DNA of 64,000 nucleotides from Bolinopsis microptera. Lineage: Eukaryota > Ctenophora > Tentaculata > Lobata > Bolinopsidae. The position numbers were made by a program, and so were the translations under genes. Shown here one piece after another: positions 1 through 64,000 of the stretch (the first letter of the stretch is position 1; the number at the start of each line of letters is the position of its first letter). Location of the stretch: assembly GCF_026151205.1 (NCBI RefSeq), contig NC_087082.1, positions 19,740,494-19,804,493 on the forward strand, given 5' to 3'. The notes below the pieces were generated by a model, which was not told the DNA's origin, did not search any database, and saw only the letters and a program-made list of their open reading frames with translations.

Positions 1-159
1 AAGTTGATTTCAAATCCCCTATGGGTACCAGAAATACTGGTTTCACAACAACAACATCACTTTTTGGCTCTATATCAGGTTGGTATTCATAGTAAATCTG
101 CAGTAATTTGTTGTGACACTGCACTTGTTTATGGTCATGGAGAAGTTCGTTATTAGAGT

Positions 160-955
160 AATAGTGGAATCAATAATCACAAAACACTGATTTTAAACTG
201 ATTAAACTAGGCAAGTACTTTTACTACTCAAGCCATGATAATTTTGTCTCCATACTGTGACAAATGAATCAATCAGTTACGTATAATACATAATTGAATT
301 TTTGAAATGTGATTATCGATTCATTACCTTTCTTTTCAAAATGTCATTACAACTTGAACATTACATATGATTCAATTGTCATACTTTAAAGAAAATTACA
401 TAGTTGGTAGCCAGATTTGTGTGATTTTTGAATCATTTAACCACCCAGAAAAAAAAATAAGCTTAGACATGGATTCAAAAATCACATAATAAGAACCATA
501 GAATGGATATATGTTGTCATATTGTGCACTTAATTTAAGGCTTACTATAGTGTGACTTAATAGCGCACCAATAACGAAAACGTGATTTTTGAATCATATT
601 AACTGGTTTTAATACTATTTATAATACTATTTTGTACCCTAAAAAATGATAGAAAGCCAATAAAAACGTAAGATGATTCAATAATCACTGCTCAAAATAG
701 GCTCATTTCCAATGTTTAAGTTGTGATTTTTGAATCATTTTGGCACCAATAACAATTTCAGATAAGTCATTTTATTCCTTACATGCATTTTAGTCACCAT
801 ATCAATTTTGGCGTCTTTGTGAATAGTGCTTTTCAGATTATCTAGTGTTGATTCATCTTGCATTTCTAATTGTGTGACTTTTGAATCATTGGCACACAAA
901 TAACGATAACTCCTGTGATATAAGCACTACAGACTCCGTGATTTCAGGATCATGA
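160..955. repeat. Dispersed 16-bp motif GTGATTTTTGAATCAT, both orientations
   Basis: The motif GTGATTTTTGAATCAT or close variants occurs at 309-324, 421-436, 582-597, 723-738, 874-889 and 938-953. Its reverse complement occurs at 167-180, 471-485 and 674-687. Two opposed pairs (421/470 and 674/723) have the same 49-bp start-to-start spacing, and forward copies are roughly 140-160 bp apart. No coding potential is visible. It could be a decayed satellite or binding-site array; function unknown. Confidence 0.6.
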
Positions 956-1078
956 AATTTAATCGAATTTCTTAAGGTATAGATAGATATATCAACCAAC
1001 AAAGAGCAATGACCATTTTTAAAACTCATTTAAAAAAAATCAATCTCTAGTGCCACCTTTTTTTGAACGTGTCCACTT

Positions 1079-1895
1079 GGAATCTATCTGGTATGGTAGA
1101 AGGACACATGCACATGTACTAACATTTCCAGCCACTTAGAAGTGCAAAATACTCCCCTGGTTCATGGAATGAATGAAATGAACACAAAATGAACATTTTC
1201 CTAGAATCCCCTGAATTGGGCTTTAACCAATTGGAATCGGTCGGTATTGATACCAGGAGTGTCCCTGAGAAGTTTGGTGTGCCTAGCATGTTCAGAAAGG
1301 GCTCTGGGGCAATGTTTCTATTTTGGTTTCAGAGTAGTTGAGATGGTGGAAACAATTGACACGAATTTAGAAACATGCTTTTTAGCGGTAATTATGCCTG
1401 GACTGGCATGGAATCGATATGGTATGGTAGAGGGGCATATTGTTTACTAACATGTTCAGCAACTCAGAAGTTTTTTTCTTTGAAATGTAATACTCCACCG
1501 AAGGGATAGGGTGCGTCAAGAATCATCCAGTTTCACATCGAAAGCACTATTTTCACACATCAAATTGTGACATTTTTTGTTCAACTTTAAAAAAACCTTT
1601 TTAGTGCAAAATGATCCCCTGGTTCATGAAATGAACAAAAATGAACTTTACCCTAAAATCGCCTAAACTGAGTTGAAGGCGATCAGAATCGATTGGTATC
1701 GATACCAGGAGTGTCCTTGAAAAGTTTGGTGGCCCTAGCATCCTCAGAAAAGGCTTTGTGGGCAATGTTCCATTTTGGTTTCAGAGAAGTTGGGATTCTG
1801 GAACAGAATTGAGACAAATTTGGAACAGGCTTTTTGGGCAGTAATTATGCCTTGGCTGACTTAAAATCGATCTGGTATGGTGGAGGGGTATATTA
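1079..1895. repeat. Diverged tandem repeat, ~460-bp period
   Basis: The block starting at 1141 (AGTGCAAAATACTCCCCTGG, then a 'GATACCAGGAGTGTCC' segment, then a 'TCGATATGGTATGGTAGAGG' segment) recurs from 1603 with many substitutions, an offset of 462 bp. A third partial copy of the 'TCTGGTATGGTAGAAGG' end lies at 1085-1105. The 67-codon open frame inside the first copy is not kept in the second, so it is not a gene. Confidence 0.6.
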
Positions 1896-3997
1896 ACTAC
1901 ATTTTAGGGTGTTTTCAAATTAAAGATTTCAAAGCCAGATTTTCGGCTTAAGTTGGCTGGGACATGCCCAAATTGTATATGCTTTGATCGTGATCGGGTT
2001 TTCAAAAATAAACGATTTACCTTTCGCATATGATGGACTTTTTCCCGAAGAAGGTGGGTATTTTATCCTTGTAGTTTTCCAGAGAAGGAAGTAGTCTTTT
2101 CCACATCTCTGTCATCAGAGAAGTCCTCTCGATTAACGGGCCCTGTTTGGCACTCCTGAGATAATTGACTGTCTTATACACAATGGTTTTACCGTTTACA
2201 ACATTTGCAGTAATATTTATTACCGAATTTAATTATTAGAATTTAACCCATACATTTTAAACACATGAACTGCTGTATCAGTAACCATCAAAATAGAGAC
2301 AAACCTATGAATTTGATGTTTATCTTGTTAAGTGGAAGGTTAACCTCTTCTTGACACAAAATACCCAGTCGTCTCCTGAGATCTCCGACATGACAGAGGA
2401 AGCTACTGTCGAGTTCGATATTACAGCTAACCTAAGTGGGATCAATTTTAAGCATCACAAATCAGCTAATGTGATGAAAGAGCCATTATTGAAATGTAAG
2501 GCAGATCTAGATTATTATTATTATTAAATCTAAAATAGCTAATAATTTATTAAATTATTAACAGGCCCCTTAACGTGGGCAATAATATACGCTTTTTAAA
2601 TTATATAAACAAATTGAAGTCTATTTTTCCAATGTTGTTAAGTGTCTCTTTAGATCTGTTTTGGTCTTTCGTGGGAGTTCCCACATTTGTTGGTTGAGAA
2701 TGCTCAACATAACATACATGATGCTTGACTGCTTTATTGACCCGGACAGGCACCGGGGGCAGACATCCCAACACCAGTGCGTTGGGACATAGTGTTGGTC
2801 TGCTTCAGGACGTGTTAGATCCTAGAGAAGCCGCCATCCCCTCTACTGCTTTAGCTCAGCGGCAGCATGAAGAAAGAAAGGCAGATCTAGAGCTAGGAAT
2901 GTGTTTCGGCGCATCAAAGAATAAGTATCTGTGTACTGTTCTTTACCATACCATTTAAACGATTTAATACATGGAAGTATCACAATAATATACTTTTTCA
3001 AAAAAATAAACACATTTAAAAAAAGGCTTGAATGGGTTATCGATATATCCATATAATGCATGATTGAAATAATCTGTTTAGGAGTAATACGTTCAGATTC
3101 GATCCTGATCTACAAAAGTGTAACATGATAGCAAAATCCGCTGTGCTTTTCTATACTAGAACAAGTTTTAGTAGTCTCCAGCACATCACAGCTTAAAGGC
3201 AGTAACACTAAATCGATTACATTAAATAACCTCTCAAGATCATTTAGTAATATCTGTATTTCAATGTGCAACGAAACAGCTTCTATACTACTTTACTACT
3301 TCTATACTACTTTACTATCAACTAGATATACGGTTTGAGCATTGAAGCTCTATGCTGTGAGCAGCAACGAAAAGAAATGGGATTGCAATATATCGACTCA
3401 CTTGTGAAAATAATGATTAAATCTCAAATCTCCTAATTACGATTTCTAACTGCGCGGCGTAGTGCGTACTTTGAAATCCAAATAAAAATTATTTTTGAAA
3501 ACAAAATTACAACATGATGCAAATCTTGTGTAAAAAAATGTAATAAACAATATGCTGTTAAAAACTTTCGTGAAAAATTTTAAAAAGCATGATTTCCACC
3601 CGATTATGTAAAGTTATCATTTTTAAGACTTTTACAGGTTATAATTTTTGTCAAGAGCTTAGCCATTTGTCAAAATTTAGGTCATGGTATCATGTTATGT
3701 GAATATACAATGAGATTATAAGCCGTTGATGTATAATACCTTGGAGTTTATCAGGGGATAAACAATAAAATTATTTGTAGGTTTATAAACTACCAAAACG
3801 CGCGCTGGGTTGGACTCGTTGTATAATAATAATGTATGACTATCCACTATCAATACATGATACACGATAACGTAAAACTATATAAATCGATAACATATAA
3901 GATCAAATAAACCATATGGTACCAAGTTACATTAATTAATGAAATCTTTCCATGTTTTAGAATGAAAATCCATACACAAATATTCCTAGCTTTAAGT
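1896..3997. other. Intergenic AT-rich DNA, no gene recognised
   Basis: Mostly AT-rich sequence. A (ATT)n run lies at about 2511-2525. A GC-richer island at 2700-2960 has a short open frame without an ATG start; it matches no family I know. The string AAGGCAGATCTAGA occurs both at the (ATT)n run and at about 2879, hinting at a repeat boundary. Nothing else is supported. Confidence 0.5.
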
Positions 3998-4040
3998 ATT
4001 TCAAAAGGATTTCAAAAGGATTTCAAGGATTTCAAAATAA
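3998..4040 (-). repeat. Short tandem array, possible 3' tail of the minus-strand LINE
   Basis: Three to four copies of an ~11-bp unit (ATTTCAAAAGG on the plus strand) lie about 300 bp beyond the stop codon of the minus-strand ORF2. Several non-LTR retrotransposons end in short tandem repeats rather than poly-A, and no poly-A (plus-strand poly-T) tail is visible nearby. Assignment as the 3' terminus is inference. Confidence 0.35.
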
Positions 4041-4334
4041 AATGATCATTACAATAAACATTGTGTCGGATCTAAATATTAAAAAATAAAGATAAAATGA
4101 AAGTCAAAAACGAAAAAACCGAAACCAGTCCTGAAAAATGCACGGTTGACGGTTATAGTCTAAAGAGTTTAAAAACCGAGCTATTCTAAAAAGGAATGTT
4201 CATGACGCGAACAACCAGTCCTTTGTGTCCATGCCTAAGATCCACACATAAATTCCACACTAAATCAAAAGTGTGAAACGCACACGAAAAATAACACACT
4301 GTCGGATCCACGTTTCGCATGTTGAGTCCGTGAG

Positions 4335-7300
4335 TCATGTTGTAGGTCCTTCCTTTTCTTTTCTGTCACTCGGGGGGAACCTCCGCTTGTTCACTTTACT
4401 CAAGAATCTGGCAGTTTCTCTGATCAATAGGATATCCTTGAAGAGGTCGGCAAAGGTCTCCGCTCCAGAGGTGATCATGGTTCTCGCCTGCTGACCTATG
4501 TTTCGCCTCAGGTCGTCGTAAAGCGAACAATCCGTGAGAACGTGTTTCTCATCTTCAATGATCGGCTCAAACATCGGTAGTTCGGCAAGTATACCGACAG
4601 CTTCAAGGTCTGATGAAGAACAGTGCTTACAAATGCGACTGAGCGGATTTTCACGGTTGATGGCGTATCTACCGGTCTCGATGTTGAACTTATGAGCACT
4701 CATTCTGAACTGCGCCAGCCGCTTCACCTCTTCTCCACTGAGCTGCAGGTTCAGGTACGCTTCAGCTGTAAATTCACTTTTGATAGTGTTGTAGAAACTG
4801 AGCTTCCGGTTGTTTTGCCGCTCATCGTTCCAACAGTTAATAAAAGTACTACGTAGTGCTGTTTTGAATTGGTTGGGGTAGGTCAACCTGCGAGATGATA
4901 CTGACTGAAGGCTTTGTCGGAGATCTTCTATACCTTTGTACCATGGCAGATTGAGTGTGCGTTGTTCTATGAACGCCTGTCTGGCTAGACTTGTGCAACC
5001 AGCTCTGTCCATTTGCTCAAGTCGGTTGAAATACCCAAATACTTGCTTTGATGCCTTTATCACTAGGGGGCAGCGGCCTGTATCACCCCATACACTCGCA
5101 TTTGAGGTTTTTCTGCCCACTCCTAAGGTCCACTTGAGGAATGAGAGATGAAGCTTTTCGAGAGGATCTCTTGCAGTCTCCTTCAGGAGAGATTTGGTGT
5201 TGATATTATCTTGATAGTTTCTGACAAAGAGAGTCTCTGGGAGCCACACCTGACATCCGTATGTCACAATCGGTACCACAAGCGCGTCGAATAGCTTGAA
5301 TATGATTGTTCGCCTGAAGTGTCTTAAGTCAATACTGCTTTTTAGCGCGAAGTAGCTTCTGAGACCTTTTTGCTTCAGTTTGTTCTGTGCTACTGCTGAA
5401 GAACCGTTGAGGGTAAAGGTTATCCCGAGGTAGCAATATTCTCGAACTGATGTGATGTTGGTTTCGCCGAGTTGGAATGTCAGACTCTCTTTAAGGAGCC
5501 TCCCGGAACGGTTGAACACCATCACTGCCGTTTTTCCGATGTTAACGGTTAGTCCCCATTCGATACAGTAACTGTGTAAAACGTTTAGAAGTTTCTGTAG
5601 TCCAGTATGGTCAAGGGCAAGAAGTATAAGATCATCAGCCCAGAGGAGATGAGTGATATTAACATTATTCAGTTCAGGGACGTTGACTTCCTCAGCGTTA
5701 TCCAGATCTAGGGAGAGTTGGTGGATGAAACACTTGAACAGCTCAGGAGACATCGGGTGACCTTGCTCAGTCCCACAGTGAATGTCGATTGTCTCTGACA
5801 ATCTGTTCAACAGTTTGATTTTTGCTGAGGAATGTGAATACATCTGCTCGATACATTGAAAGTATCGACCTCTTACTCCTAGCTCCCAGAGTTTATAGAG
5901 CATGGCATCTCGGCACACAGAGTCGAACGCCTTCGCGTAGTCGACGAAGCATCCATATAGCCTCTTTTTCCGTTGCGTTACATACTTTTGGATGCAAGTT
6001 GAGAGTGTTAGTATGTGGTCACTCGTCTGTGCTTTTTTACAGAACCCTAGCTGGTTTATGGTGTCTGGACAGTTCAGTGACCGGAATGTGAGTAGGCGCT
6101 GTAATAAGATAGTTGAAAACAGCTTCCCAACATTGCTCGCCACGGCTATCGCCCGGTAGTTGTTCGGATCGTATACACTCCCCTTTTTGTGCAAGGGGGT
6201 AACTAGAGAGGTCGTCCATGGATACTCCCCGAGTTTCAAACAGTGGTTGAACAGGTTGAGAACAGCTGACAGCATTGGTTCATCTGACGAAATGAGGAAC
6301 TCATTCAGGATTTTATCTTCGGCGATGGCTTTCCCTTTCTTAAGGCCTTTGATGGCGGTCCGAAGTTCCTCTATTTCGATATCTTTGTCCAGAACTTCCA
6401 CGAGTTCATGAACACGAAGTTCAGTCTTTCTGCGTTCCGTGAAGTCAGCAGTTTCTTCATTCGGGATGGAAGGTTTTGAGTACAGCTCTTTGAAGAATTT
6501 ACAGAAGTTCATCATATCGAAAACGTCCAGCTTTGAGCCATTTGAGGAGAAGCTTTTAAGTTTCTTAAAGCGACTCCAGTTTATGTCGCGCCCCTCGTCA
6601 ACATCACGACAAAGAGATTCCACGAACTTGGCCTTCTTCTGTCTCACGAGCTTTCGGTATTCGCGGCGTTTGTTGTAGTAGCTGTCTCTCAGTTCTTTAT
6701 CAAGAGGACTTTTACCGTATGTTTTAGCTAATCGATTTAGTTCACGTTTTTCGATGATGCAGGCAATATCAAACCATGGAGACTTCGGTTTTGCCCTTTT
6801 GTATCCCCGAGTTTTCCTATTGAGGGGTTTTTGTTTATGTTTTCTAGGTCTTGGTAGGGCCTGATCAGCCATATCACGATAAATGCCGACGATGTTTTCA
6901 TTGAGCTTAATGACATCCTCCTTTTTTACGCAAACAGCTTCAACCAGTTCCGCGATTCTGCTTGCAAACTGGGGTTCTTTTTGGACATCTAGGAACTGCT
7001 GTTTATTCTCTGAAGCATTCTCGTCCCATTTGTGTTTTATTGGGGCTGGCTGGAGTGAGGATAGAATTTCGTCCGGATCAATTATATAATTATGACTCAG
7101 TTTCAGTGTGCATAAGCATGGGCGGTGGTCTGAGAATTTCGTAAGATCTAAGACCTTAAGACTTTGCACCGATTCCCTTAGCATGGGGGATGCTGTTACG
7201 TAGTCTACAACGCTGTGTCCATTGTAATTAATTGAGGTGGGTTCCCCGAAGATGTCTCCTAGTGTATCACCATTAAGAATGCTAAGGTTCAGACTGGATA

Positions 7301-7961
7301 TGAAGTCCAGAAAGAGTTTTCCCCTTGGGTTTATCACAGAGTCTTTGCTTGATCTTGTTGATTTTTCTGGAAAGCTTGCGATCGTTGAGAAAGCCTCGAT
7401 GTCAGCTGGAGGTTCATCATCAAAGTTAAAGTTGAGGTCCCCTGTTCTTGCATTGAAGTCTCCTAGAACCAGTTTCTCGCCGAGATCTGTGTTTTCAGCA
7501 ACAAAGTCAATAATGGATTCGAGTGTTGACTGGGATGGTCCACCATTGCTGTTTTTCAGTCTCTTTTTGTAGGATGACTGCTCTGGGGAGTCGTATACGT
7601 TGATTATTGTGAACTTAAGAGTATCATCAGTGGCGGGGCAAAAAGTCACCGCTTGAATATCTGGATGGGAGCTTTTTACGGGCTTGAAGTCTCCTGACAG
7701 GGATCGATGGACCCCCACACATAGCCCACCGGAGCGCGAGCCAGTTCTAAGGCTATTGTAGCATTTGAAGTTTGGAAGGTGGAACTCAGCCTTCGTTTCC
7801 TGCAGGCAGAATATGTTACACCCAATGAGAAGTTTGACGAAGTCCTCATCATCGGCCTTGGGGCCCTCTTTGAAGGACATTGCGTCATGAATGTTCCACG
7901 ACAAGATCCTCATAAGGTCTTGTTGGTGGCTCGTAGTCCTATCAGGTATAGAATTAATCAT
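4335..7961 (-). CDS. LINE ORF2: endonuclease-reverse transcriptase
   Basis: This 1208-residue protein nicks target DNA and reverse-transcribes element RNA (target-primed reverse transcription). The N-terminal APE endonuclease shows Asn23 (SWNIH), Glu55 (CLQET), LVLGDFNAR with Asp168 and Asn170, and SDHRP with Asp278 and His279. The reverse transcriptase shows FVDYAKAFD (Asp674), TEQGHPMSPELF from 731, and LLWADDL with the catalytic Asp776-Asp777. A C-terminal zinc knuckle is Cys1111-x2-Cys1114...His1140-x4-Cys1145. All key residues are present and the frame is uninterrupted, so this copy may be recent. The start is a true ATG. A frameshifted extension of ORF1 would overlap this start by 8 nt (7954-7961). 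The TEQGHP box differs from the usual boxes of L1, RTE and CR1, so the clade is left open. Confidence 0.93.
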   Translation of the reverse strand: MINSIPDRTTSHQQDLMRILSWNIHDAMSFKEGPKADDEDFVKLLIGCNIFCLQETKAEFHLPNFKCYNSLRTGSRSGGLCVGVHRSLSGDFKPVKSSHPDIQAVTFCPATDDTLKFTIINVYDSPEQSSYKKRLKNSNGGPSQSTLESIIDFVAENTDLGEKLVLGDFNARTGDLNFNFDDEPPADIEAFSTIASFPEKSTRSSKDSVINPRGKLFLDFISSLNLSILNGDTLGDIFGEPTSINYNGHSVVDYVTASPMLRESVQSLKVLDLTKFSDHRPCLCTLKLSHNYIIDPDEILSSLQPAPIKHKWDENASENKQQFLDVQKEPQFASRIAELVEAVCVKKEDVIKLNENIVGIYRDMADQALPRPRKHKQKPLNRKTRGYKRAKPKSPWFDIACIIEKRELNRLAKTYGKSPLDKELRDSYYNKRREYRKLVRQKKAKFVESLCRDVDEGRDINWSRFKKLKSFSSNGSKLDVFDMMNFCKFFKELYSKPSIPNEETADFTERRKTELRVHELVEVLDKDIEIEELRTAIKGLKKGKAIAEDKILNEFLISSDEPMLSAVLNLFNHCLKLGEYPWTTSLVTPLHKKGSVYDPNNYRAIAVASNVGKLFSTILLQRLLTFRSLNCPDTINQLGFCKKAQTSDHILTLSTCIQKYVTQRKKRLYGCFVDYAKAFDSVCRDAMLYKLWELGVRGRYFQCIEQMYSHSSAKIKLLNRLSETIDIHCGTEQGHPMSPELFKCFIHQLSLDLDNAEEVNVPELNNVNITHLLWADDLILLALDHTGLQKLLNVLHSYCIEWGLTVNIGKTAVMVFNRSGRLLKESLTFQLGETNITSVREYCYLGITFTLNGSSAVAQNKLKQKGLRSYFALKSSIDLRHFRRTIIFKLFDALVVPIVTYGCQVWLPETLFVRNYQDNINTKSLLKETARDPLEKLHLSFLKWTLGVGRKTSNASVWGDTGRCPLVIKASKQVFGYFNRLEQMDRAGCTSLARQAFIEQRTLNLPWYKGIEDLRQSLQSVSSRRLTYPNQFKTALRSTFINCWNDERQNNRKLSFYNTIKSEFTAEAYLNLQLSGEEVKRLAQFRMSAHKFNIETGRYAINRENPLSRICKHCSSSDLEAVGILAELPMFEPIIEDEKHVLTDCSLYDDLRRNIGQQARTMITSGAETFADLFKDILLIRETARFLSKVNKRRFPPSDRKEKEGPTT

Positions 7962-8096
7962 TGCGCTTCCTTTTCGGTTTGTATCCAGTTTCGTCCTCGT
8001 AATTCCCGTGACTGGTCTCCATGTCTACAGTTCTATAAAGAGAATCACGAAACTTCAGCCAGGTTTTCCGTTGGCCTCTTTCTGAGAGGAACAGTT

Positions 8097-11000
8097 CTAC
8101 GCCATTTTTCCTGTCCCTTTGTTTATGAATCCACCGAGATTACGATTACACGATGTAAAGACACGGTTTCGGTATTTTTGTCCTGATCTGAGGTTGCTCA
8201 CAAAAGTTGACAGCAAGCCATTAAAGGATTCAATCTCCTCGGTCAGACGAGGGTAGCCAGGGATTGGGATGATCGCTGATAGGCAGAGTTTAGCCGTTGT
8301 CGATTCGAGGATGTTGTAGACCATCTGTTTATATTTACCGAAAAGATCGTCAGCAGAAAGTTTGAGCCAGAATAGGTCTTGAAATCCTGTATGCACGAAC
8401 ACGACATCTGGTTTTGTGTTTCGCACTTTTGATACGAGGCCTCCTTTCGAAATGATATCGTCGACCGAGAAGGCTCGATATGTGCTGATCTCAAAACGAC
8501 TGCTAAATTTGGTCCCGTCAAATTTGTTGAAAAAATCATCGTGAACAAGGAGACATTTTCGGTTCGACCGCTGGGTCGGATGTGATCTTCCTCTTGGTGT
8601 TTCTGGGCTGGTCTGGGCATTCTCCTTTGGTGATTTTTGTGCTGGCTCCTTGTGGCTTAGGTTGTTAGCAGATACGGTTTCTCCATGAGTGCTATTTACT
8701 GTTGCCACATGGCTAGTTGGGATAGAATCTCCTGTATTTTCAGTTTGATCTATTCCTGGAGTCTTATCCTTATCAAGATCGGTTTTCTCGGAGGGGGGCT
8801 GTGATCGACTACTTCCTTCTGGTTCATGTTGTCGGCATTGGCCATTGGTATCGTTGGCTGTTGAAGTTGTGGCTTCTTCCCGGTCCTCCTTCTTGTTTGA
8901 TGGTTTCCTATGTCGTTTAGTACCCAGTGGTGATGGGGCTGTCTCACATGAAAGCCTCGTGTCATGGCTTCCTAGAACCTTGATATTCTGTTGTTTTTTT
9001 GTTCTGTCACTGCAGTGATTGCTTGAGGTCTGGTTATGATCTCTTGTCGAGTTGTCATGTTTAGGTGGACCTCCTGACTTGCCTCTAGTAGGAGCTAGAT
9101 GAGCACTAAGGCGCCGAGGGGAGTACAGCTGGTTGTTTTCAAATCTAGCGGAGGAACCAGGGATACTAGGAATAGGTATACTCTGCACTTCAACCTCATC
9201 CTCAGGAGGGATCATGTACGCAGACTCCTCTATGACTTCACTTTTAGATCCTATTCCCTCGATAACAAATTGTTCTTCCTCGATGAAAACCTGCTTGCTT
9301 CCTTTTGTTGTTGTTCGGCGGTTGTCAATCAAACATTTCATATCATTATTAAAGTGTTTAATTGAGTAATTCAGATAGTCGTAGCCATGGGTTTGTTTCA
9401 GCATTGTTGCGCAAATATCGGCATCAGTGACCCTCTCTAATTCGTGAAGAAGACGGTAATAGTTTTTCACTAAGGCATCCACATCCGCCTGTCGTCTGAG
9501 ATCCGTATATCCAAGGTGGATAAAGATCGCCTCAGGTTTCGTATCCATAATAGTGTTGCAGATGTTGTTAAGGTTTTTTCGGGAGGAAATTGTTCTGAGC
9601 GAATTGACCTGAATGCATTCTATGTCGAAGAATGGGGTCAACTTCTTTTCATTGACTATGATGTTTGGGCAATCGTGCAAAATGATACACTTGTTTTTCT
9701 TGGGACGAGTAGAATTAACTCTACTTCTTAACGGGAGAGCAGTTAGCGTCGAAGTCTTGATGATTGGTATGGCACGAGATAAAAGCTCCGGCGATTTGTT
9801 TTCGTCAAATATTTCAGTCATCTCGCTGACTTCGATTTCTTCCTCGTTGAAAATGACTTCGGTGGTTTCGAGATTCACTTCGGCTTCTCCGATCACGGTT
9901 TCGCCTGGGTTGTCGTCGATTTCTTCATCAACTACTTTAACCAACTTCTTTTTTGGCTTTTCATGCCGAGGCTTACAGTAGGCATGGTCATGTTTGATGG
10001 AACTTTCCTGAAGGTGTGTCTGCCAGCTGTTTTTCCTTAACGTCTTAGTTTGTTGCCAAAGAACAGCGAGAAAGCAAAAGATCTGGGCGAATTTGCTATC
10101 GCAGTCTTTACATCTGAAACCCTCAACATTCTCTGAGTCTGGAGTAGGAAATCTCAATTCGAGGTTGGTATGTGAAACTGTTGGCTCTATTACCATCTGT
10201 TCAGTGCACGCCTGGTCCTGAGGGGATGGCAGCTCAACTGGTTGGTTCCTATGCTCAACGAGTTCATTGAGTGTTTCTTGCTGGATCTTGAGTGCCTCTA
10301 AAAGAGAGTTTACCTTCTGTTTTAGTTCGCGGATTTCTTGCTTTACATCCGGGCTTGTATTAAGGTCGGACTCTTGCCTCTGGCGAAGAGTTTTCAAAAG
10401 AACTTCGTGGCTGGTTGCTGATTCCTGGAGCTTGAGGAGTCCGTCTTCAAGTGTCTTTAGTGGCTTTTCAAACCCGCTTACGGGTGTTGCGGTAGATGCA
10501 GAGACGTTTTTAGCTGCAGCTGGCCCTGGGTTACTTATAGCCGTATTCTTCTTTTCCTTTTTAGGTTTCTTTTGGGCTGGATCTACGGGCGTCTTGTCAC
10601 TGGAATCGGGTTCGTTCGTGGTTTTGGGGATGTTCCTGATCTCGTCGCTGAGGTCATTGGTACCGTCTTTTGTCACTTCAGCTGCTACGACAGGTGAGGC
10701 ACCAGACCTAACTGATTGGTGTCCCTCCTCGCTTGGTGGCTGATAACCTGTGTTCTTAATAGCTTCACAGATCTCTTCTACTGATGCTGGGTTCTTAGTA
10801 TCCAGGAATGATTTTCCTGTGTTACGTCTAGCCTTTTTCTTTTTGCCTTTGATTCGGCTTTTTTCCAGCTTGAAATCTTCACGGCGATCAAGCATATTGA
10901 CTGAAGTAAAGTTTTCGATGAGGTAAGACTGCAGAAGAGTTTTCCTGGACTTAGCAGTTCTTGGTCTGGTTAACCCTATTCTATCCAGCTCTTCGCAGAC

Positions 11001-14000
11001 AGCATTATCGTTAAGTTTTTTCGTGATGTTTTCGATCACGAGAGGAGGAAGTTGTTGTTTGTTTTCTGAAACCAGAGTCAAATGTTTTGAAAGGATCTGC
11101 CTGTTCTTTTCTGCAGTATGACTTGGTTTAAGTTCACAAGCTTTAACCCAGCTGATTAGCGGTTTAGCGTTTAGCTTTTCAACAACATCTTCCAGGTTTG
11201 GTGCGCTAATGAATTTATTGATGGGCCTTTCTTCCCCGACCGTTTCTTTATCAAGATTTTTGGTCGTATCATTGTTGGCCTTCTTCTTGCCGCGAGATAA
11301 ATCTGTATCATCGGAGCACTTGATTTTGATATGGACATTTGTGTCAGTTTCTCCGTCGACTTTCTTCTCGTCACCGGTAATTTCAGCTGTGATTTCGGAG
11401 ATCTTCGCTTCACTCATATTCTCGGGAGAAATCTCCTCACCAGTTAGCTTTAACGGTTCAGATGACCCTTCATCATCGTCTTTCTTGACCGATGGTTCAT
11501 GGGGCTCTGCTTTTTCACCATCTAATTCATGGGGCTCCAGTTTATGGGGCTCCACATTTACCCCATCTGGGCTCTTGTTGGACAAGTTGAAGCCTCGAGC
11601 TGTGACTTCAGAAATCGTTACTTCACTCGCATTCTCGGGAGATATCTCCTCGTCAGTTTGCATTGAAGGTTCAGATAGTCCTTCTTCGTTGTCTTTCTCA
11701 GTGCTTGGTTCACTTTTGTCTATAACAGGTATTTTATTACTTGCACATTCAGTTCCTTCCTCATTGGTGATGATCTCTGGGGCTGCAGTGTTTTTGGTTG
11801 GCGGTGAGTCTAGCCCAGGAACACTTTTTTCGGAATTGCAGTTTCCGATATGAATCTCTTTAACCGGTTCCACAAACTGATCTGTTTGAATATAACACGG
11901 TGAAATTAAGACGTGAGGATCTTGGAGATGGGTACCCTCACTGGCTAGACTGATGTCAAAGTGCTGCAGGGTACTTGGGAAGATCGTTAGAAGGGAAAAG
12001 TTCTCGAGTTGCACATCGCAAATATTTGTCCGAAATGGGTCACGTTTCTTAGGGATAACGTCAACATTTCGACATGTTTTGCCTAGATGGAGGAGAATGA
12101 TGGGTTGCCCATTTTTCTCATTGAGGGTTTCAAGAGAGAACTTTTTAGTCCGATCTGGTAAAACAGTGATCTTCAGTCCATTGAAAGAAGGCTTTGATGG
12201 TAGGAAACGAGCAGAATGGTTAATCATTCTACCGAGGAGGTATAGCAGACACTTTCTTTGATCGATCGGGGATGGCGACTGACCAAAATTTTGCGTCTTC
12301 GAGACGGCCTCTACCTCCTCCGTGGTCCAAGCAAGGCTCACCGAACTAAATTCTTCAAGCTTTGTACAGTCATTAGGTATGGAGAGTACTTTCTTCACTT
12401 CACAGAAGAGTTTCCCTTTATCTATCCTTCCAGTGTCGTGTCTTTCCAGATAATCATGTTCAAGGTGAAAACAGTCTCCTAGTCCGTTACTACTATCGTA
12501 CAGGCCGGAATCTCTTATTCGAACGCATGTTTCTTTTGGTGTTTGTGGGGAGTCAAAACAGAACGACTCAGACCAGTTCCTTCTTCTTGGTGTTCTCTTG
12601 CCAGTCGGAGTCTCATCCAGTTGGCCGCTTTGATTTTTCAGATTCGCTCTTTGTTTTTTCCTCATGATTAGGGTCGGTGGCAATTCGTAAGGCCCAGCTC
12701 TGATGTATGAGCTCTCGGACTTGGACCTTGCCCTGACTTGTGTTAGTTGGGCACCTCTCAGCCTTTGAGAGATGGGTGTTATCTCTGGCTTGGCGATTCC
12801 AGCGTATGAGACGTCGAGAGCGTCAAGTTGCGAGGTGTCGACTGTTTCGTGTTCGACGTGTTCATCCTCTACGTCGTTATCTGACACCTTTTCTTTTTCC
12901 TCCTGTTGACTCTGGTCCAGGGTGTTGGTGTTTTGAACCGTCGTGTCAAACGATATTTCGGAGAAGTCGGGAATACTCCCTAAATCACTAATCATTGACA
13001 GCTCACCTATCGGATCCATATTTTGCTCCCGGCGGCCGAATAGGGACACGTTCTTTGTAGATTCCCATATCGAGCGTGATATTCTGGAGATGCCTTGAAG
13101 TACGGACATATCGAAGATTGGGTAAGCTGATTTGTCATGTTCCACCTGGGTTGAATTAACAGCGACAACCTGGCTGTTATTCATTGCTATTGGAGACATT
13201 TTGGTGAGGTCAACACGCTCCGTAGTGAGGTTCACTATGCTCCTTGTTTCATTCTTGTTTGTATGATCACTGTCTTCTTCTTTATCTTCCTGATCAGTTG
13301 TCACACTAGACTCGCATTCATGGAGTAGGCGAGATCTTTTATTGTTTTCATCCTCCTCGTCATCCCCGTCTCCATTTCCATTTGATCCAGTGGTGCTGCT
13401 ACGGGATCCGTTAAACAATGCTCCTCTGCTCTGGATATGTTTTCTTTTTGACTTTGATGCCGCTGCTGCACTGGAGGAGTTGGTAGAGGAACTGCTATTG
13501 GAACTCTCTCCAGTGCTTCCACCTCCCTCCGAGTCTGATAGGTCATTAGAAGCCCTGAGCAGGTCGTCTTGAGAAGAAGCAGCAGAAACTTGATCATTAG
13601 GGTAATTCACAAGTGGAAGTCCTGAAGGGACACAAACGAAGAGCAAGCTATCAACTGGCAAATGAGAGCTGCAATCAAGAAACAGATCCCCGCTGATGAG
13701 GAGATAAGATACACTGTCAGCCTGCCGATAACGTAGCGTGGTTGGTATGCGCTTATATTTACTAGCAGTCGCAGAGGAGTGCGCGTTGTCATGGCGACGC
13801 TTTTTCGCTAATGTCAATGACGTTAATCCAGCGTCACGTGACGTAGTTAGCGTGCGCACGCGCTCACCTCGTGCTTCTAGGTATAGTTCTAGTTTCGCTT
13901 GATCGAGTGAGTTAGGTGAGTTACTAAATACCGTACACTCCTCATTGTAACTAGAGCTAGATGTGTTATCAAACGATTGTGATGAATAGCTATCGTGAGA

Positions 14001-14945
14001 TTGCATGCAGGTCACCTCCCGCCATGGTGTAGTGGTCCGCAGCTCGGGAGAACACAGTGAGAGGGAGGCCATGCTCCACCCGTGGGCCAAAGTTTTGCGT
14101 GTCCCCTCCGTTTTTTGGATTTCTACAGCAGGAGTGGGAAGCAAGAAATTGGACACAGCGGCGCTTGGCTCCCAATCATCAACATACTTATCAACAATGC
14201 CTTCATTCTTTGAGCACTGTACAGTGTTCGATTCTAGCCTGTGGTAATAGTAATACAGATTTTTACCACGTCTACTGATCTCGGAGTTAATTGATAGTAG
14301 AATCTGGGTAATCATCATAACAATTTGAAGGCTCCACATTGTTTTCAGTTTATTATACAAGATAATATGGACTCTCGCCTTATCAGTTGCAACCTTCATT
14401 ACAAACAAGATAATCGCTTTAACCGCAGTGCGACATACAATGCGTAAGATCATAGTCAGGCGCAAGCCACTTCTTATCACTAACAGTTCACCCAAATAAG
14501 GAATAATAACAGGATAAAGTTTAGGGTAGGTAAGGCAATTGGAGTTTGGTTTAGTGTTTTGTATCGTGATTAATTCTGTTGCTGGCATAGTGATTACCGG
14601 AATAAACATCGTTTCGCTTTGCTCCCTCTGTACGGTTGAATCTGACGTTTCGTAGTCACGTGATTTGCTCCAGCTCGTCTCTTTATCGTCACTGGGGGGT
14701 TGTGGGGAGCAAATCCAAGCGTTTGGGAAGGAATCAGAGAAATCCACTAAACTTCGGTAGTACACATACAATGAATAAGGTGACTTGCCTTCCGGGAGGA
14801 GGAGAGGAGCCAGTGCGGCAGTTGTCCCAGATGTACAGGGGTCTCCTCGGAGCTTGACCAGAAGGCAGGTGTTGCGAGTTTCGGTGTTGGGGGGCTTTCC
14901 TCTAAAGAATCTGTCGGAGATTCTCAGTGTGTGATGATAGTTCAT
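8097..14945 (-). CDS. LINE ORF1: 2282-residue multidomain protein, probably frameshifted at its end
   Basis: ORF1 proteins bind element RNA and assist retrotransposition. Visible regions: residues 1-430, poor in recognisable domains with hydrophobic stretches near 145-220, perhaps translated 5' UTR; 450-700, Ser/Asp/Glu-rich; about 895-1010, a stretch resembling a degenerate 2-oxoglutarate oxygenase core (NGLKITV...IILLHLG); 1085-1195, an internal duplication around EEISPEN; 1250-1345, two SAP-like helix pairs; 1490-1570, coiled coil; 1612-1660, a Cys/His cluster (CKDC...HDHAYC); 1751-1875 and 2129-2282, two SGNH esterase-like domains (IHLGYTDL; VHTGFQDL). Both SGNH copies lack the nucleophile Ser (HDC, HDD). 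The frame stops before the expected last block; the missing block lies in another frame just after an A5 run (plus-strand T5 at 8105-8109). The plus-strand LINE has a 1199-residue ORF1 with a single SGNH domain. The frame is real; the domain calls are inference. Confidence 0.8.
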   Translation of the reverse strand: MNYHHTLRISDRFFRGKPPNTETRNTCLLVKLRGDPCTSGTTAALAPLLLPEGKSPYSLYVYYRSLVDFSDSFPNAWICSPQPPSDDKETSWSKSRDYETSDSTVQREQSETMFIPVITMPATELITIQNTKPNSNCLTYPKLYPVIIPYLGELLVIRSGLRLTMILRIVCRTAVKAIILFVMKVATDKARVHIILYNKLKTMWSLQIVMMITQILLSINSEISRRGKNLYYYYHRLESNTVQCSKNEGIVDKYVDDWEPSAAVSNFLLPTPAVEIQKTEGTRKTLAHGWSMASLSLCSPELRTTTPWREVTCMQSHDSYSSQSFDNTSSSSYNEECTVFSNSPNSLDQAKLELYLEARGERVRTLTTSRDAGLTSLTLAKKRRHDNAHSSATASKYKRIPTTLRYRQADSVSYLLISGDLFLDCSSHLPVDSLLFVCVPSGLPLVNYPNDQVSAASSQDDLLRASNDLSDSEGGGSTGESSNSSSSTNSSSAAAASKSKRKHIQSRGALFNGSRSSTTGSNGNGDGDDEEDENNKRSRLLHECESSVTTDQEDKEEDSDHTNKNETRSIVNLTTERVDLTKMSPIAMNNSQVVAVNSTQVEHDKSAYPIFDMSVLQGISRISRSIWESTKNVSLFGRREQNMDPIGELSMISDLGSIPDFSEISFDTTVQNTNTLDQSQQEEKEKVSDNDVEDEHVEHETVDTSQLDALDVSYAGIAKPEITPISQRLRGAQLTQVRARSKSESSYIRAGPYELPPTLIMRKKQRANLKNQSGQLDETPTGKRTPRRRNWSESFCFDSPQTPKETCVRIRDSGLYDSSNGLGDCFHLEHDYLERHDTGRIDKGKLFCEVKKVLSIPNDCTKLEEFSSVSLAWTTEEVEAVSKTQNFGQSPSPIDQRKCLLYLLGRMINHSARFLPSKPSFNGLKITVLPDRTKKFSLETLNEKNGQPIILLHLGKTCRNVDVIPKKRDPFRTNICDVQLENFSLLTIFPSTLQHFDISLASEGTHLQDPHVLISPCYIQTDQFVEPVKEIHIGNCNSEKSVPGLDSPPTKNTAAPEIITNEEGTECASNKIPVIDKSEPSTEKDNEEGLSEPSMQTDEEISPENASEVTISEVTARGFNLSNKSPDGVNVEPHKLEPHELDGEKAEPHEPSVKKDDDEGSSEPLKLTGEEISPENMSEAKISEITAEITGDEKKVDGETDTNVHIKIKCSDDTDLSRGKKKANNDTTKNLDKETVGEERPINKFISAPNLEDVVEKLNAKPLISWVKACELKPSHTAEKNRQILSKHLTLVSENKQQLPPLVIENITKKLNDNAVCEELDRIGLTRPRTAKSRKTLLQSYLIENFTSVNMLDRREDFKLEKSRIKGKKKKARRNTGKSFLDTKNPASVEEICEAIKNTGYQPPSEEGHQSVRSGASPVVAAEVTKDGTNDLSDEIRNIPKTTNEPDSSDKTPVDPAQKKPKKEKKNTAISNPGPAAAKNVSASTATPVSGFEKPLKTLEDGLLKLQESATSHEVLLKTLRQRQESDLNTSPDVKQEIRELKQKVNSLLEALKIQQETLNELVEHRNQPVELPSPQDQACTEQMVIEPTVSHTNLELRFPTPDSENVEGFRCKDCDSKFAQIFCFLAVLWQQTKTLRKNSWQTHLQESSIKHDHAYCKPRHEKPKKKLVKVVDEEIDDNPGETVIGEAEVNLETTEVIFNEEEIEVSEMTEIFDENKSPELLSRAIPIIKTSTLTALPLRSRVNSTRPKKNKCIILHDCPNIIVNEKKLTPFFDIECIQVNSLRTISSRKNLNNICNTIMDTKPEAIFIHLGYTDLRRQADVDALVKNYYRLLHELERVTDADICATMLKQTHGYDYLNYSIKHFNNDMKCLIDNRRTTTKGSKQVFIEEEQFVIEGIGSKSEVIEESAYMIPPEDEVEVQSIPIPSIPGSSARFENNQLYSPRRLSAHLAPTRGKSGGPPKHDNSTRDHNQTSSNHCSDRTKKQQNIKVLGSHDTRLSCETAPSPLGTKRHRKPSNKKEDREEATTSTANDTNGQCRQHEPEGSSRSQPPSEKTDLDKDKTPGIDQTENTGDSIPTSHVATVNSTHGETVSANNLSHKEPAQKSPKENAQTSPETPRGRSHPTQRSNRKCLLVHDDFFNKFDGTKFSSRFEISTYRAFSVDDIISKGGLVSKVRNTKPDVVFVHTGFQDLFWLKLSADDLFGKYKQMVYNILESTTAKLCLSAIIPIPGYPRLTEEIESFNGLLSTFVSNLRSGQKYRNRVFTSCNRNLGGFINKGTGKMA

Positions 14946-15340
14946 CGTTAGTAGTTACAGCGTAAAAATCGCAACAAAACTGCGCGCAGTAAAGATATAT
15001 AAGTATGACACACATTATTACATGATAACGAATTGATTTAACGCGCATATGCAAAATATATTGTATAATAATCGACCTTGTTTTTTAAAGATTAGTCATT
15101 TAAAGTATCGATGAGAAAATCCCTGTACAAATAGCTTCTACTTATAATCCGATAATTTATGTTGTATGATGCAATGAAAATACTCATACCGCGCGCGCAG
15201 CTTGAACTACGACATACGCAAGCGTTCAGTTGCAAATTATAAGGTCTACCGAAGTTTGTAGGGCGCGAAAAATTTTATGTTGACGTGCTCGCGCATTCTG
15301 AGTAGTCAGCTCGCGTTGGGTTATTCTGGTTTACATCGTT
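14946..15340. other. AT-rich flank between the LINE and older repeats
   Basis: No ORF or RNA gene is visible. The sequence has several GC-palindromic strings (GCGCGC near 15191, GCGCGAAAAATTTT near 15263). It may contain the 5' untranslated region of the minus-strand LINE, whose 5' end I cannot fix. Confidence 0.4.
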
Positions 15341-15344
15341 TCCG

Positions 15345-16163
15345 GTTTTGTTTGATATGAGTTTATAATTTTATATAAGGCGGCAAGACATTATTTATAA
15401 TCTCAGGGAATAGTGATCGTGAATCTATTACCTCTCCTATTCCAATGACCATAGTGCGTGATGAAGAATCACATCCTTTACGAGGTGCTGCTATTAAGTG
15501 TGTTAATCTGTCCTGGGTGAACAGATGACGTGCAACAAAACACTATGGATCTAGACAGGTTAAGGTCGATAAATAACCGGGTGCGAGATGCTAGCAACTT
15601 TTCCTCTCTAAACCCTTGCTTCTGAAACATCACATATTTATACAGCAGGTCAGCAATTTCACTTACTTACAGCAGGTCAGCAATTTCACTGACTTGGGTG
15701 CTATCATCAGTGCGGATGGGCAAATAATTAAAGAACTAACAGATCGAATTCAAAAGGCCTCTGGGGCATTCTATCAGCTTAGCAGTATACTGTATATGGT
15801 AGAGTCGCAACATCAAGACACCAACTAAAATCAGGATATAAAAAGCGGCTATCCTCACTATACTGTTTTATGGAAGTGAGGTATGGAATACCACGCAGAT
15901 GCAGATAAAAAGATTTGAGGTGTTCCATCAAAGATGTCTGAGAAGAATCCTGAAAATTGAAGGGTTTTATCACGTATTTAATCCTGACGTACTTAAGCGG
16001 GCCAACATCGCCCCTGTTGATACTTTCGTAAGAGCAGCTAGGCTCAAATGGTTTGGCATGGTAAAAAAAAGCATGGTAAAAGGTCAAGAGGCAGACCTCA
16101 GAAAAAATGGTTGTCTGAGCTTCGCTGAACTGCTTTCCATAATTATTCAATCGTTATAAGACA
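15345..16163 (+). pseudogene. Decayed LINE reverse-transcriptase C-terminal fragment
   Basis: Frames at 15616-15828 and 15899-16159 encode the region after the RT core of a non-LTR element: 'NFTDLGAIISADGQIIKEL', an LFYGSEVW motif around 15870 and 'RRILKIEGF...RLKWFGMVKKS' (the conserved C-terminal 'rRLRWfGHv.R' region). Frameshifts separate the pieces. A closely related copy lies inverted at 29882-30856. The catalytic YxDD part is absent, so this is a 5'-truncated relic. Confidence 0.75.
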
Positions 16164-16475
16164 TTAAGGCCAGAGGGCCTTTAATGTGTTACATCTTTAT
16201 ACTTTTATATACCATATTATGTCAAGTGCAATGGTAATGTCGCCAAATCTGTTAATGTGTAGCAGAGAACGCAACATTTTGCTTGTAAGGCCTTCTACTA
16301 GTACTATAGGGCCTGTGATAATGCAATTGTATTTATATTTGATATTGACTCTGATTAGTTTATTTGAAAGAATTGAGCCAAAATTTGAAAAAAAAAAGAA
16401 AGTTCGGTCACTGGCCCTAGTTTGTTGGTCAAACATGGTTTGGCACAGTCAAACAAAGATTAAGTTCAAACAAAC
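16164..16475. mobile_element. Short non-autonomous element with a terminal hairpin
   Basis: A near-perfect palindrome (ACATTAAGGCCAGAGGGCCTTTAATGT, 16163-16189) is followed by sequence repeated inverted at 29200-29435. The segment 16300-16445 is repeated inverted at 61955-62105. It carries the reverse complement of the 32-35-bp module beginning TTGACCAACAAACTAGG that also occurs in the fold-back element at 38484-39840. No coding capacity. Confidence 0.55.
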
Positions 16476-16589
16476 CGTCACAATCATCCTCGTCTGATCC
16501 GTCATTACAATCTTCTTCTCCGTCACACAACCATTTTGTTAGAATACAACCGTCACCATCTGAACATGGTTCTCTGCCATTCGCACAAA
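16476..16589 (-). CDS. LDL-receptor class A exon (copy A)
   Basis: On the minus strand an acceptor CAG precedes a 114-nt, phase 1-1 exon that ends before a GTTTGT donor. It encodes one complete LDLa module with six cysteines and the calcium-binding end [16 protein letters not shown]. LDLa modules are extracellular ligand-binding units. Symmetric phase-1 exons are the usual shuffled form and fit the phase-1 TSP1 exon at 33031. The upstream signal-peptide exon is at 16973-17030. The next downstream sequence is transposon debris, so this is probably a 5' fragment of the receptor gene family represented at 33-40 kb. Confidence 0.8.
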
Positions 16590-16972
16590 CTGATTGAATA
16601 ACAAGGCAAAATTAAGTTCACTATAAAAACATAGTTGTCGAGAGATTTATGCATATTTATCATACTTAGATTTTATATGACTTGACCCAGAAGTACAAAT
16701 ATTTGCCGGTGAATTTCATATCAATACAATTTACAAAATAAGTCTTGTGTTCATTATCTTAAATGAAGTTGAAGTGATATGGCAAAGAGGAGCGGCAATC
16801 AGCATGGCTAAAGTACCATGCAGCCTTTTTAATTTAAGGGAAAAATCATTTTCTTTTTCTGAGCCATATATAGTTAATGATTACTACTGCTTAAAAAAAC
16901 AGATTGATTTAATGAAAGAATTTTAGAAACATGATTTAAAACATGTGGATAAAATTAAAAACGAACGCTCAC
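16590..16972 (-). other. Intron of copy A containing an empty hAT insertion site
   Basis: This short intron keeps a single CATATCAC string (as GTGATATG on the plus strand near 16777). The partner intron at 59447-61814 holds the same 8 bp twice, flanking a 1.97-kb element, so copy A preserves the pre-insertion state. Confidence 0.75.
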
Positions 16973-17030
16973 CTGTTTCGTAAGTCAGATGAAACAGCCA
17001 ACACACGAGAGCACCAACAAGTAAATTCAT
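16973..17030 (-). CDS. Signal-peptide exon of an LDLa receptor (copy A)
   Basis: ATG at 17030-17028 opens a 58-nt exon encoding MNLLVGALVCWLFHLTYET, a typical short signal peptide with a hydrophobic core, ending in phase 1 before a GTGAGC donor. It is identical in length and coding to the exon at 59389-59446. A longer in-frame ATG at 17147 exists, but the sequence before 17030 is not conserved in frame with the partner copy, so the internal ATG is preferred. Confidence 0.7.
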
Positions 17031-17499
17031 TAATCTAAAATTAAATATTAAATCATAAAATATGCACAGTAGTTGGTATAACTTCATTAAAACGGGCCCC
17101 GCTAATTCGCTATGCGGATGCTTATAACCAACAACGCATGGAACCATGAGAACCGTGTTGCACGTCTCTGCACAGAACTCGTTATAAGGTGGTTTTTGGG
17201 AAAGTTGTTTCCTTCCTCATTTACCCCATTTGCAAAATAAAATAGTACGTGAACCCACAATTTTAATCTGCACAGCATAACATACTATACTACAAAGCTC
17301 TTCCAGTGTACCACTCGCAATAACGACTAAATTTTAAATATTCCCTATAATAGCCTTACTTTTCCCGTTGGATAACATGGTTTCTTTCTGTACTGGTCTT
17401 ACTGGTTCCCAATTATGTTATGGTTCACTAGCAATCAATTAATAAGGGGTTATTATATTAGGGGAAGTGACAAGCCGGACAACGGACAAGCTCGCTTGA

Positions 17500-18840
17500 C
17501 GAGGAGTTCCTGGAGCGGCAGATGCACTGCCGATCTGTGGTGGGTTCTGGGTTTCTGGTGCTGACGAGAAGCAATGTTGTTCGGGTTTTTATGAGGGGCA
17601 TTCCATGTTTTTATAAGCTGTATGAGACTTTTACATCTGTGCCGGTTCAAGAATCTTGTGTAGTGGATTGTCCTGGGGAAGTGTTCTCAACGATTGCAGA
17701 TTTTCCTTCAACTTGGTCTCCCACAGTGAAGAGAAGGGGGGATTGAACCTAAGGACTGCGTTTCACTTCTATTACGTGGTGGTTTTGCTCGCCTGTGGGT
17801 GTTGTAGGGTCATGCACGGTATATAGCCGATTGACTTCAATGCATCTCGTAGTAAGGTTGGCGTCGTCGATCACCTCCTTTCAGGATGATATGCTGTTGA
17901 TTAGGTCAGCGATCATTCGGGATGTGCGGATGATGGACGGTGGGTGATTTGACTGGCGGTGTACATATTCGTTACCTTTCCGTTTGCGGAATGGCCGGAA
18001 GAGCATCCGATCGGAAGCCTGTGACGTGAGGAAGTTCAACAGTGTGGATTGGGTGGGGGACACAGGATCTTCAAGCCCTCTCTCGGAATGTAGCAAACCA
18101 ATTCCTTCGAATCCGCTTCCATTTCTGGGGCCGGGTGTGTCTGTCAGCATCACGAAGTCCAAGCGTCCTATAGAGGGAGTGGGATTGTTTGTGGGGATAT
18201 CTCCGATTCTGGGCTAGTAGGTATCACCAACCAGCTCGCATACTTCTGAGCCGTCGGGGGCACCCATTGTTACATCGAACCGGGAGTTCCTTTCTCTGCA
18301 AGGTTTCCCCTCGCGGACAGATCAAGGGGAGGAGTCGGCTGTGTTGATGGTGTCGATGTCTTCCTCTGAGATGTTGATGTGTTCTTGTGCAAACTGGGGG
18401 GCCCTGTTAGAAGATTCCTCACTGATGGAAGGATAGAAAGATCTATGTCGAATGGAGACACTGGACATGCCGGGTGTACAGTTGTCTCGAACAAGAAATA
18501 CTCTCCGGTGCTCCGCCACTGGTGACAGAGGAAAGAAGTACGGAGTTGGGCGGTGAATTTCTCGAGGAATCATTTTAGAATTTAAAATTGATTTTTATGA
18601 AAAGGGGATTATTGATTGATTTATTTTTGCTAACTGTTAAATCTGACTTGCTGGATTTATCAGGCGACAAGGAAGGTTTAGTAGCGAAATTGCTTTTTGG
18701 TCCTTGGGCAGTACGATGCCTGGGACGTTTCGAAGCGTTGATCGTTCCTTCAGGTCTAAGCGGGCGGCGATGGTGCTGCTTTTCTCAAAATGCTCTGCGG
18801 TGGCTGCGGGGGCCTTACGTTATTCTGCTGTGATGCTGGA
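17500..18840 (-). pseudogene. Penelope-like RT fragment, inverted piece
   Basis: Minus-strand frames, broken by many indels, read in order: a 'CRLINPA' segment (about 18650), 'FYPSISEESSNRAPQFAQE' (about 18440), a frameshifted DGSEVCELV-type block (about 18250), 'GFEGIGLLHSERGLED' (about 18100) and 'NEYVHRQSNHPPSII' (about 17960). This order matches the reverse transcriptase of RT/GIY-YIG retroelements known from many invertebrates. Equivalent sequence is read in the opposite orientation at 20020-21140. The fragment breaks off at 17500 at the duplication boundary. Confidence 0.6.
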
Positions 18841-19310
18841 TCAATGAGACGTTGCTAGAAGCACACTTTACTCGGATGACGGGGGCACATTCAAGGACCG
18901 GTACAACGGGCACACGTCATAATTTAGCCTGGAGCGGTACGAAATAGACCAAACTTGTCGCGAAGCTTGGTCCTTCAAAGAGTGGTTAGATTCATGATCG
19001 ATGGAAATAATCGACGTGGAACGGGGATACAGAGCCGGCCAGAACAGCTGCGATCTGTGCAGTCTGAGAAATTAGAATCTACTCGATCCTCTGACCCACA
19101 CTTACTTAATAGGACGGAAATCTCACAAAATGGCCGCATAAACGAAAATTCCTTATATAATCTATAGGATATACATCTAACCCTAGTATTGTTTCACGTT
19201 GATTGTTTATGTTAAATTTTAGCTTTGTAATTTTGTTTAGTTCCTAATAAATCAGTTGTCCATGATGATATATGGTTTTGTTATGATTGAAACATTTGTT
19301 GACTCAATCC
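18841..19310 (+). pseudogene. Penelope-like element 3' end (GIY-YIG nuclease remnant)
   Basis: Plus-strand frames give TFKDRYNGHTS, then 'LWSFKEWLDS' and 'GYRAGQNSCDLC', the C-terminal half of a GIY-YIG endonuclease as found in RT/GIY-YIG elements, with premature stops. The sequence is directly repeated, with many indels, at 21210-21690. With the inverted piece on its left, the layout resembles the pseudo-LTR plus inverted-tail arrangement typical of Penelope-like elements. Confidence 0.6.
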
Positions 19311-19379
19311 GGTCGTTTCTTTTGTATCAAGCTCTCGGCTAGCCGATTGATCACTGTAAGAGACGACGCCACCACAATT

Positions 19380-21690
19380 AACTAGCTCTCCCTGGGAATA
19401 CCAGAGATTGAGCACTTTTCGTCACCTGCCTTCATGGAATTGCACCTTACGGTTACTCCTAAAACATTCCCCGATGCTCCAAAAGACGCCTACTAAAGCC
19501 CTGATTACCCGAACTGAAGACTTCCTGATCGCTGCGTTGAAGGCTTTCTTGTTCCTTCTCGGCCCGAGCAACCAGGACGAGGAGTGAAGGAAACTACGGC
19601 TTCCGCTCCAAAACAAAATTCCCCTGTGGTCAATGAGCTTGTGGCGTTCGAAAAGCGACATATACCAGCTAATCGAGATAAAGTTTAGGCACGCTCCAAG
19701 TACTTTCCTAGACGTCTCGATCGGGGACGCTGCCGCAGTAAAATCATCGACCAAGCCCTTATCCTAACCGATAAAACCAGCCAACATTCTCGGATCCCTA
19801 TCGAGAATATTCAACGATCATTGAGTCAGCATCACAGAGAATATCGTAAGGCCCCGCAGGGCCGCAGAGCATATTGAGAATAAGGCAGCTCCATCGCCGC
19901 CCGCTTAGACTGAAGGGACGGATGCAACGCTTCGAAACGTCACAGGCATTCGTATGCTCAGGACCATAAGGCCAAATTCGCTACTAACCTTCTTGTCGCC
20001 TGAATTTTCGCCAGTCAGATTTGTTGGACGAGTTAGCAAAAAAATCTGAGAAATTCACCGCCATCCGTACTTCTTCCTCTGTCAACAGTGGCGGAGCACC
20101 GGAGAGGTTATTTCTTGGTTCGAGCAATGTCACCCGGGCCCTGTCAGTTTCTCCAGTTGACATTGAGTCGTTCTATCCTTCCATCAGTGAGAATCTTCTA
20201 GACAGGGCTCAGTTTGCACAAGAAAATTCAAATTCAGAGGAAGACTTCGGACACCATCAAACCAGGACTTCTTTGTTCTGTTCGAGGGGAAATGGAGAGA
20301 AAGGCTCTGTATTTGGTTAACCTAAAATCGCTTTTGTAAAAAGTTTTCGCCCCCCCTTCCACGCTACTGCTCTAGATATTTGTTGTAATATTTGGTTGTA
20401 TTCAGACTCTATCCAGTCGGAGATAACCTCCACAACAATCCACGGCTCTATAGGGAGATGGATCGTGATGCTGACCAGACCACACCCGGCCAGAATGGAA
20501 GCGGTTCGGAAGGATTTGTTTGCTACTTTCGGAGAGAGGCTGATATCACGCTTGAAGATTCACTGTGTCCCACCATCCACATCTGTTGGACTTCCTCGAG
20601 TACTTCCGATCGGATGGCTCTTCGGCCAGTCCGCAAAGCGGAGAGGTAACGAATATGTACACCGCCAGTCAACTCACCCACCGTCCATCTCCGCAACATC
20701 CGGAGATGATCGCTGACGAATCAAACAGGCATATCTTCTGTAAGGAGGTGTTCGACGTCGCCAAGCCTTATACGAGGATTCTTTGAAGTCCAAGGGCTAT
20801 ATGGACTCGTGCATGACCTACAACACCAGGCAGTCGAGGCAAAACCACAACGTAATAGAGGGGAAACGCAGGGGCCTTTGGTTCAATCCCCCCTTCTCTG
20901 TCCACTGTGGAGACCAATGTTGGAAGGTAATTCTTCAAATCTGTTGGAGAAACACTTCCATCAGGACAATCCATACACAAGATCTTGAACCGGAACAGTG
21001 TAAAAGTTCATACAGCTGTATGAAAAAAACATGGAATGCTCATAAAATCCCGGGAACATGCAGTTGCTTCGTCAGCACCAGGAAACCCAGGAACCACCAC
21101 ACGGAGTGCAACTGCCGCTCCAGGAACTCCTGCCCACGAGACGGAAAGTGCCTATCGATGTCAGTGGTAAACATGGCGACCCTCCGTACGGAAAATGAGG
21201 AAGCACCCACATCGATTGGAACGGGGCACATCGAGGACCGTACAACGGGCACACGTCATCATTTGCCTGGAGCGTACCGAAATAGAACCAAAACTGTCGG
21301 AGAAGATCTGGGCTTCAAGAACCGTGGGGTTAGGAATTCAGGATCGAATGGAAAAATAATCAGACGTGGACACGGATACAGAGCCGGCACCAAAACAAGC
21401 TGCGATCTGTGCACGTCTGAGAAAGTGAATCTACTTCGATCCTCTGACCACCACTTACTTAATCCGGACGGAAATCCTCACAAAATGCCCGCCATAAACG
21501 GGTAATTCTATTATAATCTAATGACTCATACATCTAACCCTAGTATGTTTCACGAGTGATTGTTTATGTTAATTTGTAGCTTTGTAATTTTGATTTTAGT
21601 TCCTATACCTCAGTTGTCATGATGATGTCATGTTTTTGTATCATGATTGAAACATTTGTTGACCACCGGTCGTTACATTCTCATATAGAC
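19380..21690 (+). mobile_element. Penelope-like retroelement, decayed body and 3' end
   Basis: The longest frame (20783-21505) contains 'SSYSCMKK', the zinc-type motif 'ECNCRSRNSCPRDGKC' and 'YRAGTKTSCDLCTSEKVNLL', diagnostic of the linker and GIY-YIG domain after the RT. Upstream frames carry 'DIESFYPSISENLLDRAQFA' (about 20160) and 'NEYVHRQ...TH' equivalents (about 20650). Indels interrupt every part. The element would encode RT plus nuclease but this copy cannot. Either it is old or this stretch is of poor sequence quality, because the neighbouring LINE frames are clean. Confidence 0.6.
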
Positions 21691-22990
21691 ATTATATATA
21701 TACATATACCTAGTGTAACCCGGCCTACGGCCGGGATTTCCACTGCCGCTGTTAAAAAGGGTAGGAGTAATTTACCGAGGGAGTCAAAACCCGATTAGGT
21801 GACCAATAGTTTCTTAAACCAATAATCTCAAAATCTGTTAGTTCTTGGGGAATAATTAAGTATTATTAGCCATGAGGCACACACTCCTTGATCATAAGGT
21901 ATGATCACCGATTTTTACACCTCTTCACTCCCGTCTTGAACCGTTTCTATTTGTATTTAAATCGTTTTAGAAATTACCCTTGTTAACTCCGCACCTCACG
22001 CATATTAAATTTTGAAAACACGCATACAATTGTCGTATGAAACTCTCTCTTCTCTCTCTCTCTGCGTCCAAACAGCCCCAAACACTAATACAGTCCCCCC
22101 TCCCTTATAAGCTGTAAGGTATAACATTACAGCAAATCTTCAGCTAACCAATTTGACGCTACTTAATTGCAGCTATAACTATTACACTGTAATGGTGGGG
22201 GGGTGGAAGAGAGAGAGAAGCATGTCCCGTAACTTTCCGTTTGGCTCACGCAATTTTATGTAACATTTGTGGTACAAAACCATCAATTAAACACTTACCA
22301 TCGGCGATTTAAAAAAAATTTCCTAGGCGTCATCAGAGTTTTGTCGACACTATACCGAAAAATTCAGTCCGTAATCTTACCGTTTTTTTTGTTAACCGAC
22401 CGGAAAAATTACACACGGACAGGATCAGACAGACGACACCACACACAAACACACCTTTGGTGTTATTAAGGGATAGCTTCACGGACGAATCTGTTGTAAA
22501 AAGGGGTTCCAGAAAAAACCCACTTCCGATACTCCTGCAACATGAAATTTTTTTTACAGTCGAGTTGGACATGGTCTAGTACGCTCTGCAAAAGTTTCAG
22601 ATCTATCACCTCAATTTTAACATGGTTTTTAAGGCACCTGAATATGGCGATTTTGGGTTTTTTACTAAGTTCGTATAAAAACATGCTTGGCGCGTATTTG
22701 CGCAAATTTCTTAAAAAACCTCCACATAAACTTTTCTTAATTTCCGTCATCATTAACATTGATTAGAATGTTTTGAACTTAAATATACCTGCTGATCTAC
22801 TTTCGATGAGTCTTTAATGCCTGGAAAAACAATAAAGGGATAGAATAGTATAGGGGGTAATAGTTTGTTGTGAATATAAGGGCAACGGTTATGCTTGCCA
22901 GCATTGTGATAAGCATATTCGTATATATACGAATATTGCTTATTACGATCCAAATTTGTATATTATAACAGGGTGGGCCAAACGTCATTG
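21691..22990. other. Non-coding AT-rich DNA
   Basis: Holds a strong hairpin CCCGGCCTACGGCCGGG (21719-21735), a (CT)n run near 22046-22070 and a GA-rich run near 22208. Short open frames at 22269-22766 on both strands show no recognisable protein. No gene is supported. Confidence 0.5.
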
Positions 22991-23054
22991 GAACATCGTT
23001 GGCCGTATAGCTCAGTTACTGAGTGCCAGTCTGCCTGTATGACTTATTATTATA

Positions 23055-23490
23055 GGACTCAGGCGGAAGATGATTAATTAAAATTCCAACAGCATCTTGT
23101 TCCCTTCATTGTGCTGATTCCGGGAAGGCATTCTCTTTACGCTTCATCAGGATCTTATTCCTATCACGCGATCTTGATTCGTAAATCCTTCGGCACGCAA
23201 TCACATTTCGTTAACGTGTCGTATGCCGGCTAGGATGTCGGCATACGGACTACGTCACCAGGCTCAAGTACATGATCAGGCTTACTATCAAGGAATATAT
23301 GGTGTGTTATGCGTGTGATGGATCCAATTATAGGAGCTGCGCAATTATAGCAGCATCTTGATATTGTATCACCTTCCATGAAAACTAAGTCATGGAGTGG
23401 GCCAAAATTTGAAGATAGAAGGATTCTTTTGTTAATGAATATCGAAGGATCATCATGTAACCCGTCTATGTTTTCGAGGGACGCGGAAAC
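23055..23490. repeat. Left arm of a diverged inverted repeat
   Basis: Starting at ATTAATTAAAATTCCAACAG, this arm is read in reverse complement from 26990 back to about 25800. Shared landmarks include 'CAGCATCTTGTT', 'CACGCAATCACA', 'CCAATTATAGGAGCT' and 'TTTGAAGATAGAAGGATT'. Each arm has private indels. No coding sequence is seen; it is probably two copies of an unclassified non-coding element. Confidence 0.6.
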
Positions 23491-25789
23491 CCAGGGAGAA
23501 AATGGTTATATTTATCATACTCAAGGACACCATTGCTTTAAAATGCACTCGGATGTCATAGATGTTATTATAAGCTAAGTTAAGGCCTGAGCGGTGATCG
23601 GATGGCATTAGTTCCCTTGCCGGAACTCAGTAAGTGTAAACCCAATGACTCTAGTCTCAGCTAATGATCGGGCTTTAATGAAGGAAAGATCTCGAGTTCA
23701 GAAGGACGAAAAAATTTTTTTCAAATATTTGACTTAAGATCAAACGAATACGATATTCAACCAATATCGAAAAGGATACAAGGATTGTATCGGGACTTCT
23801 ATTAAGCAGTACTCACGTCTTAATAGCGTTTTCAGGATGCACTAGCAGTATTATAGGATTGTGTGAGGGCTACTTACCGGTTGGTTGACGCTCTGTTATA
23901 TGAATGGCTTTATTATGTAGGATACGGGTATCTTAGAACTTTAGGACGCATAATAAACCAATTGATATATGTATCAATTTACGATAAATAGCAGGAACCG
24001 TATAACCCTAAATAAACAAAAGGTCGTCAAGACTTCAAGACCTAAGAGACTCAAATAATTATTACCAACCACATGTGATGCTAACTCGCGCTTTGAAACA
24101 TCCTATCCTTGAAACCGGGGACCACGTCTTAAATGAATGGCCCCGCTACCAACTCCTCCGGTCAACCTCTCAGACAACCTTAAAAGCTTCATAATGCTCA
24201 AGAATCTGGGGGCCATCATGAACTCATTACATGCAACTGAAATAAACTGAAAATCTGGAACGTACCTCACAGATCTTTCACCTTGACATCCTCCTGAAAG
24301 AAGTCTTAGTATCACCTACTAAGAAGTCCTAGTAGTGTAATCACCACCTAACAGTCTCTCAAACCTTCGAAATCCTATGAAATAAAGTCCTAATCCTCGC
24401 TTCACGTTCCCCTACTCTTCCTTCATCGTCCATCAACTGATGGAGTTTTTTAGTCTAACCTATCTCCTTGGACTTGCTTTTTTGCACACATCCAGAAATT
24501 TTTATTAGCATTTAAAATTATTATAATTTTGATTTTATTTCAACTCGGGATTGTAAACGCGGTTAAATTTTAGATTTTAAGATAATTTCATACTTTTATT
24601 CGGATTTTGTTTTTATCTGAGCTTATTTATTATTATGTATAGCCAAAAAGAGTTCGTTAGTGTCTCCTTGGTAATTTCAAAGTTTAATTCCAGTTTATAT
24701 TCCAGTTATATTCCCATTAATTCGCGTTTTTGACACCACTTGGGGTCCATTTTGGGCTCTAAAACTCCTATTCCTTGGCCATTTTTTATTTTTGATGGAT
24801 GATTTGGAGGCCATTAAAGCATTTGACCCAGTCAAAAAAGGTTCAGTTGTATATCCTTTAGTTTTTTGCGGGAAAGTCGCGTTAAAGTTGATAACGTGGT
24901 GTCAGTAATATGTACGGATCCATCCATAGATATCGTCCGCTATATATATAGTGAGATATTGATATTGGTGAGCTTGGGCAAAACTCGCTTTATCAGGGGG
25001 ATTAATATAGTTCGCAATAAACATCTTAAATCGTAACGGATTATAACAGCGAATTGATTAAACAAACACGTGGCACTTGAGTGGAAAATTTGAACATCAG
25101 GCGCTTGAAAAATTTATTCCTGCAGAGCACAAATTTAGGTAGGAGGTGGAGAAACTAAGCGAGTTAATTTCGAGCCGCGCTTGTAAAAATCGTAATCGGA
25201 CAATTGCTCTCCTTTTTGCCGTAATTATTGGCTTTGAAAATCATGTCTTCAGCCACAAAAGTCCCATTGCCGAAGGATAGAGCTGGAGTAATTTTCCAAG
25301 AAAACGTTCTGTATGTAAATGATTATTTTTCCAATTTTCGACTAATGATTACTTTAGATGTGTGAAAAATCGCTATCATGATTCGTAAGTTATATAGAAG
25401 AAGCCACTACTAGAAAATTTCAAAAACATTTACTGTTACAAGTCCAGCTGTTTGATTGTGGGTGACAACTTGTTAACGTTACGCTACAAGCACTCGTACA
25501 TAACAATGTCTTGGTTTGATGCGGCTAGTGATCATTTATTAACATTTGCTAGATGTGACCACTGACCACGTGCCATACCTTCGTCAGACAATTATAATAG
25601 AACAATTATTTTAATTAAAGGTTATTTTTATCTATATAGCGGACATATGAATGCAATTGACCACTCATATTTATGAGTTTTACCACTTTAATAGTTTCCC
25701 ATTTGGTTATTTCATTATTTCTTTATTCATTATCTTATAAGATTTGTTGTGAGGAAAATTTAAAAAAATCAGTTATGTTTGAATTTCTC
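23491..25789. other. No gene recognised
   Basis: AT-rich sequence between the two inverted arms. Short frames (for example 24103-24315 minus and 25673-25855 plus) do not resemble known proteins and lack splice context. I see no RNA gene or clear repeat. Confidence 0.45.
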
Positions 25790-27000
25790 ATCATCATTCT
25801 AGCTCTGTCTTGTAGTATGGCTTTTATTTGGCATCGACAAAATAGGGTTACATGATTTTCGCTTCGATAATTCATTAACATATAAAATCCTTCTATCTTC
25901 AAATTTCTGGCCCAGCTGCGTCCTAGGTTTCAAAGTGTGATACAAGATAAGATGCTGCAATAATTGCGAGCTCCTATAATTGGATCAATTTTATAACACG
26001 GATTCACTATTACTGTTCTGTAGGCCGCAATCACACGTTATGAATGTGATTGCGTGCCCGGGATTTAAAATCAAGCTCGCGTGATAGAATCAGGCGGTCC
26101 GCGGATAGGGGCCCTGTACTGTCCAAGTGACCTCAGTTATCCCTTATATGCACGAGTTGCTACAATTGATAAGCTTGCTCTTATCCAGGTTGTTAATCGT
26201 CAAAAATTTTGTGAAGAATACGTCGTATTCGGTTCTATAAAGGAATACGTCGTAATACGCCGAATACGGAAATTTCTATGGATTGTTAAATACGTCCAGA
26301 ATACGCTAATACGCCGTAATTACGTGATTTGTCAAAATTAAACATTACAGCTGCGCGACCCTCATCATTGATCATGCATTAAAGGAGTGCAGTTATACAT
26401 GATAACTTAAATTTGTAATCAAATTTCATGGATAATCCGATAAGCTAACATTTTTTGCGATATTATCAATTACATATTACTACATATTTAATGAGTTGTT
26501 GATAAGGGAGCGAGATGTTCGGGTCAAGATCAGTCAGCTTCACATGTGCACTACTCCGGTACTGGGAATTAATTTTTCAGTTTGTTATGCCGTCAGTAAT
26601 TACTATTAGGGATTAGAGGCTGCTCCTAAAAGGATCTCGCAATTATCTAAGTTTAAGACCATTGTTCTAAAAGTTCAGTCCCCTCAACATATTTGAATTT
26701 TTGAATTTTTTGAATAAAGAATACGTGTAATAACGTCAATTGTCGTGGGATTAATACGTATTCGTATTCCCAATTCGTATTCCCTTCCAAATACGTATTT
26801 TAACAACCTTTGCTCTTAACTGGGCTGGCATCCTTGACAGGCCATTAATACCCAATTTTAAATTAACGATATCTCATTCTACAGTAGGTTGTGATGGTAA
26901 AGAGAATGCTTCCCTGAATCAGCACTATGATGGTAACAAGATGCTGTTGGAATTTTAATTATTAGTTTTCATCTTCCACGTTAGTCCCTACAAACTTTAC
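25790..27000. repeat. Right arm of a diverged inverted repeat, split by a MITE
   Basis: Reverse-complement partner of 23055-23490, interrupted at 26184-26809 by a short transposon with a duplicated 9-bp target. The order of landmarks is the same as in the left arm. Confidence 0.6.
26184..26809. mobile_element. MITE-like element with 9-bp flanking duplication
   Basis: TTGCTCTTA flanks the element on both sides (26175-26183 and 26810-26818). Near the ends lie AGGTTGTTAA and its complement TTAACAACCT. The interior is rich in AATACG/CGTATT boxes in both orientations and has no coding frame. The ends are slightly asymmetric (three extra bases TCC on the left), so the exact terminus and superfamily are uncertain. 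Confidence 0.6.
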
Positions 27001-27009
27001 AAATAGAAT

Positions 27010-27230
27010 AATACCGGTTACGTACTGTAGTGCGAACGTACTCTAGTGCGACACGTACATAGTGCACGAAACCTCATGATCGACACTGTGGGGCAGTAGA
27101 GTACGCTCCTGGGAGTAGTGCGAACGTACCCAGTGCGACAGAGAAATTTCAAGGCCGACACTGTCCGCACTACAGTGGCTACTGGACTGTAGTGCGACAC
27201 GTACTAAAGTGCGACAAAACACTTTACACA
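27010..27230. repeat. Cluster of AGTGCGACACGTACT-like boxes
   Basis: The string AGTGCGA(A/C)ACGTACT and close variants appears at least five times (about 27029, 27048, 27117, 27190, 27209), and related strings recur at 28205-28310. Between the two clusters lies a GC-richer decayed frame. The boxes could be subterminal repeats of a larger element; no clean termini are seen. Confidence 0.4.
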
Positions 27231-27375
27231 TTCAATTACCAAATTTTATTACCATTTTTAATGACAAGGTTGTTAGTCGTGTATGGTAATGGGGTGAAAT
27301 ATAAAATCAAAAGATTGCAATCACCAATATTCAATTCAAATCATTGTTCCAACACACTTTCAACTAATCCATCTG

Positions 27376-27866
27376 TCATAATTCATCAGTAGCTATCAAT
27401 ACAGCGTTCATGCGGGACGGTTCGTAATCAGTCCACTCCTGCATTCGGAGAGGAGGTAGTTGTCTGAGCATCGTCATTTTGGGTTGATTTCCATTGGGTA
27501 GATCTGCTCCTTCTTCAGGGACGTTCGATAAATGCCAGATAGTAGGGTTGGTGCCGCCCATCAAGGGGAGAGGAGGTTTGTGTTCGACCAGGTTACGTTT
27601 CGTATAGTAGTCATTGGCTGCAAGGAATCCATCTCGAGGGAAAGGGATGCTTCTGCTGGTCCAGGTCACAGTTGTGCTGTTCGTCAGATGAGACTCTCGG
27701 AGCAGGTCTTCTCAGGGCTCGCAATTGTTCTGTCGTCGCATTTCTTATCCAGGCAGTTGCGGTATCCGTGTGGAGAACGTTTCTTGAACCAGTAGTGCGT
27801 CCAGGAATGCGGGTGATTGAAAGAAGAATGTTGATGTTGTTCGATGCTTGGGTAGAATCATCGTGA
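27376..27866 (-). pseudogene. Decayed GC-rich ORF, unidentified
   Basis: The minus-strand frame 27669-27376 (97 codons) continues upstream in a second frame (27866-27620, 'TGSRNVLHTDTATAWIRNAT'), as if one coding region were broken by a frameshift. Base composition is more GC-rich than the surroundings. It matches no family I can name; a retroelement remnant is the likeliest explanation. Confidence 0.3.
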
Positions 27867-28409
27867 CCTTAATTATGGCCCAAGCGATATGAACTTGTTA
27901 TCCCAATCGGAGATATACATCTACGATGCAGTGTGATAGGAATGAGGATCATATGCTGCTTAAGAGTTACCCAGTGGATCACACATGCATACGTGGCTTG
28001 AACTGACCCGAAAGGATTATGATCAGTGGTAACTTCGAAACACGTGATGTGAAACCGACGAATGTATTCAGCAAGATCACTTCGAAATAAGTGACGTGAC
28101 CAGACCCGTCGAATCACTAATGGTTTCCATAAGAAGGATAAGTTGTGCCTGAACTTGGATATAAGTCGGATATTTTGTGATTTGAGTACGCTACCTGAAT
28201 CGTTTTGTGCGGACACGTACGTTAGTGCGACAGAGGGTGTTTTTGTCGGACTTCGCACTAAAGTACGTGTCGCTTAGAGTATGTGTCGAACTACAGTCGA
28301 ATACCCCTCCACTGTACAGGTCCCAGTTAGCTGGTTCGCTGTGGAGTGTAGTGATGTCTTCTACTGTGGAGGTACTGGTCTGTTGGAGCTGCTTTCTGGT
28401 ATTGTGACG

Positions 28410-29090
28410 TATCGACTAGATAACGGAAGTACTGTGATGTCATCACTAGAAACGGCTAGTTACTGTGACGTCATTCACTAGATAAAACGGCTAGTTCGTG
28501 ACGTATCACTAGATAACGTCTAGTTACTGTGACGTCATCATAGATAAACGGCTAGTTACTGTGACGTCATCACTAGATAAGGCTAGTTACTGTGATGTCA
28601 TCACTAGATTACGGGCTTGTAGTTACTGTGAAGTCCATCCACTAGATAACGGGCTAGTTACTGTGACGTCATCACTAGGATAATGGCTAGTTACTGTGAG
28701 TCATCACTAGATAACGGATTGTTACTGTGGTAAAAACGGTTTTTCATCACTAGATAACGGCTAGTTTACTGTGATGTATTCACTAGATTACGGCTTGTTA
28801 CTGTGACGTATCACTAGTTAAGGATAGTTACTGTGACGTCATTCCACTAGATACACGGGCTAGTTACTGTGACGTCATCATAGATAACGGTAGTTTACTT
28901 GTGAGTCATGGCTAGATAACGGCTAGTTACTGTGACGTCTCGCTAATAACGGATTGTTACTGTGATCGTCATCGCTAGATAACGGATTGTTACTGTGACG
29001 TCATCACTAGATTACGGCTAGTTACTGTGGACGTCATCACTAGATTACGGTAGTTACTGTGACAGCATCATAGATATCGGCTTGTTAATA
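28410..29090. repeat. Minisatellite, ~20 copies of a ~33-bp unit with CRE-like core
   Basis: The unit is approximately TCACTAGATAACGGCTAGTTACTGTGACGTCA, tandemly repeated with frequent 1-2-bp indels. At least seven copies carry the perfect palindrome TGACGTCA, the consensus cAMP-response element bound by CREB/ATF bZIP factors. Copies are not separated by unique spacers, so this is not a CRISPR array. Confidence 0.85.
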
Positions 29091-29158
29091 AGCCATGACG
29101 TTAAGCATAGTATAATAATTTACAGAAAAACTTTTTTAATCAAGCCTGTAATATATTT

Positions 29159-30856
29159 TAGCTGAGCACATCTGATGCACTATTTTGAAGCCTGCCCAAA
29201 CCATGTTTGACCAACAAACTAGGGCCAGTGACCAAACTTTTAAGCGGTCGTGGACTCCGAGCGCACAATTGCATTATCACTGGCCCTATAGTACTAGTAG
29301 AACGCCTTACAAACAAAATGTCGCGTTTTCTGCTGCACATTAACAGATTTGGCGACATTACCATTGCACTGGACATAATATGGTATATAAAAGTATAAGG
29401 ATATAACACATTAAAGGCCCTCTGGCCTTATACGTGGCCGGAAAATCATCGGCGGCGTTTGGCGGTGGCGTGCAGCACTGTCATATAAACTCTTACTTAC
29501 TTGTACTTGAAAATTATTGTTCGTACCTTGTTCCTAAGTCGGCTATCAACAAGCTATGAACTTGAAGCCCATATGCGACCATGGTAACCATGATTCAGGA
29601 GAGTGAAAAGTGGAAAATAACAACCTCTAGAAATATCTCTAGTTACCATGGAGATACTTACTTGTACTAATTGTACTTGAAAAGTTCTCCTCCTAGTCGT
29701 TGGAGTGGCCTGCACCACACAGTAACTCTTTTTCCGGCGAATTAGACCTCTCCAATGTATCCTGTTTGTTACTCTAACAACTCTAAAAGCGCATTAATAT
29801 GACAATTTCAACTAAAGGCAACTTTATATGTGCTCAGCTATGTTTTGTTCGACAAGCTCCATGATATACATTTTAATCGTTTTAATGAGATCTAATCTTG
29901 TGTGAGTTTTGAGCTTGAATTGATAACACTCGTTGTTCTGCATCTTCTATCGTGATGTTATCGACACCTGTGAAGATAGCTGCATCCTCCAGGCCACATG
30001 ACAGCCAATTTTTCTGAGGTCTGCCTCTTGACCTTTTACCATGCTTTGGGATCCAGTGCAGAAGATAGTTAGGTATTTTTTCTTCTGGCATCCTCATTAC
30101 ATGGCCAAACCATCTGAGCCTAGCTGCTCTTACGAAAGTACCAACAGGGGCGATGTTGGCCCGTCAAGTACGTCAGGATTAGATACGTGATAAAACCCTT
30201 TAATTTTCAGGATTCTTCTCAGACATCTTTGATGGAACACCTCAAATCATTTTATCTGCGTCTGCGTGGTATTCCATACCTCACTTTCATAAAACAGTAT
30301 AGTGAGGATAGCCGCTTTGTATATCCTGATTTTAGTTGGTGTCTTGATGGTGCTACTCTACCATATACAGTATACTGCTAAGCTGATAGAATGCCCCAGA
30401 GGCCTTTTGAATTCGAGCTGTTAGTTCTTTATTAATTGTTCCATCCGCACTGATGATAGCACCCAAGTCAGTGAAATTGCTGACCTGCTGTAAAGAAGTG
30501 AAATTGCTGACCTGCTGTATAAATATGTGATGTTTCAGAAGCAAGGGTTTAGAGAGGGAAAGTTGCTAGCATCTCGCACCCGGTTATTTATCGACCTTAA
30601 CCTGTCTAGATCCATAGTGTTTTGTTGCACGTCATCTGTTTATACTGGAGTCACCCAGGACAGATTAACACACTTAATAGCAGCACCTCGTAAAGGATGT
30701 GATTCTTCATCACGCACTATCTCACTATGGTCATTGGAATAGGAGAGGTTATAGATTCACGATCACTATTCCCTGAGATTATAAATAATGTCTTGCCGCC
30801 TTATATAAAATTATAAACTCATATTAAACAAAACCGGAAACGATGGAAACCAGAAT
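29159..30856. repeat. Inverted copy of the 15.34-16.44-kb transposon debris
   Basis: Reverse complement of 15340-16440 in the same order: 35-bp TTGACCAACAAACTAGG module (29207), hairpin element (to 29435), then a LINE fragment (29882-30856). An extra block at 29440-29880 containing two ACTTACTTGTACTTG boxes is private to this copy. The homology ends near 15318 and 30856. Confidence 0.8.
29882..30544 (-). pseudogene. Decayed LINE RT C-terminal fragment, second copy
   Basis: Minus-strand frames 30544-30353 ('NFTDLGAIISADGTINKEL') and 30097-29882 ('HGKRSRGRPQKNWLSCGLED') flank a frameshifted middle. The GRPQKNWL motif is the conserved extreme C-terminus of many LINE RT proteins and is better preserved here than at 16.1 kb. 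There is no catalytic core. Confidence 0.75.
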
Positions 30857-31265
30857 AACTACATAAGTAGTTGTTCTAAAAAAGGTGTTTGATGTGAAAA
30901 TGGTGCGAGTGATGGTCAACGAATTTCATAAGAATAAATTTGGGCTAGACAGACTTAGTTTATGCGGGCAGACCGGAAGAATGTTCGATTGAACCAAGTA
31001 CTAGTTTTTAATAATCATTTAAGTATGTAGTTAGTTGAACCACATATTCGACGACCACATAGTTTTTCTGGTTATCTATACTATATTTTAAACTTGACGA
31101 AATCCCCCCGGAAACAGGGGCATCGACCAAAAAATGTCCATCTGGTAAGCTAATTTCAGCTCGCAAATGGGTTGCTTTTTGGCAGGGTTGTAAAAAAAGG
31201 ATAGGAATAGGTATATACTTATATAGCATTCTTAGAATTTTGATTTAGGCTTTAGATTTCTTATA
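30857..31265. other. No feature recognised
   Basis: AT-rich sequence without a convincing frame. The 73-codon minus frame at 31008-31229 shows no domain. Confidence 0.4.
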
Positions 31266-32393
31266 CCTTATTCGGGAATATTATAGCGGGTTAATTTATG
31301 ACTGGGAAAATTAATGACCGGGAAAAATATGGCGGACTTTCCCAAAACCCGCCAAATTATCCCAGTCATGAATTTACCGGTGGCCGACCTTTCAAGTTTT
31401 TTTTCAGAGGTCAACAAATTTTCAACCGAAATTTCTGTTTTTTGTTACTTGTTAAAGAAGTTATTTCAATTTACAGTTATTGATATTACTCATAAATAGA
31501 AAAAAAGACACGTCTATTTAAAGGAAAATAAATCTAAGCAATAATAAGTCAAATCTTCATTAAAGCGTATTCTCATTCTCATTATCGCTAATGTCCCCTC
31601 CATTATCATTATTGATATCCCCCTGCTGCTGAGCGTCAAATTCGAAGTCGTATTGTTGTCTTCACAAGACTTTCAATTTGTCCGCTAGTGGGGCTACTGC
31701 TCTGAAGGTCAGCCGGAGCTTGATTTCCTGCCCACCGCTTGGTATTGGGGAACGTCTTGGCTTTGCATCTTCAACTGCTCCAGTAATCAATCTACCGTGG
31801 ACCATGAAATAGTGGCACAGTTTACTCACTTCTAGCGGGATGTGACCACAAGTTAATTTAACGAAAAACTCCCTCTTTCTTTAGTCTACACACTGCACAC
31901 GAGAAGCGATCAATCTTTAGCGACTCAGCTGATGTCTCTCGCTCCAAGTCCATTCATGGGCAAGAGAAATGAGAATCACGGTTTATCCTGAAATCTGATT
32001 TCTATAACCAAATTGTGATTTTTATAACGAAATTATGGTAGCAACAGCCAATAAAGTTACAGCCCTCCATCCACTGCTTCAAAAGTCTTCTCTAGCACAT
32101 ATGAGACTTCAGGTAAAATATAATGATCACCACCCCCTTGGAACCCCATAATCTGACTCGGCGGGTTTTATTTGACATACGTTGCATGCCACTTTTCGCG
32201 CGCGAAGCGCGCGCCGCCGAAGGCGGTGAGGTAAAATAAACGTTAGATAAAAAAAAAATATTATCTCTGATATTGGGATACGAAACATGTATCAAGGTTT
32301 TATTATGACTGGTAAAATTTTTGACCGGGAAAAATATGGCGTAATTTTCAAAAACCCACCACTTTATCCCAGTCATAATATTCCCGAGTAAGG
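31266..32393. mobile_element. Candidate element bounded by a 20-bp imperfect inverted repeat
   Basis: CCTTATTCGGGAATATTATA (31266-31285) is matched in reverse complement at 32374-32393 with two mismatches. Inside each end is a direct repeat of about 90 bp containing TGACTGG...CCAGTCA and GACCGGGAAAAATATGGCG. The centre carries a HIRAN-like coding remnant and a GC hairpin (GCGCGCGAAGCGCGCGCC near 32198). No clear target duplication is seen, so this could also be two adjacent short elements. Confidence 0.45.
31561..31860 (-). pseudogene. HIRAN-like domain remnant of a transposon protein
   Basis: The minus-strand frame reads CGHIPLEVSKLCHYFMVHG, then 'PSGGQEIKLRLTF' and 'LKVL', a stop, then an acidic tail ending NENENTL. 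The 'GHIP.E.Sk...yF...G.I...V......lp.GG.EI...l.F' pattern is that of HIRAN domains common in transposon-encoded proteins of cnidarians and other invertebrates. It has at least one stop and no start. Confidence 0.4.
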
Positions 32394-33030
32394 AAATTAA
32401 CGTCGGTGAGGTAAAATAAACGTTAGAATAATGCCGTAATTTCGTCAAAGGTTACCTGCGCCCGTGCGCCGTTGCGCAGCAACATCAAAACATTGCCAGT
32501 GCGCGAGCAACACAGATTTGCAACGTGCGTTGTTATGTTTTATGATATTTATATACTTCATGATTAGCTCACGCTATAACTATTCATAACTTTTTTTGTG
32601 ATTGATATTTTTGATGCGGTAAAAGGTATCGATTAGGGAATTCGATTACTTATAACTTACTTACTTTGGTTACTTTGGTTGTGTTTATCCTCGTAGCAGG
32701 AAGGGTCATCAGATTTCTGACCACCTCGATGGCGAGTAGTCTACCAGGGAATTAGACCAGCTGCAGCTATAACCGGAAGTCGGAGGGTTGTCCGGTATCA
32801 AAGCAATAAACTTGGACAAACTAACTAACTTTGTCGTCAATTTCAAATACAATCCATACTTTTTGCAGTACAGAGCTTAAACTTTAAGCTTTAACTTTAA
32901 GTTAAAGCTAAATGGTGAAGAGATTAGAGAAATTTAAACATAAATGATTTTGTAAATTTCTTCGAACAAAGCTTTCGACTTGCGGGTTTTTAGTATACTA
33001 TGTATAGTCATGTATACATGACTGTTTCAG
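32394..33030. other. Non-coding DNA upstream of the receptor exons
   Basis: Contains a short repeat of GGTGAGGTAAAATAAACGTTAGA (near 32226 and 32405), the tail of the preceding repeat, and a TTACTTACTTTGG string at about 32657. The last bases (TGTTTCAG) form the acceptor of the TSP1 exon, so part of this stretch is intron. No signal-peptide exon was found here. Confidence 0.5.
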
Positions 33031-33231
33031 GTCTTGAAAGATTTTCTTGGGGTGATTTCTATAGCTGGTCAGATTGTTCAGCCGACTGTGGAGGAGGCAC
33101 TAGATCCAGATATAGGCTGTGTGAAATTAGAAAAAAAAATGCAATGATTGCTATGGATACCCCATTGGGACAGTCATATTGTGAAGGGAATAGTACCGAG
33201 TACCAGATCTGCAACTCAAAGAAATGCCCTA
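33031..33231 (+). CDS. TSP1 exon of the receptor
   Basis: A 201-nt symmetric phase 1-1 exon with acceptor TGTTTCAG and donor GTGAGT. It has the W-x-x-W/C-S-x-C-G signature (WSDCSADCGGGTRSR) and six cysteines. The TSP1 module usually mediates matrix or glycan contact. An upstream phase-1 exon is required; the LDLa exon type seen at 16476 and 61815 has exactly that phase. Confidence 0.8.
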
Positions 33232-36200
33232 GTGAGTGTAACAAAACAATTCGCGACATGATTCTAAGTTAGGAATAAGTTTTACCAACATTGCTTTTGT
33301 AACTACTCAACTATATATATCTGACCATATATTTTGGACATTTTAAAGTTAGATGCTGTTAGTGTTCAAATTAATGAAGTACAGCAAAAATTCTAAAACT
33401 TGCCAGATTATATACCGTCGAATTTTGTGTACCGTTATACCATTGTTTAATCCCCAGAAATGTGCGACTTCGTAAATGGGAAGAGTTCTATCCCATGTAC
33501 GACATGGGATATAATGTTAAATAAAATGAAAAATCTTAATATATAACGTATTAAAATTGGACTTTCTGTATTTAATAAATATAATCGTCTAAAGCATTGC
33601 TTACTATTACAGATGAAGTTCAGTTTTCTCTTTACGGGACGGATGGTAAACCAAGCAACGGAAGTGCTGGAGTAGTTTTGGTTAAAGTGCTTAACCGGGT
33701 TTGGCTACTAATGTTTTATATTGTATTATTGTAACTGTCTTAATGTGAAAGTAACTAGTATAAAGGCCCCGTGAACGAATATTTAATATTATATTATATC
33801 TTTATAATATGTGTATTTCAAAACGTCTTTACTGCACCAGCTCAAGGAATAAAAATGTGTATCCGAAAATATTGAAAGAGTTGGAAAATGTTTCAGTTTA
33901 TAAATATTTATAAAATTGTCAATCAAAACATTGTTAATTTTTATTGATATTCAGCACAAACTGCGTTTTCACAACATTCTTTTGTGTGGTTTGGCCTAGT
34001 CGAACAAAAATATATTTGATAAATATCTAAAATTTGACAATATTTTTCATCTGTTTTTGTTTTCAGACAGCAACCGTCTCTCTGTCGAACTTCTCAGACT
34101 ACAAAGCAAATGTCATATGCAAGAAGCTTGGGTATGATTATGCCGAGGATTGGTTTGATTTAGATAACGAGTACTTTTGGGGAGCGATAGAAACCTGGTA
34201 AGGAACGCTTTATTTATAACTGTTTTAGTGCTTAATGACAAACTTTGTGGCGATGTTAAACAATGTGCTTCTGTGAAAGCGGGAAAACTTTTGACTTAAT
34301 TTTTATTAGAATTGATTATTTGATCAATGAATAGAGACTTTGTATTTAATTAACGAGCAAATTTTGATTTTGCGGCTTGGATCAAATTTGTCTGATTTTT
34401 ATTTCATTTTGCTCAATCCCGTTTCTCAAGATGGTCAAAAATACGGTCTCTTTTGCTCCTAAGCATTTAATTTCAATATCAACTTCAACTTGAGGACTGC
34501 TCCAACAAAAAATCCCTTTTAAACAAGTGCTGAATTATAATTGTGCAAGTGTACATTATGTTCTCATCAATTAAATTCCAAACACAGGATCACTGTATTA
34601 GATGATGCACCAGAACGATACCAAGAAATCCTGAAACATGGCGATAACAAAGAAAATACAGCAATGAGAAATCTGCTAGATCATGCTAGAGTGATGACAA
34701 ATTTTTCTTGTGATAAAACTAAAAGTGATTTTGATTTCGATAGCTGTTCTTATTCCTTGGAGAGGAGACATTTCCGTACGGGCAATAAATATAATAACTA
34801 TACATTGGGACTTCTTTGCAATGTACAGCCTGGTAAGTCCTAAATATACCATTTATCTTAGCATATTTCTTTTTATTTGTTGTGTCTAACAATTAATAAT
34901 ATAAAATATTAAAGAATATACAAATGGACATTTATTACTTATTTTCAGTTTATTCTTATTTTCACCTTTAGCGGCTGAAAAATATTTACGCTGCACACTG
35001 CACACTGGTTTTGAAGCAACATTGATATTGTTATTTCTTTAAAAATTATTTCAGGATCGTGTAACATTGCCGAAACTAACGGATTTTTTAAAAATGTTTG
35101 TCAACAAGACGAAAATTTTAAAATTATTGAATGCATCGATTCCTCAAAATATTACGTATATCTTCCACGTAAGCGACCGAAATCAGCAAACTACCGCTAC
35201 CCTGAAGTAACAAAGCTCTGTTCTAAGGATCCTCGCATTTATCAAGGTTGTATAGATGACGAGCAAAACACCATATCATTATCACTGATGTTACAATCAG
35301 GAGACAATTCGAAATCTTTTTGTAACAGAAATTTTACAAAACAGATTAGGGTAGTAAAACCTGATGTTTTCACCCTTATCCCTGATGATCCATTTTATAT
35401 GGCCAGGGGTTTTTTTATGACTAATTTTACTACATGTAATGGATTATGTGAAGTTCATGGTTGTCTTGATGAAGCGTTGTGTAATGGTTATCGTTATGGT
35501 ATATTTTGTGAGAGTATCACAAATAATATGTCATATGTGAGCGTGCAACAAATATGCGATACCAGAGTTGATTGCGAAAGTGGTGAGGATGAAATTGGTT
35601 GTAACAAGTACAATCATCATATGATAGATCTCTATACTGGTAAGAATGGTTTATTTAACATAAAACCTCGAGGAAATGAAGCCATCAATTATTTGGATTA
35701 CAAAGATAACCTTGCTCAGAAAAAACTGTATGAAGATGTCAAAAAGAGCAAACAATGCCTTCCAACATGGAATCCAATACCGAATCCAGAATGGAATCGA
35801 GAATCATCGTTCTCATACCAGAGGCTTTCTAATTTTACAAGATGTTCTGCGCTAATTATTTATAGAGCTTTCTATATTGATTTATCAACAAACATAATGA
35901 AGCAAGTTGACGGTAAGCCGTATGTGCCATACTGCAAATTCTTTATGGATCAAACCAATTGTACGGACCCAATGAGAGGAGTAGTGTCGTGCATGATTGA
36001 CGGCTACCCATCTACAGTGTCTAAATTTGCCACCTGCGTTCAGAACCCAGGTTTGTGCGATGATGGGTTTGACAGCTTATGTTTGAGAACCAGTCGCTCT
36101 TGTAATGTCCATAAGCATCGATTTTGCAATGGAATTTCAGACTGTTCCGATAAAAGTGATGAAACATCCAAGATCTGTGACAGAATGACTTTGTCTACAT

Positions 36201-38707
36201 GTTCCCGCCGATATCGTCACGACAAAAAACTTCCCATACCCATCTCTTGGCTGATGGACGGAAGTAAAGACTGTCTTAAGGGAGAAGACGAAACAGAAAT
36301 CTGGCCAACATGTGGAATCGGCAGATTGTCTCGTTATGTGCCTGACAGCAGTAAATGTGAAGATGTTTACATCTGCAGCCCTAGATCGTACCATTACGTA
36401 ATGTTCCAAGATCTGTGTAACGGTTATGACATTTGTGATCATGCAAGAGTTTGCGGTCAGACTAGATCATCCGAACATGTTTTCACAAACCCCATCGCCA
36501 TTGGAACAAGAAATCCATTGGAATTTCTTATACATTGTGTTGCCGGAGTGAGTACAAGTTTAGGTCACTATATATCACAATGCGTCAAAAAAGATTTCTT
36601 GCCAGTCTCAATTTTTGGACTCGATGGTATACCAAAGATTGTTTTACCAAAGACCATGGTAGACTGCACAAACGTATATGGAAGAGTGTACGTTTATCTT
36701 AGTTGCTTGAAAAAATGCAAAGAGCAGCCTGTTTGTCCATTGCGACCACTTAACTATGACTCATGTAAGATTGATAATCAATACGAGGACAGGATTTTTA
36801 CAATAGAAAATAAGAATCGCCTGACCTTTTTAAATAAAAATAAGAAAAGTGGACGGTATCAAAATAACATATTTCTCTGCAACAACGATAGATGTGTCGA
36901 TTATGACAAAGTTTGCAATTTGGTAGACGATTGTGGCGATAGCTCAGATGAAGATACATGTATTAACAACTTTTTATGCATATCTTCAAAACGCTTCATT
37001 GGACGGAGCCAGAAATGTGATGGGAAAATAGATTGTGCTGACTACACCGACGAGTGCAATGAGGACTGTAGAACAACAATTATTTCAAAACTCTCTCTAA
37101 AGGTTTTCAGTTGGGTTGTTGGTTGTGCAGCAGTTATCCTAAACTCTGTCAAACTTTTTAAGAATTTTAGACACCTGGCAACCAGACATTTTACGTCTGC
37201 ATTGAACAATAAAGCTCTGACAACTGTCATTCATATTGGGGATCTAATAACGGGACTGTACCTGTTAACCATCGCTACTTTAGACTCAGTCATCTTTGCG
37301 GAATCATACTGTAAAGAAAGATATAATTGGTTATCCAGTGATGGGTGTGCTTTCTTGGGAGTGTTCAGTACATTCGGTGGTCAAATATCCCTCTTTTCAA
37401 TGACAGTTCTCAGCATATTTAGGGCTATCGGTATCATCAAAGTCCAAAAACTGACATCCAAACATGCAGCTGCAAAAATGGTCATCATCATCGCAATAAT
37501 GTCAATTGCATCATTTTATCTAGCCTATATCCCCTTAATGGTCCGATATGAGGATATCTTTGTCAATGGCATGACATATAATCCAAACATTACAATATTT
37601 CCAGCATTTGTGACCAAAGACATGCACATTAACAAGATAAGCAAGTATTATGGAAGACTCGTTGACTCTGCCGTGTACACTTGGGCAAAAATCGATAGTT
37701 TGATAAGCCCAATGTTTTCAAACCAATACGGAGGCATAGGGAGACGCAAAGTTCATTTTTATGGCAATGATGGCGTTTGTCTGTTCAAATACTTTGTATC
37801 AGGAGAAGACTCACAAAAAGTTTATGTATGGTCAAATCTAATCCTGAATTTTGTGTGTTTCACCATCATATTTATCTGCTACAGCAAGGTTTTGTTCTTT
37901 ACAAAGAGCTCAAAACGACGAGATAGAATGTGCAATAACGAAGCCCAAAATAGGCGCTCAAGAGATAAAGAGGAACCCAATCTTCAAATAGCCCTCATAA
38001 TTGCGACAGATTTCTTTTGTTGGGTCCCTTTTATATCGGTGTGTATGTTGCATTCTTTTGAATTAATGGATGCTACAGCCTTGTATCCAATATCTTCGAT
38101 CGTGATTCTACCAATAAATTCTGTTATAAATCCCATTCTATATCATGATTACATAATCGTGACAATCAAGTTGATGGTAAATAAAATTAGATATTGGGTA
38201 TCTCTATTTTACATGTCTTATATAAGACGATGTTTACTATCGATAAACAAATTCGCTAGAACTTTACGAAAGAAAAGAGATGTGGAAAGAAACGTCGCCA
38301 TGACTCCGCAATCTGCTTTCAATGCAAATGAGCTGTCAGGACAAAATGAAGAAATCAGAACTTGTAATAATAACAAAACTGTCAACAAGGAAGATTCTAC
38401 TTTTTTGCACAAAAATGATGATACTATGGACTTGGATTCTGCTTCAAAATCAGATATCACAAAAAAGAATTCCACCACATTAAGGGGGGGGGCCAATGGA
38501 TATTTTTTTGTGAAACTTGATTTCGAGATAGCAGTTGACCAACAAACTAGGACCAGTGACCGAACTTTTGAGGGGGTCCCGGACCCTAACCGCCAAACGG
38601 TGCCTGCGGGGCAGCCACGCCCATATTTGGTCCAAATTAGGCCCAATTTAGCCAAATACCCTGAACATGCCCAAAACCCAAATTTTAGGTGCTCTACTTG
38701 TAGCTAG
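33031..38707 (+). CDS. Modular class-A GPCR: TSP1, SRCR-like, LDLa repeats, 7TM
   Basis: Five exons fit with consistent phases: 33031-33231, 33613-33698, 34067-34197, 34588-34832 and 35055-38707. Exon 1 encodes a TSP1 repeat (FYSWSDCSADCGGG). Exons 2-4 spell an SRCR-like domain (ANVICKKLGY; FDSCSYS...LGLLCN). The last exon has LDLa modules, the best being CNVHKHRFCNGISDCSDKSDE and CNLVDDCGDSSDEDTC, then TM1-TM7. TM2 has the conserved Asp (HIGDLITGLYLL), TM6 has FFCWVPF and TM7 has NPILY. The DRY site at the end of TM3 is altered (SIFRAIG). The layout resembles LDLa-bearing relatives of relaxin/LGR receptors but without leucine-rich repeats. The 5' end (signal peptide) is not found nearby. The last ~73 residues and the stop come from an inserted fold-back element; the native tail resumes at 39845. 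Ligand unknown. Confidence 0.85.
33613..34832 (+). CDS. Three small exons encoding an SRCR-like domain
   Basis: Exons 33613-33698 (phase 1 to 0; donor GTTTGG is weak), 34067-34197 (0 to 2; donor GTAAGG) and 34588-34832 (2 to 1; donor GTAAGT). Joined, they stay open. The AxVICxxLGY core is a hallmark of scavenger-receptor cysteine-rich domains. The first half is poor in cysteine, so the domain is atypical. Confidence 0.7.
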
Positions 38708-39840
38708 TGGTCTCCTGAACTCGTATATGAAATTTCATCAAGATTGGACAAAAAATGACTGAGTTATGAGCCAAAAACCATATGCCCATATTTGGGCATA
38801 CGCACCAAATTTGGTAGATTTCGTCCCATAAATTGGTCAAATATCAATATTTTTCACTGAAACTTACTTTATATGAAAGGTAAGCCTAAACTACATATTC
38901 TCTGTAAGTTATAGCTTTATATCTGTTTAAATGTGGATACTAAGGCGAAAATACCACAAAAAATGAACTAAATTGCCCATATCTCGGTTCGCGATATTCG
39001 CGGAATTGATCTCATTAAAATTGTAACAACTCGATCAGTTTTCAAAATTTTTCCATGAAATTTTCGGAATCGACTCGAAATCGCATTTCCACCTTAGTTT
39101 GAGAACAGATTTTTGATTTAGGCCTCAAAAAAAATTTGGCGGCCAAATTCCAAAATTTTCCCGGAGAAATTCAGAATTTGGCCGCCAAATTTTTTTTGAG
39201 GCCTTAATCAAAAATCTGTTCTCAAACTAAGGTGGAAATGCGATTTCGAGTCGATTCCGAAAATTTCATGGAAAAATTTTGAAAACTGATTGAGTTGTTA
39301 CAATTTTAATGAGATCAATTCCGCGAATATCGCGACCCAAAATATGGGCAATTTAGTTCATTTTTTGTGGTCTTTTCGCCTTAGTATCCACATTTAAACA
39401 GATATAAAGCTATAACTTACAGAGAATATGTAGTTTAGGCTTACCTTTCATATAAAGTAAGTTTCAGTGACAAATATTGATATTTGACCAATTTATGGGA
39501 CGAAATCTACCAAATTTGGTGCGTATGCCCAAATATGGGCATATGGTTTTTGGCTCATAACTCAGTCATTTTTTGTCCAATCTTGATGAGATTTCATATA
39601 CGACTTCAAGAGACCACTAGCTACAAGTAGAGCACCTAAAATTTGGGTTTTGGGCATATTCAGAGTATTTGGCTAAATTGGGCCTAATTTGGACCAAATA
39701 TGGGCGTGGCTGCCCCGCGGGCACCGTTTGGCGGTTGGGGTCCGGGACCCCCTCAAAAGTTCGGTCACTGGTCTTAGTTTGTTGGTCAACTGCTATCTCA
39801 AAATCAAGTTTCACAAAAAAATATCCATTGGCCCCCCCCC
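38484..39840. mobile_element. Fold-back element with ~670-bp inverted arms, TTAA flanks
   Basis: The two halves (38484-39160 and 39166-39840) are near-perfect reverse complements, meeting at a short loop near 39163. Outer ends are nine G and nine C followed by CCAATGG/CCATTGG, flanked on both sides by TTAA (38480-38483 and 39841-39844). TTAA target duplication is typical of piggyBac and Kolobok families. No transposase is encoded. The element lies in the coding sequence of the GPCR and supplies its present stop codon. Confidence 0.9.
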
Positions 39841-39844
39841 TTAA

Positions 39845-39960
39845 ATAAAACAGAAACTGAATATTCGAAAATTTTCCTAACAGGAAAAGTTTTCGCGAGC
39901 AAATTCAGTATTACGCAAACGATATTGACAACCATTCCTGAAGAATGCGAAACATCTTAA
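39845..39960 (+). CDS. Displaced original C-terminal tail of the GPCR
   Basis: If the element and one TTAA are ignored, the receptor frame (…ACC ACA TTA) continues in phase from 39845 for 38 codons to a TAA at 39958-39960, beginning NKTETEYSKIF. The segment is rich in Ser and Thr, as expected for a receptor cytoplasmic tail. It is now separated from the rest by 1.36 kb unless the element is spliced out. Confidence 0.7.
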
Positions 39961-41488
39961 AACGATGATTTTATCTTGGAAAAAGATAAAGGAAAAAGGA
40001 AAGGCTCGATTTTTTTTAACTGAAATTTTTATTTAACTGAAAGAGAATGGTATTATTGCCGTGGAATATACTTGATCGTTAAATGATTGAATAGATATGA
40101 TTATGAAGAGACAATTACTATTTTAGAGAACCGTGAACTTCATTTCAGCAGGCATAAGTCAAGACACTGGTGTACATATCCCAGGCCCGGCTATGCCAAG
40201 TGAAAATCTATATTAAATCACGGCACTTTCTAGTATTAGCCACAATAATCCAAATGAAACTTACAGTTTCATTTAAGCCCCACTCTCAGCCCCGCTCCCA
40301 TTCTGGTAATTAGTGTTTTTGGCAACCCTGAACGGTGCACTATTACATAACACACATTGCACCAGTCCAGCAGAGCGCCAAGCTTCTAGAATCATCCCCA
40401 GCGCAAGCCCCAATTACCAGCAGTATTAGGGAAGCCGACGCGACGCGACTTAAACCCAAGACTAATTTCTCCCAACCAGTTAAATCACGTAAACAGGGCC
40501 AACCCCTGTTGCCGCTTCCGAGCACAAATCCACTGAAAGTTTTCAACACAAAAGTGTCTGGGATCCATGAATCCCGGGGTTCCACGGAGTAAAAATTAAT
40601 TTGATTCAGTTGCTCCCGGACAATTCTTGTTTGCAAGACTTTCATCCCACTATATAAGCCGTGTAACATTGCCCTGGTACAGTTTTGGTAATCCAGCCGT
40701 ATCCCTGGCTGAAGCCAAAACTTACAAAATTCGAAAATCCTCCCCTTACCAACTTTATGGTTTATTGACCCAGATTATCCAATGCTGGCAATAAATCTCA
40801 AACTTAACACATCTTCACTACCACTTTTCCATTCATAGGGTGATCCACATTATTGTTTATTTTTTTTGACGATGCTTGTTTATGTATTTAGCCCCTGCCA
40901 TTTTACGTTGCATTTATCCAAGTCTTTTATTAGTACAATTTAAGGTCAATCCTAAATTAACGATCATTTTATATCCGTAATAAAGTAATAAGCAACGAAC
41001 AAATCTTAAGCACCTCCTAAGCTATACGGACGGCCTTATCATATACGCATTAAGTCTATAGTCCTGGCGGGACATTGAATCCCGTGACCCAGCTAGCTGC
41101 ACGAGCTTAAGATAGGCCACATAAATCATAATTGCTAACCGGGCAAATAATTAGTTTATTGGCGGTCATCCTGGCATGAGGACCAGTAGCCATAATATAA
41201 ATTCTATCCGCCACAAGCTCGTGCCTTGTATCGGTCATCCTCTTATTCATCATGATCCAATCCTGATCTCCTCCTCTTCACCAACTCAACTCTACATCAG
41301 GTTATGTACCCTTTCTTTATTTTATATCCACGCCTAATCAGCTCTAAGAGAATGCTTTTAAGCAAACTAAATACCTTGGTCAATGATCATCACATCACCT
41401 AGCATTTTAGCTAACTTATAGCCCAAGCTCTTAAAAGGCAGCCCTTACAACTGGGTATCGGGTGTAGAACTATCCCTTTACATTTTAG
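39961..41488. other. Intergenic sequence, no gene supported
   Basis: AT-rich, with a GC-richer patch at 40335-40670 that is open on both strands (85 and 108 codons), so neither frame is convincing. No repeat family is recognised. The last 20 bases form a strong pyrimidine tract and AG (CTATCCCTTTACATTTTAG) for the exon that follows. Confidence 0.45.
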
Positions 41489-41914
41489 CTTCGAACTCAA
41501 AAACATATTTATTTCCCATTTCATCTATCACCGCGAAGATTGACAAAACCTCACCACTCCACTGCCTCTCACTGGTTCGAGCAACCGCAGGAGAACTTGT
41601 ATCAAATTGACGGAAACTTCGACACCATCTCCCCTCCTAACAGTATCGAGTCTGTCCCCTCCCTGGAGGATCTCTACAGCTTCTTCGAGACCTCAGTCCT
41701 CAGCAAGCCAGCGGAGGAGGAGGTGGCGGGGTTGGTAGTGGGAAACCTGCAGAACCAATCTCTGAGAGAGGACGTGAAGAAGGAGCTGGACTGCGAGATT
41801 AAACAAGAACGTCTGGACGAGTCTGAGGAGATTATGATTGAGAAGATTGTAAATTTTTTCCCGATCCATGACTCAAAGTGCCGAAGGCACAAAAGAGTCA
41901 AGGACAAGGGTTAG
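41489..41914 (+). CDS. Probable single exon of an unidentified host protein
   Basis: After the acceptor TTTTAG the frame is open from CTT at 41489 to a stop at 41914. A GTAAAT donor at 41849 would give a 360-nt phase 0-0 exon. Composition is clearly more GC-rich than the flanks. The protein is acidic, with WFEQPQENLYQ, SIESVPSLEDLYSFFE, and an I-K-Q-E sumoylation-type site followed by ERLDESEE, as in many nuclear regulatory proteins. There is no ATG at the start and I cannot name the family. Confidence 0.45.
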   Translation, partial: LRTQKHIYFPFHLSPRRLTKPHHSTASHWFEQPQENLYQIDGNFDTISPPNSIESVPSLEDLYSFFETSVLSKPAEEEVAGLVVGNLQNQSLREDVKKELDCEIKQERLDESEEIMIEKIVNFFPIHDSKCRRHKRVKDKG

Positions 41915-42174
41915 CGATCGAGGTTTTTTTTGATATGGTAGCTTTGCGACCGTGCCTGCGTACGTACCTGCCCTTGCGCACTGTTATCGCCCACGTGACT
42001 TCCTGCGCAAAGTTATTTTGCGCACAAATCTGAATTAAATAATTGTTGGTGCGCGGCGCTGAACTGACCAAGTACATTATTAATTTCACGATGTACATAT
42101 CCCACTAGGCACTAATTGATAGCATACTATTATTATTTTGAGTTACTATTACTATTTTGCACAGATCCGTGTCG

Positions 42175-42882
42175 GGTGACAGGTTGCATAAACAATAAGC
42201 ATTATATGGTATGAATGCTTCTAAGACCGAGTTCATGACCATCAATATCCCTGACACTGTCGACTTACATTCTATCTCAGGCCGCCAGATTAAACAGGTT
42301 GATGACTTTAAATACCTCGGCTCTTTCATTGCGGACAGTAGAAAGGATTTCAACACAAGGAAAGGAATGGCCTGGTCAGCCTGTATTAAACTGCAAAAAG
42401 TCTGGTCCTCTGGCATTTCCGAACAACTGAAAGTCAAGTTCTTTAGAGCCTGTGTCGAACCAGTATTGCTCTATGGATCAGAGACATGGACCATAAACAA
42501 GCAGCTTGAGAAACGCCTCAACGGATGCTACACCCGTCTTTTAATGAAGGCCAAGAACATCTCGTGGAAGAAGCATCCAACCCTCAAGCAGATCTATGGC
42601 AACCTTCCATCTATTGCCTCAGTGGTTGCGTCGAGGCGTTCCAGATTTGCTGGGCATTGCATGAGAGCTTCTGACCAAGTTATCTCCACTATCCTCCCCT
42701 GGCGACTTGCCCAATCGGGCCGTGGAAGGAGACCACTCACCTTCCTGGACGTAGTAGCTCGTGACACTGGGCTCCAGTTAGACGACCTTCGAACTGTTAT
42801 GTGCGATCGAGACGTGTGGAGGCAGACAGTGAATGGGATTTCGATTGAGGATCGCCCAAAGTAAAAGTAAAAGTAAGTATGG
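42175..42882 (+). pseudogene. 5'-truncated LINE: RT C-terminal region and (AAAGT)n tail
   Basis: The frame 42211-42864 (217 codons) is intact and encodes the region after the RT catalytic box: FKYLGSFI, 'VLLYGSETWT', 'RRSRFAGHCMRA' and 'RGRRPLTFLDVV...DRDVW'. The YxDD core is absent. It ends in AAAGTAAAAGTAAAAGTAAG, a short tandem tail typical of RTE-like LINEs. Truncation at the 5' end is the usual product of incomplete reverse transcription. It is a different family from the two complete LINEs. Confidence 0.8.
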
Positions 42883-43631
42883 TTACATAGAAATATACAC
42901 GATTTTCAAATTCAATATGGAATTATATTAACTTGGTGGCGCTCGGCCTGTCACTCCGCTATATCTGCATGCTTATAAACAGTTAAAACTGGGATCTCCA
43001 GGTTGTATGGAATATGATAAAATACGCCATCACGGATCGGGAAATTGAGCGGCCATCCACAAATTAAAAAGCGGCCGCATTTCTTGTTGCCCTGAGAGTT
43101 CTTCCTAAATATATTTTGTTTCATGTTCATATTCGTTCTAATTGCTATTGATCGAATAAAGATAATTGAAATTATAACAAATATTTTCAGAAGCAAGATC
43201 TCCTGAAGTCTCTATTTTACTGCGGCTGATCTCGAGTTTACCTTTTGTTGGATCTTTCTTAAAAATGGACATTGAACAGCGACGTAGATTGTGAATAGAT
43301 AATTTTGTACCGGGGGACGAATGAGACATTTTTATTGTGAAGGATGATTACAGCTCAATACAAAAGAAAAGTTTTAAAAAGTAAATTTATATGCAAAGTG
43401 CTAAAAAACCTCCGGGAAATGTTAAAATAATGCGGACTAGTTTTATGATTTGGGTCGTATCAGACTCCCTTGGTAGTGAAATAGAATAAAGTTGATGAAA
43501 CATGCGATATTTTAAATGTTTTGTTTGCGATTAATGTTAATTAATATGCTAAATGTTTCTATATTTTAGATTAAAATTAGATTAGTTTTGAGTGATGTTG
43601 ACTCTTTATAAAAACTATTTTATTTGACATT
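42883..43631. other. No gene recognised
   Basis: AT-rich. Minus frames at 42951-43329 show no domain. It separates the truncated LINE from the TIR element. Confidence 0.4.
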
Positions 43632-43956
43632 TGACCCTGGTCATTAGAAACACCCCTAAAAGTTCGTTTCTGAAAAAAAATTTAAAACATCCGTAATTTC
43701 ATTTCTGTTTTAGTTACGCATTCAATTTTTTGTATGCGTATAGAAAATTAATACGGCTTAAAAATGAGATGTCCGGCGACCTCCTAGCTCACTCACAAGA
43801 CTCAGTAGGAGTGATTGAACTGCGAGGGACAATTGAGGCTAACGAATTTACTCATTATTTTCAAAAAAGAACATTCTCGTGTTACGTCCATGATATCCAA
43901 GTTGCAAGTATAATCCATAGTGATTATACTTGATCGAGATCTAAGCTTTAATTATT

Positions 43957-44810
43957 CGAGGTGAAAATGAGGCTAACCACCTTTTGAGAGGGTGAAATGA
44001 GGCTAACAAGTATACTTTTGTATATATTTTTGAGCAGGTTCGGTATTGTGACTATCTAATATGTCAACAATAAAAATGTATTCATCCTCTTCAAGCTCAA
44101 CATTTCAGAAATCGCCGAGTCTACTTGTAGGAGGCTAAAATGAGGCTAATAAAGAATTCGACCGCATTTTAACTTTAATGTACGGTAACAGGTTAACAAC
44201 TCACAAGTTACTTGATATCTATGTTGCACATGACATTCCGTCGGATTATAGCTTTAAATATTCGAGGTGAAAATGAGGCTAACCACCTTTTGAGAGGGTG
44301 AAATGAGGCTAACAAGTATACTTTTGTGTATATTTTTGAGCAGGTTCGGTATTGTGACTATCTAATATGTCAACAATACAAATTTATTCATCCTCTTCAA
44401 GCTCAACATTTCAGAAATCGCCGAGTCTACTTGTAGGAGGCCAAAATGAGGCTAATAAAGAATTTGGCCGCATTTTAACTTTAATGTACGGTAACAGGTT
44501 AACAACTCACAAGTTACTTGATATCTATGTTGCACATGACATTCCGTCGGATTATAGCTTCAAATTTTCGAGGTGAAAATGAGGCTGACCACCTTGTGAG
44601 AGGGTGAAATGAGGCTAACAAGTATACTTTTGTGTATATTTTCGAGCATGTTCGGTATTGTGACTATCTAATGTGTCAACAATAAAGATTGATTCATCCT
44701 CTTCAAACTCAACATTTCAGAAATCGCCGAGTCTACTTGTAGGAGGCCAAAATGAGGCTAATAAATAATTCGACCGCATTGTAACTTTAATGTACGGAAA
44801 CATGTTATAG
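43957..44810. repeat. Three ~305-bp tandem units in the left arm of the TIR element
   Basis: Units start near 43957, 44265 and 44570 with CGAGGTGAAAATGAGGCTAACC. Each contains the boxes GAGGCTAACC, GAGGCTAACA and GAGGCTAATA at fixed positions. Units differ by a few per cent; the last is truncated. Confidence 0.85.
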
Positions 44811-45639
44811 ACCCACTATAAAACTTGTAATTGTAGCCCGAAGGTTATTGAGACTTTATCGAAACTTATGTGAGGTTGGATTGAGGCTACCTTCCCTCCT
44901 TGAGGCAAAATTGAGGCTAACAGATACACTACGCAGACAAACGTCACTGTGCCAGCTGTCAAGTATTTGCTGAGCAGCAGCAGCAGTTAGATGAAGAAAA
45001 TGAAGTTGAGGAAGGAAATGTATTAGAACTGTTGGCTAGAGTAGGCCCCTTACTTCTATGGAGCTCTCTGGCCAATTGCTCTGGCAATGCTCTCCATGGG
45101 GCCATGTAATATCACATGATCTGATATCATGCCAAATTAGGCTCTAAACAATAAAGTATAATAAAAATGGATCTGTTTGAGAAAGTTTTGCAAGGGAAGT
45201 TGTTATTTCGCTTGACACATCTCAAACGCAAGGAAATATTTTAAAACAAATTATAAGTATAAATTTTTCCATATATTTGTAATCACACTGATTAATGCAC
45301 TAAAGAACAATAAACCTACATTAAGTTACTGATTTACACCAATATTTAAATCAATACCTCTTAATGGTAGTACAAATGGCGAGTGAGCTCTAAAAAAGCC
45401 GAGAAATTAGTATTGTAATGTACGATTTTGAAAATTATAAGTGGTTGTCAAATAGGTCAAAAGTAGAGTTATATAAATAAAATAAAAGCATTCAACATTA
45501 AAACTATCGCTCATAAAATATTATAATAAGCAGGAGTTAGCCTCAATCTTACCTCTCAAATGAATACAGGTTAGGCAGAAACAATTTGAAATTGAAGGGC
45601 TAGTCCGAAGAAGCAGTAGAACAAGAAATGAACAAAACC

Positions 45640-46400
45640 TTGATAGTTAGCCTTATTTTACCCTCCATCAAAAGACAAAGGGTAGGTGGAGTCTACCATC
45701 GACCTAAAGTATCCATATAATGTATACCAGGGCAAAGGATAGTTTAAAGGACGTTATTGTTCAAACATAATTCAAAAATCAGAAAATATCTGCTAGCCTT
45801 ATTTTACCCTCCATTAGAAGGAAATGGCTGGGCCAGCTTTCAACTTAGAGCATTCATCTCATGTATTTTAGGTCAGAGGATACCTTGATAGACGTTATTG
45901 TTCAAACATAATTCACAACTTAGTAATGCCTTGTTAGCCTCATTTCCCCCTCCATTAGAAAGAAAAAAGGGGTCGGCTGGGCCAGCCTTCAACCTCGAGC
46001 ATCAATCTCATCTATTTTAGGTCAGAGGATACTTTGATAGACGTTATTATTCAAATATAATTTCAAAATTATAAATAATCTGTTAGCCTCACTTTACCCT
46101 CCATTAGAAGAAAACAAGGGGTCGGTTGGGCAAGCCTTCGATCTAGAGCATCAATCTCATATATTTTAGGTCAGAGGATACTTTGATAGACACTATTATT
46201 CAAAAATAATTCAAAAATTAGTAATAACTTGTTAGCCTCATTGTCCCCTCAATTAGTGAAAAAATTTCCCTCTTCTCTCTGGATTCTGAAAGAGTGAGAT
46301 CTGATGAATCGATTAAACATGTTTAAACTTTTATAGCATGCTTGGAAGCTGTTATTAGGAGACAAAATGTAAATGACTCGTTAGCCTCAATTTGCCCTCG
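45640..46400. repeat. ~150-bp tandem units in the right arm of the TIR element
   Basis: Units start with GTTAGCCTCATTTTACCCTCCATTAGAA at about 45650, 45800, 45930, 46085 and 46228, with a last partial unit at 46380. Each has an inner 'GGTCAGAGGATAC...GACGTTATT' block. The boxes are the reverse complement of those in the left arm. Confidence 0.8.
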
Positions 46401-46619
46401 ACTAAATGCTTCAAAACTTTTATTAATCGAAACAAAATTAGTTGAACTATAGATATGTGAAATATCATATGTCTATCTTAAAAGTTCTTCCTGTGACAAT
46501 CTTCTAAAGTTAAAATGGGAAAATGTGGACCATCTCGTGCGAACTTTCCTAATGACCAGGGTCATTTATAGTATTTACACTTTTCAGACGCAGAAATAAT
46601 TTTAGTTGTTGTGTACGGA

Positions 46620-49600
46620 ATGAGATCAAACAACTCATACTTTCTCCACATCACGTGTCTTAACACCGATTTAGTTACCATTTATCGTCATCTTCTCACA
46701 ACACTTTTAGAAACATCTCTTAAGTGCCAGCTGGTAAAGTCTAGTGCACACCCGCGCCAACTTTGGATTGCGATTTTCGATCACCGCCGACAGGTCAAGT
46801 CAGATCAATACCGCATAACTAACAACCGTCGCGAACAATCTGACCTTGACAGCTCAAGTGAGCATCACGCTCGCGCAAAGCAGTTAAAAACCAATGTCTG
46901 TAAGCCTGTGTTCAGTGCCAGCGTACCATCTCCGTTTGTCCTCTCTTCTCCCCGTTCTAACACTAGTTTTCCTCTTCGGAAATCAATTGCTAGCACAGTA
47001 TGCTTCCTGGTACCAGATGGTAAATCTCATGCAGATAGAAAGGGCTCCTGCGCCTCAACACCAACTAACAAAGATGATTCTAGGGAATCTTCAAGTCAGG
47101 AAGGTGAAAACGGAAGTGGAAACTCTCCCAACAGTGTAGGACAGGACTCTTCGTCAAGCGGCCCCCAGGACAAAGGGGACAGTGATGATGACGACGATGA
47201 CCCTAAAAAATCTGGTAGAGAATCCTTTAAAGATACCAGCCTCTCACCCGATCAGGATAACAAGGATGAGGAAACGGAGCCCGAAAGCTCCAATCACCCT
47301 ATTAACTATAACAGTGAACATGATGGCTACACTTCAAACCAAATCCAGAGTCAAGATAAGAACTTTCTCACGAGTACCTTGGCTTGCTCCGGAAAGCTAG
47401 AACTCAACTTTGGACCTGAAGAGTCGGAAGAGGACCTACGCTGCAGATTAACACCAACGGAGGATAATCTCAGCTTTTGTGATGAAATAACAACTGTAAG
47501 ACGGTTAAATACGCTACCAATCATAACAGGGCTAAACGACCCTATCATCAGACTGAGAAACCTCTCATCATCTCCAGGATACACCTCGGTCAGCTCAGGA
47601 AGTCATTCTGCTGAGCCCCCTCGAGACATATTCCACTGCAAAGCTCTCTTCCCAACTCAGCCTGCGAACATCCTTTACTGGTCGACAGACAGTACAGTAT
47701 CCTTCAGGAAATATGGAATTCACCAGCGTGAGTTCTGTCTATTCAGCTCTCGCTACTACCCGAACAAATCATGGGACACATATGATGCCAAGGAATTCAA
47801 AGAAGTACCTATCTTACTTCAGTGCATGAACCAAATCATAAGCGATCATCGCATCGATGAGAACCCCTCTCTCAACAGCTGTCTGGTCGAAAAGATCAAA
47901 ATGAATGAACACACACCAGAGTCAACAGTCTTTCCCCCCGAGCTCGATTCATATGCAGAGGAAAACTCCGCACTGGCAATCCTCTGTCTGGGTGAACAGA
48001 ATGCTATCGATGTCATACCCAAGGCACACTCCGGAACTTTGCTTGATAAAGTTGAAGCAGGGAGGCTTTCTCCGGATCATGGGGCAGCAGTATTCTTGTC
48101 GAAAGATGCACTCAAACGTCACCAGGTCCGGTCAGGGGTTGGACTTGATAACTCTAAAAGAACCGATGCAAGAACTTCTTTCAGACTTGTCTTCTTTCGC
48201 TCAAAAATAGACCCTGACGGCACGTTGTCATGGGACAGTGAAGACATTCCCAATGAGAGCATCAGAGCATCCAGATTCTGTAATACTCTAAGCTTCAGAA
48301 TGGGCCAAGTACATATATACCAACAAATATTGGATAAGCTTACCCTAGCTGACTTTACTCTGATACTGGATGCCATGGATCAACCCACATCTAGTAGCGA
48401 CTCTCTGAATGATATGAAAACTAGAACAGAAACTCTCTTAGCAGACCCTTACTCACCCCCCAGCTATGCTGCTGTAAGTGTGATATTAACTAAGATGAAA
48501 CTGAAAGACGCGAAGGAGGAGCTTGCTGCATGCAACCAGGAAAACAATGGTGCTGTAGCTCTATTAAGACAGAGACTAGGTAGATACCTAACTAGGGACA
48601 CCGAACAGTCACGGGACACAAGTGGAGATCTCTTCTCTTACTCCCCTGAACCACCACTCTCCGAAACTGCCCCAGTTCCAAACAACGATGTGTCTCCTAA
48701 TGAATTCTGTTTTACTAGCTCACTGCCCAACGCTAAGGACTTCCTAAGATCGCAGCTGGACAAAAACTCCTCTACCCAGCAGAAATCCAAAACAAAGAGA
48801 AAAAGAGTTCCAGCTGACACCACCTCTGGACTAAGTTTTCGAGGACTTGAAACTTACATCAAATCACTCGAATCAGTTACAGAAAACGAACTCACAAAGG
48901 AACTCGGATTCCTCAAACTGAGTAGTGAAGGAAGCTCAAAAATCAGGAAAAAGAGAATCACTCAACACCTGAAGAACCCTAATAATCTCTCCGCTGCTAC
49001 ATCTGAGCAACTCAGTGATGTGCAGAATAGACTGGAAGTGATGGAAAGGTCTAATGTGTCAATCAGCTCTATTCTTACCGAAATAAAAACCGAGATTAAA
49101 GAGCTAAAACTCACGATAACTGAGATGACCCCTGCAACTAAATCAACCGGGAGCTGCCAGGTAGCAACAAAATGCTCAAGTGGCGCAGATCTACTGAAAA
49201 ATCTGTCAAAAGCTACCCAAGACACCAGCATGCTCCTGGAGAAATCTGAAATAGGTCTGAAAGGGCTCACACAAACCCTCAAAGACACTATGTCTGTAAA
49301 GAAGGATCTGGAAGTTTGGAGTCAGAGTGTCTTCAAAAGGGAAGAGAATGAAAAAATCAATGAAATCCATGAAATCATCTCTGCCTCAAATTTCAGAAAC
49401 AACCAGGCAGACCCAGCTCCAAATGTTAGCCAAAGCTATGTGAGACATATCCCCAGGTCACCAGCTGACACACGGACTAACAGTGACATCCCCGGGCTGT
49501 CACCTAATCAGGGACGGTCTTCCTACAGGAGAGAAGACCTAGAACCCAGACAAAAAGGCAAGATAATCACAAAAGAAAGTGCAACAACTCCTCGCAGCAC

Positions 49601-50210
49601 AGGGAGATCCAAAAGAGCGAGTAACCCAGTACAGCGCCAACAGAAAATTGTTCTCCTCTGTGACTCGACCATGCGAAGCTTTAAACCTGACGAGTTTCCA
49701 AAGAGGTACAATGTCTCTGTAATATACAGGCCAAGTTTGAAAGAACTTGACTCGTGCCTCGAACGAACAGTAGAAGAGATCTCAAACCTCAATCCAGATG
49801 CAGTGTACATTCACCTTGGTACTCGGGACATCCAGGAAGGCAACAAGGCTGATATTGTGGTGGGGTCATTAATCAAGTCTACTGAAAAGATTCTTAGACA
49901 GACCTCACAACACTGCCAAATATTCATCTCTCACCCCTTTCTCCGCGACCATCCTGGAGAGGAATGGGGTAAGAATAGTCGACTCATCACAGAGGCAATC
50001 AGAAATCTTAAAGATGACAGTGAAAAGGCTGATTTCTGGATGAGATCAAGAGAAAACAGAAACAACAACTTCTACCCGGGGGGATCGGATATCCCACACG
50101 ACTATCTGTTTGTCCCAGATCAACCTCATCTAAATGACAGAGGTATCAGAGTAATCATGGGAAACTTCAAGACAAGTCTCAATAGTACATTTAGCAGGGA
50201 CCGTACTTGA
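46620..50210 (+). CDS. LINE ORF1 with oxygenase-like, SAP-like, coiled-coil and SGNH esterase domains
   Basis: I start at the first ATG (46620); an in-frame GTG lies three codons upstream (residue numbers count from that GTG, 1199 in all). Regions: 130-260, Ser/Asp/Glu-rich; about 345-535, resembles a 2-oxoglutarate/Fe(II) oxygenase core (NSCLVEK, then ALAILCLGEQNAIDVIPK, DHGAAVFLS, RHQV with His504, and 'RTSFRLVFFR'), but the usual metal-binding His-x-Asp appears replaced by Pro and Glu (FPPELD, 441-446); 627-661 and 748-789, two SAP-like helix pairs; 800-925, coiled coil; 1012-1196, an SGNH hydrolase with Ser1019 (LLCDST), HLGTRD and Asp1170-x2-His1173. SGNH esterase domains are known in ORF1 of CR1-like LINEs; the other calls are inference from pattern. 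Confidence 0.85.
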   Translation: MRSNNSYFLHITCLNTDLVTIYRHLLTTLLETSLKCQLVKSSAHPRQLWIAIFDHRRQVKSDQYRITNNRREQSDLDSSSEHHARAKQLKTNVCKPVFSASVPSPFVLSSPRSNTSFPLRKSIASTVCFLVPDGKSHADRKGSCASTPTNKDDSRESSSQEGENGSGNSPNSVGQDSSSSGPQDKGDSDDDDDDPKKSGRESFKDTSLSPDQDNKDEETEPESSNHPINYNSEHDGYTSNQIQSQDKNFLTSTLACSGKLELNFGPEESEEDLRCRLTPTEDNLSFCDEITTVRRLNTLPIITGLNDPIIRLRNLSSSPGYTSVSSGSHSAEPPRDIFHCKALFPTQPANILYWSTDSTVSFRKYGIHQREFCLFSSRYYPNKSWDTYDAKEFKEVPILLQCMNQIISDHRIDENPSLNSCLVEKIKMNEHTPESTVFPPELDSYAEENSALAILCLGEQNAIDVIPKAHSGTLLDKVEAGRLSPDHGAAVFLSKDALKRHQVRSGVGLDNSKRTDARTSFRLVFFRSKIDPDGTLSWDSEDIPNESIRASRFCNTLSFRMGQVHIYQQILDKLTLADFTLILDAMDQPTSSSDSLNDMKTRTETLLADPYSPPSYAAVSVILTKMKLKDAKEELAACNQENNGAVALLRQRLGRYLTRDTEQSRDTSGDLFSYSPEPPLSETAPVPNNDVSPNEFCFTSSLPNAKDFLRSQLDKNSSTQQKSKTKRKRVPADTTSGLSFRGLETYIKSLESVTENELTKELGFLKLSSEGSSKIRKKRITQHLKNPNNLSAATSEQLSDVQNRLEVMERSNVSISSILTEIKTEIKELKLTITEMTPATKSTGSCQVATKCSSGADLLKNLSKATQDTSMLLEKSEIGLKGLTQTLKDTMSVKKDLEVWSQSVFKREENEKINEIHEIISASNFRNNQADPAPNVSQSYVRHIPRSPADTRTNSDIPGLSPNQGRSSYRREDLEPRQKGKIITKESATTPRSTGRSKRASNPVQRQQKIVLLCDSTMRSFKPDEFPKRYNVSVIYRPSLKELDSCLERTVEEISNLNPDAVYIHLGTRDIQEGNKADIVVGSLIKSTEKILRQTSQHCQIFISHPFLRDHPGEEWGKNSRLITEAIRNLKDDSEKADFWMRSRENRNNNFYPGGSDIPHDYLFVPDQPHLNDRGIRVIMGNFKTSLNSTFSRDRT

Positions 50211-50305
50211 ATTCTAGTCTCTCATTCTCAGCTCCTCCAAGTCTTCCGAGTTCTTTTCTTCTTTCCTCCTCTCCTCTTGCCTCTCTCATCTTCTATACCT
50301 GACTG

Positions 50306-53300
50306 ATGAACATCGTCAACGGTATAATTTCCTGGAATGTTGCAAACATTCATGGCTTGCTCGGAAACAAAGTTGAGGATCCCGAATTTGTCAAAATCAT
50401 CAGTCCAAATGATATAATCTGCCTCCAAGAAACCGGATGCGAAGTTTCCCTGAAAGGATACAAATCCTATAGTGACATCCGCAAATCAGGTAAAGGAGGA
50501 GGAGTAACCACTTTGGTTAGGAACACAATTGTGGAATATTGCTCTCTGGATAAATGCACACTCACTGCGGACCATACAATGAATATTGTCATTGTTAAAA
50601 TCACTGATCCCGACAGCAATCTCAACACCTTTGTTGTCAATAGCTACATCCCACCTACAAATAGCAAACAGAAAAACCGCACTAACTGCTCCGAGGCAAA
50701 CTTTGATGTCCTTCAGGAAAAAATAACCAGCATCAAGAATAACCCCAGTGATGAGCTATTACTTCTTGGTGACCTTAATGCCAGGATAGGAGTAGCTCCA
50801 GATTTTCATATGTATGACAGAGCGGACGAATTCGAGCTCTTTCCAGAAACTGGCAGGTCTTCCGACTTCATGGTTATACCTGACGTGGCACCTATATCTC
50901 AAAATAGGAACAGCCAGGACAAAATTACCAATAGACACAAAAACCTTTTGCTTGACCTCTGTGGATCACAAAACCTCCTGATCCTTAATGGACGTACCAT
51001 CGGTGACTCTGCTGGAAAATACACATGCTACAAGTGGAACGGAAACAGCGTAGTGGACTACTTCATTGCATCAACATCCTTTCTTCACCGTGTCAAGAGC
51101 CTCTCAGTGGGTGAACACACTCTGTTCTCCGATCACAATCCAATCTTACTCAGCCTTTGGCATAGACGAAGGGCCTCTCAAAGGAATAGTCAAGCTCCCA
51201 CCAGTATCTACGAGGAAGCTCCCTTTCGATACAAGATCACAGAAGAGGGTTTAGCCAACTTCACAAAATCATTTGAACAGCCTGAGTTCATTCAAAGAAT
51301 CTCCCAACTGACCAAAGATGTCGAATCCACTCCAAAAACCCATGAGGCAGTTGAAGCACTGAATAGGCATATTACAGAACTCATAAACGATGTCGCTAAA
51401 AAAGAGTTCGATATCTCTAAACAAACTAAGAATCCAAAACCTAAGTTCGCCTCATGGTTTGACGGCAAGTGTCACACTGCACGACGCCTTTTCAAACGGT
51501 CAATAAAAATTGTCGACAACAATCCTGATAACCAGAGAATCAAAACACGGCATCGCGCCAACTCTAGAGGATATCGAAAGATTGTCAACAAGAAAAGGGA
51601 TGACTTCTTCAATAGCCTTAACAAGAAGATTAAAAACGGTAAAACTATATCCTGGAGAGATTTCAAGAAGCTTAAGAACTACAAGAAGGAAGAAGTCCAA
51701 ACTGAAACGGAGCAACTCAACTCTTTCCATCAGTTCTACTCTGAGCTATATTCTGACAATCATCCAACCGTAGACACTTTCACTAAAAGAGCTCTCCTCG
51801 AAGAAACCAACGCCCTATCCGAGGGATCTGCCCCTAATGAGTCACTGAACAGCCCATTTACTTTGGATGAGCTGAACGCTGCGCTAAGGGAACTCAAATC
51901 GGGCAAAGCATCTTCTTTTGACCACATCAGCAACGAAATGCTCCGGGGTCTGAGCGTAAATATGAGGTCGCTCCTCCTCAAACTCTTCAACCTGTGCCTG
52001 GAGACAGGAGTCTACCTCTGGAGCAAAAGTGTGATCACACCAATTCACAAAAAAGGGTGCATCAGGAACCCTGACAACTATAGAGCAATAGCAGTCTGTA
52101 GCTGTATCGGAAAACTGCTCTCTACGATGCTGCTATCTCGGCTCGTTAATCACCGCCAAATCTCACATCCTGATCCACCCAACCAAGCAGGCTTTACCAA
52201 AGGAAGTCAATGCAATGACCATATATTTACGCTGATGTCCACCATAGAAAAATACAAGAAAGTCAAAAGTAAAATATATGCAGTATTCATTGATCTTCGC
52301 AAAGCTTTCGATCTAGTCTGCAGACAAGCTCTCATGTTCAAACTAGCCTGCTATGGTGTCAATGGTGGCTACTACGACATCATCAAAGACATGTACAGCA
52401 AATCAGAGGGTCATATTAAGATGAATGGTAAAATCAGTGAAGCATTCAAGATCCTTAAAGGAACTGAACAAGGACACCCACTTAGCCCTGAGTTTTTCAA
52501 AGTTTACTTTAAAAAGCTTTCTGACCTCCTTAACGAAGCTACTACGAACTGTCCGACACTCGCTGGACTTTCAGTGACTCACCTAGCGTGGGCTGATGAT
52601 CTAGTTATACTTGCCCTAGATGCTGAGTCCCTCCAAAAGTTGCTTACGATTATTGGGGACTACTGTAACGAATGGGGTCTGGAAATCAATATCTCCAAAA
52701 CCAAATTCATGGTCTTCAATGGTAAAGGACCAGACATTCCAAATTGGCGTCCTTCCATTCACGAAAGAGATATCGAGATGGTCTCCAGCTACTGCTATCT
52801 TGGGATTATTATAAGCAGCACAGGGAAATTTCGGCAAGCAACTGACTCTCTATACCGAAAAGGACTTGGAGCTTACTTCAGCTTGAGAAGCACTATAGAC
52901 CGGAGATTCGTTGATGCATCCTGCCTCAACAAATTATTTAACACCCTTGTTAAGCCAATTCTACTTTACGGCTGTCAAGTTTGGGCCCCGGTTCTACCCA
53001 CCGTCAATAAGGTCCTCTCTAGCTTCAGCAAGTTTCACAATCTTGATCATGCGGTCTCTCACATCGCTAAACAGCAACTTGAGCAAGTGCATCTACGACA
53101 CCTAAAATACCTTCTTGGTATAAACAGAAGGGCAGTCAATGCTACAGCCTGGGGAGAAACTGGCTCATACCCAATCATTATTGAAATGTTGAAACTGAGT
53201 ACTAAATATTTCAAAAGAGTTATGAGCCTCCCCTCTACACAACTAGTCAAAGCTGCAATGACTGAGCAGATTAACCTCAAATTGTCATGGTTTGTAGGCA

Positions 53301-53932
53301 TCGAATCAATCATCAAATCATTCAACAACATCGACCTCCTTGAAAGGAATTCATCGTCGCTGCTGAACGCAACCTCACTCGCAGACTCCTGCAGCCCTGA
53401 ATTAATCACAGAGAACCTGAAAAAACAGTTCCGCGATTCCTGGGGTTCTCTTGTGAAAGATTCTAGAAAGCTATCATTCTACAGTGAAGTCAAAACAGAA
53501 TTTGCATGGGAGCCATATCTAACCTATGCTAAGTCTTTTCAGGACAGAAGGGCAACCACACAGATTCGGTCCAGTTCTCATCACCTTAGAATTGAAAGGG
53601 GGAGATATGACAAAACTCCAATTGATGAAAGGACCTGCAACTATTGCGAGCTTAACACCAACCAGCTATTCATCGAGGACGAGAATCATATGCTCCATTT
53701 CTGCCCCCTAGGGAAAGGTCCTAGGGACAAATTTCAAAATCTCAGTGGAAACCTACTCAACAATGTTGGTAATGGTAGCTTCAATCTTGCCTCCACGTTC
53801 ATGTCGCAGTCTGATTGCAAGGATACTCCCAGTGATGAGGACGTAAGTTTGATCAAACTCTCAACCAGCACCATTAACAAGATCTACAGACTAACCCTCA
53901 ACTTCAAAGACAGTCTGAAAGCAGATAATTAG
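50306..53932 (+). CDS. LINE ORF2: endonuclease-reverse transcriptase
   Basis: 1208 residues from an ATG. The APE endonuclease shows Asn11 (SWNVA), Glu42 (CLQET), GDLNAR with Asp156 and Asn158, and SDHNP with Asp276 and His277. The reverse transcriptase shows FIDLRKAFD (Asp663), TEQGHPLSPEFF from 720 and LAWADDL with Asp764-Asp765. A CCHC knuckle (Cys1111-x2-Cys1114-x13-His1128-x4-Cys1133) closes the protein. It is the same length as the minus-strand ORF2 at 4335-7961 and aligns along its whole length, but with many differences. No lesion is visible, so it could be active. Confidence 0.94.
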   Translation: MNIVNGIISWNVANIHGLLGNKVEDPEFVKIISPNDIICLQETGCEVSLKGYKSYSDIRKSGKGGGVTTLVRNTIVEYCSLDKCTLTADHTMNIVIVKITDPDSNLNTFVVNSYIPPTNSKQKNRTNCSEANFDVLQEKITSIKNNPSDELLLLGDLNARIGVAPDFHMYDRADEFELFPETGRSSDFMVIPDVAPISQNRNSQDKITNRHKNLLLDLCGSQNLLILNGRTIGDSAGKYTCYKWNGNSVVDYFIASTSFLHRVKSLSVGEHTLFSDHNPILLSLWHRRRASQRNSQAPTSIYEEAPFRYKITEEGLANFTKSFEQPEFIQRISQLTKDVESTPKTHEAVEALNRHITELINDVAKKEFDISKQTKNPKPKFASWFDGKCHTARRLFKRSIKIVDNNPDNQRIKTRHRANSRGYRKIVNKKRDDFFNSLNKKIKNGKTISWRDFKKLKNYKKEEVQTETEQLNSFHQFYSELYSDNHPTVDTFTKRALLEETNALSEGSAPNESLNSPFTLDELNAALRELKSGKASSFDHISNEMLRGLSVNMRSLLLKLFNLCLETGVYLWSKSVITPIHKKGCIRNPDNYRAIAVCSCIGKLLSTMLLSRLVNHRQISHPDPPNQAGFTKGSQCNDHIFTLMSTIEKYKKVKSKIYAVFIDLRKAFDLVCRQALMFKLACYGVNGGYYDIIKDMYSKSEGHIKMNGKISEAFKILKGTEQGHPLSPEFFKVYFKKLSDLLNEATTNCPTLAGLSVTHLAWADDLVILALDAESLQKLLTIIGDYCNEWGLEINISKTKFMVFNGKGPDIPNWRPSIHERDIEMVSSYCYLGIIISSTGKFRQATDSLYRKGLGAYFSLRSTIDRRFVDASCLNKLFNTLVKPILLYGCQVWAPVLPTVNKVLSSFSKFHNLDHAVSHIAKQQLEQVHLRHLKYLLGINRRAVNATAWGETGSYPIIIEMLKLSTKYFKRVMSLPSTQLVKAAMTEQINLKLSWFVGIESIIKSFNNIDLLERNSSSLLNATSLADSCSPELITENLKKQFRDSWGSLVKDSRKLSFYSEVKTEFAWEPYLTYAKSFQDRRATTQIRSSSHHLRIERGRYDKTPIDERTCNYCELNTNQLFIEDENHMLHFCPLGKGPRDKFQNLSGNLLNNVGNGSFNLASTFMSQSDCKDTPSDEDVSLIKLSTSTINKIYRLTLNFKDSLKADN

Positions 53933-54850
53933 TTTCCTTTCTCAGTTTTCTTTCTTTGTATTCTTTCTTTTTTTTCTTCCTCTCCTCCCTTTTTTCCTTC
54001 CAGCTTTGAATCTGTGATGGATGTGATGGAGGGCTTGCGTTCACTTTTATCCCTACATGGGCTCCCGGCCGTGCGTCCATGTAGGAGCTGTGGGGCCTTC
54101 CGAGTGATAGGGTTACAGTGACTGCTAGTAGAGAAAATATGAAGGTTCCACCAGTAGACATAAGTATCGAAAGCAGGGCATTGGCTCGACCTCCGAGGCG
54201 GGGTATCCGTGAGGACCCTGGTCGTAATCAGCTCTGCACTGTTTCAGTGTATCCTGATGCCTGAAATCTCGGACACTGCCTACGTACGGGGTAGACAGCC
54301 ACGGATGATTTTGTCTGTGAGCTTTCCATCACTTCCTGACATGAGCCAGACCTCAGCTGGATCCTTCCTTTTCCTTTTTCTTTACTTCCCGTTCAGTCTA
54401 CCTCTTCATCATCAGTTTGAGTTGCTTCGCCTTGCATTCGAACTTTGCCTCCACAGTTCACCACGGCACCTCTTTTGGATGCCTCCTACCGGGCAACACT
54501 AGCTCTCAGACACTGGCTTGGTTACCGCGCACGGCTTAGTTTCTGTGTCTTTTCTGTGGCCGTGTATTCCGTTTTATGCCACCCTCTCTGCCGTTCTCGC
54601 GCTTGCGCTCACCCACTCCTCAGTGGGCTGTTCATTTGACAGAGTTACTGGCTGGCACTCCCATCATCTTCTCACTCACCATCACTGCCCAATCAAATTT
54701 ATGCAATCAAAATCACTATACACCCATAATCATATGATCAAAACACAAAGCTTTGAAATATACTTTTTTCTGTTTGAGATTTGAATAACGTTACTGTAAT
54801 GTTCCAAATTATATTTTAAATGTTCAAAAAAATGTTCAAAAAATGTTCAA
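53933..54850 (+). other. 3' UTR of the plus-strand LINE
   Basis: Begins with a T/C-rich tract, contains stem-loops such as CCCACTCCTCAGTGGG (about 54612) and ends with the tandem ATGTTCAAAAA units. Short frames here are not conserved coding. Confidence 0.5.
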
Positions 54851-55373
54851 TTATATTGTTTTGACTTTGAATCTGAAAAGCTAAACATGACTTTCTGTTA
54901 ACCTTCATTTCGTCCAAATCTAACGTTTTCTACAGCTAAGGAACTAATAAGATTTTTATACGATAATAACAAGCTTTTGTCAACAATAAGTTCTGTCAAA
55001 TTGATATTTTGATTTTTAACAGTCCAAATTCCAATCATCTTAATTGATATTAACTTTTATATTGTTTCCGTTTAAGGTGTGATTGATTATGATAACATTT
55101 ACTAGTTTTGTACTCGTTAAAATATTGAAGCATTTACTCTGCAGCCGAATGATTAAATTTTACCCAATCCGATACAGTTGATCCCGATTTGCTGGAAATT
55201 CCAGGAGAAATGTTTGAGAAAAGTTTATTTGGAATTTAAACTAGACTATAGAAAAACTTAGCACTTATGGGTGTAATCAAAATTTCACGTTAAGTCGCCA
55301 TATCGTTAAATCGTGCCAGCCCCAGTCGCCCAGAGCACCTTGCTCTGGGCCTGGCGCAGAGCAAGGTAATTTA
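54851..55373. other. AT-rich DNA, no gene
   Basis: Only a hairpin at 55324-55370 (CCCAGAGCA...TGCTCTGGG, then a second AGAGCAAGGT) stands out. Confidence 0.4.
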
Positions 55374-55770
55374 CGCCTTTTAATTTTTGGTGTTAAATCT
55401 AGAAAGTTCCCCTGGAGATTTAATTCGATTTTGTTAATTTAATTTAGTTCAATAGATTGATATGTAACAATTATAATATCATGATTGGTGAGCTGATGAT
55501 TAGCAGTATAATATTTGAAAACAAAAAGTGATTATGACAACAACAACAACACAACAATGGCGAACCTAGCAAGCTAGGATCGAGGGGCCGATCTCCTTTT
55601 CTTTTGCGATAATAATTTTTGGTGTTAAATCTAGAAAGTTCCCCTGGAGATTTAATTCGATTTCGTTAATCTAATTTAGTTCAATAGATTGATATGTAAC
55701 AATTATAATATCATGATTGGTGAGCTGCTGATTAGCAGTATAATATTTGAAAACAAAAAGTGATTATGAG
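55374..55770. repeat. Direct repeat of ~160 bp, 232-bp offset
   Basis: The block beginning TTTTTGGTGTTAAATCTAGAAAG at about 55384 is repeated almost perfectly from about 55616. The intervening ~70 bp hold (CAA)n and GAACCTAGCAAGCTAGGATC. A recent local duplication. Confidence 0.85.
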
Positions 55771-55879
55771 ATTATTATCAATATTCAATAACATGTTTAC
55801 AATTAATTATGATTTTCGTTATTTTTGACATCTTATAGTTAGGGCAAGAATTGCTGTTTATGGGTCAATCTGTGAACAA

Positions 55880-56533
55880 ATTCGTAACAAAGGTTTGTCT
55901 ACAGGAATGTGTTGTCCATAGTCCCAGGAACCACAAAAAAAAACCGTCCAGCCGAAACTTTTGGGCAAAAATATTTATAGTCATTTTTCTCCAGGAACCC
56001 ATACGCCCCACCCCTAATATTGGTTATTCGGCTGTCGAAGGTCTTGAGATCTCCATAGGGGGTGCAAAATGACCGCAATGGCCACATTATGGCAGGCGAA
56101 TGATAGTTTCAGAACGATTGGAACTTTTTTTTCGAAATAAGTGGAATTTTTCGAAATTTTTCTCAATTTTATTGAAATTTCGAAAAAAAATACACCAAAT
56201 TATTTTTAACGCTGATTTCAAATCTATTTAAAAACTCATCTACAAATAACAAATACAGTTAATCTAAAATGTGTATTCTCAGTAAATACCATGACAATTA
56301 TTAATACACAGTTAATATTAATCAAAATTCGCTTGTTCTTCAGGTTCATCATGTCTAATGTTTGTGCAGTTCATACCATGGCATCGTCCACAAGCTGGCA
56401 AACAATTGAAGCCATATTTCCTACATGAACATCTGAAAGTCAAACAGGCCTGTTCCACATCGACAGAACAGTTACAACATATAAGGTTCAAAATAGAAGT
56501 TCTGGAGCAATTATAGCGTTTGTTGCAACTGGT
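55880..56533 (-). pseudogene. Decayed transposon protein, Cys-rich C-terminus plus 3' region (copy 1)
   Basis: Minus strand: 'YEPVATNAIIAPELLF', then in a shifted frame a Cys array 'CSCRKYGFNCLPACGRCHG' and NCTN at about 56480-56345. This matches the C-terminus of an uncharacterised transposon-associated protein family (…CxC…GLKCxxxCxxCxGxxCxN). Downstream sequence (GTTGTCCATAGT..., CCATAGGGGGTGCAAAATGACCGCAAT) recurs at 62760-62990 after the second copy. The 5' part is replaced by low-complexity DNA. Confidence 0.6.
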
Positions 56534-56549
56534 TCGTAAGTGCCAGGCC

Positions 56550-56660
56550 AGGGGGGATCATGATTTTTGTCCGTTTTTGTTCGTTTGGTACCTATATTTT
56601 CAAAACGAACAAATAATGAAGCGGACAAAAACGGACAAAAACGGACAAAAAATAACAAAA
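56550..56660. repeat. Short inverted repeat TTTTTGTCCGTTTTTG / CAAAAACGGACAAAAA
   Basis: Opposed copies at 56567-56582 and 56625-56650 with an AACGAACAAA core. It may be a small MITE-like hairpin next to the microsatellite. Confidence 0.5.
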
Positions 56661-56675
56661 ATGGAAATAACATTT

Positions 56676-57836
56676 AGATGCTTCTTCCTCCTCCTCCTCC
56701 TCCTCCTCCTCCTCCTCCTCCTCCTCCTCCTCCTCCTCCTCCTCCTCTTCCACCTCCTCCTCAGTCATCCGCCTCAGTTCTCCTCCTCCTCCTGAGTCCT
56801 CCTCCTGGGTCCTCCTCCTCCTGAGTCCTCCTCCTCCTCTTCATCCTCCTCCTCTTCATCCTCCTTCTCTTCCTCCTCAGTCCTCAGTCCTTCTCCTCAG
56901 TCCTCCTCCTCAGTCCTCCTCCTCATCCCTCTCCTCAGTCCTCTTCAGTCCTCCTCCTCAGTCCTCCTCCTCATCTTTATCCTCAGTCATCTTCAGTCCT
57001 CCTCCTCAGTCCTCCCCAAGTCCCCCTCCTCCTCCTCCTCCTATTCAGTCCTCCTCCTCATCCTCCTCAGTTCTCCTCCTCAGTCCTCCTCCTCAGTCCT
57101 CCTCCTCATCCTTCTCCTCAGTCCTCTTCAGTCCTCCTCCTCAGTCCTCCTCCTCATCTTTATCCTCAGTCATCTTCAGTCCTCCTCCTGAGTCCTCCTC
57201 CTGAGTCCTCCTCCCCCTCCCTCTCAGTCATCCTCCTCAGCCATCCTCCTCAGTCCTCCTCAGTCCTCCTCAGTCCTCCTCTCTCTCCTCTGCAGTCCTC
57301 ATCCTCCTCCTCAGTCCTCCTCCTCCTGTGTCATCATCCTCCTCTTCATCCTCCTCCTCAGTCCTCCTCCTCCTCAGTCCTCCCCCAGTCCCCCTCCTCC
57401 TCCCATTCAGTCCTCCTCCTCCTCCTCCTCAGTTCTCCTCCTTCTCATTCCTCCTTCTGAGTCCTCATCCTCCTCTTTCTCCTGAGTCCTCCTCCTGGGT
57501 CCTCCTCCTGACCTCCTCCTCCTCCCTCTCAGTCATCCTCCTCAGCCATCCTCCTCAGCCATCCTCCTCAGTACTCCTCAGTCCTCCTCCTTCTCAGTCC
57601 TCCTCAGTCCTCCTCAGTCCTCCTCTTCAGTCCTCCTCCTCCTTTTCCTGGTTCCTCCTCTCAGTCCTCCTTCTCTTCCTCAGTCCTCCTCAGTCCTTTC
57701 CCCAGTCACCCTCCTCCTCCTCCTCCTCAGTTCTCCTCCTTCCTTCGGAGTCCTCATCCTCCTCTTTCTCCTGAGTTCTCCTCCTGGGTCCTCCTCCTCC
57801 TCCTCCTCAGTCCTCCTCCTCCTCCCTCAGTATTAC
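56676..57836. repeat. (CTC)n microsatellite and CAGTCCTCCTCCT minisatellite
   Basis: About 1.16 kb of almost pure pyrimidine on the plus strand: first (CTC)n, then irregular CAGTCCTCCTC units. Such polypurine/polypyrimidine tracts can form triplexes. Open frames through it (poly-Leu, poly-Ser) are by-products of composition. Confidence 0.95.
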
Positions 57837-58906
57837 CTGAAAACTAAGTTCCAAAATAATTTCGTACTTGATTTCCAAACTTAAATACCTGATAGTATTA
57901 GTAACTGCATCGGTTGTCAAAAAGTCCAAAGAAAGAAATGGAAATATCTTAGCATGAGTATTAATATGTTTAGTCCGTTTGATCAAACGTAGTACTATTC
58001 TCCAACTCCTGAAACTGTGTGACTGTACTGCAAGATGACTGATGAGCCCCAGGAGGGAAATTAGGGACTTTGTAGATTTTGATTAATTCACTGTGCATAC
58101 GTGATTTCTTTTTAACCAGAGCCACTGGTATTTTTAACATCTTCCCACGATGCACGCTGTCGAAAGACCAGTGACTTAGTGGAAATTGAGGGATCGTTCC
58201 TTTGATGGTAGCACAGTAGGTTATCGGATAACTTATCCTACTCTACTTCTAGATTGTGTAGGCTGACCGTAGTACTGTTATCGAACTTCCCTACGAGTCG
58301 AACTACCGTCCATGTATCAACATAGTTCAGGGCTTGTCGAACTTTTATATTTAGTATGTGTCAAACTATTTAGTATTTGTCAAACTTTATTGTGCGTCGA
58401 GCTACAATACTTCTTTTTGTAGTTAACAACTGTGTCGTTTGTAGACAAAAGAACTCATCACTTGTTGGAGTCGAAGCTTGACTGTACTTGCCTATCAAAT
58501 ATATATATAAATATACTTTCTCATGATTGCAACTCTTAGCTTCGATCGAATAACTCATCATCTTGGAGAGCCTTACGTCGATGGGGATATAAATTTGCAT
58601 CACGTATTATCACAAACTGCTTTTAAGATTTTGTGAGTTCTAGGAGCATACAATTGTATTTTTAACAAAAATTGCGCCCGTTTTCTCGGAGGGGACGGAC
58701 GCGAAGATTTGCATCCCCTGCCCATACTCAGAATCAGATCATTTATACATTTTTAACTTCATCATAGACTTTGACTTACAGTTTAACCCCGATTTATCGT
58801 TCCCATATTTACAGCCGTACCCAGTACGATCTAGTTTCTACCCTTTCCCCAAAATTTGTAAATTAGATCTCACGCAATCCTTGGAAATACGAGTTATATC
58901 ATGACA
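57837..58906. other. No gene recognised
   Basis: AT-rich. Strings such as GTCGAACT and GTGTCAAACT recur at 58275-58400, resembling the box clusters near 27-28 kb. The minus frame 57970-58155 lacks domain or splice support. Confidence 0.4.
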
Positions 58907-59388
58907 ACGGTCAAGCGAGCTTGTCCGTTGTCCGGCTTGTCACTTCCCCTAATATAATAACCCCTTATTAATTGATTGCTTGTGAACCATAACATAATTG
59001 GGAACCAGTAAGACCAGTACAGAAAGAAACCATGTTATCCAACGGGAAAAGTAAGGCTATTATTGGGAATATTTAAAATTTAGTCGTTATTGCGAGTGGT
59101 ACACTGGAAGAGCTTTGTAGTATAGTATGTTATGCTGTGCAGATTAAAATTGTGGGTTCACGTACTATTTTATTTTGCAAATGGGGTAAATGAGGAAGGA
59201 AACAACTTTCCCAAAAACCACATTATATTTATAACGAGTTCTGTGCAGAGACGTGCAACACGGTTCTCATGGTTCCAATGTTCCATGCGTTGTTGGTTAT
59301 ATAAACTATAAGCATAGCGAGGCCCGTTTTAACAAAGTTATACCAACTACTATGCATATTTTATGATTTAATATTTAATTTTAGATTA

Positions 59389-59446
59389 ATGAATTTACTT
59401 GTTGGTGCTCTCGTGTGTTGGCTGTTTCATCTGACTTACGAAACAG
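59389..59446 (+). CDS. Signal-peptide exon of an LDLa receptor (copy B)
   Basis: ATG at 59389; encodes MNLLVGALVCWLFHLTYET and ends in phase 1 before GTGAGC. It matches the exon at 16973-17030. The next exon (61815) is now 2.37 kb away because of the hAT-like insertion in the intron. Confidence 0.75.
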
Positions 59447-59652
59447 GTGAGCGTTCGTTTTTAATTTTATCCACATGTTTTAAATCATGTTTCTAAAATT
59501 CGTTTATTAAATGATAAATCGATCTGTTTTTTTAAGCAGTAGTAATCATTAACTATCTATGGCTCAGAAAAATAAAATGATTTTTCCCTTAAATTAAAAA
59601 GGCTGCATGGTACTTTAGCCATTCTGATTGCCGCTCCTCTTTGTCATATCAC

Positions 59653-61622
59653 CAGGGGTGTAGGAAGCGGGGGGGCAGGGGGGGGCCATCGCCCCCCCCC
59701 CCATGAAATCTGGGCAAGGGGCCAAAAAGGGCCAACTTTTTAATTTAGGTTTCTAAAAATTTTTTAAGTCAAAAATTTTTTAAGTCAAAAATTTTCTGAT
59801 TCAAAAATTTTCAAAGTTTTCTTGAAACTTTGAACAAAATACTTTTGTTCATGTTTCATGCTACCCTGATCATTATGAGCCAAAAATATTTTTTTCGGTT
59901 TTCGAAGTTCAATATACGATTTTGGACTCGAGGGTTCCCCTTTGTAATGCGATCTCGGAAGGCAGGCCTCCCTTTCGCAATACGAGCTCCGAAGCTCTGC
60001 TTTCAGAGGTACGTATCGAGAATGACTCGGACCGAAAATTTTCTAAGTCAAAAATTTCCAAATTTTTTCTGGAAACTACTTTTGTTCATGTTTCATGCTA
60101 CCCTGATCATTCTGAGCCGAAAATATTTTGTTCGGTTTTCGAAGTTCAACATACGATTTTGGACTCGAGGGTTCCCCTTTGTAATGCGATATCGGAAGGC
60201 AGGCCTCCCTTTCGCAATACGAGCTCGGAAGCGGGAGCTCTGCTTTCAGAGGTATGTATCGAGAATGACTCGGACCGAAAATTTTCTAAGTCAAAAATTT
60301 CCAAATTTTTTCTGGAAACCACTTTTGTTCATGTTTCATGCTAACCTGATCATTCTGAGCCGAAAATATTTTTTTCGGTTTTCGAAGTTCAACATACGAT
60401 TTTGGACTCGAGGGTTCCCCTTTGTAATGCGATCTCGGAAGGCAGGCCTCCCTTTCGCAATACGGGCTCGGAAGCGGGAGCTCTGCTTTCAGAGGTATGT
60501 ATCGAGAATGACTCGGACCGAAAATTTTCTAAGTCAAAAATTTTCAAAGTTTTCTTGGAAAATACTTTTGTTCATGTTTCATGCTACCCTGATCATTCTG
60601 AGCCGAAAATATTTTTTTCGGTTTTCGAAGTTCAATATAAGATTTTGGACTCGAGGGTTCCCCTTTGTAATGCGATCTCGGAAGGCAGGCCTCCCTTTCA
60701 CAATACGAGCTCCGAAGCGGGAGCTCTGCTTTCAGAGGTATGTATCGAGAATGACTCGGACCGAAAATTTTCTAAGTCAAAAATTTCCAAATTTTTTCTG
60801 GAAACCACTTTTGTTCATGTTTCATGCTAACCTGATCATTCTGAGCCGAAAATATTTTTTTCGGTTTTCGAAGTTCAACATACGATTTTGGACTCGAGGG
60901 TTCCCCTTTGTAATGCGATCTCGGAAGGCAGGCCTCCCTTTCGCAATACGGGCTCGGAAGCGGGAGCTCTGCTTTCAGAGGTATGTATCGAGAATGACTC
61001 GGACCGAAAATTTTCTAAGTCAAAAATTTTCAAAGTTTTCTTGGAAAATACTTTTGTTCATGTTTCATGCTACCCTGATCATTCTGAGCCGAAAATATTT
61101 TTTTCGGTTTTCGAAGTTCAATATAAGATTTTGGACTCGAGGGTTCCCCTTTGTAATGCGATCTCGGAAGGCAGGCCTCCCTTTCACAATACGAGCTCCG
61201 AAGCGGGAGGTCTGCTTTCAGAGGTATGTATCGAGAATGACTCGGACCGAAAATTTTCTAAGTCAAAAATTTTTGAAGTTTTTCTGGAAATTACTTTTGT
61301 TCATGTTTCATTCTGAGCCGAAAATATATTTTTTGGTTTTTTTGAAGTCTATATACCTACATTCGGAAGGTTGTGGATGTGATACTGATTGGTTTCATAT
61401 ACTAATTATAGAAAATTTGATATTTGGCCCTCAGATTTAAAGGAAAATGCGCAATTTGATGCGGAAAACTGAAAAAATCGCGATTTGTCGTGAGGCCAGG
61501 ATCTGAAAACTCGAAATTCAGGCTTTGGCGCGAAGCGCCAAAAAATTTAGGCTGTGGCGCGAAGCGCCAAAAAATATTTAGAATTTGGCCCCACCATGAA
61601 GAAAATCATTCCTACACCCCTG
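59653..61622. mobile_element. hAT-like non-autonomous element with 8-bp target duplication
   Basis: CAGGGGTGTAGGAA (59653-59666) and its perfect reverse complement (61609-61622) form the ends, flanked by CATATCAC on both sides (59645-59652 and 61623-61630). CAGGGGTG ends and an 8-bp duplication are hallmarks of hAT elements. Arm A carries one CATATCAC and no insert. The interior is a G/C-run hairpin (about 59670-59702), a 243-bp tandem array, and two copies of TTGGCGCGAAGCGCCAA near 61523 and 61551. No transposase. Confidence 0.9.
59835..61316. repeat. Six-copy 243-bp tandem array with 486-bp higher-order unit
   Basis: The landmark GAGAATGACTCGGACCG recurs at about 60018, 60261, 60504, 60747, 60990 and 61232. 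Units alternate between two types, so 60344-60830 and 60830-61316 are nearly identical 486-bp dimers. Because 243 is divisible by three, a 536-codon frame and a second frame stay open; this is most simply a consequence of repeat length. Confidence 0.92.
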
Positions 61623-61814
61623 CATATCACTTCAACTTCATTTAAGATAAAGAACTCAAGACATATTTTGTAAATTGTATTGATATGAAATTCACCGGCA
61701 AATATTTGTACTTCTGGGTCAAGTCATATAAAATCTATGTATGATAAATATGCATAAATCTCTCTAAAACTATGTTTTTATAGTGAACTTAATTTTGCCT
61801 TGTTATTCAATCAG

Positions 61815-61928
61815 TTTGTGCGAATGGCAGAGAACCATGTTCAGATGGTGACGGTTGTATCCTAACAAAATGGTTGTGTGACGGAGAAGAAGATTGTAAT
61901 GACGGATCAGACGAGGATGATTGTGACG
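61815..61928 (+). CDS. LDL-receptor class A exon (copy B)
   Basis: A 114-nt phase 1-1 exon after CAATCAG, ending before GTTTGT. It encodes an LDLa module with six cysteines and an acidic calcium site ([10 protein letters not shown]). Same as 16476-16589. Transposon sequence starts 30-40 bp downstream; no further receptor exon is seen before the window ends. Confidence 0.82.
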
Positions 61929-62118
61929 GTTTGTTTGAACTTAATCTTTGTTTGACTGTGCCAAACCATGTTTGACCAACAAACTAGGGCCAGTGACCGA
62001 ACTTTCTTTTTTTTTCAAATTTTGGCTCAATTCTTTCAAATAAACTAATCAGAGTCAATATCAAATATAAATACAATTGCATTATCACTGGCCCTATAGT
62101 ACTATAGTTAGGGACAAT

Positions 62119-62707
62119 CTAAGATGGCAAGTACGTACGGTACGTACCTTTAAATTAGCTGTACGGTACGTACTTAATAAAGTAGGCTGAAAGGTACAAA
62201 GCTCATTAATCAGTCAATATACTGGAAATATTTTGGAGGAGAACTTTTTCTGCTTAAACAGTTGGCCCAAATAGTATTCAGTGTTTTAAGTTCTTCGTCA
62301 ATTTGTGAGACCAATTTTAGAGATTACGAGTATATTATGGACAAGCGTAGATTAAGGTTGCGACCTGAGCTAGCTGAAAAGCTGTTGTTCGTATACTGCA
62401 ACAAAAGGATGAAGCTTTGAGTTTAACGATAATTACAAGTAGTAGTAGTGTAGTACCGGTTAAGAGCGATCCGGTACACAAATTTTCCTCTTAAATCTTT
62501 TATTGTTTTAACCACTGTGTTTATTTTCGACTTCTATCTCAAAAATTATGATGATAATACTAATCAAAAATTGCAAGTAATTCACTGAAGTTGATTCTAA
62601 AAATTTGAAAAAAATTGTACCTTACAGTGCCTGTACGGTACGTACCTTTAAAAGTAGCTGTACCGTACGTACTTAAAGCCCTGTACCGTACGTACTTGCC
62701 ATCTTAG
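62119..62707. mobile_element. 589-bp hAT-like MITE with perfect 25-bp TIR and 8-bp duplication
   Basis: The ends start CTAAGATGGCAAGTACGTAC and match perfectly for 25 bp. GGGACAAT flanks both sides (62111-62118 and 62708-62715). The subterminal regions repeat GTACGTACGGTAC boxes in both orientations. There is no coding frame. An 8-bp duplication suits hAT-type or related transposases. Confidence 0.88.
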
Positions 62708-62715
62708 GGGACAAT

Positions 62716-63330
62716 TAACATTAATACAGGACCATCTGGGAAAAAATTTGCAACAAGCTGATTTTTACAGGAATATGTTGTCCATAGTGTCAGGAACCAC
62801 CCCAAAGAGTTTCCAATCTGGATCTGTTGAGCAAAAAAAGTTACAGCCAATTTTCTTCAGGCGCGTATGTCAGCCTGAGGACTGCACTTGAAAAACTCGT
62901 AACTATCGTAATAAAGACCCCCAGGAGCACCATAGGGGGTGCAAAATGACCGCAATAGTGACATTATGTGGGGCGAATCAGTGTTTCAGGGTCGTCAGAT
63001 CTTTGCTTATTGAGATAATTTCATTTTTATAGGCTAACCTCTCAAAAATTTACTAAAATTTTGAAATTTTACTTAAATTTGGAAATTTAGCAAAATTGTT
63101 GTACAATTAAAACATTGTCTAGTTATCAGTATTCAAATTCTAAAATTTACTTTCAATTGTCAATTGATCCTTATATTAGTATAGTTAATAATATACATAT
63201 CACATCAAATTCTGTAAAAAAAGGTCCTGAATTATTAGCGTGGTGTCTTTGATTGGCAACTATTAGGTCACTTCTGGCTATCCCATTTCCTCAGAGTTAT
63301 TTGATTCTCCTGAATCGTCCTGTCTTTCGA
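62716..63330 (-). other. 3' region of a decayed transposon (copy 2)
   Basis: Shares GTTGTCCATAGT...CAGGAACCAC and CCATAGGGGGTGCAAAATGACCGCAAT with 55900-56100. It lies directly downstream (minus strand) of the Cys-rich protein remnant, as in copy 1. Confidence 0.6.
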
Positions 63331-64000
63331 GTGCATTAGTGCAACTTAATCCATGACATTGGCCACATGCAGGTAGACATTTAAAGCCATACTTCCGTCA
63401 GGAACACCTTAAGTACTTACAAGGGTTCTCAACCTCCACCGAGAAATTGCAGCAAATGAGGTTGAGCATCCCTGCCGGGGCAATCGCAGCTTTAGTCGGG
63501 ATTGGCCGGTAGTATCCTTCAGAACTCATCTCCCATCCATAATGTAGTGGATTTAGACTTGCAGTGTCCAGTGTCACCCAGTTATGGTACTGAAGATATG
63601 ATCTTAATATATGCTCAGTTGCAGAGGATGTAGACGGTGGTAGCCTTGATGGGTTGAGTTTTTTCTTTGCTATCATTCTACTGTAGCTGTAAGCTGAGAA
63701 ATCTGAGAGTTTCAAGTGCCTTGGTTTTATCTCCATAGATATGTTGAAACAAGGAGTTAGGAGAGGCCAGCTTCAATTACTTCATTTGTTGAAACTCTCA
63801 CAGTGAGTAATGATGCTAAATGACCCTCCTCATGAAAAGATACTGCCTTTTTCAATATCTTCACCTTACCAAAGCCATGTATACTGCTGACCGTGTCACA
63901 TCCTGGGAAATTGTGAACAAACAGTAATATGCGTTTTATGTTGGCATCAAGAGCATTTACTATTTTACTGATCGAGTGTGAGCCGTTTCTGGTCGTCATC
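63300..64000 (-). pseudogene. Decayed transposon protein (copy 2), runs off the window
   Basis: Minus strand. Frame 63999-63757 has FVHNFPGCDTVSSIHGFGK, the 'H.f.GCDT.S...G.GK' box of an uncharacterised protein family abundant in aquatic-invertebrate genomes and linked to transposons. Frame 63736-63398 has SRMIAKKKLNPSRLPPS, then 'LRSYLQYHNW', 'YGWE' and 'AAIAPAGMLNLICCN'. After a stop it continues with RKYGFKCLPACGQCHGLSC. The frame break near 63750 and the stop at 63398 show it is a pseudogene. The N-terminal part is outside the window. Confidence 0.65.

Follow-up and report, generated by a model that had tools for sequence, protein, structure and literature searches.

A young TTAA-flanked fold-back transposon in the last coding exon of an LDLa-repeat receptor gene of Bolinopsis microptera

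Kolobok transposons are marked by a TTAA target and a terminal RR, and the ends of the T2-MITE of Xenopus begin with AGGRR (PMC6004289, excerpt). PiggyBac ends carry the motif CC[C/T]T, as cited in the excerpt of a report on the coral CMITEs, which measure ~100 bp (PMC2872659). Galileo of Drosophila is filed with the P superfamily in the excerpts of two papers on Galileo and Tetris (PMC4079207, PMC3573991). On the side of the host gene, the LDLRR-GPCRs of Ciona carry LDL-A repeats ahead of a relaxin/LGR-like seven-transmembrane (7TM) part, 14 members being confirmed (PMC2396169, excerpt). Here we describe a locus of the ctenophore Bolinopsis microptera where a real, well-bounded and young TTAA fold-back transposon sits in a receptor gene.

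The window, that is the whole stretch of 64,000 nucleotides that was analysed (NC_087082.1, positions 19,740,494 to 19,804,493), carries on its plus strand a receptor exon (35015–38483) whose stop-to-stop open frame, as it now stands, extends from 35015 to 38707. This frame encodes LDLa repeats and a 7TM part; its last 74 codons lie within the inserted element, the first of them using the last A of the left TTAA. Both domains are found by Pfam in one protein, 7tm_1 (PF00001) at 6.3e-15 and the LDL-A repeat (PF00057) at 9.9e-15 in five stretches, their joint presence identifying an LDLa-repeat rhodopsin-type GPCR. The solved proteins nearest to the 7TM half are the LH/CG receptor (7.2e-12) and relaxin receptor 1 (1.5e-11). 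At least 71 places in the genome match the receptor, the best 40 of 746 candidates having been scored; several of these places can belong to one gene, so that 71 is not a gene count. The host gene belongs to an LDLa-repeat GPCR family that has expanded recently and is related to relaxin and glycoprotein-hormone receptors. As far as the excerpt of the Ciona report goes, it has in common with the LDLRR-GPCRs both the architecture of LDL-A repeats plus relaxin/LGR-like 7TM and a lineage-specific expansion (PMC2396169). When the window sequence 34900–38483 is compared with seven sister copies (L050–L055 and L057), identity is ~96–99% in the 7TM half and tail and 81–96% in the extracellular part, a distribution of divergence that resembles receptor families with a diversifying ligand side.

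The exon is interrupted by a sequence in the order TTAA, G9, a 1,339-bp body, C9 and TTAA. That is, a non-coding fold-back element of 1,357 bp (38484–39840) is flanked by two copies of its target site (38480–38483 and 39841–39844). The left arm (38484–39161, plus strand) opens with the terminal run of nine G (38484–38492), the length of which sets the frame of the fused tail, and the right arm (39163–39840, minus strand) ends in C9 (39832–39840). Counted with the TTAA, the inverted arms (38480–39161 and 39163–39844) comprise 682 nt each, pair with 20 mismatches (97% identity) and stand 1 nt apart, which confirms the preliminary description of a TTAA-flanked fold-back with near-perfect arms in the receptor frame. 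As RNA, the element folds into a single hairpin of -1202.8 kcal/mol. The present stop codon of the receptor (38705–38707, plus strand) is located inside the left arm, and the displaced native 3' coding end (39845–39960, plus strand, stop at 39958–39960) follows the right TTAA. The window copy has no coding capacity of its own, frames lying wholly inside it being short (at most ~75 aa), and an Rfam scan of the window gave no match at the gathering score. Elsewhere in the window, 16299–16781 and 61623–62104 are inverted copies on opposite strands, 98% identical, that by eye hold an LDLa-like coding stretch; a 34-bp motif adjoins this pair and also occurs near fold-back element ends.

The element belongs to a sizeable family. 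At least 79 places in the genome match its left arm at 97–100% identity, the two arms of the window copy included and the best 40 of 1,935 candidates having been scored, and the exact element end occurs 121 times as compared to no occurrence of a reversed-pattern control; a chance palindrome is excluded by these counts. Unpaired ends are also present among those listed. Forty places were fetched and 37 copies compared, leaving out L020, retrieved in shortened form, L045, whose left end was unrecognised, and L048, which has one arm only; these 37 are the best-scoring matches to the window copy, hence biased to intact ones. TTAA stands on both sides of 35 of the 37 copies, the exceptions being L018 (TTCA/TTAA) and L043 (TTAA/AATG), and 35 likewise have ends of the form TTAA-G run and C run-TTAA. 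In this best-match sample, the body measures 1,339 bp in 28 copies and is within 1 bp of that length in 35 (L046, 1,341; L035, 1,327). Of 74 ends, 33 have a G/C run of 9; the shortest run is 6, at the damaged end of L043, and the longest 34, a spread that matches the expectation of slippage in a mononucleotide run. Two types of arm exist, and most copies combine one with the other. By eye, the outer parts of both arms are much alike in about six of the 37, and in L035 the inner part is swapped relative to the outer part, so that the arms are not independent, a pattern that points to conversion or exchange between them. The element shows the long inverted arms with almost no interior, the lack of a transposase, the uniform size and the many copies that characterise a fold-back or long-TIR MITE. 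The family is a new one of an already known kind, the TTAA fold-back transposon; at the level of titles and abstract openings, the literature surveyed held no published description of it.

The receptor is not the sole coding stretch near or in which copies lie. When the flanks of 35 clean copies were joined, the spanning frame was longer than in each of 200 base shuffles for seven of them, namely the window copy, L015, L019, L027, L029, L038 and L046. The left flank of L019 matches a reverse transcriptase (Pfam) and that of L046 does so below the Pfam cut-off (25.8 of 29.6 bits), L029 adjoins a thrombospondin type 1 exon and L027 an RAI1-like exon; the spanning frame of L038 is, by eye, a simple repeat. 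The window itself contains two frames of more than 1,200 aa (4335–8024, minus strand; 50303–53932, plus strand) that by eye resemble a non-LTR endonuclease/reverse transcriptase, as well as a tandem array of ~243-bp units (59788–61340) with a long open frame through it.

Joining the flanks of the window copy with one TTAA extends the receptor frame by 38 residues to a stop at 39958–39960. To compare this end with sister genes, 20 receptor loci were fetched, one of them being the window's own (L049), and 12 paralogues align across the junction. In all 12, the native frame runs through the junction uninterrupted and without the element, with a recognisable end around EECETS; thus, the native end is real and was lost. 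The paralogue nearest across the junction, L053 (640 bases aligned without gap, 97.2%), stops at the same place as the native frame of the window, and the other 11 extend further. It had been claimed that removal of the element with one TTAA reopens 38 codons up to position 39960, and this holds in a frame that is common to the 12 paralogues: no paralogue terminates at the TTAA, and the frame of 39845–39960 is present in each. At the junction, 10 of these paralogues read TTGA and L054 reads TTAA, whereas L062 has a different sequence. Hence, most paralogues display an empty position rather than an empty TTAA, and the target TTAA probably arose from a silent TTG to TTA change in a Leu codon.

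The insertion is found in the window copy alone among the receptor copies examined, the element matching none of the other fetched receptor loci. In one orientation and across 37 copies, the window element differs from the family majority at 9 of 1,339 bases, and 6 of these differences are private relative to that sample; over all copies, the range is 1–17 differences and 0–8 private ones. Synonymous divergence (dS) of the receptor between the window copy and its six closest paralogues (L050–L055) is 0.064–0.087, and 0.24 to L056. With 6 private substitutions in 1,339 bases set against these dS values, the insertion is later than the L050–L055 duplications, in support of the recent origin suggested in the preliminary description. 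The preliminary description had deduced a recent date from the instability of long palindromes, a premise that is a supposition here, with the compared copies biased to intact ones and unpaired ends also present. In the one assembly covered, the insertion is perhaps polymorphic, as was also suggested.

Building on the observed element, its TTAA sites, the empty paralogous positions, the native frame, the family and the relative age, we propose the following course of events. A silent Leu TTG to TTA change would probably have first created the target TTAA in one gene of the LDLa-repeat GPCR family, within the last part of its coding sequence. A TTAA-specific transposase, acting in trans on a non-autonomous, transposase-free fold-back copy (long-TIR, MITE-like), would then have allowed this copy to enter that TTAA. 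At the present G9, 74 element-encoded residues would take the place of the final 38 in the cytoplasmic tail, and a hairpin of ~680 bp would come to lie in the 3' portion of the transcript. The likely outcome is that this allele of a redundant gene is reduced or altered and largely dispensable; it may be polymorphic. We hold this account as a whole, i.e. a trans-mobilised TTAA fold-back inserted in a redundant receptor, with 38 tail residues displaced and an altered allele as the result, to be very probable.

The alternative that survives best is a plain pseudogene, in which the transcript is lost, either owing to the hairpin or because splicing past the new stop leads to decay, and no receptor is made; we regard this as quite possible, if on balance not probable. 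Splice sites were scored with approximate weights, and for the region 38250–39850 the 12 top-scoring donors were considered. A strong donor-like site lies in the element at 38880, ~170 bases beyond the new stop, and acceptor-like sites follow further downstream; since this donor comes behind the stop, any splicing would be likelier to mark the transcript for decay than to restore the receptor. Moreover, loss of members is not rare in this family, in-frame stops being present in the sister copies L052, L054, L057 and L058. However, the remaining receptor frame of the window copy is free of stops, and its dN/dS of 0.44–0.64 relative to L050–L055 indicates some constraint before the insertion, a ratio that is silent on the short time since.

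A second alternative, a functional tail exchange in which the 74-residue end is used and alters arrestin binding or sorting, appears distinctly unlikely. In its favour, the 74 codons are open and Ser/Thr content drops, the lost piece having 12 Ser/Thr among its 38 residues and the new one 8 among 74. The preliminary description had estimated about 73 transposon-encoded residues at the end of the present frame; there are 74. It had also held that the receptor's own tail is replaced, which is true of the last 38 residues, whereas most of the cytoplasmic tail stays: after the NPILY motif, 113 of 151 residues, with 20 Ser/Thr, are kept. This speaks against a functional exchange, as does the dependence of the new end on a slippage-prone G run, the length of which sets the fused frame. 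With G9, the new tail has 74 residues, with G10 12 and with G11 10; among the lengths tried (7–13), a long tail of 74–75 residues is obtained with 9 or 12 G only, and 7, 8, 10, 11 or 13 G yield 9–13 residues after the Leu. Furthermore, the related copies L069 and L071 have a closely similar open frame at their left ends, as expected of conserved end DNA, and a coding meaning of the 74-residue tail was rejected as unsupported. Changed desensitisation or trafficking of the receptor, as once envisaged, is a guess. That the G run acts as a slippage-prone frame switch in the coding exon is highly doubtful in our eyes. Since G/C runs range from 6 to 34 in other copies, different tails between cells or individuals are nonetheless conceivable; if this reading were true, an animal receptor would have acquired a contingency-like switch from a transposon.

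According to a third alternative, splicing frees the messenger of the element and so yields the native receptor, a suggestion that also goes back to the preliminary description. An acceptor-like sequence, C9TTAAATAAAACAG, indeed lies just past the right end, at 39853. However, the donors ahead of the stop at 38705 score 2.8, 1.9 and 1.4 as compared to 10.9 for the best one inside the element, and without a strong donor before the new stop this reading is very improbable from the sequence. Finally, an assembly artefact is barely credible. In its favour, the evidence stems from one assembly; against it, the TTAA is clean at both ends, the alignment of the flanks to the paralogues extends as far as the junction, and the same structure recurs in dozens of copies elsewhere.

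We return to the account of a trans-mobilised element that leaves an altered allele in a redundant family. The locus amounts to a natural experiment: the hairpin sits at a known codon of one receptor copy and is missing from several others that are nearly identical. What the loss of 38 tail residues does, or a long hairpin in the messenger, could thus be measured directly by comparison. Its significance is modest unless use is made of the G-run switch or the hairpin.

As to the mobilising enzyme, PIF/Harbinger transposons generate a 3-bp TWA target duplication, which is at odds with the four-base TTAA on both sides of 35 of the 37 copies. Foldback-type elements such as Galileo use target sites other than TTAA. 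With TTAA on both sides of nearly all copies and the position empty in each of the 12 aligned paralogues, the most fitting interpretation is a non-autonomous DNA transposon that targets TTAA. Wide pairs of ends were chosen among the ends listed (121 exact ends, up to C11; 307 ends, up to C4), and neither these nor the transposase loci examined yielded an autonomous partner or a transposase with matching ends. Three candidates were discarded: L069 (C4:2513943-2520744) is an element copy holding a reverse transcriptase (Pfam), and L071 (C2:19845542-19848806) and L072 (C4:7532016-7536472) are copies of a diverged subfamily with retrotransposon-like frames by eye. This diverged subfamily also has G-run ends. 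The retrotransposon nested in L069 has a minus-strand frame of 516 aa that, judged by eye from its motifs, may be a fusion of an AlkB-type oxygenase with an SGNH-type hydrolase.

Three piggyBac transposase copies (L070, L073 and L074) are near-identical (97.0–98.7%); a 78-bp repeat array lies upstream of them, in an open frame in L070. Among six of 26 matching piggyBac places examined, two groups could be delimited whose right ends, CCCATTAGGG.. and CCCATATAAT.., differ from the element. Two copies of a THAP plus Mutator-like transposase (L075 and L076) are 99.6% identical, and we take such loci to be Kolobok-like on the basis of the THAP part and the TTAA with an AGG end in this pair. Their 3' end, which reads AGGACC.. 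inwards, is absent from the element; it is one Kolobok-like end, and few of the 60 THAP/Kolobok-like matches were examined. L077–L079 had no partner for a comparison of ends, and the match between L080 and L081 runs to the end of L081. By a check of coordinates by eye, no element end is found within ~30 kb of THAP/Kolobok-like loci among the ends listed, a set that extends into C11.

Within what the excerpts of the respective reports describe, the element resembles several known systems in part. With the foldback-type elements Galileo and Tetris of Drosophila it shares very long inverted arms (PMC4079207, PMC3573991). With piggyBac and TTAA MITEs such as the coral CMITEs it has in common the TTAA target site duplication and the non-autonomous state; unlike piggyBac, however, it begins with G and lacks CC[C/T]T next to the TTAA, and at 1,357 bp it is far from the ~100 bp of CMITEs (PMC2872659). 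Like Kolobok and T2-MITE, it combines a TTAA target with a terminal RR, here GG, and has non-autonomous high-copy relatives, whereas in contrast to T2-MITE the G run follows directly after the TTAA in place of AGG, and the AGGRR motif is absent (PMC6004289). The presence of THAP-type transposase genes in this genome is a further likeness to Kolobok. Taken together, these features lead us to lean towards Kolobok as the superfamily, as far as ends and target site can tell, and the family, with G runs that follow the TTAA and arms that seem to exchange sequence, enlarges the catalogue of TTAA transposons.
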